From contig NZ_JAGYJN010000005.1 of NCBI RefSeq assembly GCF_018402035.1, positions 62,001 to 126,000 on the forward strand: a DNA stretch of 64,000 nucleotides, given 5' to 3'. The notes beneath the pieces are model-generated. The model saw only the letters and a program-made list of their open reading frames with translations, searched no databases and had not been told where the DNA came from. Within the stretch, counting starts at the first letter, position 1, and each line of letters begins with the position of its first letter. This document shows, one piece after another, positions 1 to 64,000 of the stretch. The DNA comes from Roseicyclus sp. (lineage in GTDB: Bacteria > Pseudomonadota > Alphaproteobacteria > Rhodobacterales > Rhodobacteraceae). The translations under genes were made by a program, and so were the position numbers.

Positions 1-643
1 AGAGGTCGCGGATCGCCTGACCGCAATATTCGATCACATATCCCGTGCCGCCCGCTGTGCCGGTCAGACCGATCACCGAAAGCGTGATGTCCTTGGCCGT
101 CACACCGGGCGCAAGTTTGCCCGTGATCTCGACCTTCATGTTCTTCGATTTCTTTTGGATCAGCGTTTGCGTGGCCAAGACATGCTCGACCTCCGACGTG
201 CCAATCCCATGGGCCAGCGCGCCAAAGGCACCATGCGTCGCGGTATGGCTGTCGCCACAGACCACCGTCATGCCCGGCAGCGTCCAGCCCTGTTCGGGGC
301 CAACGATATGCACGATGCCCTGACGGATGTCGCTGACCGGATAGTAGTGAATGCCGAAATCGCGCGCGTTCTTATCGAGCGCTGCGACTTGGATGCGGCT
401 TTCCTCGGGCATCTGGTCGGGGTTTTCGCGGCCCGGCGTCGTGGGCACGTTATGATCGGGCACAGCGATGGTTTTGTCGGGTGCGCGGACCTTGCGGCCG
501 GTCATGCGCAGCCCCTCAAAGGCCTGCGGGCTTGTGACCTCATGCACGAGGTGGCGGTCGATATAAAGCAGGCAGGTACCATCCTCAGCCTCATGGGCGA
601 GATGGGCATCCCAGATCTTGTCGTAGAGTGTCTTGCCGGTCAT
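1..643 (-). CDS. leuC: 3-isopropylmalate dehydratase large subunit, 3' end outside window (partial)
   Basis: Minus-strand translation from CAT at 641-643: [46 protein letters not shown]...; typical LeuC N-terminus; open to the left edge. Confidence 0.95.
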
Positions 644-867
644 CGTGTCAGCATCCTTGGTAGCGGGAAATATCGGAGGTCAGCGCAAGCTATGGCCGTC
701 AAAGCCCGCCCAACCGCGACCGGCGCGCACCGTGAAAGCGCCAAGGCAGGCGCGCCCGATCCGATATGTTGAAAAACCCTGTCATCGCATCTTGATCTAC
801 TGGGCCGCCCGCCCGCTTGCAAGGGCGTGATCCAATGGGGCGCCTCTGGCGCATTCCTTTTGGCCCC

Positions 868-1041
868 GCCGCCAAAGGCGGCGATCTTTAAGTGAGGGGG
901 CGCTGCCCCCGCCGCCAAAGGCGGCGATCTTTAAGGAAGGGGGCGCTGCCCCCGCCGCCAGAGGCGGCGATCTTTAGGTGAGGGGGCGCTGCCCCCGTCG
1001 CCTTTGGCGACTCCCCCGGAGTATTTGGAAAGCAAAGATGA
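868..1041. repeat. 43-bp tandem repeat (about 3.4 units) ending in a GGGGGC-GCT-GCCCCC...CTCCCCCGGAGTATTTGGAAAGC element
   Basis: GCCGCC/GTCGCC unit starts at 868, 911, 954 and 997, exactly 43 bp apart; units nearly identical. Confidence 0.9.
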
Positions 1042-2664
1042 TCACAGTGATCTGGTGGTCGAGAGCATCATTGGGTCAAGGCGCAGCTCGATCAGGTGCA
1101 GACCGCCCCGGTCGGCGGCGTCAAGCGCCGGGCCGAGGTGATCCATCGCGGTAACCAAATGCCCGGTGCCACCATAGGCGGCGGCCAATTGCACATAGTC
1201 AGGGTTGAACAGCTCTGTCCCCGAGACGCGGCCGGGATAGTGATTTTCTTGATGCATCCGGATCGTGCCGTAGCGGCCGTTATTGGCGATGATCACGGTG
1301 ATATCGACGCCGAATTGCCGCGCAGTCGACAGCTCTTGCAGGGTCATTTGCAAGCAGCCATCGCCCGCGTAGCAAATCACCGGCCGGTCTGGATGGGCCA
1401 GTTTTGCCGCGATGGCAGCAGGTAGCCCATAGCCCATCGACCCCGAAGTCGGTGCGACCTGGGTACGGTAGCCATGATAGCGCGTGTAGCGATGCACGAA
1501 GGCGGCGTAGTTACCCGCGCCATTGGTGAAAAGCGCGCGCCCGGCATACCGGTCGGAAATCTGGCGCACGACCTGTTCCATCTTGACCGCGCCGGGTGTG
1601 TCTTGGGGCACCTGCCATGCCGTGTAATCGGCGCGCGCCGCATGCATCCAATCGGGATTTGTGAATTGCCCGTTTGCGCCTCGCAGGGCGGCAAGAAAAG
1701 CGGGGGCCGATGCCACGAGGCTGTCGCTTGGTTGATAGACGCTGCCGATCTCATCGGGGTCGGGATGGATATGCAAGATCGTCTTGCCCGGTGCGGAAGG
1801 GTCGAGCAGCGTGTAGCCATTGGTCGCTGTCTCGCCCATGCGCGCGCCCAAGACCAACAGCGCATCGGCATCGCGCAGGCGTTGGGCAAGCTTGGGGTTC
1901 ATGCCCACGCCCAGATCACCGATGAAATTGGGATGCGCATTGTCGATATAATCCTGACGCCGGAAGGTCACGGCAACAGGCAGGCCGGTGGCCGTCGCCA
2001 GCGCTTCGAGATCGGCCTGCGCCTGCGCGCTCCAGCCGGGGCCGCCGACCACGATCATCGGACGCGCATGGGTCAAGAGCCGGGACAAAAGCGCCTTTGC
2101 GCACACGGGGTCAACCGTGGCCATCGCGGGTTGGGCGGGGGCGAGATCTGGCACATCGGCCATGGCCGACAAGATATCTTCGGGCAAGGCCAGCACCACC
2201 GGGCCGGGACGGCCCGCTTGCGCGATCTGAAAGGCGCGGCTGATATATTCCGGCAGTCGCGCGGTCGTCTCGACCTCGGCCACCCATTTCACCAAGGGGC
2301 TGAAAAAGCGGCGATAATCCAACTCTTGAAAGGCACCGCGATCTCGGTCGGCAAGGGCGACTTGGCCCACGAAAACCACCATGGGCGTGCTGTCTTGCAT
2401 CGCGACATGCAGGCCCGAGGCAGCATTGGTGGCCCCCGGTCCACGGGTCACGAAGAGTACACCCGGCTGGCCGGTCAGCTTGCCATGCGCCTCGGCCATC
2501 ATGGCGGCCCCACCCTCTTGGCGGCAGACGATGTTCTGGATCGCGTGATCATAAAGCCCATCAAGCGCTGCCAGAAAGCTTTCGCCCGGCACCGAGAAAA
2601 CGCGCGTCACACCGTTGATCGCCAATTGATCAGCGAGGATCTTGCCACCGTGGCGCTTGGACAT
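1042..2664 (-). CDS. Thiamine pyrophosphate-dependent enzyme, acetolactate synthase-like
   Basis: MSKRHGGKILADQLAINGVTRVFSVPGESFLAALDGL..., GDGCLQMTLQELSTA TPP-binding motif. Confidence 0.88.
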   Translation of the reverse strand: MSKRHGGKILADQLAINGVTRVFSVPGESFLAALDGLYDHAIQNIVCRQEGGAAMMAEAHGKLTGQPGVLFVTRGPGATNAASGLHVAMQDSTPMVVFVGQVALADRDRGAFQELDYRRFFSPLVKWVAEVETTARLPEYISRAFQIAQAGRPGPVVLALPEDILSAMADVPDLAPAQPAMATVDPVCAKALLSRLLTHARPMIVVGGPGWSAQAQADLEALATATGLPVAVTFRRQDYIDNAHPNFIGDLGVGMNPKLAQRLRDADALLVLGARMGETATNGYTLLDPSAPGKTILHIHPDPDEIGSVYQPSDSLVASAPAFLAALRGANGQFTNPDWMHAARADYTAWQVPQDTPGAVKMEQVVRQISDRYAGRALFTNGAGNYAAFVHRYTRYHGYRTQVAPTSGSMGYGLPAAIAAKLAHPDRPVICYAGDGCLQMTLQELSTARQFGVDITVIIANNGRYGTIRMHQENHYPGRVSGTELFNPDYVQLAAAYGGTGHLVTAMDHLGPALDAADRGGLHLIELRLDPMMLSTTRSL

Positions 2665-2802
2665 GTGCCTCTCCCGATATGGATGCTTGCGGCGGGATTT
2701 GACCGATGGGCGGGTGGAATGTCCAGCTTGGGACATGGGCGGGTAGCAAAGCAAAGGTTGCGACCCCGCGCCGAGAAATGGGCGCGGGGTGATTTTCTGC
2801 GT

Positions 2803-3507
2803 TTACTGCGCGTCTTTCCACGCTTGATAGCGGGCCTTGGTCTCTTCGTTCATCGGGTAGAGACCGGGCAGGGGCACACCGCGATCAACCTCGGTCATGA
2901 TCCAGCCTTCCATGCGCTCTTGCTCGGGGGATTCGGCCACCACCTCGGCAAGCAGGGCTTGCGGGATCAGCACCGCGCCATCATCGTCGACGACGATTAC
3001 ATCATCGGGAAACACCGCGACACCGCCGCATCCGATGGGCTCTTGCCAGCCGACAAATGTCAGCCCCGCGACCGAGGGCGGTGCCGCCACGCCACGGCAC
3101 CAGACGGGCAGGCCCGTGGACAGCACACCCGCCGCATCGCGCACGACACCATCGGTGATCAGACCAGCCACACCGCGCTGCACCATGCGGTTGCACAAGA
3201 TATCACCGAAAATTCCCGCATCAGTGACGCCCATCGCATCGGCCACGGCGATGCAGCCCTCGGGCATCGCCTCGATCGCGGCGCGGGTCGAAATGGGCGA
3301 GGCCCAGCTTGCCGGTGTCGCCAAATCTTCGCGTGCAGGCACAAAGCGCAGGGTAAAGGCACGCCCGACCAAGCGCGGTTGCCCTGTCCGGATTGGCACC
3401 GACCCGCGCAGCCAAACATTGCGCAGACCCTTTTTCAAAAGGATGGTGGTCAGGGTCGCGGTCGAAACACCCTTGAGCGTTGCGATGATGGTGGGGTCGA
3501 GTGACAT
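2803..3507 (-). CDS. RraA family protein (aldolase/demethylmenaquinone methyltransferase-like)
   Basis: MSLDPTIIATLKGVSTATLTTILLKKGLRN...GVVRDAAGV...; RraA-like fold motifs. Confidence 0.8.
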   Translation of the reverse strand: MSLDPTIIATLKGVSTATLTTILLKKGLRNVWLRGSVPIRTGQPRLVGRAFTLRFVPAREDLATPASWASPISTRAAIEAMPEGCIAVADAMGVTDAGIFGDILCNRMVQRGVAGLITDGVVRDAAGVLSTGLPVWCRGVAAPPSVAGLTFVGWQEPIGCGGVAVFPDDVIVVDDDGAVLIPQALLAEVVAESPEQERMEGWIMTEVDRGVPLPGLYPMNEETKARYQAWKDAQ

Positions 3508-3704
3508 GTTGCCTCCTGAGCAGTGAATAGGTTGCATCTTACGGAAGGTCTTGGGCGCCCGAAAGCACCATCCGCAATCCCGGTAATGGGGCCGTTGTTG
3601 TGGGTCCGGTTTGTGCGACTTCGCGCAGGGGCTTTCGCGATTGGACATCGCCATGGAGCGGGTTAGATGACCGTGCAAGCAAGGCGGAGAACACGGGGTA
3701 GGGC

Positions 3705-4256
3705 ATGTCGGAATTGACGCTTTTGGGCATATGCGGTTCGCTGCGGGCGGCGTCGTGGAACCGCAAGCTAATGCATGAGGCCGCGCGGCTTTTCGATCCG
3801 GCTGTTTTCATCCATGCCAATCTGCGCCTGCCGCTTTACGACGGCGATCTTGAGGAATTGGGCATTCCGACCGAGGTGGAGCTTTTGGCGCAGCAAATCC
3901 GCGATGCCGATGCGGTGGTGATCGTGGGGCCGGAATATAACAAGGCGCTTTCGGGGGTGTTGAAAAACGCGCTTGATTGGGTGAGCCGCGCCAAGGGCGG
4001 GCCATGGCGCGATAAGCCGGTAGCGATCATGTCGGCGGCAGCAGGGCGCGCAGGCGGCGAGCGCAGCCAGATGACCATGCGCCACGCGATGAGCCCGTTC
4101 AGGGCACATGTGCTTCCCGGCCCCGAGGTACTGATTGCAACCCCTGAGCGCGAATTCGATGCGAACGGGCGGCTGACCAACGACCGGGCGCAGGCGCTTT
4201 TGGCCGAGTTGATGGGTGATCTGCGGGCCGCGGCCGTCCGGCGGGCGGCAGGCTAA
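3705..4256 (+). CDS. NADPH-dependent FMN reductase family protein
   Basis: MSELTLLGICGSLRAASWNRKLM...VIVGPEYNKALSGVLKNALDWVSR. Confidence 0.9.
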   Translation: MSELTLLGICGSLRAASWNRKLMHEAARLFDPAVFIHANLRLPLYDGDLEELGIPTEVELLAQQIRDADAVVIVGPEYNKALSGVLKNALDWVSRAKGGPWRDKPVAIMSAAAGRAGGERSQMTMRHAMSPFRAHVLPGPEVLIATPEREFDANGRLTNDRAQALLAELMGDLRAAAVRRAAG

Positions 4257-5290
4257 AGATTTGCTGCGACGCGAAAACTGTCAGGGATCGCATCGCGCCC
4301 TTCCAGCACAAGATCGGCCATCAGCCGCGCCACCATCGGTGCCATGCCAAAGCCGATCTTAAAGCCACCATTGGCGATGAAAGCCCCCGGCGCAAGCGGA
4401 TGGATGCCCAGCATCGGGGCGCGCGACCGGGCGCGCGGGCGCAGACCCGCCCAGCGCGCAATCACAGGCGCATCGCAGAGCGCGGGGCAGAGCAGGCGCG
4501 CACGCGCGATCAGCGCGTCAAGCTGCTCATCCGTGCCGGTCGCATCGTCGAAGTCATTCTCCGAGGTGGACCCGATCGCGAGCGTGCCATCGGCATGGGG
4601 CACGATGTGCAGCGTATCGACGAATAGCTGCGGTGCCGCGCGCCCCAGATCATGCGCAAGCAAGGCTGCCTGTCCCTTGACCCCTTGGCCCATGTTGCGG
4701 CCCATCGCCTGCGACAGCGCGGCAAGACCTGCCGCGCCTGTCGCCCAAAGCGTGATGGCGGGGGTGGGGCTTGCATCGGTCACGATACAGCCGCCGCGCG
4801 CGGTGATCGCATCGGCCAAGGCGATGCAGGCGCGGCGCGGATGAATGCGGGCCGATAGGCTATCATGGATCAGCCAGCCCGTCGGACTTGAAATCGGGGC
4901 GGCGATCTCGGTCTGCGCCACCACGCGCCAATGATAGCGGCCTTGCCACAAGGTTTGGGCCGTGACCGCGCGCGCCTGCGCCAAATCAAGGCCCGCGTCA
5001 TCGAGAATGGGTTGCACCCGGCCCGATCTTGCATAGCCCGGATCGCTGCCACCTGCCGCCGCGACCTCGGCCCAGAAACCTTCGGCCATCTCAAGGCTTT
5101 CGAACTGAATCTGCTTTTTGGGGTTCCAGTTTTCCGGCACATGCGGGGCAAGCGCCCCCACGATCCCGCCTGAAGCACCGGCAGCAACGCCGAACGGATC
5201 GACCACCTCGACACGCGCGCCGCGCCGGGCCGCCTCCCACGCGATGGAGAGGCCGAAAACACCGGCCCCAAAGACCCTTAGCTCGACCAT
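4253..5290 (-). CDS. FAD-dependent oxidoreductase (DAO family; MnmC C-terminal / ThiO-like)
   Basis: MVELRVFGAGVFGLSIAWEAARRGARVEV (Rossmann motif), GVKGQAALL, STSENDFDDATGTDEQLDALI. Confidence 0.85.
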   Translation of the reverse strand: MVELRVFGAGVFGLSIAWEAARRGARVEVVDPFGVAAGASGGIVGALAPHVPENWNPKKQIQFESLEMAEGFWAEVAAAGGSDPGYARSGRVQPILDDAGLDLAQARAVTAQTLWQGRYHWRVVAQTEIAAPISSPTGWLIHDSLSARIHPRRACIALADAITARGGCIVTDASPTPAITLWATGAAGLAALSQAMGRNMGQGVKGQAALLAHDLGRAAPQLFVDTLHIVPHADGTLAIGSTSENDFDDATGTDEQLDALIARARLLCPALCDAPVIARWAGLRPRARSRAPMLGIHPLAPGAFIANGGFKIGFGMAPMVARLMADLVLEGRDAIPDSFRVAANL

Positions 5291-5383
5291 TGCCAATCCT
5301 TTATCCTTGCCGCAGTGTCGGCCCGCGCGGGCGCGCCACATCTTGTGCGCCGCTTATCCGCAGGATTAGACGAGCCGTAGGGC

Positions 5384-6052
5384 ATGGACCAGCCAAGACA
5401 TCAGATCGACTGGCGCAACGGCAATGTGCCGGTGTCGCGCCAATTCGATGACCCGTTCTTTTCGCTCGAGAACGGGTTGGAGGAAACACGCCATGTGTTT
5501 TTGACCGGCAACGCCCTGCCCGCGCGGTTCAAGCCCGGCTTTCATATCGCCGAGCTTGGCTTTGGCACCGGCCTGAACCTGATCGCCGCAGCCCTTGCAT
5601 GGGAAGGATCAGGCCAGCAAGGCAGGCTGCATTTCACCAGTTTCGAGGCCTTTCCACTGGCAGGTGAAGATCTGCGCCTAGCGCTTGCGCAGTTTGCGGG
5701 GGCCGTGCCTTACATTGACCTGATCGCCACAGCCCTTGCGGGGGATGGCAAGATCACCACCGCGCAGCTATCGGCCCAGATTATCTTTGGCGATGCGCGT
5801 GCCACGCTGCCTGCATGGGATGGGCGCGCGGATGCGTGGTTTCTTGATGGGTTCGCGCCAGCACGGAACCCCGAATTATGGGAACCTGCCCTTTTGGCCC
5901 AAGTGGCGCACCACACCGCGCCGGGCGGCACATGTGCAACCTATTCGGCGGCGGGCGCGGTGCGTGCGGCGCTGGCTGAGGCGGGCTTTACCGTCACCCG
6001 CATCCCCGGATATGGGCGCAAGCGGCATATGACCCAAGGGGTGCTTTCATGA
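5384..6052 (+). CDS. mnmD: tRNA (5-methylaminomethyl-2-thiouridine)-methyltransferase, MnmD domain protein
   Basis: MDQPRHQIDWRNGNVPVSRQFDDPFFSLENGLEETRHVFLTGN...ELGFGTGLN...WFLDGFAPARNPELW. Confidence 0.88.
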   Translation: MDQPRHQIDWRNGNVPVSRQFDDPFFSLENGLEETRHVFLTGNALPARFKPGFHIAELGFGTGLNLIAAALAWEGSGQQGRLHFTSFEAFPLAGEDLRLALAQFAGAVPYIDLIATALAGDGKITTAQLSAQIIFGDARATLPAWDGRADAWFLDGFAPARNPELWEPALLAQVAHHTAPGGTCATYSAAGAVRAALAEAGFTVTRIPGYGRKRHMTQGVLS

Positions 6053-6927
6053 CGGCGCAAAACACCAAGCTCGGCATTTGGCTGATGGTGGCGACGACCT
6101 TTGTTTTTGCCATGCAAGACGGGATCAGCCGGCATCTTGCGGGCGAATACAACGTGCTGATGGTGGTGATGATCCGCTATTGGTTCTTTGCCGCCTTCGT
6201 CATGGCCGTGGCCGCGCGCAAGGCCGGTGGCCTGAAGGCTGCGGCGGCGACGAGCCAACCGGGTGTGCAGATCTTTCGCGGTGTGCTTTTGGCGACCGAG
6301 ATCTGCGTGATGGTCTTGGCCTTTGTCATGCTGGGGTTGGTCGAAAGCCATGCAATCTTTACCAGCTACCCGCTGTTGATCGCGGCCCTTTCGGGGCCGA
6401 TCCTTGGCGAGAAAGTCGGCTGGCGGCGTTGGACGGCGATTGGTGTGGGCTTTGTCGGCGTCTTGATCATTTTGCAACCGGGGTTCCGGGTCTTCCAGAT
6501 CGAGGCGCTTGTGCCGCTGGCCTCGGCCTTCATGTTCGCGCTTTACGGGTTGATGACGCGCTATGCCGCCCGCAAGGATTCGGCGGCGACCAGCTTCTTT
6601 TACACTGGCACCGTTGGGGCCGTGGTCATGACCGCCATCGGCATCTGGTTCTGGGAACCGATGCAAGGGAGCGATTGGGCATGGATGGCGGTTCTCTGCG
6701 TCACCGGCGCGCTGGGTCATTGGTTGTTGATCAAGACCTATGATGTGGCCGAGGCAAGTGCCGTGCAGCCCTTCGCCTATCTGCAACTGGTCTTTGCCGC
6801 GACGCTGGGCATCACGGTCTTTGGCGAAAGCTTGGAGTGGAATGTCGCCTTGGGCGCGGTGCTGGTGGTGAGCGCGGGTATCTTCACGCTGATGCGGACA
6901 AGGGCCAAGGAAAAGACGGGCCGCTGA
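6049..6927 (+). CDS. DMT-superfamily (EamA) transporter
   Basis: About 10 hydrophobic segments, EamA-like repeats; ATGA-type overlap with preceding CDS. Confidence 0.85.
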   Translation: MTAQNTKLGIWLMVATTFVFAMQDGISRHLAGEYNVLMVVMIRYWFFAAFVMAVAARKAGGLKAAAATSQPGVQIFRGVLLATEICVMVLAFVMLGLVESHAIFTSYPLLIAALSGPILGEKVGWRRWTAIGVGFVGVLIILQPGFRVFQIEALVPLASAFMFALYGLMTRYAARKDSAATSFFYTGTVGAVVMTAIGIWFWEPMQGSDWAWMAVLCVTGALGHWLLIKTYDVAEASAVQPFAYLQLVFAATLGITVFGESLEWNVALGAVLVVSAGIFTLMRTRAKEKTGR

Positions 6928-7086
6928 CTAGAGCTTGGGATGGTCGTCGTAATCATCGCGCAAGATGCGATGGGCATCGCCATCGGGATCGTCGAACTGC
7001 CCCCGGCGGAGCATCCACCAAAAGGCCACCAAGCCCACAGCGCCCAGAAACAGGCTGACGGGGATCAAAAGACCAAGCACATCCAT
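6928..7086 (-). CDS. ccoS: cbb3-type cytochrome oxidase assembly protein CcoS
   Basis: 52 aa: MDVLGLLIPVSLFLGAVGLVAFWWMLRRGQFDDPDGDAHRILRDDYDDHPKL; directly downstream of ccoI; absent from the supplied ORF track because of size. Confidence 0.9.
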   Translation of the reverse strand: MDVLGLLIPVSLFLGAVGLVAFWWMLRRGQFDDPDGDAHRILRDDYDDHPKL

Positions 7087-7093
7087 CGCGGTC

Positions 7094-9277
7094 TCACCTC
7101 AGCCTAAGGGCGTTCAACCCCACCGTAATCGAGGATGACGACATCGCCAATGCCGCGATCAGCGGTGAGCATAGCCCTGCCACCGCCAAGGGCACGGCCA
7201 ACACGTTATAGACCGTGGCGATGGTGAAATTCTCGCGGATACGCGCGCGCGCCGAGGTGGCGGTGCGCATCGCATCGGCAATCGGCGCAAGGCTTTTGCC
7301 CATCAACACCATGTCAGAGGCACTGCGCGCCGCATCAAGCGCCGAGGCAGGCGAGATCGAGACATGAGCGCCTGCCAAGGCTGCGGTATCGTTCAGCCCG
7401 TCACCCACCATCAAGACCTTGGCCCCTTGGGCCGCCAGATCGGCCACCAGCGCGGCCTTGTCTTGCGGCAGCGCCTCGGCGGTTACTTCGGTGATGCCGA
7501 TGGTTTGGGCAAAGCGTGTCACGGCGGCCTCTGTGTCGCCCGAGACCAAGATCACGCGCTTGCCTTGGGCCTGCAGCGCGGCGACCAGATCGGCCGCCCC
7601 TTCGCGCAGGCTGTCGGCGAAGGGAATGGCCATGGGCGCGCCATCGCCCAGCGACAGGAAACTTGCCGTATCGCCCGTGGCCTCGGCCCCCACCCATGCC
7701 GCGCGGCCAAGGCGCACAAGCTGACCTTGCCATATCCCTTGCACGCCAAAGCCCGGCACTTCGGCCAGGTCGGTGACATGGGCGGGCCGGGTGCCGCGCG
7801 CCGATAGCGCCCGCGCAAGGCTTTGCGACAGCGGATGGGCCGAAGCTTGCGCGAGGGCCAAGGCCACGCGCGCGCCATCCCCCGTCAGATCCGCCAACGT
7901 CAGCGGTGTTGGCGCGCCAGTGGTCAGCGTGCCGGTTTTGTCAAAGACGACCGTGTCGACCTCGGCCAGACGTTCCAGCGCCGTGCCGTTCTTGATCAAC
8001 AGCCCTTTGCGAAACAGCCGCCCCGAGGCGGCGGTGGTCACGGCAGGCACGGCAAGGCCCAGCGCGCAGGGGCAGGTGATGATCAGCACGGCTGCCGCGA
8101 TATTCAGCGCGATGCGCAAATCCTGCGTGTAAAGCCACCAGCCCACCGCCGCCAGAACCGACAAGATATGCACCCCCGGTGCGTAAAGCTTGGCCGCTTG
8201 ATCGGCGAGCGAGGTGTAATTGCCGCGCCCCGCCTCGGCCACGGCGACCAGATCGGCGATGCGGTGCAGCGCGGTATCTTGGCCTGCTGCCGTGACGGTG
8301 ATGCTGAGCGGCCCGGTCAAATTCACCTCGCCCGCGCTGACCAATGTCCCCTCACCGGCAAAGGCGGGTAGGCTTTCGCCGGTCATCAAGCTGCGGTCAA
8401 TCTCGGATTGGCCGCTGAGAACGCGGCCATCGACGGGGATGCGCCCACCGGGTTTTACACGCACCACATCGCCCACGCGTAGATCGGCGACGGCGACGGT
8501 TTCCTCGGCCCCATCCGTGATGCGCAAAGCGCGCGGCACCTCTAGCGCGGCCAATTCCTGTGCCGCCGAGCGGGCCGAGGCGCGGGTGCGGTGATCAAGG
8601 TAGCGCCCCGCCAAAAGAAAGGTGCAAAGCGCGATAGCCGCATCGAAATAGGCGTGATGGCCCGAATGCATCGTCTCGTAAAGCGAGGTGCCGACCGCCA
8701 GCACGATGGCCAGCGTGATCGGCACATCCATGTTCAGCCGCCATGCCCTGAGCGCACCCCAAGCAGAGGCATAGAATGGGCGGCCCGAAAAAATCACGGC
8801 GGGAATGGCGATGGCCGCGCTGATCCAATGCATCATATCGCGCGTTACGCCATCGGCCCCCGACCAGACAGCGACTGACAAGAGCATGACATTCATCATC
8901 GCGAAAAAGGCGACGGCCAGCCGCATCAGCAAATCGCGGCCCTGACGGTCGGCGGTCGTGGTGGCCAGCACGCCCGGATCAAGCTCATGCGCCTCGTAGC
9001 CCGCGCGCGCCAAGGCGGTGCAAAGCATCTCGGCGCTGACCGCTTGCCCGGCCTGCACCGCGGCGCGGCGCAGCGTCAAGTTCACCCGCGCCTCTGTCAC
9101 GCCCGGCACGGCCAAAAGCGCGCGCTCCACCCCCGAGATGCAGCCCGCGCAATGGATGCCGGGCAGCGACAGCATCAGCGCCGCCTCTTTGGGCAGCTCC
9201 GCCAAATGCTCTGCCGCAGGGGCGACATTGCAGGCCGGACAGGCCGAGGGGCGGATATGCTCAAAGGTGGCGGTCAA
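7094..9277 (-). CDS. ccoI: Copper-translocating P-type ATPase CcoI/FixI
   Basis: HMA motif GIHCAGC, TCPCALGL, DKTGTLT, MVGDGLNDTAAL; in ccoGHIS order. Confidence 0.95.
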   Translation of the reverse strand: MTATFEHIRPSACPACNVAPAAEHLAELPKEAALMLSLPGIHCAGCISGVERALLAVPGVTEARVNLTLRRAAVQAGQAVSAEMLCTALARAGYEAHELDPGVLATTTADRQGRDLLMRLAVAFFAMMNVMLLSVAVWSGADGVTRDMMHWISAAIAIPAVIFSGRPFYASAWGALRAWRLNMDVPITLAIVLAVGTSLYETMHSGHHAYFDAAIALCTFLLAGRYLDHRTRASARSAAQELAALEVPRALRITDGAEETVAVADLRVGDVVRVKPGGRIPVDGRVLSGQSEIDRSLMTGESLPAFAGEGTLVSAGEVNLTGPLSITVTAAGQDTALHRIADLVAVAEAGRGNYTSLADQAAKLYAPGVHILSVLAAVGWWLYTQDLRIALNIAAAVLIITCPCALGLAVPAVTTAASGRLFRKGLLIKNGTALERLAEVDTVVFDKTGTLTTGAPTPLTLADLTGDGARVALALAQASAHPLSQSLARALSARGTRPAHVTDLAEVPGFGVQGIWQGQLVRLGRAAWVGAEATGDTASFLSLGDGAPMAIPFADSLREGAADLVAALQAQGKRVILVSGDTEAAVTRFAQTIGITEVTAEALPQDKAALVADLAAQGAKVLMVGDGLNDTAALAGAHVSISPASALDAARSASDMVLMGKSLAPIADAMRTATSARARIRENFTIATVYNVLAVPLAVAGLCSPLIAALAMSSSSITVGLNALRLR

Positions 9278-9283
9278 GATCGG

Positions 9284-9769
9284 TCACTCGGCATAGCGAA
9301 AGGTGATGTTGTGGCGGTATTCGGTCCCGTCGCGCGCCACGCCGGTCAGGCGCAGCCGCCATTGCCCATCCGACAAGGCGACCGGCGCGACGAAAGCGCC
9401 GTTTTCCCGCCGCAGCACCAAGGTTTGATCGTCAAGCTGGTTGGTGGGCCGGGTCAAAAGCGCGGTCAATTCGGCAGGGGCCACCAGCGCGCCGTCGCGG
9501 TCCAAAAGATGCAAGACCAGCGTTCCATCGCCCGGCACGGTGACGCTTGCCTGCCAGCCCAGCGCCTCTTGCGCATCGCGGCGCAGATCGAAGCTTTGGC
9601 TATCGGCATAGCTGGACGAGACCTCCATGCCGGGAAAGGTCGACACAGCGCTATAGGCCATGAAGAAATTCACCCCGAAGATCAGGCCAAAGCCCATGAC
9701 GAAGATCGCCAGCACATGGCGGCCCGTCAGCTTGCGGCCGGTGTCGGTTGTGGGTGTAACGTCGCTCAT
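9284..9769 (-). CDS. ccoH: FixH/CcoH family protein
   Basis: Single N-terminal TM, FixH-like; located between ccoG and ccoI. Confidence 0.9.
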   Translation of the reverse strand: MSDVTPTTDTGRKLTGRHVLAIFVMGFGLIFGVNFFMAYSAVSTFPGMEVSSSYADSQSFDLRRDAQEALGWQASVTVPGDGTLVLHLLDRDGALVAPAELTALLTRPTNQLDDQTLVLRRENGAFVAPVALSDGQWRLRLTGVARDGTEYRHNITFRYAE

Positions 9770-11187
9770 TGGGTTGCCCTCCCGAAAAAGGTGGTGTCGC
9801 GAAACGCGCGATGGGTGGTGGCCTCGTCCTCGACCCACAGGCGGAAATCGGTGCGCTCGGCCAGTGCGGGGGCGCTGCCTGCGGGGGCGGTGACATAGAC
9901 GCGCTGCAAATGGGTGGAGTTCAGGGCCACATTGACGCTTTGGCCCGGCTGCCCCTCAAGCGTCACCTCGAGCGGGGCGTCCGAGACCAACGAAATCGCG
10001 AAGTCGCTGTCATCATGCGACATGTTGCGGATACGCACATCATAGGTGTTGCGGATCGAGCCATCCGACAGCGTCACGAATTGCGGATTGCGCACGGGTG
10101 CGACCGTCATGTCGATATCGGCGCGCACGAACAACAAAAAGACCAGCCCGATCCCGATACCCGACCACAAAGCTGTGTAGATGATCGTGCGCAGCCGGAA
10201 GATATGCTTCCAGACCGAAACCTTGGGCTTGCCCGCGCGCTCGTTCGCCTCGTCTGTCAGGGCCATGTAGTCGATCAGCCCGCGCGGTTTACCCACCTTG
10301 GCCATGATGTCGTCGCAAGCATCGATGCACAGCGCGCAGGTGATGCATTCAAGCTGTTGGCCATCGCGAATGTCGATGCCCGTGGGGCAGACATTGACGC
10401 AGGCGTTGCAATCGATGCAATCGCCCGCACCATCGCGCTCTTTGCCCTTTGCGCGCGGCTCTCCCCGCCAATCGCGATAGGCGACCGTGATGGAATGTTC
10501 ATCCATCATCGCGGCCTGAATACGCGGCCAAGGGCACATGTAGATGCAGACCTGTTCGCGCATGAAGCCGCCAAAGACAAAGGTCGTCGCGGTCAGGAGC
10601 GCGACAGTCGCATAGGCGACAAAGGCCGCCTGCCCAGTGAAAAGATCAACCAACAGCGTCGGCGCATCGGCGAAATAGAAAACCCAAGCCCCGCCCGTCG
10701 CCACGGAAATCACGAGCCAAACGGTCCACTTACTCAGCCTGAGCCGCCATTTGCGGAAATCCCATTTGCCGTTCCACAGCCGCAGCCGCGCGTTGCGGTC
10801 CCCCTCGATCCAGCGTTCGACGGTAAAGAACAGATCGGTCCAGACAGTCTGCGGGCAGGAATAGCCGCACCAGACGCGGCCAAGCGCCGAGGTGAACAAA
10901 AACAGCCCCAGCCCCGCCATGATCAACAGACCCGCGACAAAGTAAAACTCATGCGGCCAAATCTCGATCCAGAAGAAAAAGAAGCGCCGGTTGGCCAGAT
11001 CGAGCAGCACCGCCTGATCAGGCAGCGCCGGGCCACGGTCCCACCTGATCCACGGGGTGATGTAATAAATGCCCAGCGTGATGATCAGCACCGCCCATTT
11101 CAGATTGCGGAAATAGCCGTAAACCCGCTTGGGAAAGACGGGTTCACGCGCGGCATAGAGCTTTTGCGGCTCTTCGGTGGTGCTCAT
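9766..11187 (-). CDS. ccoG: Cytochrome c oxidase accessory protein CcoG (FixG/RdxB), Fe-S
   Basis: CIDCNACVNVCPTGIDIRDGQQLECITCALCIDACD ferredoxin motifs and multiple TMs. Confidence 0.95.
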   Translation of the reverse strand: MSTTEEPQKLYAAREPVFPKRVYGYFRNLKWAVLIITLGIYYITPWIRWDRGPALPDQAVLLDLANRRFFFFWIEIWPHEFYFVAGLLIMAGLGLFLFTSALGRVWCGYSCPQTVWTDLFFTVERWIEGDRNARLRLWNGKWDFRKWRLRLSKWTVWLVISVATGGAWVFYFADAPTLLVDLFTGQAAFVAYATVALLTATTFVFGGFMREQVCIYMCPWPRIQAAMMDEHSITVAYRDWRGEPRAKGKERDGAGDCIDCNACVNVCPTGIDIRDGQQLECITCALCIDACDDIMAKVGKPRGLIDYMALTDEANERAGKPKVSVWKHIFRLRTIIYTALWSGIGIGLVFLLFVRADIDMTVAPVRNPQFVTLSDGSIRNTYDVRIRNMSHDDSDFAISLVSDAPLEVTLEGQPGQSVNVALNSTHLQRVYVTAPAGSAPALAERTDFRLWVEDEATTHRAFRDTTFFGRATQ

Positions 11188-11257
11188 TGACGGATGTCTC
11201 CCGGATAGATCGTAGTCCTGCGCCATTGCTTTCTAGGGCCTGCGGGATGCGGTCACT

Positions 11258-11271
11258 TTGACTTGGATCAA
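11258..11271. promoter_or_regulatory. FNR box TTGACTTGGATCAA upstream of ccoG
   Basis: Matches TTGAY-N4-RTCAA; about 70 bp upstream of ccoG ATG. Confidence 0.8.
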
Positions 11272-11369
11272 ACCCGGCGTGGATGGCGGAAATTGATCAT
11301 GTCAATCATCCAGCCCGAAAAGGCACCGCCCCGCGCATCCCAAGCGGATGGCAGGGCGGGCGATGGTTT

Positions 11370-11416
11370 GGCACCGGTCCCGCAGGAAACGCGCGAACAG
11401 GACCGGGACCGGTGCC
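11370..11416. terminator. 13-bp perfect inverted repeat GGCACCGGTCCCG/CGGGACCGGTGCC, putative end of ccoNOQP transcript
   Basis: Arms 11370-11382 and 11404-11416, 21-nt loop, downstream of ccoP; no clear U-tract. Confidence 0.5.
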
Positions 11417-11462
11417 TTTCCGCCAACCGGGAGAGGTCGGCGGAAGCTTGGCCTTGGGCGGC

Positions 11463-12377
11463 TTACTCGCCGCCACCCAAAGCGTGGACATAGACCGCAA
11501 GCGCGCGGATCTGATCTTCGGACAAGCGCCCTGCACTCGACGCTTCGGCAGACCATGGCGGCATGATGCCAAAGCGGGAATAGCGCACGGTATGCTCGAT
11601 CGCTTCGGGCGTGCCGCCATAAAGCCAGATCGCATCGGTCAGGTTCGGCGCACCCAGAAACCGGTCGCCCGTGCCGTCATCAAGATGGCAAGCCGCGCAA
11701 TTGTCGAGATAGACCCCCTCGCCCGCAGCAGCCAAAACCGCGTCGGCTGACTGCCCCGAGATATTGCGCACATATTGCACCACGGCGGCGATCTCGTCAT
11801 CCGACAACAGCCCCTCAAAGGCGGTCATCTCGGAATAGCGGGCAGCCAGATCATCCTCGTTTCGGATGCCGTGGCTGATCGTATAGTGAATCTCATCAAT
11901 CGAACCGCCCCAAAGCCAGTCATCATCCAGCAGGTTGGGATAGCCTGACGCCTGAACCCCTGCCGCACCCGAGCCGTGGCATTGCGAACACCATGTGGCG
12001 TAAAGTGCGGCCCCGCCTTGGATGGCGTAGTTATAGAGATCGGGATTGGCATCGGGGGTGATGGACGCCAATTCTACCTCTGTGATGCGGGTGCGGATAT
12101 CGGCGTTCATCGCGTCGAAGCGCGCGATATCCTCGGCCACATTGGCGCGGGTGGAAAAGCCCAACAGACCGGGCGTGGCCCCGTTGACCAAGGGCCAAGC
12201 CGGGTAAAGCACAGTATAGATCACCGCCCAGACGATGGTTGCGTAAAACGTCCAAAGCCACCAGCGCGGCAGCGGGTTGTTGAATTCCTTGATCCCGTCC
12301 CAGCTATGGCCGGTCGTATCGGGATCACCCGGCAAAAGCTTTTGCTCTTCGGGATGGGGCGTGTGGTGGTCGCTCAT
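11463..12377 (-). CDS. ccoP: cbb3-type cytochrome c oxidase subunit III (diheme)
   Basis: Two CxxCH motifs (CSQCH, CAACH); N-terminal FixP domain. Confidence 0.96.
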   Translation of the reverse strand: MSDHHTPHPEEQKLLPGDPDTTGHSWDGIKEFNNPLPRWWLWTFYATIVWAVIYTVLYPAWPLVNGATPGLLGFSTRANVAEDIARFDAMNADIRTRITEVELASITPDANPDLYNYAIQGGAALYATWCSQCHGSGAAGVQASGYPNLLDDDWLWGGSIDEIHYTISHGIRNEDDLAARYSEMTAFEGLLSDDEIAAVVQYVRNISGQSADAVLAAAGEGVYLDNCAACHLDDGTGDRFLGAPNLTDAIWLYGGTPEAIEHTVRYSRFGIMPPWSAEASSAGRLSEDQIRALAVYVHALGGGE

Positions 12378-12592
12378 TGCCGCGCCTCCTTGAACTGACG
12401 GGTCTTGGCCTGCGCCGCATCTTCGGGCGCGGGGCGGTCATCATGGCGAAACGGGATATTCGCGATATCGCTGTGCAACCGGCGACTACCGGGGCGCAGC
12501 GTGAAAACGATCACGCCCAGAAAGACCACAAGCATGAACAGCGCGCCCCAGCTGCGGGCGATGATCTGAAGGATCGTATAGGTATCTTCCAT
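12374..12592 (-). CDS. ccoQ: cbb3-type oxidase subunit CcoQ/FixQ
   Basis: 72 aa single-TM protein between ccoO and ccoP. Confidence 0.9.
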   Translation of the reverse strand: MEDTYTILQIIARSWGALFMLVVFLGVIVFTLRPGSRRLHSDIANIPFRHDDRPAPEDAAQAKTRQFKEARQ

Positions 12593-12604
12593 CGATCTGC
12601 CCCC

Positions 12605-13333
12605 TTACCGGCTTGCAACAGCTTGCTCAGGCGAAAAGGTCGAGAAATCGACCAGCGTGCCGAGCATCTGCATATAGGCGATCAGCGCATCCATCTCGGT
12701 CACTTCGGGCTGCCCGTCGAAATCGCGTTGCTGCGCGCCGGGGTAGCGCGCGACCACGCCGGGATCACCGAAATCGGTGGCTTGCTGGATGAAATCCGCC
12801 CGCGCGTTTTCCAGCATCTCGTCGGTATAAGGCACACCGACCAAGCGGTGGGTTCGCATCAGATCGACGATATAGCTGGGTTGCAACACGGTATCGGAAA
12901 GATAGGCATAAGAGGGCATGACCGATTCCGGCACGACCGATTGCGGGTCGGTGAAATGGTCCACATGCCAGCCATCGGAATAGCGCCCGCCCACCCGCGC
13001 CAGATCAGGCCCGGTGCGTTTCGAGCCCCATTGGAACGGGTGGTCATACTGGCTTTCAGCCGCAAGGCTGTAGTGGCCATAACGCTCCACCTCGTCCCGC
13101 ATCGGGCGGATCATCTGGCTATGACAGACATAACAGCCCTCGCGGATGTAGATTTCGCGCCCCGCCAGTTCCAGCGGCGCATAGGGGCGCATGCCGTCGA
13201 CATCTTCGATGGTGTTCTCGAGATAAAAGAGCGGCGCGATCTCGACGATGCCCCCTACGGTGACGACCAGAAAGCTGAGCGTCAAAAGGAGGGTGGCGTT
13301 GGTTTCAATCTTCTTGTGACCTTCAAGTGCCAT
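12605..13333 (-). CDS. ccoO: cbb3-type cytochrome c oxidase subunit II (monoheme)
   Basis: [14 protein letters not shown] heme motif. Confidence 0.96.
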
Positions 13334-13347
13334 CTTGTGGTCCCTCC

Positions 13348-14949
13348 TTATTCGGCAGGCGTCGCAAAGGCTGCGTCACGGCGGACGGCGGCCTTGCGGA
13401 CGGTCATGTAAAGGTTCCAAGCCATGATCAGCGCACCGGCAAGGTAGAGAACCCCACCCAAGCCGCGCACCACATACATCGGGAACTTGGCGGCGACGGT
13501 GTCGGCGAAGGAGTTCACGAGGAACCCTTGGGCATCCACTTCACGCCACATCAGCCCTTCCATGATGCCAGTCACCCACATGGATGCCGCGTAAAGAACG
13601 ATCCCGATGGTGGCGAGCCAGTAGTGCCAGCTGACGGCGCGCAAGGAATAGAGCCGCTCTTTGTTCCAAAGCTTGGGGAACAGGTAGTAAAGCATCCCGA
13701 AAGTGATCATCCCGTTCCAGCCCAGCGCGCCGGAATGGACATGGCCGATGGTCCAGTCGGTGTAATGCGACAGCGAATTCACCGCGCGGATCGACATCAT
13801 CGGCCCCTCAAAGGTCGACATGCCGTAGAAGGCGACCGAGGTGACCATCATGCGCAGAACCGGATCGGTGCGCAGCTTGTCCCATGCACCCGACAGCGTC
13901 ATCAAGCCGTTGATCATGCCGCCCCATGAGGGCATCCACAAAACGATCGAGAACACCATCCCAAGGGTCGAGGCCCAATCAGGCAGTGCCGTGTAGTGCA
14001 GGTGATGAGGACCGGCCCAGATATAAAGAAAGATCAGTGCCCAGAAGTGGATGATCGACAGCTTGTAGCTGTAAACCGGGCGCTCGGCCTGTTTGGGGAT
14101 GAAGTAATACATCATGCCCAAGAAGCCGGCGGTCAGGAAGAAACCCACCGCGTTATGGCCATACCACCATTGCGTCATGGCGCTTTGTACACCGGCCATC
14201 ACCGGCACCGAGCGCGAGCCAAAGAGCGACACCGGCACCTGCAGGTTGTTGACCACATGCAGCATCGCCACCGTGACGATGAAGGACAACAAGAACCAGT
14301 TGGCGACGTAGATGTGCGGTTCTTTGCGATTCAGCAGCGTACCCATAAAAACCGCAAGGAACGCGACCCAAACAATGGTCAGCCACAGATCGGTCAACCA
14401 TTCAGGTTCGGCATATTCTAACCCTTGGGTCGATCCCAAAAGATAGCCGGTCGCGGCCATGACGATGAACAGCTGATAGCCCCAGAACACGAACCATGCG
14501 GTGTTGCCCCCCCAAAGCCGCACGGCGCTGGTGCGCTGCACGATGTAGAAACTCGCCGCGATCAGTGCATTGCCACCAAAGGCGAAAATCACCGCCGAGG
14601 TGTGCAAGGGCCGCAGCCGCCCGAAATTCAGATACCCCTGCGCCCAGTCGAAATTGAGCACCGGATAGGCCAGCTGAAAGGCGATAAAGGTGCCAGCCAA
14701 AAAGCCAACAACACCCCAAAAGGCGGTGGCAATCGCGGCGGCCTTGACCGGACCATCCATATATTCATTGGCCGAGACGGGTTTGCGCCTCTCGTCCGTT
14801 TGGCGCAGCACGACCACGAATGTAATCGCGGCCGCACCCATGATCAAAAGCGCATGAACCAGATAGGCCGCATCGCGCGCGTAATTGGCCGCGATGGCGG
14901 CACCAACCGCCACAAGGCCCAAGATCAGCAGCTTTACATAATCAAGCAT
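13348..14949 (-). CDS. ccoN: cbb3-type cytochrome c oxidase subunit I
   Basis: Heme-copper oxidase motifs ([37 protein letters not shown]). Confidence 0.96.
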
Positions 14950-15046
14950 TGATCGTCCCTTCGTGCTGCACCGTATCCGCCCAGTTGCAAGGCGTCCGGT
15001 GCTGTTCCATCTGCACACCACATCCCCCAAGGGGCGGCGGCTGGCC

Positions 15047-15060
15047 TTGATCCATGTCAA
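15047..15060. promoter_or_regulatory. FNR box TTGATCCATGTCAA (ccoN-proximal)
   Basis: Consensus FNR dyad, 98 bp from ccoN ATG. Confidence 0.82.
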
Positions 15061-15078
15061 ATCCGCCCAGCGAATTGC

Positions 15079-15092
15079 TTGATGCAGGTCAA
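15079..15092. promoter_or_regulatory. FNR box TTGATGCAGGTCAA (usp-proximal)
   Basis: Consensus FNR dyad, about 57 bp from usp start. Confidence 0.82.
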
Positions 15093-15148
15093 GGTGCGGC
15101 GCGCGGTCTCGGTCTAGACGGGTGACCAAGCCGACCAAGGAGGGAACC

Positions 15149-15988
15149 GTGGCCTATAAATCGATCCTGACCATCCTGACCGAACCCAACGAGAACGCCG
15201 CCGTGCTGAACGCAGCAGTGGCCTTTGCCGAGGGCAGCGGCGCGCATCTAGAGGTGCTGTGCCTTGGCATCGACCGCACCCAGACCGGCTATTACTTTGC
15301 CGGCGCGACCGCCTTGATGCATGAAGAGACGATCATTCATGCGCAATCCGAGGCCCAGACCATCGAGGCCGAGGCGCGCCAGATCCTCGCGCGCAGCGCG
15401 ATCTCTTGGGGGGTTGAAGGCATGGTGGCGCAATCGGCCTCGATCTCGGGGTTGGTGGCGCGCCGTGCGCGCTTTGCCGATTTGGTGATCTTGCCCAAAC
15501 CTTACGGCAAAGACCAATATGCCGATGCACCCGTGATCGCGGAATCGGCGATGTTTCACGGCAATGTGCCGGTCCTTATTCTGGCCGATCAAACAGCACT
15601 GACAGCGACACCCGAACGGGTCGTGATCGCATGGAACGAATCGCCCGAGGCCATGACCGCTGTGCGCCATGCCTTGCCCTTGCTCAAAGCCGCGACTGCG
15701 GTCGATATCTGCATCATCGCGCCCGAACGCCACAGCCCCGATGTCGCCGATCCCGGCGCAGAGCTGTCGCGCATGCTTGCGCGTCATGGTGTGAAGGTTT
15801 CGGTCTCGATCATCGCGCAGACCTTGCCGCGCGTCTCAGAGATGATCGCGCGCCACATCGCCGATACCGACGCCGATCTGTTGGTGATGGGCGCTTATGG
15901 CCATTCGCGCTTTCGCGAGGCGATCTTGGGTGGTGCCACGCGCAACATGCTGGAACACGCCGAGGTGCCGGTCTTCATGGCGCATTAA
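15149..15988 (+). CDS. Universal stress protein (tandem UspA domains)
   Basis: Probable GTG start after [27 protein letters not shown]...; C-terminal [25 protein letters not shown]. Confidence 0.9.
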
Positions 15989-16076
15989 GCGCAAGCGATG
16001 CTGGCTCGTCGTCATCGAACCGTCACCTGCTCGGGTTATCGCGACATAACCGGAAATACAGTTGTGATGGACACCG

Positions 16077-16928
16077 ATGCAGCTTGCCCATGTCACCGTC
16101 GAGATGACGGACACTGCCCGCGACCATGACGCGGTGGCGCTGATCGTTCCCTTAGGGATCGACACCGAGTTCCAGCGCCTCGAACGGGTCGACTTGCCGG
16201 AGGGATGGGGGACACACATCTTGGGCGAGGCACGCAGCGGGCAGCTTGCCGCACTGCTCACCCCGCCTCATCCTGACGCGACCGCACGGCTGCGCCATGT
16301 TTTCACTGACCGGCCGGGAACCATTGCCGATGCGGCCTGGCACCCGGAACCCACCGCCCACCGCCGCGCGGCAGAGGATCTCACGCAGGACGCGCGGCGC
16401 ATCGCGCAGAACGCCGGGGGCGGGCGGCGCGGGTTGGAGGCGATCATCCTCGATACGGCCGCGCGCTTCACCTATGGCACAATCGACGGGCCAGACCGTT
16501 GGTATACGGGGCACGACGCTATCCCGGCTGTGGCCTGCGCGGTTGGCAATTGCATCGACATCAACACCTATCTGGTCGCAGCGCTGCGCACGGCGGGATA
16601 CGACACAGCCTATCTCACCTGCTATTTCTTTGACGACGATCCCAACGGCATCGCGGCGGGCATGCACTGCTGGGTGCGCACGCGGCACGAGGGCCTGATC
16701 GAGGATTGGGATATCGCCCATTTCAAAAAGGCGGGGCGCGCGGATGTGCATGCAGCGCTGAACCCCGTTCCGGGCCTGCGGGTCACACTCGCGCATGGCC
16801 GGGATCATATCTACCGCTGGAATGGTCTGGATATCCACCTCCCGATCCCGTCGCGCCCGAACTGGGTGTTGGCGGATGGCAGCACGATCTGGGGTGCGCC
16901 GCCCATCGTCACGCTGTCCCGCGACTGA
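16077..16928 (+). CDS. Transglutaminase-like domain protein
   Basis: Cys/His/Asp triad context: GNCIDINTYLVAALR ... GMHCWVRT ... IEDWDIAH. Confidence 0.8.
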   Translation: MQLAHVTVEMTDTARDHDAVALIVPLGIDTEFQRLERVDLPEGWGTHILGEARSGQLAALLTPPHPDATARLRHVFTDRPGTIADAAWHPEPTAHRRAAEDLTQDARRIAQNAGGGRRGLEAIILDTAARFTYGTIDGPDRWYTGHDAIPAVACAVGNCIDINTYLVAALRTAGYDTAYLTCYFFDDDPNGIAAGMHCWVRTRHEGLIEDWDIAHFKKAGRADVHAALNPVPGLRVTLAHGRDHIYRWNGLDIHLPIPSRPNWVLADGSTIWGAPPIVTLSRD

Positions 16929-16970
16929 GCGAGGACCATCCGGCGACACGGGTGCGCGCGGTCCGGCAGG

Positions 16971-17714
16971 TTAGTAGACGCCGCCATCGGCATCATCGCC
17001 TGTCTCGTCCATCAAGGCGGCGAAGTCTGGCACGATGATGTGGCGCTTGCCGTCAAGCTTGATGACGCCGTCATTCTTGAGGGCCGACATCTGGCGGCTG
17101 ACGGTCTCGAGCGTCAGGCCAAGGTAGTCGGCCATCGCCTCGCGCGTGAGCGGCAGATCAAAGGCTACCGCGCCACCGGGGCGGGGTGTGTGCTGTGCTG
17201 CATCGCGGCGGGCGATGATCGACAGAAAGCTTGCGATCTTTTCGCGCGCGGTCTTGCGGCCCAACAGCAACATCCATTCGCGCGCTGCATCAAGTTCGTC
17301 GAGCGTCATCTCAAGCAAACGTTGGCTGACATGGGGGGTGGAGCTGAGCATCTGTTGAAAGGGCAAGCGCCGGAAACAGCATAGTTGCAGATCGGTTGTG
17401 GCGGTGACGTCATAAGCGGCGCGGTCGCGATTGGGACGACCGAGGAAATCGGAAGGCAGCAAAAGCCCCACCATTTGGCGGCGGCCATCCTCCATCGTCT
17501 GGGTAAGGGCGGCCACCCCATGCACGACCGAGGCCACGAAATCCATCTTGTCACCGGCCCAGATGATGGTCTGGCCGGCCTCGTAATTGCGATAATATTT
17601 GATCGCCTCGAGCTGTTCGAGCTCATCGGTCTCACAGCGCGCGCACACCGCCCTGTGGCGGATCGGGCAATCCGCGCATTCGCGTTGCGGGAATGTAATG
17701 TGCCTTTGGCTCAT
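16971..17714 (-). CDS. fnrL: Crp/Fnr-family transcriptional regulator FnrL
   Basis: N-terminal Cys cluster CADCPIRHRAVCARC, C-terminal HTH MADYLGLTLETVSRQMSAL; adjacent to hemN and cco genes. Confidence 0.93.
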   Translation of the reverse strand: MSQRHITFPQRECADCPIRHRAVCARCETDELEQLEAIKYYRNYEAGQTIIWAGDKMDFVASVVHGVAALTQTMEDGRRQMVGLLLPSDFLGRPNRDRAAYDVTATTDLQLCCFRRLPFQQMLSSTPHVSQRLLEMTLDELDAAREWMLLLGRKTAREKIASFLSIIARRDAAQHTPRPGGAVAFDLPLTREAMADYLGLTLETVSRQMSALKNDGVIKLDGKRHIIVPDFAALMDETGDDADGGVY

Positions 17715-17766
17715 ATCCTTACCCTCCAAGCCGCTGGCAAAAAACTGTCACCCGGCCAGTGCATGC

Positions 17767-17780
17767 TTGATCCAGATCAA
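17767..17780. promoter_or_regulatory. FNR box TTGATCCAGATCAA between fnrL and hemN
   Basis: Consensus FNR dyad in the divergent intergenic region. Confidence 0.85.
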
Positions 17781-17816
17781 GGTCAAACGGCGCGCCATTG
17801 CCTTAGTCCTACTGCA

Positions 17817-19172
17817 ATGGAGCATGTCAATCAACTTCGCCAACTGGGCTTGTTCGACGCGAAAGTCCCGCGTTATACGAGTTATCCACCGGCCACCAAA
17901 TTCTCCGACGATGTTACGGGGCCTGTATTTCTTGACTGGTTGGGCGATATCGCGCCGGGCGCGCAGATCTCGCTTTACCTTCATGTGCCTTTCTGCCGCA
18001 GGTTGTGTTGGTTCTGCGCATGCCGCACCCAAGGTGTGCGCTCGGATGCGCCCATCGCGGCCTATCTGGCCACGTTGAAGCAAGAGATCGCGCTTGTAAG
18101 CCGCGCGCTGCCAAGGGGTGTCACGGTCGCACGACTGCATTGGGGGGGTGGCACGCCCACGCTTTTGTCAGCGGCGTCGATGCATGATCTGGCCCGAACA
18201 CTGCGCAGGGCTTTCAGCTTTGCGCCGAATGCCGAGTTCTCGGTCGAGATTGACCCAAATGAGATCGATGCGCCCCGTATCGACGCCTTGGCCAGGGCCG
18301 GGATGAACCGCGCCTCCATCGGGGTGCAAGATTTCGATCCCGATATCCAACAGATCATCGGGCGTGTGCAATCCTACGAGGTCACGCGCGCCGCCATCGA
18401 AGGGTTGCGCGCGGCGGGGATTGCGTCGCTCAACGCCGATATCTTGTTCGGCTTACCCGAACAGTCACAGGCGCGGCTCTCGGATTCGGTGCAGATGCTC
18501 TTGTCGCTCAGCCCCGACCGGGTGGCGCTTTACGGCTATGCCCATGTGCCTTGGATGGCCAAGCGCCAAGCCTTGATCCCGACCGAGGCGCTCCCCTCGC
18601 CCGAGGCGCGCTTGGCGCTCTTCGAGACCGCGCGCAAGCTGTTCATCTGGGATGGCTATGCCGAGATCGGGATCGACCATTTCGCCAAGCCCGGTGACAG
18701 CATGGCCCGCGCGGCCAAAACCGGGCATTTGCGACGCAATTTCCAAGGCTATACCGACGATACCTGCGATGTGCTGATCGGGCTTGGTGCTTCGGCCATT
18801 TCGCGGCTGCCGCAAGGTTTCGCGCAAAACGCCAGCTCGACCGCTGCTTATCAAAGGGCGGTGCGCATGGGCGAGATGGCGACCGCACGCGGCCATATTT
18901 TCAAAGGCGAGGATCGGCTTCGGGCGCGGATGATCGAAATGCTGATGTGCGATTTTCGCATTGATGGCGCGGCGATCTTGCGTGATTTCGACATCACCCC
19001 CGACAGGCTTGGCGCGATGTTCAGCGCGGCCGCGCAGCAATTCCCCGGCATGCTGCGCCTTGCGGGGCATGGGCTGAAAATCCATCCCGAAGGGCGCGCA
19101 CTGACACGGATGATTGCACGCGCCTTTGACGCCTACGAGATGCGGGCGGACGGGCATTCCTCGGCGATCTAG
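17817..19172 (+). CDS. hemN: Oxygen-independent coproporphyrinogen III oxidase
   Basis: Radical SAM cluster VPFCRRLCWFCACRT; GGGTPT; 451 aa from ATG at 17817. Confidence 0.93.
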   Translation: MEHVNQLRQLGLFDAKVPRYTSYPPATKFSDDVTGPVFLDWLGDIAPGAQISLYLHVPFCRRLCWFCACRTQGVRSDAPIAAYLATLKQEIALVSRALPRGVTVARLHWGGGTPTLLSAASMHDLARTLRRAFSFAPNAEFSVEIDPNEIDAPRIDALARAGMNRASIGVQDFDPDIQQIIGRVQSYEVTRAAIEGLRAAGIASLNADILFGLPEQSQARLSDSVQMLLSLSPDRVALYGYAHVPWMAKRQALIPTEALPSPEARLALFETARKLFIWDGYAEIGIDHFAKPGDSMARAAKTGHLRRNFQGYTDDTCDVLIGLGASAISRLPQGFAQNASSTAAYQRAVRMGEMATARGHIFKGEDRLRARMIEMLMCDFRIDGAAILRDFDITPDRLGAMFSAAAQQFPGMLRLAGHGLKIHPEGRALTRMIARAFDAYEMRADGHSSAI

Positions 19173-19225
19173 AGCGTGTCGCGTTTGATCAGCCCGCTGT
19201 ATTCACCGCAACAGGCTCTAAGCGC

Positions 19226-20806
19226 TCAGGCCGCGCCGCTCTCGCCAAAGGCCGCGCGCATCAATTCGCGGGTGTAATCGGTTTGGGGTTGCGCAAAGAG
19301 GGCGGCGGTTTCACCCGCCTCGACCATATCGCCATTGCGCATCACGATCACCTTATGGCTGAGCGCGCGCACCACCTTTAGGTCGTGACTGATAAAGAGA
19401 TAGGCAATGCCGTAGCGCTGTTGCAAACGGCGCAACAAATCGACGATCTGCACCTGCACCGTCATATCAAGCGCGCTTGTCGGTTCATCCAGCACCACCA
19501 GCTTGGGATGCAAGATCATGGCGCGCGCAATCGCGATGCGCTGGCGCTGGCCGCCCGAAAACTCATGCGGATAGCGGTCCATCATCGCGGGGTCTAGCCC
19601 CACCTCGGCGAGTATCGCGGCCACTTGCGCGCGCCGGTCATCGCGCGCCACCCCATGCACGGCCAACCCTTCCGAGACGATCTGTTCCACGGTCATGCGG
19701 GGGCTGAGGCTTCCGTAAGGGTCTTGGAACACGATCTGCATATCGCGCCTGAGCGGTCGCAACTCGCGCGAATGAAGCCCCTGCACATCGCGGCCCATGA
19801 AGATGATCGGCCCTTGCGATCCAATCAGCCGCATGATGGCCAAGGCCAGCGTCGTCTTGCCCGATCCGCTTTCGCCCACGATGCCCAAGGTCTCGCCTGC
19901 GCGCACGCTGATCGTTGCGGCATTGACCGCCTTGATGTGGCCGACCGTCCGCCGCATCAGCCCGCGCGTGATCGGGAACCAAACGCGCAGATCGGTGGTG
20001 GTCACGATCTCGGGCGCGTTTTCCGCGACAGGCTCAGGGGTGCCCTTGGCCTCGGCCGCGAGGAGTTTTCTTGTATAAGGATGCTTGGGGTCAGCAAAGA
20101 TCGCGGCGGTCGGCCCCTGTTCGACGATTTCGCCGTTTTGCATCACGCAAACCCGATCGGCGATGCGCCGCACGATGGTCAGGTCATGGGTGATGAACAA
20201 AAGGCTCATCCCCATGTCGCGCTTGAGATCGGCCAAAAGATCAAGGATCTGCGCCTGTATGGTCACATCAAGCGCGGTGGTCGGTTCATCCGCGATCAGG
20301 AGTTTCGGCCCGTTGGCCAGCGCCATGGCGATCATAACGCGCTGGCGCTGCCCGCCCGATAGCTGATGCGGATAGGCCGAAAGCCGGGTTTCGGGGTCGC
20401 GGATACCGACTTGGTGCAACAATTCGATCACGCGGTCGCGCGCCGCCGCACCATGCAGCCCTTGGTGCAGGCTCAAGCTTTCGGTGATCTGCTTTTCCAG
20501 CGTGTGAAGCGGATTGAGCGATGTCATCGGCTCTTGGAAGATAAAGCTGATGTCATTGCCCCTAATCCGGCGAAGGGTCGTGTCGTCCGCGCCAACCATC
20601 TCTTGCCCGTCATAGGTGACAGACCCGGTGATGGCCGTGGCGCCGGGCACCAGCGCCACGGTCGACAAGGCCGTGACCGATTTGCCCGATCCGCTTTCAC
20701 CGACCAACGCGACCGTCTCACCCGGCCCCACAGCGAAGCTGACGCCGCGCACGGCTTGCGTCGCGCCAAAGCTGACGGACAGGTTTTCGACCTTGAGAAC
20801 GCTCAT
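19226..20806 (-). CDS. yejF: ABC transporter ATP-binding protein, YejF-type (two ATPase domains)
   Basis: Two Walker A ([16 protein letters not shown]), two LSGGQ-type signatures. Confidence 0.9.
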
Positions 20807-20828
20807 CGTGTCAAACCACAGGTTTGCG

Positions 20829-22001
20829 TCATCTAAACGTCTTTCTGGGATCAAAGGCGTCGCGCACCCCTTCGAAGATGAAGACCAAAAGCGAAAGCAT
20901 GATCGCAAAGGCGAAAAACGCGGTGAAGGCCAGCCACGTGGCCTGCAAATTGTTCTTGGCCTGCAGCGTCATCTCGCCAAGGCTAGGCGCCGACGACGGC
21001 AGCCCGAAGCCCAAGAAATCAAGGCTGGCCAGACCACCGATGGTGCCCGTGACGATAAAGGGCAAAAAGGTCAGCGTGGCCACCATCGCATTGGGTAGCA
21101 CATGGCGGAACATGATCGTGCCGTTCGACACCCCCAGCGCGCGGGCGGCGCGGACATATTCGAAATTGCGCGCGCGTAGGAATTCGGCACGCACAACGCC
21201 CACAAGCCCTGTCCAGCCAAAGAGCACCATCAAAAACACCAACAGCCAGAAATCCATCACGAAAATCGCAGAGATGATGATGATGATGTATAGGCTGGGG
21301 GTCGAGTTCCAGATCTCGATCACCCGCTGAAAGATCAGATCAAGCCAGCCGCCATAAAACCCCTGTGCCGCACCTGCCGCGATCCCGATGACCGAGGTGA
21401 GGAATGTCACCACAAGCGCAAAGCTGACCGACAGCCGGAACCCATAGATCACCCGCGCCAGCACATCGCGCGCGGTGTCATCGGTGCCAAGCCAGTGGTT
21501 GGCATCCGGCGGCGATGGCGCGGCGCGGCCGATATCGTTGACCGTGTTGTAGCTATAGGGAATGAGCGGCCAAAGCAGCCAGCCTTGCGCGACGGTCTCG
21601 CCGTTGAAACTGCCCGTCGCCTGCACAATCTCGATCACATCTGCGGGATCGTCCCAGCAATCCTCCAGCCCGCCCGAAATGATCAGGCATTGCACCTCGA
21701 CATCGCGGTAAACGGCCTCGGTCCGGAAATCGCCGCCGAATTCGGTCTCGGGGTAGAAGTTGAAGATCGGCGTGTAATAGCTGCCTTGATACCGCACCAA
21801 GATGGGGCGGTCATTGGCGATGAATTCCGCAAACAGGCTGAGCCCGTAAAGCACCGCAAAGATCATCAAAGACCAAAAGGCACGGCGGTTGGCCTTGAAA
21901 TTCTGCCACCGGCGGCGGTTGAGCGGCGACAGCCAGCCACGCCGGGGCGGCGGCAACTCTGCCGCTGTGATTTGTGCCGGGCTGGGAACAGGCATCACCA
22001 T
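20829..22001 (-). CDS. yejE: ABC transporter permease YejE-type
   Basis: BPD-permease; YejE N-terminal region RRRWQNFKANRRAFWSL. Confidence 0.9.
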   Translation of the reverse strand: MVMPVPSPAQITAAELPPPRRGWLSPLNRRRWQNFKANRRAFWSLMIFAVLYGLSLFAEFIANDRPILVRYQGSYYTPIFNFYPETEFGGDFRTEAVYRDVEVQCLIISGGLEDCWDDPADVIEIVQATGSFNGETVAQGWLLWPLIPYSYNTVNDIGRAAPSPPDANHWLGTDDTARDVLARVIYGFRLSVSFALVVTFLTSVIGIAAGAAQGFYGGWLDLIFQRVIEIWNSTPSLYIIIIISAIFVMDFWLLVFLMVLFGWTGLVGVVRAEFLRARNFEYVRAARALGVSNGTIMFRHVLPNAMVATLTFLPFIVTGTIGGLASLDFLGFGLPSSAPSLGEMTLQAKNNLQATWLAFTAFFAFAIMLSLLVFIFEGVRDAFDPRKTFR

Positions 22002-22002
22002 C

Positions 22003-23157
22003 TTATGTCTCGCGCGTGTCGAAATCGATGCGCGGATCGATCCAGACATACATCAGGTCGGACAAGATATTCACGAAGAGCCCGATCAGCCCAAAGACAA
22101 AGAGCGTGCCGAAAATCACCGGGTAATCGCGGCTAACCGCCGCCTCAAAGGCCAGCCTGCCCAAACCATCAAGGCTAAAGATCGTCTCGATAATCAGCGA
22201 ACCACCGAAAAACACGCCCACGAACACCGCGGGAAAGCCCGCGATTACGATCAGCATCGCGTTGCGGAAGACATGGCCGTAAAGCACGCGGGATTCTTTC
22301 AGCCCCTTGGCGCGCGCGGTCATGACGTATTGCTTGCGGATTTCATCGAGAAAGCTGTTCTTGGTCAACAACGTCAGCGTCGCAAAGGCCGAGATGGTCG
22401 AGGCCAAGACCGGCAAGGTAATGTGCCAGAAATAATCCCCGATCTGCTGGATCAGGCTCATTTCCGCCCACCCGTCCGAGGTCAGGCCGCGCAGCGGGAA
22501 GATCTGGAAATACCGCCCCCCTGCGAACAACACCAAAAGCATGATCGCGAAAAGAAAGCCGGGGATCGCATAGGCGACGATGATCACACCGCTTGTCCAT
22601 GTGTCGAATTTGGTGCCATCGCGCGTTGCCTTGGCAATGCCCAAGGGGATCGAGATCAGATAGGCGATCAGCGTCGACCAAAGGCCAAGCGTGATCGAGA
22701 CGGGCAATTTCTCGATCACCAGATCAATGACCGAGATCGAGCGGAAATAGCTTTCGCCGAAATCGAAGCGGACGTAATCCCATATCATCAGGCCGAAACG
22801 TTCCAAACCGGGGATTTCTTCGGCAGCACATTGGTCATTACGCAGATTGGGTGTGCCGGTGAACCCCTCGGCACAGACGATGCGGGCAAAGTTGAACTGC
22901 ACGCGTAATTCATCAAGGAACTGCGGCGGAAGGCCACGCGCGCCTTCATAACCCACACTCTCGATCTCGTTTGCGCCCATCGTCTCGGACCCGCCGCCCG
23001 AGATGCCTGCAAAGACATCACCATCGCCCTCAAGCTGGGCGATAACCTGTTCGATGGGTCCGCCCGGCACGAATTGCGTCAGCGCGAAATTGATCACCAT
23101 GATCCCCAACAATGTGGGGATCATGAGCAATACGCGTCTGAGGATATAAGCGCCCAT
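22003..23157 (-). CDS. yejB: ABC transporter permease YejB-type
   Basis: MGAYILRRVLLMIPTLLGIMVINFALTQFVPGGPIEQ... Confidence 0.92.
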   Translation of the reverse strand: MGAYILRRVLLMIPTLLGIMVINFALTQFVPGGPIEQVIAQLEGDGDVFAGISGGGSETMGANEIESVGYEGARGLPPQFLDELRVQFNFARIVCAEGFTGTPNLRNDQCAAEEIPGLERFGLMIWDYVRFDFGESYFRSISVIDLVIEKLPVSITLGLWSTLIAYLISIPLGIAKATRDGTKFDTWTSGVIIVAYAIPGFLFAIMLLVLFAGGRYFQIFPLRGLTSDGWAEMSLIQQIGDYFWHITLPVLASTISAFATLTLLTKNSFLDEIRKQYVMTARAKGLKESRVLYGHVFRNAMLIVIAGFPAVFVGVFFGGSLIIETIFSLDGLGRLAFEAAVSRDYPVIFGTLFVFGLIGLFVNILSDLMYVWIDPRIDFDTRET

Positions 23158-23163
23158 ATGCTG

Positions 23164-25065
23164 TTACAGCACACCTTGATCGCGCAGCGCCTGTTCGGCT
23201 GCGGGGTCGACCCACCAGAAATCAAGGAAGCCGATGCCATAGGGCGGCAATTCCTCGGGGTAGCGGTAGTGATTGTAATAGGCGGCCCAGACGTTCTGGT
23301 TGAACCATTGCGGCACGCGGATACGGTACGCGCGCAACACCCGGTCAAGCGCGCGGGTCGCTGTTTCCATCTCTTCGCGGGTTTCGGCGCGGATCACGCT
23401 TTCCAGCAATTCATCAATCACCGGATCGGCAAGTCCCGCGACGTTGAACAACGATTCGTCGGCACCAAGTGAGCCGAAATATTGGCGCAAGCCGCTTCCC
23501 GGTTCATAGCCCATCGGGAAATTGCCGGTCAGCATGTCAAAATCGGCGTCGCGCTGGCGTTGGTTCATCTGCGCCCCATCCACCCGCGTCAGCCGCGCAT
23601 CGATGCCGATGGCGCGCAAATTCTCGACATAGGGGTTGATGATGCGGTCAAACAGCGGTGAGGCATTGAGAAATTCAACCGCGAGCGTTTGGCCAGCCGC
23701 ATTGCGCAAAAGCCCGTCTGCGCCGGGTGTCCAACCTGCGGCCTCCAACAATGCGGCGGCGCGGCGGGCCTGCGCGCGGTCAAAGGTCCGCGCGACATCC
23801 GATGGTGGGGTCGCAAAAGGCGCATCGGTAAAGACCTCATCGGGCAAACGTCCGCGAAACGGCTCGAGCACGGCAAGCTCTGCGCCCGACAAGATGCCCG
23901 TCGCCTCAAGATGGGTGTTTTCCCAAAAACTGTCGATTGGCGCGTAAAGCCCGTAGAACAGCGTTTGGTTTGTCCATTCAAAGTTGAACATCAGCGCGAT
24001 GGCCTCGCGCACGCGGGGATCTTGGAACTTTTCGCGCCGCAGGTTGAAGATAAAGCTTTGGCCGCTTGCGATCACCCCTTGGGGTATTTCTTCGCGAATG
24101 ACGATGCCGTCGGTCAGACGCGGGAAATTGTAGCTATTGGCCCAGTTTTGCGAACTGTTTTCCTGACGGAACAGGTAGTTTCCGGCGGTGAACCCCTCGA
24201 AGGCGGCGATGGCGTCGGCGTAGTATTCCACGCGAATACGGTCGAAATTATGCCGCCCCTGATTGATCGGCAGATCGCGCCCCCAGTAGTCGGGATTGCG
24301 CACAAAGACGGTCGAGCGGCCCGGATCGACCTCGCCCACCACATAGGGGCCGGAACCCGTCAGCGGTGTCAGTCGGCTATCCGAAAAGGGCAGGCCGCTG
24401 GCCTCATGGCTGGCGCGGCTGAACACCGGCAAACCGCCCGCCGCCTCGATCCGGCCGCGGAGCTGGCTGTCGGGGTTGAAATCGAAACGGATGCGCCGGT
24501 CGTCCAGAACTTCGGCACTCGCAAGGGTCAGGGGGATGCTGGCCCGAAAACTCGGCAGCCCCTCGTCGCGCAAAATCTCGTAGGAGAACAGCACATCATC
24601 GGCGGTGACGGGGCTGCCATCGGAAAACTGCGCCCCCGCGCGCAGGGTAAAGATCACATAGCTGCGATCCTCGGGATAGGCGATTGTCTCGCACAAGAGG
24701 CAATAGCTTTCACCGATGGTGTCCGATGTCCCCTCCAGCATCGATTCAAAAAAGATCGAGGCCAGAACTGCCGGATTGCCCTGATTGGTGTAGGGATGCA
24801 GCGAATCAAAGCTGCCACCGCCGCTTGACCAGCTCATCGACATTTCACCACCCTTTGGCGCGTCAGGGTTCACATAAGCCAGATGCGCGAAGTCAGCCGG
24901 ATAGGTCAGATCGGCGATGCCAAAGGTTGCCACCGCATGGGTCGTGATCAAACCATCTTGCTGCGCATCGGCGCGCGGGCTGCCCAGCGTCAAGGCCAAG
25001 GCGGCAATCAAGGGAACCGACATGGCGCGGCAAATCGAAAAAGCGGCTGCATGGTGTTCGGTCAT
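23164..25065 (-). CDS. yejA: ABC transporter solute-binding protein YejA-type
   Basis: Signal peptide, SBP_bac_5-like; operon order with yejBEF. Confidence 0.9.
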   Translation of the reverse strand: MTEHHAAAFSICRAMSVPLIAALALTLGSPRADAQQDGLITTHAVATFGIADLTYPADFAHLAYVNPDAPKGGEMSMSWSSGGGSFDSLHPYTNQGNPAVLASIFFESMLEGTSDTIGESYCLLCETIAYPEDRSYVIFTLRAGAQFSDGSPVTADDVLFSYEILRDEGLPSFRASIPLTLASAEVLDDRRIRFDFNPDSQLRGRIEAAGGLPVFSRASHEASGLPFSDSRLTPLTGSGPYVVGEVDPGRSTVFVRNPDYWGRDLPINQGRHNFDRIRVEYYADAIAAFEGFTAGNYLFRQENSSQNWANSYNFPRLTDGIVIREEIPQGVIASGQSFIFNLRREKFQDPRVREAIALMFNFEWTNQTLFYGLYAPIDSFWENTHLEATGILSGAELAVLEPFRGRLPDEVFTDAPFATPPSDVARTFDRAQARRAAALLEAAGWTPGADGLLRNAAGQTLAVEFLNASPLFDRIINPYVENLRAIGIDARLTRVDGAQMNQRQRDADFDMLTGNFPMGYEPGSGLRQYFGSLGADESLFNVAGLADPVIDELLESVIRAETREEMETATRALDRVLRAYRIRVPQWFNQNVWAAYYNHYRYPEELPPYGIGFLDFWWVDPAAEQALRDQGVL

Positions 25066-25199
25066 CTGGATCTCCGGACAAAATCGCATGGTTGTGCTTG
25101 TGGTATATTTGGGTCGGATCACGTTAGTGACCAGTGCCATCTCGGTTCAAGTTGAGATTGCGTGATCGCGCGCCCCAGCCGCAGGCGCAAAACGAAAAA

Positions 25200-25219
25200 G
25201 GCCGCCCAGATCGGCGGCC
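25200..25219 (-). terminator. Rho-independent terminator for the cytochrome c gene
   Basis: Minus strand GGCCGCC-N6-GGCGGCC followed by TTTTTC. Confidence 0.8.
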
Positions 25220-25244
25220 CCTTCCCTGATCCGATGATGCGACC

Positions 25245-25763
25245 TTACTGGAAGGTCGCAAGATAGGCGATCAGGTTTGCACGATCTTCAACTTCGCGCA
25301 TGCCGTTGTAGGACATGGAGGTGCCGGGCGCGTAGCCACGGGGGTTTTCCAAGAAGCCGGACAGGTTTTCCGGTGTCCAATCACCACCGAGCCCCGCAAG
25401 CGTGGCGGAATAGTTGAACCCTGCGGCCGCACCCTTTGCCCGGCCTACGACACCATGCAGATAGGGGCCAACGCCATTGGCACCGGGGTTCAGCTGGTGG
25501 CAAGCACCGCATTGACGCCAAAGACGCTCACCCGCTGACGCATCGGCGACGGCATAGACATCGGCAAAGGCGACCTCGATCACCTCTTCGACGACCTCTT
25601 CTTCGCCGCCATCGTCGACGAGGATGGCATAGCCCGCGACGTGATCGTCACCGTGCTTTTCGATATTGTACAGGCTCTCAGCGGCCCAGCCGCCCAACAA
25701 AAGCACCAGCAATGCGCCGCATACAGAGGCGAAAGCCTTGGTGATGGTCATGGTGTCGAACAT
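25245..25763 (-). CDS. Membrane-anchored c-type cytochrome (c552/CycM-like)
   Basis: N-terminal TM, CGACHQLNPGANGVGPYLHGVVGR. Confidence 0.88.
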   Translation of the reverse strand: MFDTMTITKAFASVCGALLVLLLGGWAAESLYNIEKHGDDHVAGYAILVDDGGEEEVVEEVIEVAFADVYAVADASAGERLWRQCGACHQLNPGANGVGPYLHGVVGRAKGAAAGFNYSATLAGLGGDWTPENLSGFLENPRGYAPGTSMSYNGMREVEDRANLIAYLATFQ

Positions 25764-25867
25764 GGTTTTCCCATCCGTCTCGCAATTTCCCGCGTATCTA
25801 TGGGGTTTCACCAACACATGGCAAGGTGTAGGGAGCGCGACGAAACGCCCCCATCGAAAGGTTTGTC

Positions 25868-26698
25868 ATGAGCGAGCGCATCGCATTTCAAGGAGAGCCC
25901 GGCGCCTATTCGCATCAGGCCATTCATGATGCACGCCCCGGCATGGAGGCGCTGCCTTGCGCCACTTTCGAAGATGCCATCGCCGCCGTGCAATCGGGGC
26001 AAGCCGTGCAAGCCATGTTGCCCGTGGAAAACACCACCTATGGCCGCGTGGCCGATATTCACCGACTGCTGCCCTCCTCGGGGTTGCATATCGTGGACGA
26101 GGCTTTCGTGCGGGTTCACATCAACCTGCTTGGGGTAAAGGGCGCAAAACTGGGCGATGTGACCGATGCTTGGTCGCATCTTGTGCTTTTGCCCCAATGC
26201 GCGGGCTTTTTGCGCAAACATGGGATCAAGGGACAGGTCAGCCCCGATAATGCCCGCGCCGCGCGCGATGTGGCGGCATGGGGTGAGCCAAGCAAGGCCG
26301 CGCTTGCCTCGGAATTGGCGGGCGAGATTTATGGTCTGGATGTGCTGGCCCGACATATCGAAGACAGCGACACCAACACGACGCGGTTCTTGATCATGGC
26401 GCGCGAACCCGATCTGGCGCGGCGCTCCGATCACATGATGACCACTTTCGTCTTCCGCGTCCGCAATATTCCGGCCGCTCTTTACAAGGCGATGGGTGGG
26501 TTTGCGACCAATGGCGTGAACATGACCAAGCTGGAAAGCTATATGGTCGATGGCTCGTTCACCGCGACGCAATTCTATGCCGATATCGAGGGCCACCCCG
26601 AGGATGACAACGTCAAGCTGGCGCTTGAGGAACTGGCCTATTTCACCAGCTTCCTGAAGATCCTCGGCACCTACCCCGCCGCATCGGTCAGGGATTGA
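25868..26698 (+). CDS. pheA: Prephenate dehydratase with ACT domain
   Basis: MSERIAFQGEPGAYSHQA..., VENTTYGRV, ESYMVDGSFTATQFYADIEGH. Confidence 0.93.
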   Translation: MSERIAFQGEPGAYSHQAIHDARPGMEALPCATFEDAIAAVQSGQAVQAMLPVENTTYGRVADIHRLLPSSGLHIVDEAFVRVHINLLGVKGAKLGDVTDAWSHLVLLPQCAGFLRKHGIKGQVSPDNARAARDVAAWGEPSKAALASELAGEIYGLDVLARHIEDSDTNTTRFLIMAREPDLARRSDHMMTTFVFRVRNIPAALYKAMGGFATNGVNMTKLESYMVDGSFTATQFYADIEGHPEDDNVKLALEELAYFTSFLKILGTYPAASVRD

Positions 26699-27572
26699 CC
26701 GCGCCCGCCGCGAACAGGCGTGCCATGGCGGGATGGGGGAAATCGCGCGCGGCGGTGATGGCGTAAAACCGCTCGACGATGCCAAGATCGCCCGGTGCTT
26801 GCATGATCATGCCAGCGGCGATCTCGTCCTCCAGCACCACGCGGGGGGCGAGGGCCACGCCCACATCCTGACGCGCCAACAGGCGCACCATCGCCATGTC
26901 GTCAACCTCGGCCACGATGGTGGGGGTGATCCCAGTGCGCGCGCAGTAAGCATCAAACCCCGTCCGGATCGAGCTTTCGGTGGGCAAGATCACCGGTTGA
27001 TTGGCCAAAAGCCAATCGGCGCTGCGCCCCGCAATCCGGCTTGCACGACCCACCAAAGCCACGGGCTGGGCGGCAATATGGCGGGCATGCAAACCCGGAT
27101 AGGCCATGGCGTCATGCGGTTCGGTCGACAAGACCACATCAAGTGCCAAACCCGCCAAACGCGGCAGCAACACAGCCGCCGAGCCCGAGACCAGCGCCAA
27201 TGGCACAGCATCGGGATCAGCCGCCAGAACAGGCCGCAGAAACTGAAGCTGAAAATTGCGCGACAACGTGGATAGCGCGCCGATGCGCAAAGGGCGCGCC
27301 CGCCCCGCGCCATCGCCCAGAACGCTCAGTAATTCTTCGCCTGCGCCAAAGATCCGCTCGGCGTGATCCAGCGCGATGCGCCCAGCCTCGGTCAAGATCA
27401 ACTGCCGCCCGCGCCGCGCAAAAAGCGCATGCCCAAGCCGTTCCTCAAGCTGCCGGATCTGCGCCGACAGCGCCGATTGCGACAGGTTCAGCCGTTCGGC
27501 CGCGCGGGTCAGATGCCCCTCGCGCGCGACCTCGCGGAAATAGCGCAGATGGTGGTAATTCAGCCGATCCAT
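26688..27572 (-). CDS. LysR-family transcriptional regulator
   Basis: N-terminal HTH: LRYFREVAREGHLTRAAERLNLSQSALSAQIRQLEERLG. Confidence 0.93.
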   Translation of the reverse strand: MDRLNYHHLRYFREVAREGHLTRAAERLNLSQSALSAQIRQLEERLGHALFARRGRQLILTEAGRIALDHAERIFGAGEELLSVLGDGAGRARPLRIGALSTLSRNFQLQFLRPVLAADPDAVPLALVSGSAAVLLPRLAGLALDVVLSTEPHDAMAYPGLHARHIAAQPVALVGRASRIAGRSADWLLANQPVILPTESSIRTGFDAYCARTGITPTIVAEVDDMAMVRLLARQDVGVALAPRVVLEDEIAAGMIMQAPGDLGIVERFYAITAARDFPHPAMARLFAAGAVNP

Positions 27573-27619
27573 GATGCTGTAAAATAGAACGATCCACGCT
27601 GATTGAAAGATAAATCAGA

Positions 27620-28666
27620 TCAAATTCCGATCACCCAATCCGCCAGCGCGATCCATAGCGGGATGGACAAGATCGCCACCGGCGTGCCGATCCCGGTCGA
27701 TGTGCCGACATAAGCGCTTGGGTTCGCCTCGGGCAGGGCCGCGCGCAAGGTGGGCGGGCCAGAGATGTCGGAACTTGACGCCGCCATCACCGCCAAAAGC
27801 ACCACGCCGCCCGCCGAAAACCCGGTCAGGTGATGGGCGACAAGCCCCGCACCAAAACCCAGCAAGCCATGCGCAAGCGGCCCCGCGATCCCGTAAAAGA
27901 CATAGGCATGCGCGACTTTGCGCATCTCACCCAGACGCGCCCAAGCCTCCATCCCCATGATCAGCATCAGGATCGACAAAAGTCCCCGGAAAAGCGGTTC
28001 GTAAAAGCTGGCGTAGACCTGTTCCGGCCTGCCCAACAGGCCGATGGCCAAGCCCAAAAGTAGGGCCGAGATGGCCGGGCTTTTGAGCGTGTCGGTCAAG
28101 ATCTCGCGCACGATCCCGTCGCCATGCGCACCGCCCATCGTGACTGTGGCCGCCCCCCCGCCAACCGGCATGGCGACAGCGGCGCGCGCCGCACTCATCC
28201 GCGCCAGCAAGATCGCCGTGACCAGCGCCGCGATATCCATGAAGGGGTAAAGCGCGCCGATAAACCCCTCGTAAGCAATGCCTTCGGCGTCCAGCATGAC
28301 CATCCCCGCCGCAAGCGTCGAGGCCGAGACAGCACCGAAAAGCCCCGCGGTCGCCATCCCATCCATTCGGGAAACACCGCGCGTCCGCGCCAATGTGCGC
28401 GACCCAAGCAGCACGATGGCCACGCCCACCAATGCAGCCGCAATCGCGGGCACGGCCAGCGCGATCAGATCAGCCTCGCGCACCGAAATGCCAGCGCCAA
28501 GCCCCACCTTCAGCAGCAAGACCAACACGATGAATTGATAGACCGGCGCGGGCACCGAGAGCTTGCTGCCCATCGCTGCCAGCATCATGCCGCCGATCAG
28601 AAAAGCCAGCGTCGGCTTTTGCAGCTGCGCGACCAGCGTCGCGGTGATGTCAAACAGCATGTCCAT
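27620..28666 (-). CDS. SbtA-family sodium-dependent bicarbonate transporter-like permease
   Basis: Hydrophobic, duplicated 5-TM architecture; MAASSSDISGPPTLRAALPEANPSAYVGTSTGIGTPVAI. Confidence 0.78.
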   Translation of the reverse strand: MDMLFDITATLVAQLQKPTLAFLIGGMMLAAMGSKLSVPAPVYQFIVLVLLLKVGLGAGISVREADLIALAVPAIAAALVGVAIVLLGSRTLARTRGVSRMDGMATAGLFGAVSASTLAAGMVMLDAEGIAYEGFIGALYPFMDIAALVTAILLARMSAARAAVAMPVGGGAATVTMGGAHGDGIVREILTDTLKSPAISALLLGLAIGLLGRPEQVYASFYEPLFRGLLSILMLIMGMEAWARLGEMRKVAHAYVFYGIAGPLAHGLLGFGAGLVAHHLTGFSAGGVVLLAVMAASSSDISGPPTLRAALPEANPSAYVGTSTGIGTPVAILSIPLWIALADWVIGI

Positions 28667-28770
28667 GGCCCAATCCCCAACAAGCACCCAAACTTGTCGG
28701 GGGATATGCCGTGTGAAAGCCTGAAATAAAAATACAGCTTATGCGCTTTTCGTTCTGAATTATCGAACGA

Positions 28771-29088
28771 TCAGCCCATCAACCAGCCGATCCCCCAAAG
28801 GGTGGCCATGCCCACGACAATCGCCCAGATCGCGTTCTTGGTCCAAAGCCCGACGGCAAGCGCCAAGCTGGCGGCTGCGATGCGACTTGGGTCCATCTGA
28901 CCGCCCGTTGCCTCGGGCCAAAGCACCAAGGGCGTGACCATCGCGGGCAAGATACCCACCGCCGTATAGCGCAGGTGCCTGAGCAGCCAAAGGGGCAAGG
29001 CCCGGTTGCCCAAGATGCCCAGAAACGAAAAACGGATCACAAAGGTGCCCGCACCCAGCGCCAGAATGATGATCCAGATCTCGGTCAT
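28771..29088 (-). CDS. azlD: AzlD family branched-chain amino acid exporter subunit
   Basis: MTEIWIIILALGAGTFVIRFSFLGILG...; follows azlC. Confidence 0.88.
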   Translation of the reverse strand: MTEIWIIILALGAGTFVIRFSFLGILGNRALPLWLLRHLRYTAVGILPAMVTPLVLWPEATGGQMDPSRIAAASLALAVGLWTKNAIWAIVVGMATLWGIGWLMG

Positions 29089-29096
29089 CGTATAGT

Positions 29097-29804
29097 TCAC
29101 GGCCGCGTCCCCATCCGGCGCTCGACCTCGGCCCCGACCATCATCGCGATCAGACCAGCAAGAAGCAGCCAGAGATTCCACGGCAAAAAGCTGAGTAAGA
29201 TCGCCATCACGATGGATGTCACCGCCGCCGCGACATGGGCCAATGTGCGCAAGGCAGGCGTAATCAGCGCGATAAAGGTGATCGGCACCGCGAAATCGAG
29301 CGCAAGCGCAGGCGGGATCGCCTCGCCCACCACGATGCCCAGCGCCGATGCGCCGATCCAGACCGGAATGATGGGGGTGGACGCGCCAAAGAAATACGCG
29401 GCTTTGGCCGCCGTGCTTTGGCTTGGGGCCGCCTCGTAATCGGCATGGGACAGGGCATAGGTCTGATCGACATTCATATAAGCGATCAGCGCCCGCTGCC
29501 ACAGCGGCGCGCGCCCCAGATGCGGCGCGAAAGAGGCCGAATACATCGCCATGCGCAGGTTGATCGCCAAGGCCGAGGCGATAACGATCAGCGTTGGCGC
29601 ATTGTCTTGCATCAGTTGCAGCGCCGTGAATTGCGACGCACCCGCAATGACCAGTACGGTAAAGCCCATGACTTGGGCCACATCAAGCCCCGCCTCGGTG
29701 CCGACAACGCCGAACAACAGCCCAAAGGGACCGACCACGATGGTGAACGGCAGCGCCGCGCGAAAGCCGCGCCAATAAGCGGTTCTGGGGGTGGATGCAG
29801 TCAT
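29097..29804 (-). CDS. azlC: AzlC family branched-chain amino acid exporter subunit
   Basis: FRAALPFTIVVGPFGLLFG... AzlC-like. Confidence 0.9.
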   Translation of the reverse strand: MTASTPRTAYWRGFRAALPFTIVVGPFGLLFGVVGTEAGLDVAQVMGFTVLVIAGASQFTALQLMQDNAPTLIVIASALAINLRMAMYSASFAPHLGRAPLWQRALIAYMNVDQTYALSHADYEAAPSQSTAAKAAYFFGASTPIIPVWIGASALGIVVGEAIPPALALDFAVPITFIALITPALRTLAHVAAAVTSIVMAILLSFLPWNLWLLLAGLIAMMVGAEVERRMGTRP

Positions 29805-29918
29805 GGGATGGGTTAGGTTCCGGTCTCTCTGGCGATAGCCATAGGCGAGGTGCCGGGGGGATGCAATTCAGCGCTGCGCGATGCAAAAGTCACCCGTCAG
29901 ATCGGAAAGGGAGCGGCG

Positions 29919-30770
29919 ATGCGCATTGATACCGTGATCATGGTCGATTGGTCGGCCCGCTCTGCCCCTTCGCCTGCGCGCCCGACCAAGGACGCAATCT
30001 TCGTGGCCGAGCATACGGGGCGCGAGGGACATGTCACCTATTGCCGGACCCGCGACGCGGCGACAGAGCATCTGACAGCGCGGTTTCAGGCCGCACTTGC
30101 CGAAGGGCGGCGGGTGCTCGCGGGTTTCGATTTTCCTTTCGCCTATCCGGCGGGTTTTGCCACGGCGCTGACCGGGCAGGACGACCCCTTTGCGGTTTGG
30201 GAATGGTTGGCCGCAGCGGTCACGGATGACGCGCGCAATGCCAATAACCGCCTCGATGTCGCGGATCAGATCAACGCCCGCTTTGACGCGCCGGGGCCGT
30301 TCTGGTCGCACCCCACGGGCAAGACCCCCACCCATGTACCCTTTCGCAAACCGCCCCATCTGGGCTTTCCCTTCGCCGAGCGGCGGCAGGTCGAGATGGT
30401 GGCGAAAGGGGCGAGCACCTGTTTTCAGCTTTTCGGCAATGGCGCTGTCGCAAGCCAGACGCTTGTGGGCCTGCCACGGCTGCACGCGCTCAAGCAACAT
30501 TTCGGCGCGGCGCTGGCGGTGCGTCCGTTTGAGGATCGCCCGGCCCCGATCCTTTTGGCGGAGGTTTACCCTTCGATCCTGTCAGCCGAGATCAAGCGCC
30601 GCCAACGCCCCGGCGAAATCCCCGACGCCGCACAGGTGCGCGTCTTGGCCCAAGCCTTTGCCGCGCTACCGCCCGACAGGCTGGATGCCATGCTGCGCGA
30701 AGGTGATCGCATCGAGGGCTGGATTGCCGGGCTAGGTCACGCCGATGAGATGATCGCTGCCTTGGGCTAG
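29919..30770 (+). CDS. Conserved hypothetical protein
   Basis: MRIDTVIMVDWSARSAPSPARPTKDAIF...; long ORF with good codon phase; family not identified with confidence. Confidence 0.75.
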   Translation: MRIDTVIMVDWSARSAPSPARPTKDAIFVAEHTGREGHVTYCRTRDAATEHLTARFQAALAEGRRVLAGFDFPFAYPAGFATALTGQDDPFAVWEWLAAAVTDDARNANNRLDVADQINARFDAPGPFWSHPTGKTPTHVPFRKPPHLGFPFAERRQVEMVAKGASTCFQLFGNGAVASQTLVGLPRLHALKQHFGAALAVRPFEDRPAPILLAEVYPSILSAEIKRRQRPGEIPDAAQVRVLAQAFAALPPDRLDAMLREGDRIEGWIAGLGHADEMIAALG

Positions 30771-30822
30771 GGGCGGAAAACCCGGGTTTTCCCGCCAGAA
30801 AAACACGTGTTTTTCTGCCCCC
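30771..30822. repeat. Palindrome array (2 units, 23-bp spacing) filling the gap between convergent genes
   Basis: AAAACCCGGGTTTT (30777-30790) and CAGAAAAACACGTGTTTTTCTG (30796-30817), bracketed by AGGGGC/GCCCCCT. Confidence 0.85.
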
Positions 30823-31845
30823 TCAGTCAAAGGTACCGGCCGCGCGGCCCAAAAGCATGAAGGCGCGCGCGGTGCGGGTATTGGCCAAAGCCACGATATC
30901 GGCATCCGTGGCGTTACGCTCAAAGGCCATGAAGGTGCGGTCGAAATGGCGCAAAAAGTGATGCACCGCATCCCGAAAAACAGGGTCTGTCTTGATCCGC
31001 CCCGCCGCCAGCGCAAGCGATGAGCGGTCATGCACGCCACCCAGAGCTGCCACCGCGCGCCCCCGTTCGCCTTGTGCGAAACGGCGCCAAACCTCAGGGC
31101 GGGCATGGTCGGGTGCAAGATCGTCCATGTAGATGCCATCTTGGCTGAGAAGCGTCAGCACATCTTGGCTGGCGCGCACCAACCGCTCGCTTGCGCGATC
31201 CTCCAAGGCGCGGCGCAGGGTGCGAAACCCCTCTTTGTCATGCTCATCTTGCGGGAAGTTCAGCGCTTGGATGAAATCGGCCATCGAAATCGGCGGCCGT
31301 TCAACCGGCGCGACAAAGGCAAGGCCGGGTTGCGGTGCTTCGCTCACAGCTGTCGCAATAGGGGCGCGCGCTGCGATCGGCGGGTGCGCGCGCTGCGAGG
31401 CGAAAACGGCCTGCTCGCCTTGTGCGGCAACGATCCGGCTTTGGACCAAAGCATCCAGCTTTGCCACCATGGCGGGTTTGATCTCGATGCTGTCTTGCGG
31501 CGCTTGCGCAAGCTGCTTGGCGCGCATCGCGTCGATCTCTGATTGCAGGCGCGCAGCCTCAAGGCGCAGGGCGTGCATCGCCCGTGCCGTGCGCGCCGCA
31601 ACCGAGATCAAGGCCACAGGCATGGCAAGAAACACGACATCGACCAGCCATTGCGCGATGCCGCCCTCTTCTGCCGCATCGCCACGCCCATAGACCAAGG
31701 CCAAGACCAGCCAAGCAAGGGTCAAAATACCCGCGATAATCTCGATCGAGGTGATCCGCGGCATTGGCTCTTCCCGGGCGCTGAGGCCCGCATCCAAAAG
31801 GACAGTTTTATCGTCGTCACGCATCCGGCCAAACACAATCCACAC
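30823..31845 (-). CDS. Hypothetical membrane protein with coiled-coil segment
   Basis: Two N-terminal TM segments, then EAARLQSEIDAMRAKQLAQ; start codon uncertain. Confidence 0.7.
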   Translation of the reverse strand: MWIVFGRMRDDDKTVLLDAGLSAREEPMPRITSIEIIAGILTLAWLVLALVYGRGDAAEEGGIAQWLVDVVFLAMPVALISVAARTARAMHALRLEAARLQSEIDAMRAKQLAQAPQDSIEIKPAMVAKLDALVQSRIVAAQGEQAVFASQRAHPPIAARAPIATAVSEAPQPGLAFVAPVERPPISMADFIQALNFPQDEHDKEGFRTLRRALEDRASERLVRASQDVLTLLSQDGIYMDDLAPDHARPEVWRRFAQGERGRAVAALGGVHDRSSLALAAGRIKTDPVFRDAVHHFLRHFDRTFMAFERNATDADIVALANTRTARAFMLLGRAAGTFD

Positions 31846-31872
31846 AAAGGGCCGGCCACAAAAGGGCCAAGC

Positions 31873-32340
31873 TTAAAGATAGGTGACCGAAACGATCTCG
31901 TAATCCTTGTCGCCACCCGGCGTCTTGACCTCGACGCTATCGCCCTCGTCCTTGCCGATCAAGGCACGCGCCAAGGGCGAGTTGATGTTCAGAAGGCCCT
32001 TTTCGATATTCGCCTCGAATTCGCCAACGATCTGAAAGGTCTTTTCGGCATCGTCCTCGTCGACAAGCACGACGGTCGCGCCGAATTTGATCGGACCAGA
32101 CAGCGTCTTGGGATCGATCACATTGGCCCGGCCAATCAACCCTTCAAGCTCCTTGATCCGGCCCTCGATGAATGACTGTTTTTCCTTGGCGGAATGATAC
32201 TCGGCATTCTCGGACAGATCGCCATGCGCGCGCGCCTCGGCGATGGCCTGAATGATGGCCGGACGCTCGACGCTTTTGAGGTGCTTCAGCTCCTCATTGA
32301 CGGTCTTGTAACCGCCGGGGGTCATTGGGATCTTATCCAT
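31873..32340 (-). CDS. greA: Transcription elongation factor GreA
   Basis: [55 protein letters not shown]. Confidence 0.96.
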
Positions 32341-32431
32341 GAAAACGCCTTGATGTCTGGAGGCAACGCAACTTTTGAAGGCCGAGGTTAGGGCCGATTG
32401 CAATGCGGTTCAACGGGGAAGGTGGCGATGC

Positions 32432-32584
32432 TCAATTTCCGCTGGAAATCCCCGCGCTTGCATCGACCGCGATGGTGATGCCGGTGGTGCCACGGGGTTC
32501 GGGGCGCTCGGGGATGCCATCGGCCCCACAAGCGGCCAGCATCGCCAAAAGCGCAGCAGATAGGCAAATCCGGGCATGGCTCAT
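32432..32584 (-). CDS. Small lipoprotein (LptM/YifL position, downstream of argH)
   Basis: 50 aa [50 protein letters not shown] with lipobox LAAC; ATGA overlap with argH stop. Confidence 0.78.
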
Positions 32585-33972
32585 GTCAGCATCTCCTTCC
32601 AGCGGGCGATCTGGGCGCGCACCTGTGCGGGTGCCGTCCCGCCATAAGAGATGCGCGAGGCAACCGAATTATGAACGCCCAGAACGGCAAAGACGTCATC
32701 TGTGATGCCTGCGTGCACGCTTTGCATCTGCGCAAGCGTCAGATCGGGCAGATCGACACCCGCGCCTTCGGCCATCGCGACAAGGCTGCCGGTGACATGA
32801 TGCGCCTCGCGGAAAGGAAGGCCCAAGATCCGCACCAGCCAATCGGCCAGATCGGTGGCGGTGGAAAAGCCCGAACCTGCGGCACGTTCCAGCGCCTCGC
32901 GGTTGGCGGTCATGTCGCGCACCATGCCATCCATCGCGGCCAAGGCCAGCATCAGGTTGTCGGCGGCATCAAAGACCTGTTCCTTGTCTTCTTGCATATC
33001 CTTGGAATAGGCCAGCGGCAGACCCTTCATCACCATCATCAGCGCGACATTGGCCCCGAAAATCCGCCCGATCTTGGCGCGGATCAACTCGGCCGCGTCG
33101 GGGTTTTTCTTCTGCGGCATGATGGAAGAGCCGGTGGTGAAACGATCCGACAGCCGCACGAAACGGAACTGGGCCGAGGACCAAATCACCAATTCCTCGG
33201 CAAAGCGCGACAGATGCATCGCACAGATTGATGCGGCCGCCAGAAACTCCAGCGCGAAATCGCGGTCCGATACCGCGTCAAGCGAATTGGCCATGGGCCG
33301 GTCGAACCCCAAGGCGCTAGCAGTCATGTGCCGGTCGATGGGAAAGGATGTGCCCGCCAAGGCCGCCGCCCCAAGCGGCGATTCGTTCATCCGCGCGCGC
33401 GCATCGATGAACCGCCCCCGGTCGCGCGCCAGCATCTCGACATAAGCCATCATGTGATGGCCCCATGTCACGGGCTGGGCGGTTTGTAGGTGGGTAAAGC
33501 CGGGCATGACCCAATCGGCGCCCGCCTCGGCCTGTGCGAGAAGCGCGCGCATCAATGCCTCAATCCCCGCGATGGCCGCATCGCATTGATCGCGCACCCA
33601 AAGGCGGAAGTCGGTCGCCACCTGATCATTGCGCGAGCGCGCGGTGTGTAGCCGACCGGCCGGTTCACCGATGATCTCTTTCAGCCGCGCCTCGACATTC
33701 ATGTGAATGTCTTCAAGCGCGGTCGAGAATTGGAACGCGCCCCCCTCGATCTCTGACAAGACCGTGAGCAGCCCTTTCCGGATCGCCTCCACATCGCTAT
33801 CACTCACGATACCCGTGGCCGCCAACATCGCCGCGTGGGCGCGGGAGCCGTCGATATCCTGCTTGGCCAGTCGTTGATCGAAGCCGATCGAGGCGTTGAT
33901 CGCCTCCATGATCGCGTCTGGGCCAGCGGCAAAGCGGCCGCCCCACATGGCGTTGGTCTTGGTGTCGGTCAT
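32581..33972 (-). CDS. argH: Argininosuccinate lyase
   Basis: [21 protein letters not shown]..., [12 protein letters not shown] signature. Confidence 0.96.
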
Positions 33973-33999
33973 GGGTGTCGGCCCTTGGAGGAATGCGTG

Positions 34000-34560
34000 A
34001 TGAACCGTCTAATGCGATCTGTCTTGCTCTACCTTGCCACGGGCTTGGGTGCAAATGCTGCGGCGGCGCAAGACCTGTCCGCCTATCTGACCGGCGAGAT
34101 GCGCGGCCTTGTGATCCATGAGGCACCGGTCGCGGCCTCCAGCTTGCCGTTCTTGCGCGTTGATGACAGCGAGGGGTCGCTGGCCGATTACGCGGGCCAG
34201 ATCGTGGTGCTGAATTTCTGGGCCACATGGTGCGCCCCCTGCCGCGAGGAAATGCCCTCGCTGCAAAACCTACAAACGGCTTTGGGCGGTGAGGATTTCA
34301 CTGTCGTCACGCTGGCCACCGGGCGCAACCCGCCGCAAGCCATCCGCCGCTTCTTTGAAGAAATCGGGGTGAGCGACCTGCAGCAATATCGCGACATCAA
34401 CCAGCAGATCGCGCGCGAGATGGGAGTGTTTGGCCTGCCCATCACGGTGATCTTAAACCGTGACGGGCAAGAGATTGCCCGGCTGCGCGGCGATGCCCAT
34501 TGGGACAGCCCCGAGGCGCTGGCCCTTGTGCGCGCGGTGATCGACCAGCCCAAGGGCTAG
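34000..34560 (+). CDS. tlpA: TlpA-family thiol:disulfide oxidoreductase
   Basis: Signal peptide, [17 protein letters not shown]. Confidence 0.92.
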
Positions 34561-34568
34561 ATCGCCCC

Positions 34569-37406
34569 CTATTCCGCCGCGTCCAGATAGGTCTCCAACG
34601 GCGGGCAGGTGCAGATCAGATGCCTGTCGCCATGCACGTTGTCGACCCGGTTGACGGGCGGCCAATACTTGTCGACACGGAACGCACCGGGCGGGAAACA
34701 GCCCTGTTCGCGGCTATAGGCGCGGTCCCAGTCGCGGATCAGATCCTCCATCGTGTGCGGCGCATGGCGCAGCGGGCTGGCCTCGATTGCCATGCGGCCT
34801 GCCTCGACCTCGGCGATTTCGGCGCGGATGGCCAGCATCGCGTCGCAAAAACGGTCGATCTCGGCTTGGGTTTCCGACTCGGTCGGCTCCACCATCAAGG
34901 TGCCCGCGACGGGCCAGCTCATCGTTGGCGCGTGAAAGCCGCAATCCATCAAGCGTTTGGCGATGTCATCCACGGTGACACCCGCCTCGGCAAAGGGGCG
35001 CGTATCAAGGATACATTCATGCGCCACCCGACCGCGCGCGCCCTTGAACAGCACCGGAAACGCCCCCTCCAGCCGCTTGGCGATGTAGTTGGCGTTCAAG
35101 ATCGCCACCTTGGTCGCCCGCGTGATCCCCTCACCGCCCATCAGCCGCACATAGGCATAGGAAATCGGCAAGATCGAGGCCGAACCATAGGGCGCGCCCG
35201 ACACTGGCCCCATCGCGCCCCCGGTTTCGGGATGGCCCGGCAAATAGGGGGCCAGATGCGCCTTGACCCCGATGGGCCCCATGCCGGGGCCACCACCGCC
35301 ATGCGGGATGCAAAAGGTCTTGTGCAGGTTCAAATGGCTGACATCCGCGCCCACATCGCCGGGCCGCGACAGCCCCACCATCGCGTTCAAATTCGCACCA
35401 TCGAGATAAACCTGCCCACCAAACCTGTGGGTGATCGCGCAAACCTCGCGCACCGTTTCCTCGAACACGCCATGGGTCGAGGGGTAGGTGATCATGCAGG
35501 CGGCCAGATTGTCGCCCGCCGCCTCCGCCTTGGCGCGGAAATCCTCAAGATCCACATCGCCGTTCTCGGCCACCTTCACCACGACGACCTCCATCCCGCA
35601 CATCTGGGCAGAGGCGGGATTGGTGCCATGCGCCGACACCGGGATCAGGCAGATCCGACGATGCCCTGCCCCGCGTGCCGCATGATAGGCCGCGATGGTC
35701 AAAAGCCCCGCATATTCGCCCTGCGCGCCGGAATTGGGTTGCATCGACATGGCGTCATAGCCGGTGATCTCGCACAATTTCGCCGACAGATCGGCCAGCA
35801 TCTCGGCATAGCCCTGCGCCTGATCGGCGGGGGCAAAGGGGTGCAGGCTGTTGAATTCGGGCCATGTGACCGGCATCATCTCAACCGCCGCGTTAAGCTT
35901 CATGGTGCACGAGCCTAGCGGGATCATCGCCCGATCCAGCGCCAGATCGCGGTCCGACAGGCGGCGCATATAGCGCATCATCTCCGACTCGGCCCGGTTC
36001 ATGTGAAAGATCGGATGGGTCAGGTAAGGCGTCGTGCGCAGCATCGCCTCGGGGATGGCTGGTGCCGTGACAGGTGCCACCAGCGCCACATCAAAAGCCG
36101 CGCAAACGGCGGCAAGATGCGCCTCGGTCGTGGTTTCATCGACGGAGATTCCGATCCGGTCACGCCCCACATCGCGCAGGTTGACCCCCCGCGCCACGGC
36201 GGCGGCCATGATCCGGCTTTGCCGATCACCCACGGACAGCGTCAGCGTGTCGAAAAACGCCGCCGCCTCGGGCATATATCCGCCCGCGCGCAGGCTTGCG
36301 GCCAGCCGCGCCGCCTTCAAATGCACGGCTTGCGCAATCGCGTTCAGCCCCTCCGGCCCGTGAAACACGGCATAGAAACTCGCCATCACCGCCAAAAGCG
36401 CCTGCGCCGTGCAAACGTTCGAGGTGGCTTTCTCGCGCCGGATATGCTGCTCGCGCGTTTGCAATGACAGCCGGTAAGCCTTGTGACCATGGCTGTCGAT
36501 CGAAACACCCACGATCCGCCCCGGCATGGCGCGCTTATGCGCATCGCGGCACGCCATAAAGGCCGCGTGCGGCCCGCCATAGCCCAAAGGCACGCCAAAA
36601 CGCTGCGCGCTGCCCACGGCGATATCGGCCCCCATGCTGCCCGGATCGCGGATCAGCGTCAGCGCCAAAAGATCGCTGGCGACAATGGCGATGGCCTTAT
36701 GCGCATGCAGCGCCGCGATCTGCGCGCTGGGATCGGACAGGCCACCGAATGTGCCCGGCACCTGAAAGATCGCGCCAAAAACCGCACCCGGTTCAAGCGT
36801 GACGGGATCGCCCACGATCACCTCGATGCCCAAGGGCTCGGCCCGTGTGCGCATCACCGCGATATTCTGCGGATGACAGTTCTCATCGATGAAGAACGCC
36901 CGCGCCTTGGTTTTCGCCACGCGCTCGGCCATCACCATCGCCTCGGCGCAGGCCGTCGCTTCATCCAAAAGCGAGGCATTGGCCACCTCCAGCCCGGTCA
37001 GATCGGCCACCATCGTCTGGAAGTTCAACAAGGCCTCTAGCCGGCCTTGCGCGATCTCGGGCTGATAGGGGGTATAGGCCGTGTACCAGGCCGGGTTTTC
37101 CAGCACATTGCGCTGGATCGCAGGTGGCGTATGGGTGCCATAATAGCCCTGCCCGATCATCTGAACCATCGGCTTGTTGCGGCCTGCGATGGCGCGCATA
37201 TGCGCAAGCAACTCCGCCTCCGACATCGGTGCCCAATCAAGTGCGCGTGCCTGCCTGATCGCGGCGGGCACGGTCTCATCGATCAACGCATCAAGGCTCT
37301 CGGCCCCCACCACCGCCAGCATCGCGGCCATCTCGGCGGGCGATGGGCCGATATGGCGGCGGTTGGCGAAATCGGTCGGATCATAGGCGGTCGGCGTCCA
37401 AGGCAT
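34569..37406 (-). CDS. gcvP: Glycine dehydrogenase (decarboxylating)
   Basis: [26 protein letters not shown]...; [25 protein letters not shown] motif. Confidence 0.96.
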
Positions 37407-37449
37407 GTTGATGGTCCTATCAGGGCGCGCAGGGGCCGGGGCTCCCCTG

Positions 37450-37517
37450 CTTCTCTGTTTCAAAAATATCCCGGGGGAGGCGCGGCCCAAAGGCCGCGAC
37501 GGGGGCAGAGCCCCCCA
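37450..37517. repeat. Dispersed repeat between gcvH and gcvP, related to the 979-1041 element
   Basis: TGTTTCAAAAATATCCCGGGGGAGGCGCGGCCCAAAGGCCGCGACGGGGGCAGAGCCCCC aligns with the reverse complement of 979-1041. Confidence 0.8.
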
Positions 37518-37525
37518 GATCGGCG

Positions 37526-37888
37526 TCACTCGCCGATATGCTCCTTGTATTCATCCTCATCCATGAACTCATCGAGTGCTGCGTCATCCTCGATCTTGAT
37601 CTTGAAAAACCACGCCGCCCCAGTGGGGTCGTCGTTGACGAGGGCTGGGTTTTCGACCAAGGCCGCGTTGATCTCGACGATCTCGCCATCGAGCGGTGCC
37701 ACGATGTCCGAGGCCGCCTTGACGCTCTCGATCACCACGATCTCATCACCGCGCGCGACCTGCGTTTCCAGTTCGGGCAGTTCGACAAATACCACATCGC
37801 CCAGTTGCGTGGCGGCGTATTCGGTAATGCCCACGGTGACGATATCGCCATCGAGGCTCAGCCATTCATGATCTTCTGTGTACTTCAT
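37526..37888 (-). CDS. gcvH: Glycine cleavage system H protein
   Basis: [39 protein letters not shown]...ESVKAASD. Confidence 0.96.
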
Positions 37889-37912
37889 GTGATCCTCATC
37901 TGGAGGGGTTGA

Positions 37913-39031
37913 TCAGCGTTTGTAGCCAGTGGAAACAAAAGGCAGCGGCACTTGCTGCAAGGCAAGCCGTTTGCCGCGCAGCTCGCCATAAAGCGTTGCA
38001 TCAGTGGGCGTATTGGCTGCGATCAGGCCAAGGGCGATAGGGCCACCCAGCGAGGGACCAAAACCACCCGATGTGATCGTGCCAATCGCATCGCCCCCGA
38101 CAGCCTCGGCAAAAAGCGCCACGGCTGCGCGCATCGGCGCGCGCCCGTCAGGGCGCAGGCCCACACGGCGGCGCGGTGCGCCATGGGCCAATTGTTCAAG
38201 AATGATGGCCGCCCCCGGAAAACCGCCCGCGCGCAGGCCACCCGCGCGCCGCGCGCGCCCGATGGACCAAGCTTGGCCCGCCTCAACAGGCGTGATCGCC
38301 GCGTCCATCTCTTGGCCGTAAAGCGGCAATCCCGCCTCCAGTCGCAAGCTATCGCGTGCGCCAAGCCCGATGGGCGCGACGCGCGCATCGGCGAGAAGCG
38401 CGCGGGCAAACACCTCGGCTTGGGCCAGGGGGACCGAGATCTCGAACCCATCCTCGCCCGTATAGCCAGACCGCGAGATCCATAAATCCGCGCCCTGCCA
38501 GCGCATCACCGCCACATCCATGAACCGCATCGCGGCCACGCCCGGCACAAGGGCTGACAACGCCGCCGCCGCCTCTGGGCCTTGCAGGGCCAAAAGCGCG
38601 CGGTCGCTCACCGCTTCGACGCCTGCGATATGGGCACGCAGATGCGCCAGATCATGCGCATGGCGCGCGGCATTGACGACCAAGACCACATCGCCCGCCC
38701 GATGGGCGACCATCAGATCATCCAGCACACCGCCCTGGTCATTGGTGAAAACGCCATAGCGCTGCCGCCCCTCGGGCAGGTCCAAAAGATCGGCGGGGAT
38801 CAGCGCCTCAAGCCCTTCCAAGGCGCTTTTGGGCAGGCGCAGTTGGCCCATATGGCTGACATCGAAAAGCCCGGCATGGGCGCGTGTCCAAAGATGCTCG
38901 GCCATCACACCTTTCGGGTATTGCACAGGCATGGACCAGCCCGCGAAGGGCACGCATTTGGCCCCCAATTCGGCATGAAGCCCTGCCAGCGGTAACGCGG
39001 TCAGCAGTGGCGCTGTTGCATCTTCGGCCAT
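37913..39031 (-). CDS. gcvT: Aminomethyltransferase
   Basis: GAKCVPFAGWSMPVQYPKGVMAEHLWTR..., RSGYTGEDGFEI. Confidence 0.96.
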   Translation of the reverse strand: MAEDATAPLLTALPLAGLHAELGAKCVPFAGWSMPVQYPKGVMAEHLWTRAHAGLFDVSHMGQLRLPKSALEGLEALIPADLLDLPEGRQRYGVFTNDQGGVLDDLMVAHRAGDVVLVVNAARHAHDLAHLRAHIAGVEAVSDRALLALQGPEAAAALSALVPGVAAMRFMDVAVMRWQGADLWISRSGYTGEDGFEISVPLAQAEVFARALLADARVAPIGLGARDSLRLEAGLPLYGQEMDAAITPVEAGQAWSIGRARRAGGLRAGGFPGAAIILEQLAHGAPRRRVGLRPDGRAPMRAAVALFAEAVGGDAIGTITSGGFGPSLGGPIALGLIAANTPTDATLYGELRGKRLALQQVPLPFVSTGYKR

Positions 39032-39104
39032 AAATCCCCAGCCCGTTCATGGGCGCATGCGCCCGGCATCGTTGATCACGGCCCAAGGCCGCAGTTGCGA
39101 CGCC

Positions 39105-39262
39105 CCCTCTGTCCTTTCGCCTGAGATCGTTATCCCTTCGGCGGATGCAGTTTGCGCATCACTCTCCAGAGTTTTGGTGCCGGCACAGGTCCTTTTGCCT
39201 GAGAGTTTACCGGGGCGGTTGCTCCTTCGGCCCTGACCCTTGCGGATCAGCGTCTCCCTGTA
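39105..39262 (-). ncRNA. Tandem glycine riboswitch upstream of gcvT (approximate bounds)
   Basis: Plus-strand image has two aptamer signatures: CCTTTCGCCTGAGATC...CTTCGGCGG...CTCTCCAGAG and CCTTTTGCCTGAGAGTTTACC...CTCCTTCGG...GTCTCCC. Confidence 0.88.
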
Positions 39263-39343
39263 TCGACGTGGCCAAAATATCAGGCTTGCGAAAGCCCGCA
39301 AGGGGCCTTGTGCATCTGCGGCACTTTCGTCATCAAAACCGAC

Positions 39344-39904
39344 ATGACCACAGGCAGTGATCCTTATTTCTTCGGCTATGGCAGCTTGGTGAACCGGGCC
39401 ACGCACGCTTATCGCGATGCGGCACCCGCCCGCGTCACCGGCTGGGCGCGGATCTGGCAGGCGACATCGATCCGTCAAATCGCCTATCTCTCGGTGATCG
39501 CCGCGCCGGGGGTCATGATCGATGGCTTGATCGCCGCTGTGCCGGGGGGCGATTGGGCAGCGCTGGATCAGCGCGAACATGCCTATGACCGCCATGATCT
39601 GCGCAATGTCGCCCATGACCACCCGACAGCAGGCCGGATCATGATCTATCAGGTCGCGCCGTGCCATATCGCGCCCGAGGGCAGCCATCCGATCCTGCTC
39701 AGTTACCTCGACACAGTCGTACAGGGTTTCTTGCGCGAATTCGGCGAAGCGGGTGCTGCGCGGTTTTTCGAGACGACGCGCGGATGGGCGGCGGGCATCC
39801 AAGATGATCGGGACGCGCCGCTTTACCCGCGCGCGCAACCAACGACCCTTCGCGAACGGGCCATCGTCGACGCGGCCCTGCGCGATCTGGGCATCGATGC
39901 GTAG
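39344..39904 (+). CDS. Gamma-glutamylcyclotransferase-family protein
   Basis: YFFGYGSLVNRATH N-terminal GGCT signature. Confidence 0.82.
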   Translation: MTTGSDPYFFGYGSLVNRATHAYRDAAPARVTGWARIWQATSIRQIAYLSVIAAPGVMIDGLIAAVPGGDWAALDQREHAYDRHDLRNVAHDHPTAGRIMIYQVAPCHIAPEGSHPILLSYLDTVVQGFLREFGEAGAARFFETTRGWAAGIQDDRDAPLYPRAQPTTLRERAIVDAALRDLGIDA

Positions 39905-39961
39905 GGTGCGCCTACGGGCGCACCATTGACGGGCAGAGGTGCGCCGAGGGGCGCACCCTAC
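39901..39961. repeat. 61-bp nested inverted repeat GTAGGGTGCGCC...GGCGCACCCTAC between convergent genes
   Basis: 12-bp perfect outer arms (39901-39912, 39950-39961) plus internal GGCGCACC/GGTGCGCC pair. Confidence 0.9.
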
Positions 39962-39970
39962 CCAAACAGA

Positions 39971-41296
39971 TCAAAGCGTCGGTTTTTTCTGCAACAGCCG
40001 CATCACATCGGCCATTTCCGGGCCTTTGTCTTGGCCCGTCACAGCCTTGCGCAGCGGCATGAACAAGGTCTTGCCCTTGCGGCCCGTGGCCTCTTTCACC
40101 GCGTTGGTCCAATTGGCCCAAGTCTCGCCGTCATAGGGCGGGTCGGGCAGCATGCCAAAGGCCTGCATGATGAAATCGCGGTCTTCGGCCGCGACCACGG
40201 GTGCTGCCCCGTCGCGGAAAAGCGCCCACCAAGGGGCAAGATCGGCCTTGGTGGTGATATTGGCGCGCGCCACCTCCCAGAAATCGGCGGCAAGCGCCTC
40301 GGGCACGCCAAGCGCCGCGATCTCGCCCGCGACATCCGCAAGGGGCGTCTCTTGCAAGATGCGCGCGGTCAGCGGGTAAAGATCGTTCTCATCGAACTTG
40401 GTGGGCGCCGCGCCGAATTGCGACAGATCGAAACCATCGGCCAATTCGTCAATCGCGCCCGCCAAAACCACCGGCTGCGACGAGCCAAGCCGCGCCATCA
40501 AGCTCAACAGCGCCATAGGCGCAATGCCCGCCGCGCGCAGATCGCGCAAGGATAGTGTGCCAAGACGCTTGGACAGCGCCTCGCCCTGAGGGCCGGTCAA
40601 GAGCGAATGATGCGCGAAACTTGGGTGGCCCGCGCCAAGGGCGGCCATGATCTGGATCTGCGTCGCGGTATTTGTCACATGGTCCGAGCCGCGCACCACA
40701 TGGGTCACGCCCATGTCGATGTCATCAACCACCGAGGCCAGCGTGTAAAGCACCTGACCATCGGCGCGGATCAAGACCGGGTCCGAGACCGAGCCCGCAT
40801 CGATAGACAGCGGGCCAAGGATGCCATCCTCCCATTCGATCCGTTCTTGATCGAGTTTGAAGCGCCACACACCCGCGCCGCGCTCCGTGCGCATGCGCGC
40901 CTGCTCATCGGCCGAAAGGTTCAAGGCCGCGCGGTCATAGACCGGCGGAAGACCCATGTTCAGCTGCTTCTTGCGCTTAAGATCAAGCTCGGTTGGCGTT
41001 TCCCACGCCTCGTAGAAACGGCCAGCCGCGCGCAGTTGATCGGCGGCTTCACTGTAGCGGTCCAGCCGATCGGACTGCCGCTCGATCCGGTCCCAGGTCA
41101 GGCCCAGCCATTCCAGATCTTCTTGGATTGCGTCCGCATATTCCTGTTTCGACCGCTCGGGGTCGGTATCGTCGAGGCGCAAGATGAACTGCCCGCCCGC
41201 CTTTTTCGCGATCAGGTGATTAAACAGCGCCGTGCGTAGGTTGCCGACATGGAGAAAGCCGGTGGGCGAAGGCGCGAAACGGGTCGTGACGGTCAT
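39971..41296 (-). CDS. gltX: Glutamyl-tRNA synthetase
   Basis: RFAPSPTGFLHVGNLRTALFN, KRLGTLSL (KMSKS-like variant). Confidence 0.95.
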   Translation of the reverse strand: MTVTTRFAPSPTGFLHVGNLRTALFNHLIAKKAGGQFILRLDDTDPERSKQEYADAIQEDLEWLGLTWDRIERQSDRLDRYSEAADQLRAAGRFYEAWETPTELDLKRKKQLNMGLPPVYDRAALNLSADEQARMRTERGAGVWRFKLDQERIEWEDGILGPLSIDAGSVSDPVLIRADGQVLYTLASVVDDIDMGVTHVVRGSDHVTNTATQIQIMAALGAGHPSFAHHSLLTGPQGEALSKRLGTLSLRDLRAAGIAPMALLSLMARLGSSQPVVLAGAIDELADGFDLSQFGAAPTKFDENDLYPLTARILQETPLADVAGEIAALGVPEALAADFWEVARANITTKADLAPWWALFRDGAAPVVAAEDRDFIMQAFGMLPDPPYDGETWANWTNAVKEATGRKGKTLFMPLRKAVTGQDKGPEMADVMRLLQKKPTL

Positions 41297-41361
41297 GATG
41301 TGGCCTTTTTCAACACGCGGTCGGTCTTTCAGATCGGGGCGGAATTGTCCATATCGGGGGC

Positions 41362-41778
41362 ATGACCGCAAACACGCCACATCACGATCTGATCGCCCCC
41401 GGCCTTGATGTCTTTGAAGCGCTGGCCGATGCCGCGTTGGCGGGGTTGCCCGCGCCCTATGGTGCGGCGGCGCGCCAGATCGCGCTCAGGATCGTGGACT
41501 TTGCCCCTGATGACATCCTTGACGGGATGGAGATTGCCGATCCTTTCGAGCTGACCGGGCTTTACGAAGGTATCCCGCTGACCGAGAAATCGGTGATGGA
41601 CCAGCCGATGGGGCCGGATGTGATCTGGCTGTTTCGTCGCCCGATCCTTGATGAATGGGCGGATCGCGGCAATGTCAGCTTGGGCGCGTTGGTGGCCCAT
41701 GTGCTGATCCATGAGTTGGCGCATCATTTCGGTTGGTCGGATGATGATATTGCGCGCATCGATCCCTGGTGGGAATGA
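41362..41778 (+). CDS. Metallopeptidase family protein (minimal zincin-like)
   Basis: VLIHELAHHFGWSDDDI (HExxH). Confidence 0.88.
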   Translation: MTANTPHHDLIAPGLDVFEALADAALAGLPAPYGAAARQIALRIVDFAPDDILDGMEIADPFELTGLYEGIPLTEKSVMDQPMGPDVIWLFRRPILDEWADRGNVSLGALVAHVLIHELAHHFGWSDDDIARIDPWWE

Positions 41779-41791
41779 CCGCAAACAAAAA

Positions 41792-41818
41792 GGCCGCGCA
41801 GGATGCACCCGCGCGGCC
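41792..41818 (-). terminator. Rho-independent terminator for wrbA
   Basis: Minus strand GGCCGCGC-N11-GCGCGGCC followed by TTTTTGTTT. Confidence 0.85.
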
Positions 41819-41840
41819 CTCATGGTGCAATCAAGCAAGA

Positions 41841-42431
41841 TCAGGCAAGCTTGGCGGCCATTTCGACAAGGCGCTTGGCCTGATGGGCAATCGCGGCCTC
41901 GGCTTCGGGTGTGATTTTGCCTGCAACAGCGACCGTGCCGTAAGGGTTGCCGCCCGCGGCAAAGATCGACGGGTCGGTATAGCCCGGCGTCACGATGACC
42001 GCACCCCAATGCATGAATGTGGTGTAAAGACCGATCAAGGTCGTCTCCATCCCGCCATGCAGGTTCTGCGCCGAGGTCATGGCGCTGACCGCTTTGTTGG
42101 CCAATGCGCCCGAGAACCACTGACCACCAAGGCTGTCGATGAAAGCGCGCAGCTGGCTTGCCACCGTGCCAAAGCGGGTCGGGGCAGAGAAGAGATAGGC
42201 ATTGGCCCATTCCATATCGGCGGGGCTCGCCACGGGAATATCGGCGGATTTATCGGCCTGTGCCTTCCACGCATCTTGAGAGGCCACAACCTCGGCGGGG
42301 GCGGTTTCGGCCACGCGCAGCACGCGCACCTCGGCGCCGGCGGCGCGGGCGGCTTCGGCGGCAATCTCTGCCATGCGGTGATTGGTGCCGTAGGTCGAGT
42401 AATAGACGATGGCGAGTTTGACGTTAGACAT
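41841..42431 (-). CDS. wrbA: NAD(P)H:quinone oxidoreductase, WrbA family
   Basis: [35 protein letters not shown]... Confidence 0.93.
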
Positions 42432-42553
42432 GAGAAAAGCTCCGTGAACGCGGGTGACTTGATGATATCCACATGCGCGCAGCCGCGCCTTTGCACAATT
42501 CCACGCCAATGCAATCCATCGGTGCATCGGCGCACAGCGAGAGGGCTTGTCTT

Positions 42554-43105
42554 TCACCGAAACGGCGCGCCGTGGCACCAGACGGTCAGCGAATGGCGTT
42601 CGCCCACTGTCACCGGCGTGACGCGGTGCAGCACGAAAGCGGGAAAAAGCGTCGCCACACCGCGTGCGCGGTCGGCGCTGATGATCCCCGCTCCGGGCAT
42701 CACCTCGAGATCGCCGCCGCGATAGGCATCGGGTTCGGACAGCTGCACCACGATGGTCAGCTTGCGCCGTTCGGCCAAGCGCCCCTCACCCACATCCGAA
42801 TGCCAGCCGAAATGCCCCTCGCGCTCGGCCCCGTAACGGGCCACCTGCGCGCTTTCGGCAAAATCGGTGATATCGAAATCGAAGACATCGCGATTGGCCA
42901 CGCGCACGATCTCGATGATGCGGTCCATGACCCAAGATGTCCCCTCGACATCATCGAGCCAGACCAGATCGGCGCGGCGCAGGTTATGATCGCGGGCTTG
43001 GCGCACAAGGCCCGCATCACGGCTGGGGGTGGTGGCGATGGTATCGAGAAGGCGTGCGCAATCGGCACCGGAAAAGGCGTCGCTCACGGACTGAACGGCG
43101 ATCAT
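42554..43105 (-). CDS. 2-oxoglutarate/Fe(II) dioxygenase (PKHD/prolyl 4-hydroxylase-like)
   Basis: HSDVGEG (HxD), [22 protein letters not shown]. Confidence 0.85.
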
Positions 43106-43205
43106 ATCTGTCACTCCAGAAAACAGCACGCGCGCCCCGCAGATCAATGTCGGTCGCCATGCCAGATGCGCAGATGGGCCGCTTTACGGCTTGCGTCAAG
43201 CCAAG

Positions 43206-44735
43206 CTAGACGCGGTCTCCGCGTTCAAGACGGGCCAAGAACGCATCGGCGCTATCCAATGTCGCTTGCCGCTTGTCATCGGACATCTTCATCCATGTGC
43301 GATACATCTGCGCCATCCGGGGGTTGCGGCCAAAGCGGTCGCGGTGACGATGCAGGAACGCCCAATAAAGATAGTTGAAAGGACAGGCTTTCTCGCCCGT
43401 TTTCTCCCCGATCTCATAGGCGCAGTGCTTGCAGTGATCCGACATCTTGTTGATGTAATTGCCGCCCGAGACATAGGGCTTGGACCCCACGATGCCGCCA
43501 TCGGCGAATTGGCTCATCCCGATGACATTGGGGGCCTCGACCCATTCATAGGCATCGGCATAGACGGCCAGATACCATTCATGGACCTGATAGGGGTCAA
43601 TCCCTGCGAGAAGGGCGAAATTGCCCGTCACCATCAGGCGTTGGATATGGTGGGCATAGGCCTCATCCCGCGTTTGTTCGATGGCGCGCGACATGCAGCG
43701 CATGCTTGTCTCGCCCGACCAGTAAAAGCCGGGCAAGGCGCGGTCATGGCCGAGTGTGTTCATGCGGGTGTAGCCGGGGCCTTGGCGGAAATAGATGCCG
43801 CGCATGAATTCGCGCCAGCCGATGATCTGGCGGATGAACCCCTCGACGGCGTTCAGCGGCGCCTGATTGGCCCTGTGGGCCGCTTCTGCGGCCTCACAGA
43901 CCTCGCGCCAACCCAAAAGGCCCGCGTTAAGATACATCGAGATGACGGAATGATAGAGGAAGCGATTTCCATCCAGCATCGCATCCTGAAAATCGCCAAA
44001 GCGCGGTAGGGCATGGGCAATGAAATGATCGAGTGCCTTGCGCGCACCCGCCCGGTCGGTGGCAAACCAGAAGGGGGCAAGCGTGCCGAAGTTTTCGGCA
44101 AATCGGTCAGCCACCAGCGCCAGAACCTCTTCGGTCACGGCGTCGGGCTCAAACCGCAGCGGGCCGTCAAAGCCGATCTCGCCCGGCGCGGGTTTGCGGT
44201 TGTCATGGTCATAGTTCCATTTGCCGCCCGCAGGCTGATCGCCCTCCATCAAAAGGCCCGTCTTGCGGCGCATCTCGCGGTAGAACCATTCCATGCGGAG
44301 TTCTTTGCGCCCCTCGGCCCATTGGTCGAATTCGGCATGGGAACAGAGGAACCTGTCATCGGGAAACTGGTGGACCGGGATAGGGCACTCTTCCAGTGCG
44401 GCGATCAGGCGGAATTCGCCGGGTTCGGTGGCCAGAACCTCTGTCGCGCCGGTCTCCGAGGCGCGGCGGATCAATTCGCCGGGGATAGTGTGGGTATTCT
44501 CCGGATCATCAAGCCGCGTGTAGGCCACGCGCCACCCCTGCCCCTCCAGCCGGATGGCGAATTTGCGCATCGCGGCGAAAAGAAAAGCGATCTTCTTGGG
44601 GTGATGGGGGACATAGGACGCCTCGCCCATCACCTCGGCCATGACGATGATGTCGCGCGCCGGATCGCCCTCGCGCAGGGCGGACAGATCGTCGGAAAGC
44701 TGATCGCCCAAGATCAGGATCAGGCGGGCTACCAT
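43206..44735 (-). CDS. Cryptochrome/photolyase family protein, FeS-BCP / (6-4) photolyase-like
   Basis: LILGDQLSDDLSAL; GETSMRCMSRAIEQ, SDHCKHCAYEIGEKTGEKACPFNYLYW (four Cys as in the 4Fe-4S class). Confidence 0.92.
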   Translation of the reverse strand: MVARLILILGDQLSDDLSALREGDPARDIIVMAEVMGEASYVPHHPKKIAFLFAAMRKFAIRLEGQGWRVAYTRLDDPENTHTIPGELIRRASETGATEVLATEPGEFRLIAALEECPIPVHQFPDDRFLCSHAEFDQWAEGRKELRMEWFYREMRRKTGLLMEGDQPAGGKWNYDHDNRKPAPGEIGFDGPLRFEPDAVTEEVLALVADRFAENFGTLAPFWFATDRAGARKALDHFIAHALPRFGDFQDAMLDGNRFLYHSVISMYLNAGLLGWREVCEAAEAAHRANQAPLNAVEGFIRQIIGWREFMRGIYFRQGPGYTRMNTLGHDRALPGFYWSGETSMRCMSRAIEQTRDEAYAHHIQRLMVTGNFALLAGIDPYQVHEWYLAVYADAYEWVEAPNVIGMSQFADGGIVGSKPYVSGGNYINKMSDHCKHCAYEIGEKTGEKACPFNYLYWAFLHRHRDRFGRNPRMAQMYRTWMKMSDDKRQATLDSADAFLARLERGDRV

Positions 44736-45394
44736 GGCAATTCCTGCCCGGCGTAATCGTAAAACCCGCCCGTTTGCGCAGGCGTCAGCCCCGCCATCAC
44801 ATCGCACAGCGCGCGCGCAGCCTCGGCCGGGGGCATCTTGCCATGGTTTGGGTCATAGCCTTGGGTAAAGGGCGTGGCCACCGTGCCGGGATGAAGGGCC
44901 GCAATCACCGCCTCGCGGTGGGTGCGCCCAATCTCGATGGCGGCACCATGCACAATCTGGTTCAGCGCCGCCTTGGACGCGCGATAGGAATACCAGCCGC
45001 CCAAGCGGTTGTCACCGATGGAGCCCACCTTGGCCGTCAGAACACCCGTGACCGAGCGCCCCTTGCGCGGCAAAAGGCGCGGCAGATGGGTGAGGATTTG
45101 CGCGACACCGATGGTGTTGACGGCAAAGACCTGCGCCATGGCCACCGGGTCGATCTGGGCCAGTTGCTTTTCGGGCGCGCCACCCTGCGGCGCAAGGATG
45201 CCCACGGCGACAAAAACCGCATCAAACGGCCCTGCAAGCGCGCCCATCACGCGCGCCACGCTGGCCGGATCGGTTACATCCAAGCCATCGGCGGCCCGCG
45301 AAAGCCCCGTCACCACGGCGCCCCGCGCCTGCCATTCCTCGGCCACCGCGCGGCCAATGCCGCCAGAGGCCCCGATCACCAATGCTTGTTCCAT
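44729..45394 (-). CDS. Short-chain dehydrogenase/reductase (C-factor-like)
   Basis: MEQALVIGASGGIGRAVAEEW..., YSYRASKAALNQ. Confidence 0.9.
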   Translation of the reverse strand: MEQALVIGASGGIGRAVAEEWQARGAVVTGLSRAADGLDVTDPASVARVMGALAGPFDAVFVAVGILAPQGGAPEKQLAQIDPVAMAQVFAVNTIGVAQILTHLPRLLPRKGRSVTGVLTAKVGSIGDNRLGGWYSYRASKAALNQIVHGAAIEIGRTHREAVIAALHPGTVATPFTQGYDPNHGKMPPAEAARALCDVMAGLTPAQTGGFYDYAGQELPW

Positions 45395-45485
45395 GGAGGT
45401 GCAGCTATGGCGCGGGCGGGATCGGTCAATGGCACTGACCCGAAAGGGGGTTTTCAAAGCCGCAAGGATCGGTATTTTCACCCCC

Positions 45486-45572
45486 ATGATCACGCAAGCC
45501 CATATCACGACCCTTGCCGCGCCCGCCGCGCAGTTGTCGCCCCTTGGCCTGCTGCTTCTTAGCCGCCTCTGA
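45486..45572 (+). CDS. Leucine-rich leader peptide of leuA (28 aa)
   Basis: MITQAHITTLAAPAAQLSPLGLLLLSRL*; Leu-rich C-terminus upstream of leuA and overlapping the stem below. Confidence 0.82.
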   Translation: MITQAHITTLAAPAAQLSPLGLLLLSRL

Positions 45573-45601
45573 GCGTGCCATTCGGCGCGACCGCTCAGAG
45601 G
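45566..45601 (+). promoter_or_regulatory. Attenuator-like stem CCTCTGAGCG...CGCTCAGAGG overlapping leader stop codon
   Basis: 10-bp perfect stem, arms 45566-45575 and 45592-45601. Confidence 0.75.
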
Positions 45602-45660
45602 AGGGACAGCGCCGAAACCCCCAAAACAGGCAAATGCCCCAAGGCTAAGGATCACATGTT

Positions 45661-47226
45661 ATGACCACCGACAAAAACCGCGTCTTGATTTTCGACACCA
45701 CGCTGCGCGATGGCGAACAATCGCCCGGCGCCACGATGAGCCATGATGAAAAGCTGGAGATTGCCAGCCTTTTGGACGAGATGGGCGTCGATATCATCGA
45801 AGCGGGCTTTCCCATCGCCTCGGAAGGCGATTTTGCCGCTGTCTCCGAAATCGCCAAGCAGACGCGCAATGCCACGATCTGCGGTTTGGCGCGCGCGAGC
45901 TTCAAGGATATCGACCGCTGCTGGGAGGCAGTGCGCCACGCCAAATCCCCGCGCATCCATACCTTTATCGGCACCTCGCCCATGCACCGGGCCATTCCCA
46001 ACCTGACGATGGATCAGATGGCCGAGCGCATCCACGACACCGTCAGCCATGCGCGCAACCTGTGCGACAATATCCAATGGTCGCCGATGGATGCGACGCG
46101 GACCGAGTGGGATTACTTGGCCCGCGTGGTCGAGATCGCGATCAAGGCGGGTGCCAGCACGATCAACATCCCCGACACGGTGGGCTATACTGCGCCGGTG
46201 GAAAGCGCCGATCTGATCCGCCGCCTGATCGCCGAGGTGCCGGGGGCCGAGGATGTGATCTTCGCCACCCATTGCCATAACGATCTAGGCATGGCGACCG
46301 CCAATGCGCTGGCCGCTGTCGCCGGTGGCGCGCGCCAGATCGAATGCACGATCAATGGCTTGGGCGAGCGCGCGGGCAACACCGCGCTGGAAGAGGTGGT
46401 GATGGCGCTGAAAGTGCGCCATGACATCATGCCTTATACGACGGGTATCGACACGACCAAGATCATGCATATCTCGCGCCGGGTCAGCACAGTGTCGGGT
46501 TTCGCGGTGCAGCCCAACAAGGCCATCGTCGGCAAGAACGCCTTTGCGCATGAATCGGGCATCCATCAAGACGGGATGCTGAAATCAGCCGATACCTTTG
46601 AGATCATGCGCCCAGAGGATGTGGGCCTGTCGGGCACCTCGCTGCCCTTGGGCAAGCATTCGGGCCGCGCGGCGCTGCGTGCCAAGCTCAAGGAGTTGGG
46701 GTTCGACATGATCGACAACCAACTCAACGATCTGTTCGTGCGCTTCAAGGCGCTGGCCGACCGCAAGAAAGAGGTGTTCGACGACGATCTGATCGCGCTT
46801 GTGACCGATGCGGCGGCGGCAGGCACCAAGGATCATCTGGAGTTGAAATTCCTGCGCGTGATCTGCGGCACCGAAGCACCGCAATCGGCCGACATCACCT
46901 TGCGGGTGGGCGAGAAAGACGCCCAAGCCACCGCGCAAGGCGATGGGCCGGTTGATGCGGCCTTTAACGCGGTTAAGGCGCTTTATCCCAACGAGGCGGT
47001 ATTGCAGCTTTACCAAGTGAACGCGGTCACCGAAGGGATGGATGCGCAAGCCACCGTCACCGTCCGCGTCGAAGAAGGTGGGCGCATCGCCACGGGTCAA
47101 GCCGCCGATACCGATACCATCGTGGCCAGCGTCAAGGCCTATGTGAATGCGCTGAACCGGTTGATCGTGCGGCGCGAAAAGCTGGGCTCGGACCGCAAGG
47201 AAGTGTCCTACAAAGACGCGGGCTAA
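45661..47226 (+). CDS. leuA: 2-isopropylmalate synthase
   Basis: VLIFDTTLRDGEQSPGATMSHDEK; regulatory LeuA C-terminal domain. Confidence 0.96.
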   Translation: MTTDKNRVLIFDTTLRDGEQSPGATMSHDEKLEIASLLDEMGVDIIEAGFPIASEGDFAAVSEIAKQTRNATICGLARASFKDIDRCWEAVRHAKSPRIHTFIGTSPMHRAIPNLTMDQMAERIHDTVSHARNLCDNIQWSPMDATRTEWDYLARVVEIAIKAGASTINIPDTVGYTAPVESADLIRRLIAEVPGAEDVIFATHCHNDLGMATANALAAVAGGARQIECTINGLGERAGNTALEEVVMALKVRHDIMPYTTGIDTTKIMHISRRVSTVSGFAVQPNKAIVGKNAFAHESGIHQDGMLKSADTFEIMRPEDVGLSGTSLPLGKHSGRAALRAKLKELGFDMIDNQLNDLFVRFKALADRKKEVFDDDLIALVTDAAAAGTKDHLELKFLRVICGTEAPQSADITLRVGEKDAQATAQGDGPVDAAFNAVKALYPNEAVLQLYQVNAVTEGMDAQATVTVRVEEGGRIATGQAADTDTIVASVKAYVNALNRLIVRREKLGSDRKEVSYKDAG

Positions 47227-47228
47227 GG

Positions 47229-47310
47229 GAGGCGGGCGAAAAACTGCAGTTTTTCGCATGGAAAACTGGGGTTTTCCGACCCGGAAATCTCGAGATTTCC
47301 GGCCCCCCGC
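47229..47310. repeat. Palindrome array (3 units, 22-23-bp spacing) between leuA and mreB
   Basis: GCGAAAAACTGCAGTTTTTCGC (47236-47257), GGAAAACTGGGGTTTTCC (47260-47277), CCGGAAATCTCGAGATTTCCGG (47281-47302), G-rich/C-rich flanks. Confidence 0.9.
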
Positions 47311-47378
47311 CCGGCGGAAAGGCGCTTGTCCCTTTTGGATCGAGGCCTTTACGCGGCTTGCTGCCAAGGCCTATATAG

Positions 47379-48494
<1,116 letters not shown>

Positions 48495-48538
48495 GCCCCG
48501 CTGACGCCGCCTGAAGCGCGCCACACCAAAGGAGCGAG

Positions 48539-49504
48539 ATGGCACGCGAGCCCCATGATCAGGCCTATGCCCGCCCCGTCCGGCGTTTGCTTGTGACGGT
48601 GCTGATCCTTGTGCTGATCGCCTTGGTGCTCGTCTGGCGCATCGACAACCCCCGCATCGAACGTATGCGTGCGGCAATCATCGACCGCGTCGTGCCAAAT
48701 ATGGAATGGGCCATGGCGCCTGTGACGGGTTTGGCGCGCATGGCGGATGGGTTCCAAAGCTATGCCCGGCTTTACGAGCAAAACGAGGAATTGCGCCGCG
48801 AATTGCAGCAAATGCGTTCGTGGCGCGAGGCGGCGCTGCAACTGGAACAAGAAAACGCCCGCCTGCTCGATCTTAACCGCGTGCGGCTTGATCCGGAACT
48901 GACCTTTGTCACAGGGATCGTGATGGCCGATGCCGGTAGCCCGTTTCGCCGTTCCGTGTTGATCAATGTCGGTGCGCGCGATGGTATCCTCGATGGGTGG
49001 GCGACGATGGACGGTCTGGGCGTTGTCGGACGCATCTCGGGCGTGGGTGAGCGTACAAGCCGGGTGTTGCTGTTGACCGATACCAACAGCCGCATTCCCG
49101 TGACAATCCAGCCATCCGGGCAGCAAGCGCTGTTGATGGGCGATAACTCAGCCGCCCCGATGCTTGATTTCATCGAAGCCCCCGAAGATATCGCTGCCGG
49201 TGACCGGATCATCACCTCGGGCGATGACGGGATCTTTCCACCCGGTTTGCTGGTCGGACAGGTTGTCGAAACCAATGACCGCCTGCTGCGGGCGCGGCTG
49301 GCCGCCGATGTGGCGCGGCTGCGGTTCTTGCGCGTCATGCGCAGCCATCCCGGCACAAGCTTGGCCGACCCCGGCGCGCTGATCGGCCCGCCTTGGCCCC
49401 CGCCCGAGGGATTTGTGCTGCCGCCGGGCGCAGCGCCGGCGCTTCGCCCCGGCCCGCGCCCCGATGCGCCGCTTGGGCTATCGCGCGAAGGCACGTTGGA
49501 GTGA
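48539..49504 (+). CDS. mreC: Rod shape-determining protein MreC
   Basis: Single TM, coiled coil, MreC beta domain; between mreB and mreD. Confidence 0.93.
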   Translation: MAREPHDQAYARPVRRLLVTVLILVLIALVLVWRIDNPRIERMRAAIIDRVVPNMEWAMAPVTGLARMADGFQSYARLYEQNEELRRELQQMRSWREAALQLEQENARLLDLNRVRLDPELTFVTGIVMADAGSPFRRSVLINVGARDGILDGWATMDGLGVVGRISGVGERTSRVLLLTDTNSRIPVTIQPSGQQALLMGDNSAAPMLDFIEAPEDIAAGDRIITSGDDGIFPPGLLVGQVVETNDRLLRARLAADVARLRFLRVMRSHPGTSLADPGALIGPPWPPPEGFVLPPGAAPALRPGPRPDAPLGLSREGTLE

Positions 49505-49506
49505 GC

Positions 49507-50028
49507 ATGTCCAACACCACCCAACATATCTGGAGCTATCGGGCGCTGTTTTTAGCGCTTTGTGCAAGCGTCATCTGTATCAAGATGATGCCATTGTCGC
49601 TTGATCACAGCGGCGTGCCCGGCCCCGATCTGCTTTTGGCGCTGACGCTGGCGTGGCTGTTGCGCCAACCTGCGGTGGTGCCTTTGGGGGCAATTGTCTT
49701 GGTGTTCTTGCTTGCCGATGTCTTGTTCCAGCGACCGCCGGGCCTGTGGACGCTTTTGGTCATCATCACATCCGAAGCGCTTCGCCGGCGACGGCTGACG
49801 ATGACCGAGTTTCCCTTTTTGCTGGAATGGTCGGCCTTTAGCGGCGCGGTCTTTGTGATGATCTTGGCAGAGCGGGTGCTTTTGTGGGTGTTGTTCGTCG
49901 ATCCCCCACCCTTGGGGCTGTCGCTGGCTCACGCCATTGTCACCGCAGCGATCTATCCGCTGGTCGTCGGCATCTCGAAATTCCTGTTCGGTCTGCGTAA
50001 GATCGGCCCAGCCGAGGTCGAGGCATAA
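49507..50028 (+). CDS. mreD: Rod shape-determining protein MreD
   Basis: 174-codon hydrophobic protein in mre operon position. Confidence 0.88.
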   Translation: MSNTTQHIWSYRALFLALCASVICIKMMPLSLDHSGVPGPDLLLALTLAWLLRQPAVVPLGAIVLVFLLADVLFQRPPGLWTLLVIITSEALRRRRLTMTEFPFLLEWSAFSGAVFVMILAERVLLWVLFVDPPPLGLSLAHAIVTAAIYPLVVGISKFLFGLRKIGPAEVEA

Positions 50029-50032
50029 TCAG

Positions 50033-51985
50033 ATGAAGCGCACCGTCAAAGACACCGAGGACAGCACCCGCCAGATCGGGCGGCGCAGCCTGTTTGTGGG
50101 CGGCTTGTTCTTAACCATGGGTGCGGTGCTGACCGCGCGCATGCGGTATCTTCAGGTCGAGCGCGCCGATGATTTCCGCCTGTTGGCCGAAGAAAACCGG
50201 ATCAATATCCGCCTTTTGCCACCCGCGCGCGGCCTGATCTTTGATCGCGGTGGCGTGCTTTTGGCGGCGAATGAGCAAAATTACCGCGTCACCTTGGTGC
50301 GCGAGGATGCAGGCGATATCGACGCCGTCTTGGCCGAGCTTGGCCGGATCGTGACCCTCGACATGGTCGCACTAGAGCGCGCGCGCGCCGAGATTGACCG
50401 CCGCCCGCCCTTCGTGCCCGTCACCATTGCCGACCGGCTGAGTTGGGCCGAGATTAGCGCCATCGCCGTCAACGCCCCCGCCCTGCCCGGCATCACACCC
50501 GAGGTGGGGCTATCGCGCATCTATCCCATGGGGGCCGATCTGGCCCATGTGGTGGGCTATGTCGGCCCGGTGTCGGATTACTACCTTGAACAAACCGGCG
50601 ATACCGACCCGGTCTTGCAAATCCCCGATTTTCAGGTGGGCCGCTATAATGTCGAGGCCCGGATGGAGCGCGTGTTGCGCGGCCGTGCCGGCACCAAGCA
50701 GGTCGAGGTGAATGCCGGTGGGCGTGTGATGCGCGAATTGGATCGCGACCCGCCCAATTCCGGCGGCGATCTGCAACTCACCATTGATGCCGGGCTGCAA
50801 AATTATGTCGAGGCGCGCCTGTCGGGCGAAAGTGCGGGCGCGGTCGTGATGGATTGCGAAAGCGGCGAAATCCTTGCGCTGGGATCGACCCCGACCTTTG
50901 ACCCCAACCTGTTTGTGCGCGGCATTTCGACCGCCGCTTGGAATGGGCTGAACAATGACCGCTACCGCCCCTTGGCCAACAAGGCGACACAGGGGCTTTA
51001 TCCGCCCGGCTCGACCTACAAGATGATCGTGGCGCTGGCTGCGCTTGAAGCTGGCGTGATCACGCCTGACGAAACGGTGTTTTGCCCCGGCCATCTGGAT
51101 GTGGGCGACCGCCGCTTTCATTGCTGGAGCCGTGGTGGCCATGGCCGGGTCAATCTGGTCGAAAGCATCAGCCAAAGCTGCGATGTCTATTTTTACGAGT
51201 TAGCCCAGCGCGTCGGTATCGAGGCAATGTCAGCCATGGCCAAGCGCTTGGGCTGTGGGGTGCGCCATAATCTGCCCTTGTCCGGCATCGCCGAGGGGCT
51301 GGCACCCACGATGCAATGGAAGGCGCAGCAACGCGGGGCTGCATGGGTGGTCGGCGACTCGCTCAATGCCTCTATCGGGCAGGGCTTCGTGCTGTCCTCG
51401 CCCCTGCATCTGGCGGTCATGACCGCGCGCTTGGCCACAGGGCGCGATATCGTGCCGACGCTCATCCGCTCGATCGACGGGATCAATCAATTGCCCGGTC
51501 CCGCAGCAGATCTGGGCATCAACGCGGGCCATCTGCAATTGGTCCAGCGCGGCATGTGGCAGGTCAATAACGACAGGCGCGGCACCGCTTATGCCAGCCG
51601 GGTTGAGGTGGCCGATTACGCCATCGCGGGCAAAACAGGCACCAGCCAAGTGCGCAATATCACCGCCGCCGAACGGGCCTCGGGTGTGATCTCGAATGCC
51701 GATCTGCCTTGGGAACGGCGCGACCATGCGCTTTATGTGGGCTACGCGCCCTATGACAACCCACGCTACGCCTGTTCGGTCATCGTCGAACATGGTGGCG
51801 GCGGCTCGGCCGTGGCCGCGCCCATCGCGCGCGATATCTTGCTGCGCGCACAATTGGGCGAGGTGCCCCCCGCGTCGCTTTATCCCGCCAACCAACGCCC
51901 CGACATCGAACGTATGCATCGCGAATTGCCGATCTTGCGCACACCGCCCGCCCCCACGGGCCGCACGGTGCGGAGCCAAGCATGA
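50033..51985 (+). CDS. mrdA: Penicillin-binding protein 2
   Basis: PPGSTYKMIVALAAL, SQSCDVYFYEL, GKTGTSQV. Confidence 0.95.
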   Translation: MKRTVKDTEDSTRQIGRRSLFVGGLFLTMGAVLTARMRYLQVERADDFRLLAEENRINIRLLPPARGLIFDRGGVLLAANEQNYRVTLVREDAGDIDAVLAELGRIVTLDMVALERARAEIDRRPPFVPVTIADRLSWAEISAIAVNAPALPGITPEVGLSRIYPMGADLAHVVGYVGPVSDYYLEQTGDTDPVLQIPDFQVGRYNVEARMERVLRGRAGTKQVEVNAGGRVMRELDRDPPNSGGDLQLTIDAGLQNYVEARLSGESAGAVVMDCESGEILALGSTPTFDPNLFVRGISTAAWNGLNNDRYRPLANKATQGLYPPGSTYKMIVALAALEAGVITPDETVFCPGHLDVGDRRFHCWSRGGHGRVNLVESISQSCDVYFYELAQRVGIEAMSAMAKRLGCGVRHNLPLSGIAEGLAPTMQWKAQQRGAAWVVGDSLNASIGQGFVLSSPLHLAVMTARLATGRDIVPTLIRSIDGINQLPGPAADLGINAGHLQLVQRGMWQVNNDRRGTAYASRVEVADYAIAGKTGTSQVRNITAAERASGVISNADLPWERRDHALYVGYAPYDNPRYACSVIVEHGGGGSAVAAPIARDILLRAQLGEVPPASLYPANQRPDIERMHRELPILRTPPAPTGRTVRSQA

Positions 51986-53121
51986 GCTTTCTTGAATATA
52001 ATGTGAAGTTCACGCCAACCGGCTGGCGCAAGATCTTGTATCTCAACTGGCCCTTGATCGTTTTGCTGATCGCAGTGGCGGGTGTGGGTTTCTTGATGCT
52101 CACCTCGGTGGCGGGTGGCCGCATCTCGCGTTGGGCCGAACCACAGATGGAGCGTTTCGCCCTTGGCTTTGTCTTGATGCTGATTGTCGCGATGGTGCCG
52201 ATCTGGTTTTGGCGCAACGTCTCGGCCCTAGCCTTTGGCCTATCGGTGCTTTTGTTGCTTTTCGTGGAGTTTTTCGGCGCAGTCGGCATGGGTGCGCAGC
52301 GCTGGATCGATCTGGGTTTCATGCGGCTGCAACCCTCCGAGTTGACCAAGATCACCCTCGTGATGGTTCTGGCCGCCTATTACGATTGGCTGGATGTGAC
52401 CAAGAAATCGCACCCGCTCTATGTGCTGATCCCGCTTCTGGTAATCGCCCTGCCCGTCGCGCTGACCTTGCGCCAACCCGATCTTGGCACGGCCTTGTTG
52501 CTCTTGATCGGCGGCGGTGCGGTGATGTTTCTGGCAGGCGTGCATTGGGCCTATTTCGCAGGTGTCATCGCATTGGGCGTGGGGGCGGTCTTTGCCGTTT
52601 TTACCTCGCGCGGGACCGGTTGGCAGCTGTTGCAAGATTATCAGTATCGCCGGATCGACACCTTTTTGAACCCGTCCAATGACCCGCTTGGCGCGGGCTA
52701 TCACATCACACAAAGCCAGATCGCGCTGGGATCAGGCGGCTGGACAGGGCGCGGTTTCATGGAAGGGACGCAAAGCCGGCTGAACTTCTTGCCCGAGAAA
52801 CATACCGATTTCATCTTCACCACCTTGGCCGAGGAATTCGGCTTTGTCGGCGCATCCTCTTTGCTGGTGCTCTATCTCTTGATCCTTGTGTTTTGCATCG
52901 TGATCGCACTGTCCACGCGCGACCGGTTTGCTGCACTTTTGGTGATGGGGATCGCGGTCGCCTTTTTCCTGTATTTCGCGGTCAACATGGCGATGGTGAT
53001 GGGCTTGGCCCCGGTCGTCGGCGTGCCACTGCCGCTGGTCAGCTATGGCGGATCGGCGATGCTTGTGTTGATGATTGCCTTCGGGCTGGTGCAATCGGCC
53101 CATATCCATCGCCCGCGCTAA
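51982..53121 (+). CDS. rodA: Rod shape-determining protein RodA
   Basis: SEDS family: GAQRWIDLGFMRLQPSELTK, PEKHTDFIFTTLAEEFGFVG. Confidence 0.95.
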   Translation: MSFLEYNVKFTPTGWRKILYLNWPLIVLLIAVAGVGFLMLTSVAGGRISRWAEPQMERFALGFVLMLIVAMVPIWFWRNVSALAFGLSVLLLLFVEFFGAVGMGAQRWIDLGFMRLQPSELTKITLVMVLAAYYDWLDVTKKSHPLYVLIPLLVIALPVALTLRQPDLGTALLLLIGGGAVMFLAGVHWAYFAGVIALGVGAVFAVFTSRGTGWQLLQDYQYRRIDTFLNPSNDPLGAGYHITQSQIALGSGGWTGRGFMEGTQSRLNFLPEKHTDFIFTTLAEEFGFVGASSLLVLYLLILVFCIVIALSTRDRFAALLVMGIAVAFFLYFAVNMAMVMGLAPVVGVPLPLVSYGGSAMLVLMIAFGLVQSAHIHRPR

Positions 53122-53139
53122 CCACAGACAGGAGGCCCC

Positions 53140-54075
53140 ATGCCCACCATCCTTTTCGCCGCCAAATCCGAGCGGTGGAGCACTTATGAGCCCCATCTGC
53201 GTACTGCCCTTGGCGAAAATGGCCTTGGTCATGCTCATCTGACGATTGAGGCCGATCCGGGCGATGTCGATTATATCATCTATGCCCCGAATTCCGGCCT
53301 GACCGATTTCACCCCTTACACAAGGCTCAAGGCGGTGTTGAATCTTTGGGCCGGGGTTGAGGATGTGGTGGGCAACGCCACGCTCAAGGTGCCATTGGCG
53401 CGGATGGTCGATGAGGGTCTGACCGAAGGTATGGTGGAATATGTCACGGGCCATGTCCTGCGCCACCATCTGGGGATGGATACACATATCCACGGCCAAG
53501 ATGGGCGCTGGCGCGACGACAGCACGCCGCCCTTGGCGCGCGACCGCAGTGTTGCGGTGCTGGGTTTGGGGGTTCTGGGCACAGCTTGCGCACAAGCGCT
53601 GGCGGCGCTGAACTTCCCAACTCACGGCTGGTCGCGCAGCGCGAAATCTATCCCCGGCGTGACCTGCCATCATGGTACCGATGGGCTGGCGGATGCCTTG
53701 CGCGCCGCACAGATCGTGGTGCTGCTCTTGCCAAACACCCCCGCCACCGACAGCACGCTTAACGCACAAAGCCTTTCACTTTTGCCCAAGGGCGCGGTGA
53801 TCGTGAACCCCGGTCGCGGGGCGCTTATCGACGATGACGCATTGCTTGCAGCGCTTGATCGCGGCCATATCGGCCATGCCACGCTTGACACGTTCCGCAT
53901 CGAACCGCTGCCTGCCGACCATCGCTACTGGTCGCATCCGCGCGTGACTGTCACGCCCCATATCGCCTCGGCCACGCGGCCCGCATCGGCGGCGCGCACG
54001 CTGGTGCGCAATATCAAGCGCTGCGAGGCGGGCGAGGCGCTTCACCATCTGGTCGATCGCAATCTGGGCTACTGA
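53140..54075 (+). CDS. D-2-hydroxyacid dehydrogenase, glyoxylate/hydroxypyruvate reductase A-like
   Basis: VAVLGLGVLGTACAQALA, NPGRGALIDDDALLAALDRGHIGHATLDTF. Confidence 0.92.
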   Translation: MPTILFAAKSERWSTYEPHLRTALGENGLGHAHLTIEADPGDVDYIIYAPNSGLTDFTPYTRLKAVLNLWAGVEDVVGNATLKVPLARMVDEGLTEGMVEYVTGHVLRHHLGMDTHIHGQDGRWRDDSTPPLARDRSVAVLGLGVLGTACAQALAALNFPTHGWSRSAKSIPGVTCHHGTDGLADALRAAQIVVLLLPNTPATDSTLNAQSLSLLPKGAVIVNPGRGALIDDDALLAALDRGHIGHATLDTFRIEPLPADHRYWSHPRVTVTPHIASATRPASAARTLVRNIKRCEAGEALHHLVDRNLGY

Positions 54076-54134
54076 TGCGCAACCGCAAAAAGGCGCCGCA
54101 AGGATCGCGCCCATGGGTGCGCGACGCGCCGCCC

Positions 54135-54917
54135 CTAGCGCAGGCGCGGCGGCTTTTGCGGGTCCATCCCGGGTGCGGTTGGCGCGCTTGGCGCGGCTTG
54201 CGGTAGGCTGGGCAGATCAAAGCGCAAACCCACCCGCGCCAAACGCGCGGCGACCGGATCGGCCGCGCGGAAAAAGCCCACATCCAAACTTCCCGCCGCG
54301 ATCCCAGAAAAGGTCAAGGCGGCGCTGACGGCACGCGCAAGCGCGGGTTCCGCCCCCGGCAGCGGATCGACAAAAGCCATCAAATGCCCACGCCGCCCAC
54401 CGCGATAGGTGGTGGCGACCAAATAGGCCAAGCGCGCCATGCCACCGGCCGCCGCCAGCCGCGCATCAAGCGCGCTCAAAAGCGCTTCGGGAAGGCCACT
54501 TGGCGCAGTGATTTCCTCGGGGTGTTCCTCGACCTCCTCCGGGGCATCGGCAAGCGTCGCGGCCAGCCACGCGACCGAGGCAGCCTCGATCAAGATCGAC
54601 GAGGGGGCCACGCCCAGATTGACCCCAAGCCCGATGGCTTGGCCCGCCAACATCTCGGCCAACCGCCGCCCCGAAAGCGCGGCATAGGGTGCTTGGCTGC
54701 CCACGAATTCGGCCAGCCGCTCCTCGCGGTCGAAGACGAGGACGAAATTCTGCCCTTCGACCGGAAAGACCTGCGGGCGGATACGTTCGCCCTCGGCCTC
54801 GGCTTCAAGCAGCAAGAACAATTCTGACCCGGCAAGCCGGTCGTAAAAACGCAATCGGGCCGCGTCATCGGCGGGTGCTGCCTCCATCTCGGCATGGGCG
54901 TGATCCAAGGGTGTCAT
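54135..54917 (-). CDS. SseB-family protein
   Basis: FPVEGQNFVLVFDREERLAEF SseB N-terminal-like. Confidence 0.75.
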   Translation of the reverse strand: MTPLDHAHAEMEAAPADDAARLRFYDRLAGSELFLLLEAEAEGERIRPQVFPVEGQNFVLVFDREERLAEFVGSQAPYAALSGRRLAEMLAGQAIGLGVNLGVAPSSILIEAASVAWLAATLADAPEEVEEHPEEITAPSGLPEALLSALDARLAAAGGMARLAYLVATTYRGGRRGHLMAFVDPLPGAEPALARAVSAALTFSGIAAGSLDVGFFRAADPVAARLARVGLRFDLPSLPQAAPSAPTAPGMDPQKPPRLR

Positions 54918-55131
54918 GTCTGCGATACCTCCGCGCTCCGCGCAAAAAAGCCTGCCGCCCACTGCGCGGGTGCAGATCGACGACATAGACCTTTGCCCGC
55001 ATGGCCAAAAGCATCAATTGACCGAAAAATGCGCGCACTGCAGCGCGCGCGCGGTGGGATTGGACATAATCCCGCCCCAAATCCCCGCTAGAGCTGCTAT
55101 TGTAGACAAAGACGACAAGATCATCCCATGA
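54916..55131 (+). CDS. Possible small Cys-motif protein
   Basis: 71 aa with CPHGQKHQLTEKCAHC; start codon overlaps opposite-strand start. Confidence 0.35.
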   Translation: MSAIPPRSAQKSLPPTARVQIDDIDLCPHGQKHQLTEKCAHCSARAVGLDIIPPQIPARAAIVDKDDKIIP

Positions 55132-55179
55132 TCGGCGACACGGCGAAAGAGTAGCCAGTAGTAAGCAGCAGGCGCGTAA

Positions 55180-55842
55180 ATGTTGGAATTCGCTGAGGTA
55201 TCGAAATCCTTTTGGACAGGCGAGCGGCGCAAGGTGATCCTTGATCGCGCCTCTTTCCGTGTCGAGCTTGGAACTTCGCTGGGTATCCTTGCGCCTAATG
55301 GGGCGGGCAAGACCACATTGATCAAAATGATGGCGGGGCTGGAGAAACCCGATGAAGGGCGCATTTATCGCGATGCGCGCATCTCGTTTCCGCTGGGCTT
55401 CATGGGTGGCGTGATCAGCCGGCTGTCAGCTTGCGAGAATGCCCGCTACATCGCCCAGCTTTACGGGCTTGATTCCGACTATGTCGAGGCCTTCTGCCGC
55501 TGGGTTTGCGATATCGAGGAATATTTCGACATGCCCGTCGGCACCTATTCGGCCGGGATGCGGGCCCGGTTCAACTTTTCCCTGCTGTTGGCGCTGGATT
55601 TCGACATCTACCTGATCGACGAAGGCATGCCGATGACGACCGATACGGAATTCAACCGCCGCGCGGGCAGCATCCTGGCCGACCGATTGAAACATGCGAC
55701 CGTGGTGATCGTGTCTCACCAGGCGCAAACGCTCGAGAAATTCGTACGCCGGGCTGCGGTGTTATGCGACGGGCAATTACACGCGTTCGACACGCTCGAA
55801 GAGGCGAAACAGCTTTATGACTACCAAACCCAAGGTGCGTAA
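55180..55842 (+). CDS. kpsT: Polysaccharide (capsule) export ABC transporter ATPase, KpsT-like
   Basis: APNGAGKTTLIKMMAGLEKPDEG, TYSAGMRARFNFSLLLALDFDIYLIDE. Confidence 0.88.
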   Translation: MLEFAEVSKSFWTGERRKVILDRASFRVELGTSLGILAPNGAGKTTLIKMMAGLEKPDEGRIYRDARISFPLGFMGGVISRLSACENARYIAQLYGLDSDYVEAFCRWVCDIEEYFDMPVGTYSAGMRARFNFSLLLALDFDIYLIDEGMPMTTDTEFNRRAGSILADRLKHATVVIVSHQAQTLEKFVRRAAVLCDGQLHAFDTLEEAKQLYDYQTQGA

Positions 55843-57541
55843 ATTCCGCATTCGCCGCAATGATGGCATGCGCGGCCTGATCGAAGATGACGTTGCCCAA
55901 ACCCCGGCGACGGCCACGCCGCGCGTGGCAGAGCATGCGCCAACAGCCGAAGAGTTGATGGCCACCCCCACCCATATCGAGGATGGATTTGGCGATTTGG
56001 CGATGCCGGGGTCAGTGGCCGCCGCCCAAGCCGCGGCGACCACGCTGGCGCAGGCGCAGGCCGAGCAACATGCCGCAAACCCCGCTGAACAAGCCGAGCG
56101 TGATATCGCCGCGATCCGGGCCGAAGGGCTGACCGGCCGCCAATTGCGCATGGCGCGCCGTGTCGCGCAGAAAAACGGGTTGAGCCCGACATCGGATTTT
56201 GACGCTGTCAGATTGCTGCGCGCCCGCGGGCTTGATCCTTTCGCGACGTCAAACATGCTCGACATGGTCGTCCCCACCGCCCGCGGCGAGGAAGCGGGTG
56301 CTGCACCCAACACGCTTCCGGCGACGACCCGGCCGATACAGCCACCCGCCAATCCCGCCGCACCGCGCCCGCTTGGCAATGATGATCGCGCAGCCGAGAT
56401 CATGAAGATCCAGCGCGATATCGCACGCCGCCGCCGCCGGCGGTTGGTGCTGTTGGCGACGCGCCTGTCACTGTTCGTGCTTTTGCCGACCTTGCTGGTC
56501 GCCTTTTACTATTACCGCGTCGCGACGCCGCTTTACGCCACCAATACGGAATTCGTGATTCAAAAGGCCGAGAGCGGCGGCACAAGCGCTGGTGGTGGGC
56601 TTGGCGGGCTATTGGGCGGTTCCAGCTTTGCAACCGTACAAGAAAGCATCGTAGTACAAAGCTATCTTGAAAGCCGTGAGGCCATGCTGCGGCTGGATGA
56701 AGAGCTGAGTTTCCGCGCCCATTTCTCGGCCGCGCACATGGACCCGCTGATCAGGCTTGAGCCCGACGCCGCGATCGAGTCGGTCTATTCGACCTATCGT
56801 AATCAACTGACCATCGGTTACGACCCGACCGAAGGCGTCATCAAGCTCGAGATGTTGGCCTCTGATCCCTTTACCAGCCAAGCCTTTTCCGAAGCGTTGA
56901 TCCGCTACGCCGAAGAGCGCGTTGACCAGATGAGCCAACGCCTACGCGAAGACCAAATGGCCGGCGCGCGCGAAAGCTACGAAGATGCCGAGCGCCGGGT
57001 GAGCGAGGCACAGGCCCGTGTGCTGGAACTCCAAGAACGGCGCGGCGTGCTCTCGGCTGATGCCGAGGTGTCGGCGGTCTTTTCCCAGATCGCGACCTTC
57101 GAGCTTGAAGCGCAGCAAGAACGCCTGAGGCTGGCCGAGATCATGGCCGCCCGCAGCCCGAACGCAACCCGTGTCGAGATTGCGCAAAACAACATCGCGC
57201 GGCTTGAAACCCTGATTGCGCAATTGCGCAGCAGCCTGACAGAGACGCAAACAGACGGTGCATCGCTGGCGCGGATTCAATCCGAGTTGGTGATCGCGCA
57301 AGCCGATTTGGAAACGCGTCAAATGATGCTGGCCCAAGCGTTGCAACAGCTTGAAACCGCCCGGATCGAGGCTAATCGGCAAACGCTTTACCTGTCGATG
57401 GGTGTGTTTCCCGTGCCGCCAGACCGGGCCGCCTATCCGCGCGCATTCGAGAATACGCTGCTTGCCTTCCTCGTGTTTTCGGGCATTTACCTGATGGTGT
57501 CGATGACCGCATCGATCCTCAGGGAACAGGTCAGCTCTTGA
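55817..57541 (+). CDS. kpsE: Capsule polysaccharide export inner-membrane protein, KpsE-like (PCP) with long N-terminal extension
   Basis: TM at both ends of periplasmic coiled coil; overlaps kpsT 3' end. Confidence 0.85.
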   Translation: MTTKPKVRKFRIRRNDGMRGLIEDDVAQTPATATPRVAEHAPTAEELMATPTHIEDGFGDLAMPGSVAAAQAAATTLAQAQAEQHAANPAEQAERDIAAIRAEGLTGRQLRMARRVAQKNGLSPTSDFDAVRLLRARGLDPFATSNMLDMVVPTARGEEAGAAPNTLPATTRPIQPPANPAAPRPLGNDDRAAEIMKIQRDIARRRRRRLVLLATRLSLFVLLPTLLVAFYYYRVATPLYATNTEFVIQKAESGGTSAGGGLGGLLGGSSFATVQESIVVQSYLESREAMLRLDEELSFRAHFSAAHMDPLIRLEPDAAIESVYSTYRNQLTIGYDPTEGVIKLEMLASDPFTSQAFSEALIRYAEERVDQMSQRLREDQMAGARESYEDAERRVSEAQARVLELQERRGVLSADAEVSAVFSQIATFELEAQQERLRLAEIMAARSPNATRVEIAQNNIARLETLIAQLRSSLTETQTDGASLARIQSELVIAQADLETRQMMLAQALQQLETARIEANRQTLYLSMGVFPVPPDRAAYPRAFENTLLAFLVFSGIYLMVSMTASILREQVSS

Positions 57542-57571
57542 CCGCGCGCCCAAACCAAAACGGGAGAGCCC

Positions 57572-58405
57572 ATGCAGATCGTGCAAACAGGCCGCTTGGC
57601 CATTGGCAATGACCGCCCGCTGGCGGTAATCGCAGGGCCATGCCAGCTTGAAAGCCGCGCGCACGCGCTGATGATCGCGCGCGCCATGGCCGAGGCTTGC
57701 GACAAGGCGGGCGCGGGCTTTGTGTTCAAGGGCAGCTATGACAAGGCCAACCGCACCAGCCTATCGGGCGTGCGTGGCCTTGGTATGGACGAGGGACTGC
57801 AAGTGCTGGCCGATGTGAAGGCAGAGCTTGGCTGCCCGGTGCTGACCGATGTGCATGGGGCCGATCACTGCGCGCCGGTGGCGGCTGTCTGCGACATCAT
57901 CCAAATCCCGGCCTTCTTGTGCCGCCAGACCGATCTTTTGCTGGCCGCAGGCGAGACAGGGGCGGTGATCAACGTGAAAAAGGGCCAGTTCCTTGCCCCT
58001 TGGGACATGCCCAATGTCGTGGCCAAGATCGAATCGACCGGCAACCGGCAGATCCTTTTGACCGAACGTGGCACGAGTTTTGGCTACAACACGCTTGTCA
58101 CGGACATGCGCGCGCTGCCCGAGATGATGAAAACGGGCTATCCCGTGATCATGGACGCCACTCATTCCGTGCAACAGCCCGGCGGCCAAGGCGGCAGTTC
58201 GGGCGGCCAGCGCGAGTTTGCCCCGGTGATGGCACGCGCGGCGGTATCGCTGGGAATCGCCGGTGTTTTCATCGAAACCCATGAAGACCCCGACCGCGCG
58301 CCATCGGATGGGCCGAACATGATTCCACTGGCGCAAATGCCCGCGTTGGTGGCGGGGCTGATGAAATTCGACCAATTGGCCAAGGCCGATCCCATCCGCC
58401 TGTGA
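57572..58405 (+). CDS. kdsA: 3-deoxy-8-phosphooctulonate (Kdo-8-P) synthase
   Basis: VIAGPCQLESRAHA, FKGSYDKANRTS, DATHSVQQPGG. Confidence 0.95.
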   Translation: MQIVQTGRLAIGNDRPLAVIAGPCQLESRAHALMIARAMAEACDKAGAGFVFKGSYDKANRTSLSGVRGLGMDEGLQVLADVKAELGCPVLTDVHGADHCAPVAAVCDIIQIPAFLCRQTDLLLAAGETGAVINVKKGQFLAPWDMPNVVAKIESTGNRQILLTERGTSFGYNTLVTDMRALPEMMKTGYPVIMDATHSVQQPGGQGGSSGGQREFAPVMARAAVSLGIAGVFIETHEDPDRAPSDGPNMIPLAQMPALVAGLMKFDQLAKADPIRL

Positions 58406-58497
58406 ACGAGGCGCAATCAGCCCGCAAAGCGACGTCAGAATTGTCGAAACGGGGTCTTGATCCCTCGCCGCGCACGGCGTAACTAGCGCGGCACGGT

Positions 58498-58572
58498 TGG
58501 GGTGTAGCCAAGTGGTAAGGCAACGGTTTTTGGTACCGCGTACCGTAGGTTCGAATCCTACCACCCCAGCCA
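58498..58572 (+). tRNA. tRNA-Gln (TTG)
   Basis: TGGGGTGTAGCCAAGTGGTAAGGCAACGGTTTTTGGTACCGCGTACCGTAGGTTCGAATCCTACCACCCCAGCCA; complete cloverleaf with encoded CCA. Confidence 0.96.
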
Positions 58573-58724
58573 GTTTCAATCAGCTTCACCACGACATATG
58601 GCCGGCCCCTTTGGGCGGCTAGGCTTTGCGTATCGCCCATGCAGCCAGCCATCCCTTGGGGGGTTGACTTGGCGCGGCACCTCCGGTCCAAAGATATCAT
58701 CTTTCGTGGAGATTTTATCTTTTG

Positions 58725-61700
58725 ATGAAGCTATCGAAAATGGTGCAGAGCGCCGTTCTGGTGAAGAACGAGTTGCTGATCCAAGCAAGCGACACCGCAC
58801 TTGCCGATGGGCTTGTGGTGGAAGCGCAGGGCCAGATGATCGCGATGACCCCCGTCGCCGAAGATGACGGCCGATTGGCTGATCTGCCCTTTCGCCGCGT
58901 GTTCAGCTATCCGGACGGGCCACTACACCTGACCGAACGCATGCCCGATAGCACCAGTGCCACCTTCAATTCCGAGGGGCATATCAATTTGCTGCCCGAT
59001 TGGGCGCTCGATAATGGCCAGACGGTTCAAATTCGGGTCGACGGAACCAATCAACCGCATCTGATCGATATCGAGCATCCGCTGACCCTTCCTGCCGTTG
59101 ATCAAGCCCTCAACTTCGAGGCCTATGTTGCCGCGCATCGCTGCCGGGCATGCCTGGTGGTGCATTTCATCCCCGCCAAGGGCGGCAAAACGGAACAGAT
59201 CGAGGTCAAGATCGACCCTGCGCGCTTGGGCGGCCATTTGGTTGATGGCTATCAAAAAGTGAGCATTCCAGTCCCGCGCAAAATGTCAGGCCTGCGGGTG
59301 GCGATGCAGATCAAATATGACGGCTATCATTCGGATGGTACGGACAATTACCCTTATGTCTTCATTGCCAATGCCCAGATCGCCAGCCCCAATATGGCCG
59401 ACAACAGCCTGCAACCGCGCCAACAGGTCATCGGCAGCGCGCATGCAACCAGCGAACCTTGGTATCGCGCCTATATCCCGCTTTTTCACAGTGCCGCCGA
59501 TCCGCCGATTACCCTCAAGCTCGGCAAGGAAAGCAAAACCGTTTTCCCGCCGATCGCAGGACAGATCAAACTGATCGATGACTACGGTCATTCCTTGGTA
59601 CTCAAAGCCGACACGCCACGCAGCGTGATGCTTTTCGTCAATGGCGCAGCGGTGCATGAAGCCCATATTCGCAGCGATGACACGCTTGTCCGCTTGCCCA
59701 TGCAATGCCTGCGCGGCGAGATCATTGAGGTCTCGATCCGCGATCTTTCCGGAAGCCAGATCTTTCTATCGCTTCCGGTGCTGGCCCCCCGGCTTTTGAC
59801 CCCCCATGAGGTCATGGTGCGCGAGACGCGCGCACCGTTCCCGACCGAATTAACCATCCGCGCCAATCATCGGTATCGCGCAGCGCGGGCGCATCTGGCC
59901 AATCCCATCGCGGGGCTGGATGCCACCTCCATCGGCACCGCATTTGCGACGCTTGATCAGACCTATGAGACGCTCAAGCTCAGGCCCATCGCGTTTCCAA
60001 AGGTCGAGAACCCGACCGTCAGCGTGATCATCCCCGCCCATAACAAGGTCGAGGTGACATATTACGGGCTTTGCGCGCTTTTGGCGGCGCATAACGCAAC
60101 CCCGTTCGAGGTGATCTTGGTCGATGACGCCTCGACCGACGCGACCGCCGAGATCGAGACAATCGTGTCGGGGATCACCGTCATCCGCAATACCGAGCCG
60201 CAGCGCTTTATCCGTGCCTGCAATGCCGGTGTGGCGGTGGCGCGCGGCACCTATGTCGTGCTGCTCAACAATGACACCGAACCGACCATTGGCTGGATCG
60301 ACGCGCTTTGCGAGGCCTTCGCGCGCTTTGACAATGTGGGCCTTGTGGGGTCCAAGCTGCTGTACCCTGACGGCAAGCTGCAAGAGGCCGGCGGCATCAT
60401 CTGGGGCAGTGGCAACCCTTGGAACTACGGCAACCGCGCCAACCCTTGGGAGCCGCGCTTTTGCTACGCGCGTCAGGCCGATTACCTGTCAGGTGCCGCG
60501 ATGATGACGACCAAGGCGATCTGGGATCAGCTGGGCGGTCTGTCCGATTACCTTGAGCCGATGTATTTCGAAGATACCGATTTCGCCTTCAAGGTGCGCG
60601 AGGCGGGCTATACCACGTGGTTCGTCCCCTCCTCCATCGTCTATCACTTCGAAGGGATGACCAGCGGCACCGATACCTCGTCCGGCTTCAAAAGCTATCA
60701 AGAGGTCAACCGCCCCAAGTTCAAACGCCGCTGGGCGCGTGACTATGCCGGTTTCGGCCGTGAAGGGCATGAACCCGATCTTGAGAAGGATCGCGGCATC
60801 ATCGGGCGCGTCTTGTTCATCGACTACACCACCCCGCGCGAGGATCGCGATGCCGGCTCCTACGCCGCCCATCGCGAGATCGAGCTGGTGCAATCGCTGG
60901 GCTACAAAGTCACCTTCCTGCCCCAGAACCTTGCCCATTTCGGAAGCCAAACCGACGTCTTGCAAGATAGCGGGGTCGAGGTAATCACCGCCCCCTTCTA
61001 CCTGTCGGTGCCCGAATTCATCGAGAAACGCGGCGCAGAATTCGATGCCGTCTACATCACGCGCTACTACGTCGCCCAAGACAGCATCCCGCATATCCGC
61101 AAGGCCAATCCATCGGCGCGGATCATCCTGAACAATGCCGATCTGCACTTCTTGCGCGAATTGCGGGCAGCCCTCAGCGCCGATGACAGCGCGCGGCTTG
61201 CCACCATGCGCCGGGTCCGCGACGAAGAGCTTGAGATGATGCGCAACGCCGATCTGGTGCTGAGCTATAACGAGGTGGAACACGCCGTCATCGCCTCGCA
61301 TACCGATGGCAAGGTGCGCGTCATGACCTGCCCTTGGGTCGTCGATATCCCGGCCAGCGTGCCGCCGCTCACCGATCGCGCGGGGCTGTCTTTCCTCGGT
61401 AGCTTCAACCACCACCCCAATGCCGAAGGGCTGCGCTGGTTCGCGGCCAATGTCATGCCCCGGCTCAAGGGGGCGCATCTGTCGATCTATGGCGCGGGCA
61501 TGGGGCCGGATATCAAGGCGCTGTCCTCTGACATGATCGACCCGGTGGGCTATATCGACACGGTGGCCGATGCCTATGACAAACACCGCATCTTCATCGC
61601 ACCGCTGCTGTCGGGGGCGGGGATCAAGGGCAAGGTGCTGGGCGCCATCGCGCATGGCATCCCTTGCGTGCTGACCCCCGTCGCGGCCGAGGGGACGGGG

Positions 61701-61904
61701 CTACGCCACGGCCATGACTGCCTGATCGCGGAGACGCCACAAGACTGGGCCGAGGCGATTGCCCGCCTCTCGCAAGACGACGCGCTCTGGTCCGCCATGT
61801 CAGGGGCCGCCCGCAGCTACGCCGCCGAGCGCTTCTCCTTCACCGCTGGCCGGGCCAAGATGAAAGCCGCCTTCGAGGCGCTGGATATGTTTGGGGCGGT
61901 GTGA
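58725..61904 (+). CDS. Large multi-domain glycosyltransferase (uncharacterised N-terminus + GT2 + GT4-like)
   Basis: GT-A core VSVIIPAHNKVEVTYYGLCAL...VLLNNDTEPTIGW; C-terminal LSFLGSFNHHPNAEGLRWF...APLLSGAGIKGKVLGAIAHGIPCVLTPVAAEG. Confidence 0.88.
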   Translation: MKLSKMVQSAVLVKNELLIQASDTALADGLVVEAQGQMIAMTPVAEDDGRLADLPFRRVFSYPDGPLHLTERMPDSTSATFNSEGHINLLPDWALDNGQTVQIRVDGTNQPHLIDIEHPLTLPAVDQALNFEAYVAAHRCRACLVVHFIPAKGGKTEQIEVKIDPARLGGHLVDGYQKVSIPVPRKMSGLRVAMQIKYDGYHSDGTDNYPYVFIANAQIASPNMADNSLQPRQQVIGSAHATSEPWYRAYIPLFHSAADPPITLKLGKESKTVFPPIAGQIKLIDDYGHSLVLKADTPRSVMLFVNGAAVHEAHIRSDDTLVRLPMQCLRGEIIEVSIRDLSGSQIFLSLPVLAPRLLTPHEVMVRETRAPFPTELTIRANHRYRAARAHLANPIAGLDATSIGTAFATLDQTYETLKLRPIAFPKVENPTVSVIIPAHNKVEVTYYGLCALLAAHNATPFEVILVDDASTDATAEIETIVSGITVIRNTEPQRFIRACNAGVAVARGTYVVLLNNDTEPTIGWIDALCEAFARFDNVGLVGSKLLYPDGKLQEAGGIIWGSGNPWNYGNRANPWEPRFCYARQADYLSGAAMMTTKAIWDQLGGLSDYLEPMYFEDTDFAFKVREAGYTTWFVPSSIVYHFEGMTSGTDTSSGFKSYQEVNRPKFKRRWARDYAGFGREGHEPDLEKDRGIIGRVLFIDYTTPREDRDAGSYAAHREIELVQSLGYKVTFLPQNLAHFGSQTDVLQDSGVEVITAPFYLSVPEFIEKRGAEFDAVYITRYYVAQDSIPHIRKANPSARIILNNADLHFLRELRAALSADDSARLATMRRVRDEELEMMRNADLVLSYNEVEHAVIASHTDGKVRVMTCPWVVDIPASVPPLTDRAGLSFLGSFNHHPNAEGLRWFAANVMPRLKGAHLSIYGAGMGPDIKALSSDMIDPVGYIDTVADAYDKHRIFIAPLLSGAGIKGKVLGAIAHGIPCVLTPVAAEGTGLRHGHDCLIAETPQDWAEAIARLSQDDALWSAMSGAARSYAAERFSFTAGRAKMKAAFEALDMFGAV

Positions 61905-62596
61905 GCGCGATGATCATTAATCAAACATATGGATTTACATTCATCCACATTCCAAAGTCGGCAGGGACGAGTGTCACACAGTTTCTAGCACCGCTGAATG
62001 GTCCGTTTGATCTAGAGATCGGTGGAACAGCATTTGGTGAGGAGATCCAGTCAGCGTATACGCGCCGCCACAAGCTACGAAAGCATTCAACGCTGAGCGA
62101 AGCTCAAGGTGCCATAAAAACAGCGCGGGCATCGGGTGAGATGTTCACATTCACTTTTGTGCGAAACCCTTATGACAGATTATCATCCGCGTTTTCGTTC
62201 TTGCGGAGATGGGAGGAGTACAATCCAGAATTACTCAAGATCATGAAGGGTTTTTCTAGTTTCCAAGAATTCATAGCATCTGGGATTTACGCTAAGATAC
62301 CCGGCCCTGATGGTATGTTCAGAAATCAATGTGAGTGGCTAAAGATTAATGGAGAAGTTCCAAATCAGATGTATTGCTTTCGCATCGAAGACGCAGAAGA
62401 AGCCATCCAAGAGATTAAGTATAAACTCGAAAGGCGCGGCGCAGACATTAGTTTGCTAGGCACCACTCTGCCACACAAAAATAGCTCACAAAGTCAGCGC
62501 ATCGAAGATATCGAGTTATCGAGTAAGCAACGATCATTAATTGTAGATCATTATGCTGAAGACTTCAGAAGTTTCGGTTATGTTCCTTTGAAATAG
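61901..62596 (+). CDS. Sulfotransferase family protein
   Basis: FIHIPKSAGTSVTQFL (5'-PSB) and FVRNPYDRLSSAFSFL (3'-PB) PAPS motifs. Confidence 0.85.
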   Translation: MSAMIINQTYGFTFIHIPKSAGTSVTQFLAPLNGPFDLEIGGTAFGEEIQSAYTRRHKLRKHSTLSEAQGAIKTARASGEMFTFTFVRNPYDRLSSAFSFLRRWEEYNPELLKIMKGFSSFQEFIASGIYAKIPGPDGMFRNQCEWLKINGEVPNQMYCFRIEDAEEAIQEIKYKLERRGADISLLGTTLPHKNSSQSQRIEDIELSSKQRSLIVDHYAEDFRSFGYVPLK

Positions 62597-62624
62597 ATTT
62601 TGAAATTGCATACCATTGCACAAT

Positions 62625-63626
62625 CTAATCATCAGTCAATCGGACACAACTCTCAGGCGTGCGATCTAGCCAAACCTGCCCCCGCAACTTACGTTTCGAA
62701 AAATAAGCGACCATCTGGGTGGGCGTTATTTTCTTGTTGTCAATTAACTCATCATTAATTTTCTGAATCCCATCAACGAAATGTGTGTCTTCCTCCACTT
62801 TCGATGAATAGTTTGGCCCATATGCCCTGTTGATGAATCTCTCAACTATACCTCCAAAGGCATAGAAGTGTGAATATCCAAATCGTTCATTTATCAATGG
62901 AAGTATATCCTGACTTCTCGTCCCCTCAAAACCCCATTTGGAGAAATCAATATTTGGAAATTCCGCAGAATTTTCACCATTTCTACAGTTTAGTTTGTAT
63001 CTTTCAGGCATTTCAGACCAAATTTTATCGACCACAGTTTTTGCTTCAGGCCAACACTGATGGCCATTCTTTCCAATCATGTCGCGAGTCATGAGAAGCC
63101 CATCATCCTTCAAGCTTGCATGGCAAGAATCAAGAAGTTGCTCCAAATTTATAATATGATGAAGCACTTGGTTTGCGATAATGAGATCAAACTTTGACGA
63201 TGCGAACGATTTGTTTACATCAACACTTTTGAAAGAAACAATTTTTGAAACGCCAAGGGAACTTGCCTTATTCTTTGCTTTACTTACAAGTTCATTTGAT
63301 AATTCAAATCCGACGATTTTGACATTTCTTATATTTCTTTCATGAAGCAGTTTCGCCAAGGCATTCTCTACTTCACCATCACCTGAACCAATACTTGCCA
63401 CTGTCACACGTTTATTATTTTCGGCTGCGGCAAGAATTGGATTAAGATAGAACGTATAGCCGCCTGAGTAACCAAGTAACTCTTGAATTCGGGGGGCAAG
63501 ATATTTGGATGACCACCAATTTACAATCTCTGGCAAAGCTGAAAAATTCGCCAGGCCTTCAAAGTGGCGCCTTTCTCCAGACACTCTCTTCTCATAATCC
63601 TTATTTTCACTTACTTGCGTCTCCAT
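62625..63626 (-). CDS. SAM-dependent class I methyltransferase
   Basis: VASIGSGDGEVENALA motif I, FDLIIANQVLHHIINLEQLL motif; start codon uncertain. Confidence 0.82.
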   Translation of the reverse strand: METQVSENKDYEKRVSGERRHFEGLANFSALPEIVNWWSSKYLAPRIQELLGYSGGYTFYLNPILAAAENNKRVTVASIGSGDGEVENALAKLLHERNIRNVKIVGFELSNELVSKAKNKASSLGVSKIVSFKSVDVNKSFASSKFDLIIANQVLHHIINLEQLLDSCHASLKDDGLLMTRDMIGKNGHQCWPEAKTVVDKIWSEMPERYKLNCRNGENSAEFPNIDFSKWGFEGTRSQDILPLINERFGYSHFYAFGGIVERFINRAYGPNYSSKVEEDTHFVDGIQKINDELIDNKKITPTQMVAYFSKRKLRGQVWLDRTPESCVRLTDD

Positions 63627-63627
63627 C

Positions 63628-63673
63628 CCCTCACCCTCTCCCATATCCATCCTCATACCGCACGATATCGTCC
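63628..63673. repeat. 46-bp direct repeat copy 1 (other copy 63948-63993)
   Basis: CCCTCACCCTCTCCCATATCCATCCTCATACCGCACGATATCGTCC; one mismatch with copy 2. Confidence 0.93.
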
Positions 63674-63791
63674 TCGCCCAAATAGCCGCCCGTCTGCACC
63701 TTGATCAGCACCATGGGCAGTTTGCCGCGCTGTAGGTCTCGGTCACATACTCCGCGACCTCGGCTGGAAAGGTCATCTCGGGCCGTTTCAT
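63631..63791 (-). pseudogene. Frameshifted duplicate gene fragment
   Basis: MKRPEMTFPAEVAEYVTETY then frameshift to RGKLPMVLIKVQTGGYLGEDDIVRYEDGYGRG*; 161 nt, one nt short of 54 codons. Confidence 0.65.
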
Positions 63792-63947
63792 CTCTACACT
63801 CACACCCCTTACCCCTTACCAAACCCACCCCGAACCCGGTGGTAAACGCGTTCCCCCGCCCCGCCCCGCGTGGCGCGGCGTGTAGCTACGCATGCACTAC
63901 GGATAAACGACGGAATGTTGACACCGTTTTCCGACAGGAATCCGCCA

Positions 63948-63993
63948 CCCTCACCCTCTCCCATATCCATCCTCATACCGCACGATGTCGTCC
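63948..63993. repeat. 46-bp direct repeat copy 2
   Basis: Offset exactly 320 bp from copy 1. Confidence 0.93.
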
Positions 63994-64000
63994 CCCCGCC
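63951..64000 (-). CDS. 3' end of a gene continuing beyond the right edge, C-terminus ...RGDDIVRYEDGYGRG
   Basis: Same C-terminal peptide as the 63631-63791 fragment. Confidence 0.5.
   Translation of the reverse strand, partial: RGDDIVRYEDGYGRG

Follow-up and report, generated by a model that had tools for sequence, protein, structure and literature searches.

Tandem palindromes behind stop codons in Roseicyclus: a dispersed, polar element resembling REPs and BIMEs

The closest described relatives of the element reported here are the REPs and BIMEs, which are intergenic, lie behind genes and often near stop codons, and are tied to RAYTs and to GTAG/CGTC tags (PMC2817692, PMC3733652, PMC12306157). 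REPs occur mainly behind convergent or co-directional genes (PMC3733652), and those contained in the BIMEs of Stenotrophomonas have preserved their palindromy via complementary changes (PMC2817692). Stalling of ribosomes has been reported for REPs close to a stop codon (PMC12306157, citing its reference 17).

The triplet found behind leuA in a 64,000-nt stretch of Roseicyclus sp. DNA (the window; Table 1) is one copy of a dispersed, polar, REP/BIME-like multi-palindrome element. The earlier note on this DNA had described three palindromes between leuA and mreB, centred at 47246.5, 47268.5 and 47291.5 and therefore 22 and 23 bp apart, and a check of the letters confirmed both the palindromes and their spacing; the reality of the triplet is near certain. 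Units 1 and 3 span 22 bp and are fully palindromic, with 11-bp arms; in unit 2, perfect 7-bp arms surround a non-palindromic 4-nt core. The G-rich and C-rich flanks, absent from the earlier note, are part of the element and a general feature across arrays. Also absent from the earlier note is a second array, of two units, at 30773-30817 of the window. It takes up the space between two convergent genes whose ends, at 30770 and 30823, are 2 and 5 nt away. Palindromes with arms of at least 11 bp number four in the window, three of them within its two arrays, compared with 0-1 in five Markov simulations. The start of mreB may be an ATG near 47457.

Table 1. Coordinates of the leuA-mreB copy, its flanking genes and the second array of the window
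Feature	Position	Strand	Sequence	Description and basis
leuA, upstream gene	45661..47226	+		2-isopropylmalate synthase; NCBIfam NF002087, 833.8 bits; ORF
leuA stop codon	47224-47226		TAA	
G-rich left flank	47227..47235		GGGAGGCGG	from stop codon to array; letters
Unit 1	47236..47257		GCGAAAAACTGCAGTTTTTCGC	A-type palindrome, outer GCG clamp, core TGCA
Unit 2	47260..47277		GGAAAACTGGGGTTTTCC	A-type, middle slot, GG clamp, core TGGG, imperfect centre
Unit 3	47281..47302		CCGGAAATCTCGAGATTTCCGG	A-type with AAATC arm, CCG clamp, core TCGA
C-rich right flank	47303..47312		CCCCCCGCCC	letters
mreB, downstream gene	47430..48494	+		NCBIfam PRK13927, 510 bits
Second array, unit 1	30773..30794		GCGGAAAACCCGGGTTTTCCCG	
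Second array, unit 2	30796..30817		CAGAAAAACACGTGTTTTTCTG	

A pattern search of the 3.03-Mb genome to which the window belongs revealed many such palindrome pairs 22-24 bp apart. A covariance model (R1) was built from 17 arrays of this genome, two of which are those of the window, so that the window scores (61.8 bits and an E value of 1.4e-15 for the leuA copy) are partly obtained by construction. When the best 150 candidates per genome were scored, R1 produced 107 matches in this genome, amounting to about 44 distinct arrays, with a best E value of about 1e-15. With the same sampling, all 12 congeners searched were matched, ten of them 28-134 times and two only a few times (10 in G012 and 2 in G008). 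G023, a member of another genus of the same family, gave 51 matches, and the remaining genera of the family in this search 0-3 weak ones each. In a wider run on 397 genomes representing 396 genera of the family, with the best 15 candidates of each, the element was dense only in its own genus, G023 and G264, and about 13-14 further genera showed a few weaker look-alikes, some of them with other arms. Such a model search of relatives had been proposed in the earlier note, together with the possibility that the spacing and shape occur at chance frequency genome-wide, which is contradicted by the number of arrays in the own genome and by the genus-limited density.

The gap downstream of leuA was inspected by eye in about 50 named Rhodobacteraceae and contained single GC-rich hairpins or nothing similar, and R1 identified no array in 80 named Rhodobacteraceae loci (best match 12 bits, E 0.96). 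A sequence-blind scan for tandem palindromes in the named Rhodobacteraceae loci yielded 3 pairs in 580 kb versus 1.3 in simulations, so that arrays at high density are confined to a small number of genera. The search of Rfam returned two chance-level matches far below the gathering score and no known RNA family, and a plasmid search with the leuA array gave no match. Six viral contigs contain the core palindrome; R1 matches them weakly, and none clearly holds such an array. In the open-access literature, an exact-string search found no paper naming these palindromes, nor were reports of tandem palindromes in Rhodobacteraceae found. The element, with about 40 copies per genome in one genus and its allies, is an unusual relative, apparently undescribed so far, of the known bacterial palindrome repeats.

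The grammar of the element was derived from 135 arrays of six congeners, with spacing counted in the 94 arrays of the first three genomes. Two types of unit exist, the A-type (GGAAAAC-N4-GTTTTCC and kin) and the T-type, which is its inside-out form (CGTTTTCC-N4-GGAAAACG); they have in common their shape and not their half-site sequence. The typical copy, of 68 bp, consists of an A-unit (GCGGAAAAC-N4-GTTTTCCGC), a second A-unit with a different clamp (CGGGAAANC-N4-GNTTTCCCG) and a T-unit (GCGTTTTCC-N4-GGAAAACGC), which abut at a 23-bp pitch and are capped by a G-run and a C-run; from the stop codon to the beginning of the nearest stem there are typically about 4-5 nt at the A end, and about 0 or 5 nt at the T end. 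The distance between unit centres is exactly 23.0 bp in 165 of about 184 cases. Arrays hold two to six different palindromes, three in fixed order being the commonest arrangement (AAT 55, AA 27, AAA 24, AAAT 14, AT 8, others 7), and 51 of the 55 AAT arrays are identical in length. In arrays of three or more units, the T-unit occupies an end in 71 of 72 cases, and 78 of the 79 arrays that bear a T-unit have just one. Cores, arms and clamps vary widely among arrays, the clamps depending on the slot (CG outside, GGG in the middle). Adjacent units carry the same clamp in 5 of 184 cases, compared with 33.8 ± 5.1 after shuffling, and cross-pairing between neighbours is lowered as a result. A palindromic central tetranucleotide is present in 205 of 266 even-centred units, and the cores belong to a restricted set (TCGA/TGCA/CCGG/GCGC). 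The left flank is G-rich and the right flank C-rich, on the stop side as well as on the far side, and above the post-stop background. A closing outer stem that would form a multi-way junction was considered and discarded, as the flanks pair in 52% of cells, not above shuffled partners.

With respect to genes, which were called by a simple codon-score script, 66 of the 135 arrays lie between convergent and 63 between co-directional pairs, two between divergent pairs and four inside a called ORF; the latter four are probably wrong ORF calls. The background in stretches of the own genome is 374 co-directional, 86 divergent and 86 convergent pairs, so that convergent gaps are in excess (P about 1e-15) and divergent ones are lacking (P about 1e-6), with orthologous arrays counted separately and not independent. 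The enrichment at gene 3' ends that the earlier note had suggested looking for is therefore evident, with 129 of 135 arrays in convergent or co-directional gaps, as in REPs and BIMEs, and the array edge at most 10 nt from the facing stop codon in 112 of 135. The most frequent stop-to-stem distances are 3-6 nt where an A end faces the stop, and -1 to 1 or 5 nt where a T end does, so that a predicted hairpin would lie inside the 15 nt described for REPs. The A-A-T polarity is random relative to transcription (19 T-proximal and 18 T-distal), and in a complete congener no clear replichore polarity or clustering near ori or ter was observed.

No functional theme emerged from ten genes next to arrays of the window and the own genome; the adjoining genes that could be named include leuA, mreB, dnaN, purD, pyrG, deoC and that of purine nucleoside phosphorylase. 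An array lies directly behind dnaN in several congeners (L245 in the own genome). The dnaN site is apparently used in G023 as well (L177, identified from the matching gene end only), and a site shared across genera must be older than the genus or have been used twice. GTAG is present at 16 of 79 T-ends and at none of 189 A-ends, several of these being orthologous and not independent, and TAG is the stop codon of the gene in 15 of the 16; CGTC is present at 3 of 189 A-ends. Often the G of the TAG stop codon comes from the T-unit (GTAG-CGTTTTCC), for example in L243, L261 and L264.

At the leuA-mreB gap, a three-unit array occupies the same place in several congeners. It is partly decayed in G007 (the closest relative), G009 and G012. 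G002 and G011 have a rearranged or divergent version, and G010 and G023 lack it, with other sequence in the gap. An orthologous gap devoid of palindromes in close relatives, which the earlier note had regarded as an argument against its own reading, is thus not the general situation, since the array is kept in most congeners, and its decay in G007 and loss in G010 indicate that it is not essential at leuA. For 26 of 37 own arrays, the orthologous gene of G006 and/or G011 is likewise followed by an array, the sampling of G011 being incomplete. Orthologous units have swapped letters between species and mostly are still palindromic. In the first three-genome comparison, stems showed 36 symmetric double changes versus 15 one-sided ones, and further comparisons behaved alike, with symmetric changes outnumbering one-sided breaks overall; the stem counts carry a bias, as intact stems were the feature by which the arrays had been detected. 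Loops, which are free of that bias, showed 31 double versus 42 single changes. In the closest genome pairs, stems are nearly unchanged while loops change. In an alignment of 41 rows, 92-99% of cells are paired in the three hairpins and the covariation score is 0.237, compared with 0.084 in shuffled and at most 0.085 in slid alignments, a test that is partly circular since the rows were picked as palindromes. No comparable signal distinguishes the putative outer stem in this alignment. The observation that shape is conserved while sequence varies by compensating changes, made in the earlier note for one locus, is therefore borne out between species: what is conserved is the perfection of the stems, the pitch and the place behind stops, and not the letters.

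The resemblance to BIMEs and REPs covers the dispersed intergenic palindromes, the short arrays, the position behind stops in convergent and co-directional gaps, and the palindromy kept through complementary changes, as noted for Stenotrophomonas (PMC2817692). However, RAYT (PF01797) was found in 0 of 13 genomes of the genus by a search that was positive in five named control genomes, including those of E. coli and Caulobacter; a highly diverged or lost RAYT is still conceivable. In addition, the constant GTAG/CGTC tag is absent from the stem foot, G.T pairs are very rare in the stems, and the roughly 44 arrays are varied in their letters and not near-uniform palindromes in high copy. The strict 23-bp pitch, the A-A-T order and the abutting stems also differ from BIMEs, which consist of spaced alternating REPs. 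The statement in the earlier note that the triplet is unlike simple REP copies is in agreement with these data on RAYT, tag and uniformity. Because the location is that of REPs and BIMEs and these other features are not, the element is proposed to work like a BIME, and membership is not claimed. The GTAG excess at T-ends is a hint of REP ancestry and suggestive only. With REPINs (PMC3116915) the element has in common that it is a composite palindromic unit and possibly replicative, but REPINs are near-identical REP doublets accompanied by a RAYT, and here two to six different palindromes occur without one. The template-switched RNA stems of PMC8794818 show similarly perfect stems and multi-base compensatory changes, although those are RNA genes and the element is a short dispersed 3'-end unit with a loop centre that is also symmetric.

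The explanation we prefer, to which we give slightly less than an even chance, is that of a hairpin element of BIME-like kind at gene 3' ends, which would serve as punctuation in both directions and whose arms would be kept perfect partly by template switching. It is based on the facts that stems outlast loops, that the clamps of neighbours differ and that arrays lie behind stops. From these sequence patterns we infer that transcripts of either strand would fold in the cell, just past the stop codon, into a row of 9-bp hairpins. These could impede read-through into the adjacent gene, which is often convergent, and protect the 3' end from exonucleases. The hairpins may also act on the terminating ribosome, as do E. 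coli REPs within 15 nt of the stop. Template switching during replication would probably restore or change the paired arms together, with selection keeping the stems; that the loop centre is symmetric too suggests a copying process of this symmetric sort (PMC8794818). Several observations count against this reading. A loop needs no symmetry and yet the central 4 nt are palindromic; minimum-free-energy folding predicts some unit-unit cross pairing in arrays, including the window copy; and a polarity that is random to transcription and replichore would not be expected of an RNA signal. Nor do the data support selection on the sense RNA, as there is no G.U excess over A.C in 63 co-directional arrays (17 vs 26, P 0.22, few departures giving low power). 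Of the roles suggested in the earlier note, the RNA multi-hairpin element, if read as RNA only, lacks a sense-strand G.U bias. Transcriptional punctuation fails in the strict sense of an intrinsic terminator.

The element has indeed in common with intrinsic terminators that its hairpins lie at gene 3' ends, nearly flush with stops and between convergent genes. Nevertheless, at least four T in the 8 nt after the array are found at only 4 of 136 ends, where the mean is 4.3 C, which largely refutes a canonical U-tract terminator (Rho-assisted termination lies outside that test). Moreover, the array has several hairpins with A/T-tracted stems and is the same on both strands. Canonical terminators occur elsewhere, in 9 of 32 non-array convergent gaps of the own genome, and GC-rich hairpins lie behind leuA in many other genera, as judged by eye. 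Tandem conventional intrinsic terminators are therefore very improbable. A mobile origin is a stronger contender, although still unlikely: the arrays would be non-autonomous elements or their remnants, REPIN/MITE-like, spread by a hairpin-recognising single-strand-DNA transposase, with stop-side insertions tolerated and any function secondary or absent. The polarity, the fixed length and unit order, the orientation random to transcription and replication and the genus-level spread would fit such an origin, and the GTAG excess recalls the GTAG-tagged REPs that supply stop codons (PMC3733652). On the other hand, no Y1/RAYT protein was detected in the 13 genomes of the genus, GTAG is missing at most T-ends, copies are not near-identical as after recent transposition, and sites are common to several species, the dnaN site apparently even to another genus.

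Two-fold symmetric sites at a strict pitch, with restricted cores, convergent enrichment and no RNA-strand bias, could also form a duplex-DNA array for a dimeric protein (gyrase/NAP-like or a roadblock), relieving supercoils or blocking RNA polymerase between convergent genes. This is improbable, as A- and T-units are alike in shape and not in half-site sequence, half-sites match (205 of 266) far more often than the roughly 0.3 expected if they were independent (our estimate from core frequencies), and double swaps between species are symmetric. A plain sequence-specific version, the repeated protein-binding array of the earlier note, leaves the symmetric swaps of both half-sites unexplained. 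These double changes, present even in the loop, are what would be expected if the palindromes were a functionless mutational by-product, made and perfected by replication template switching, a process able to create and fix stems (PMC8794818). Such an origin is, however, highly improbable, since the pitch, the unit grammar, the clamp alternation, the docking at stops and the stems outlasting loops in close pairs are left unexplained. A broader proposal, which we find possible but doubtful, is that of a geometry-defined class of elements, in which a polar, stop-docked row of 2-3 abutting perfect palindromes at a 23-bp pitch depends on a non-RAYT mechanism, its letters being rewritten symmetrically in stem and loop by palindrome conversion and its position and shape lasting for the age of the genus or longer.

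The element, with tens of copies per genome, shared sites and a dozen species, offers a natural test bed for two open questions: whether template switching or selection underlies the joint change of stem-paired bases, and what role post-stop palindrome arrays have in transcription, at mRNA ends and in translation. The range of REP/BIME-like elements moreover widens to a group whose genomes yielded no RAYT (PF01797, 13 genomes of the genus), so that another maker or keeper must exist.

Other palindromes were noticed along the way. Two similar ones, GGTGCGCC-N4-GGCGCACC, lie 33 bp apart at 39905-39957 of the window. The own genome also contains another family, GAATTTTCGTACGAAAATTC and its inside-out form CGAAAATTCGTACGAATTTTCG, mostly paired at a centre spacing of 27-29 bp (L138:19110-19162, L147:189-239, L132:3605-3661, L141:19529-19554). 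In G078 (L278) and G111 (L277), arrays of 3-4 palindromes with other arms (GAAATC, GGAATTC) are located around 1440-1570, that of L277 directly preceding a canonical-looking terminator. Finally, the named Rhodobacteraceae MAG D8_MAG_00063, from another genus, holds three abutting palindromes of unrelated sequence at a 24-bp pitch near a possible stop codon (L064:2686-2769), in the same architecture.
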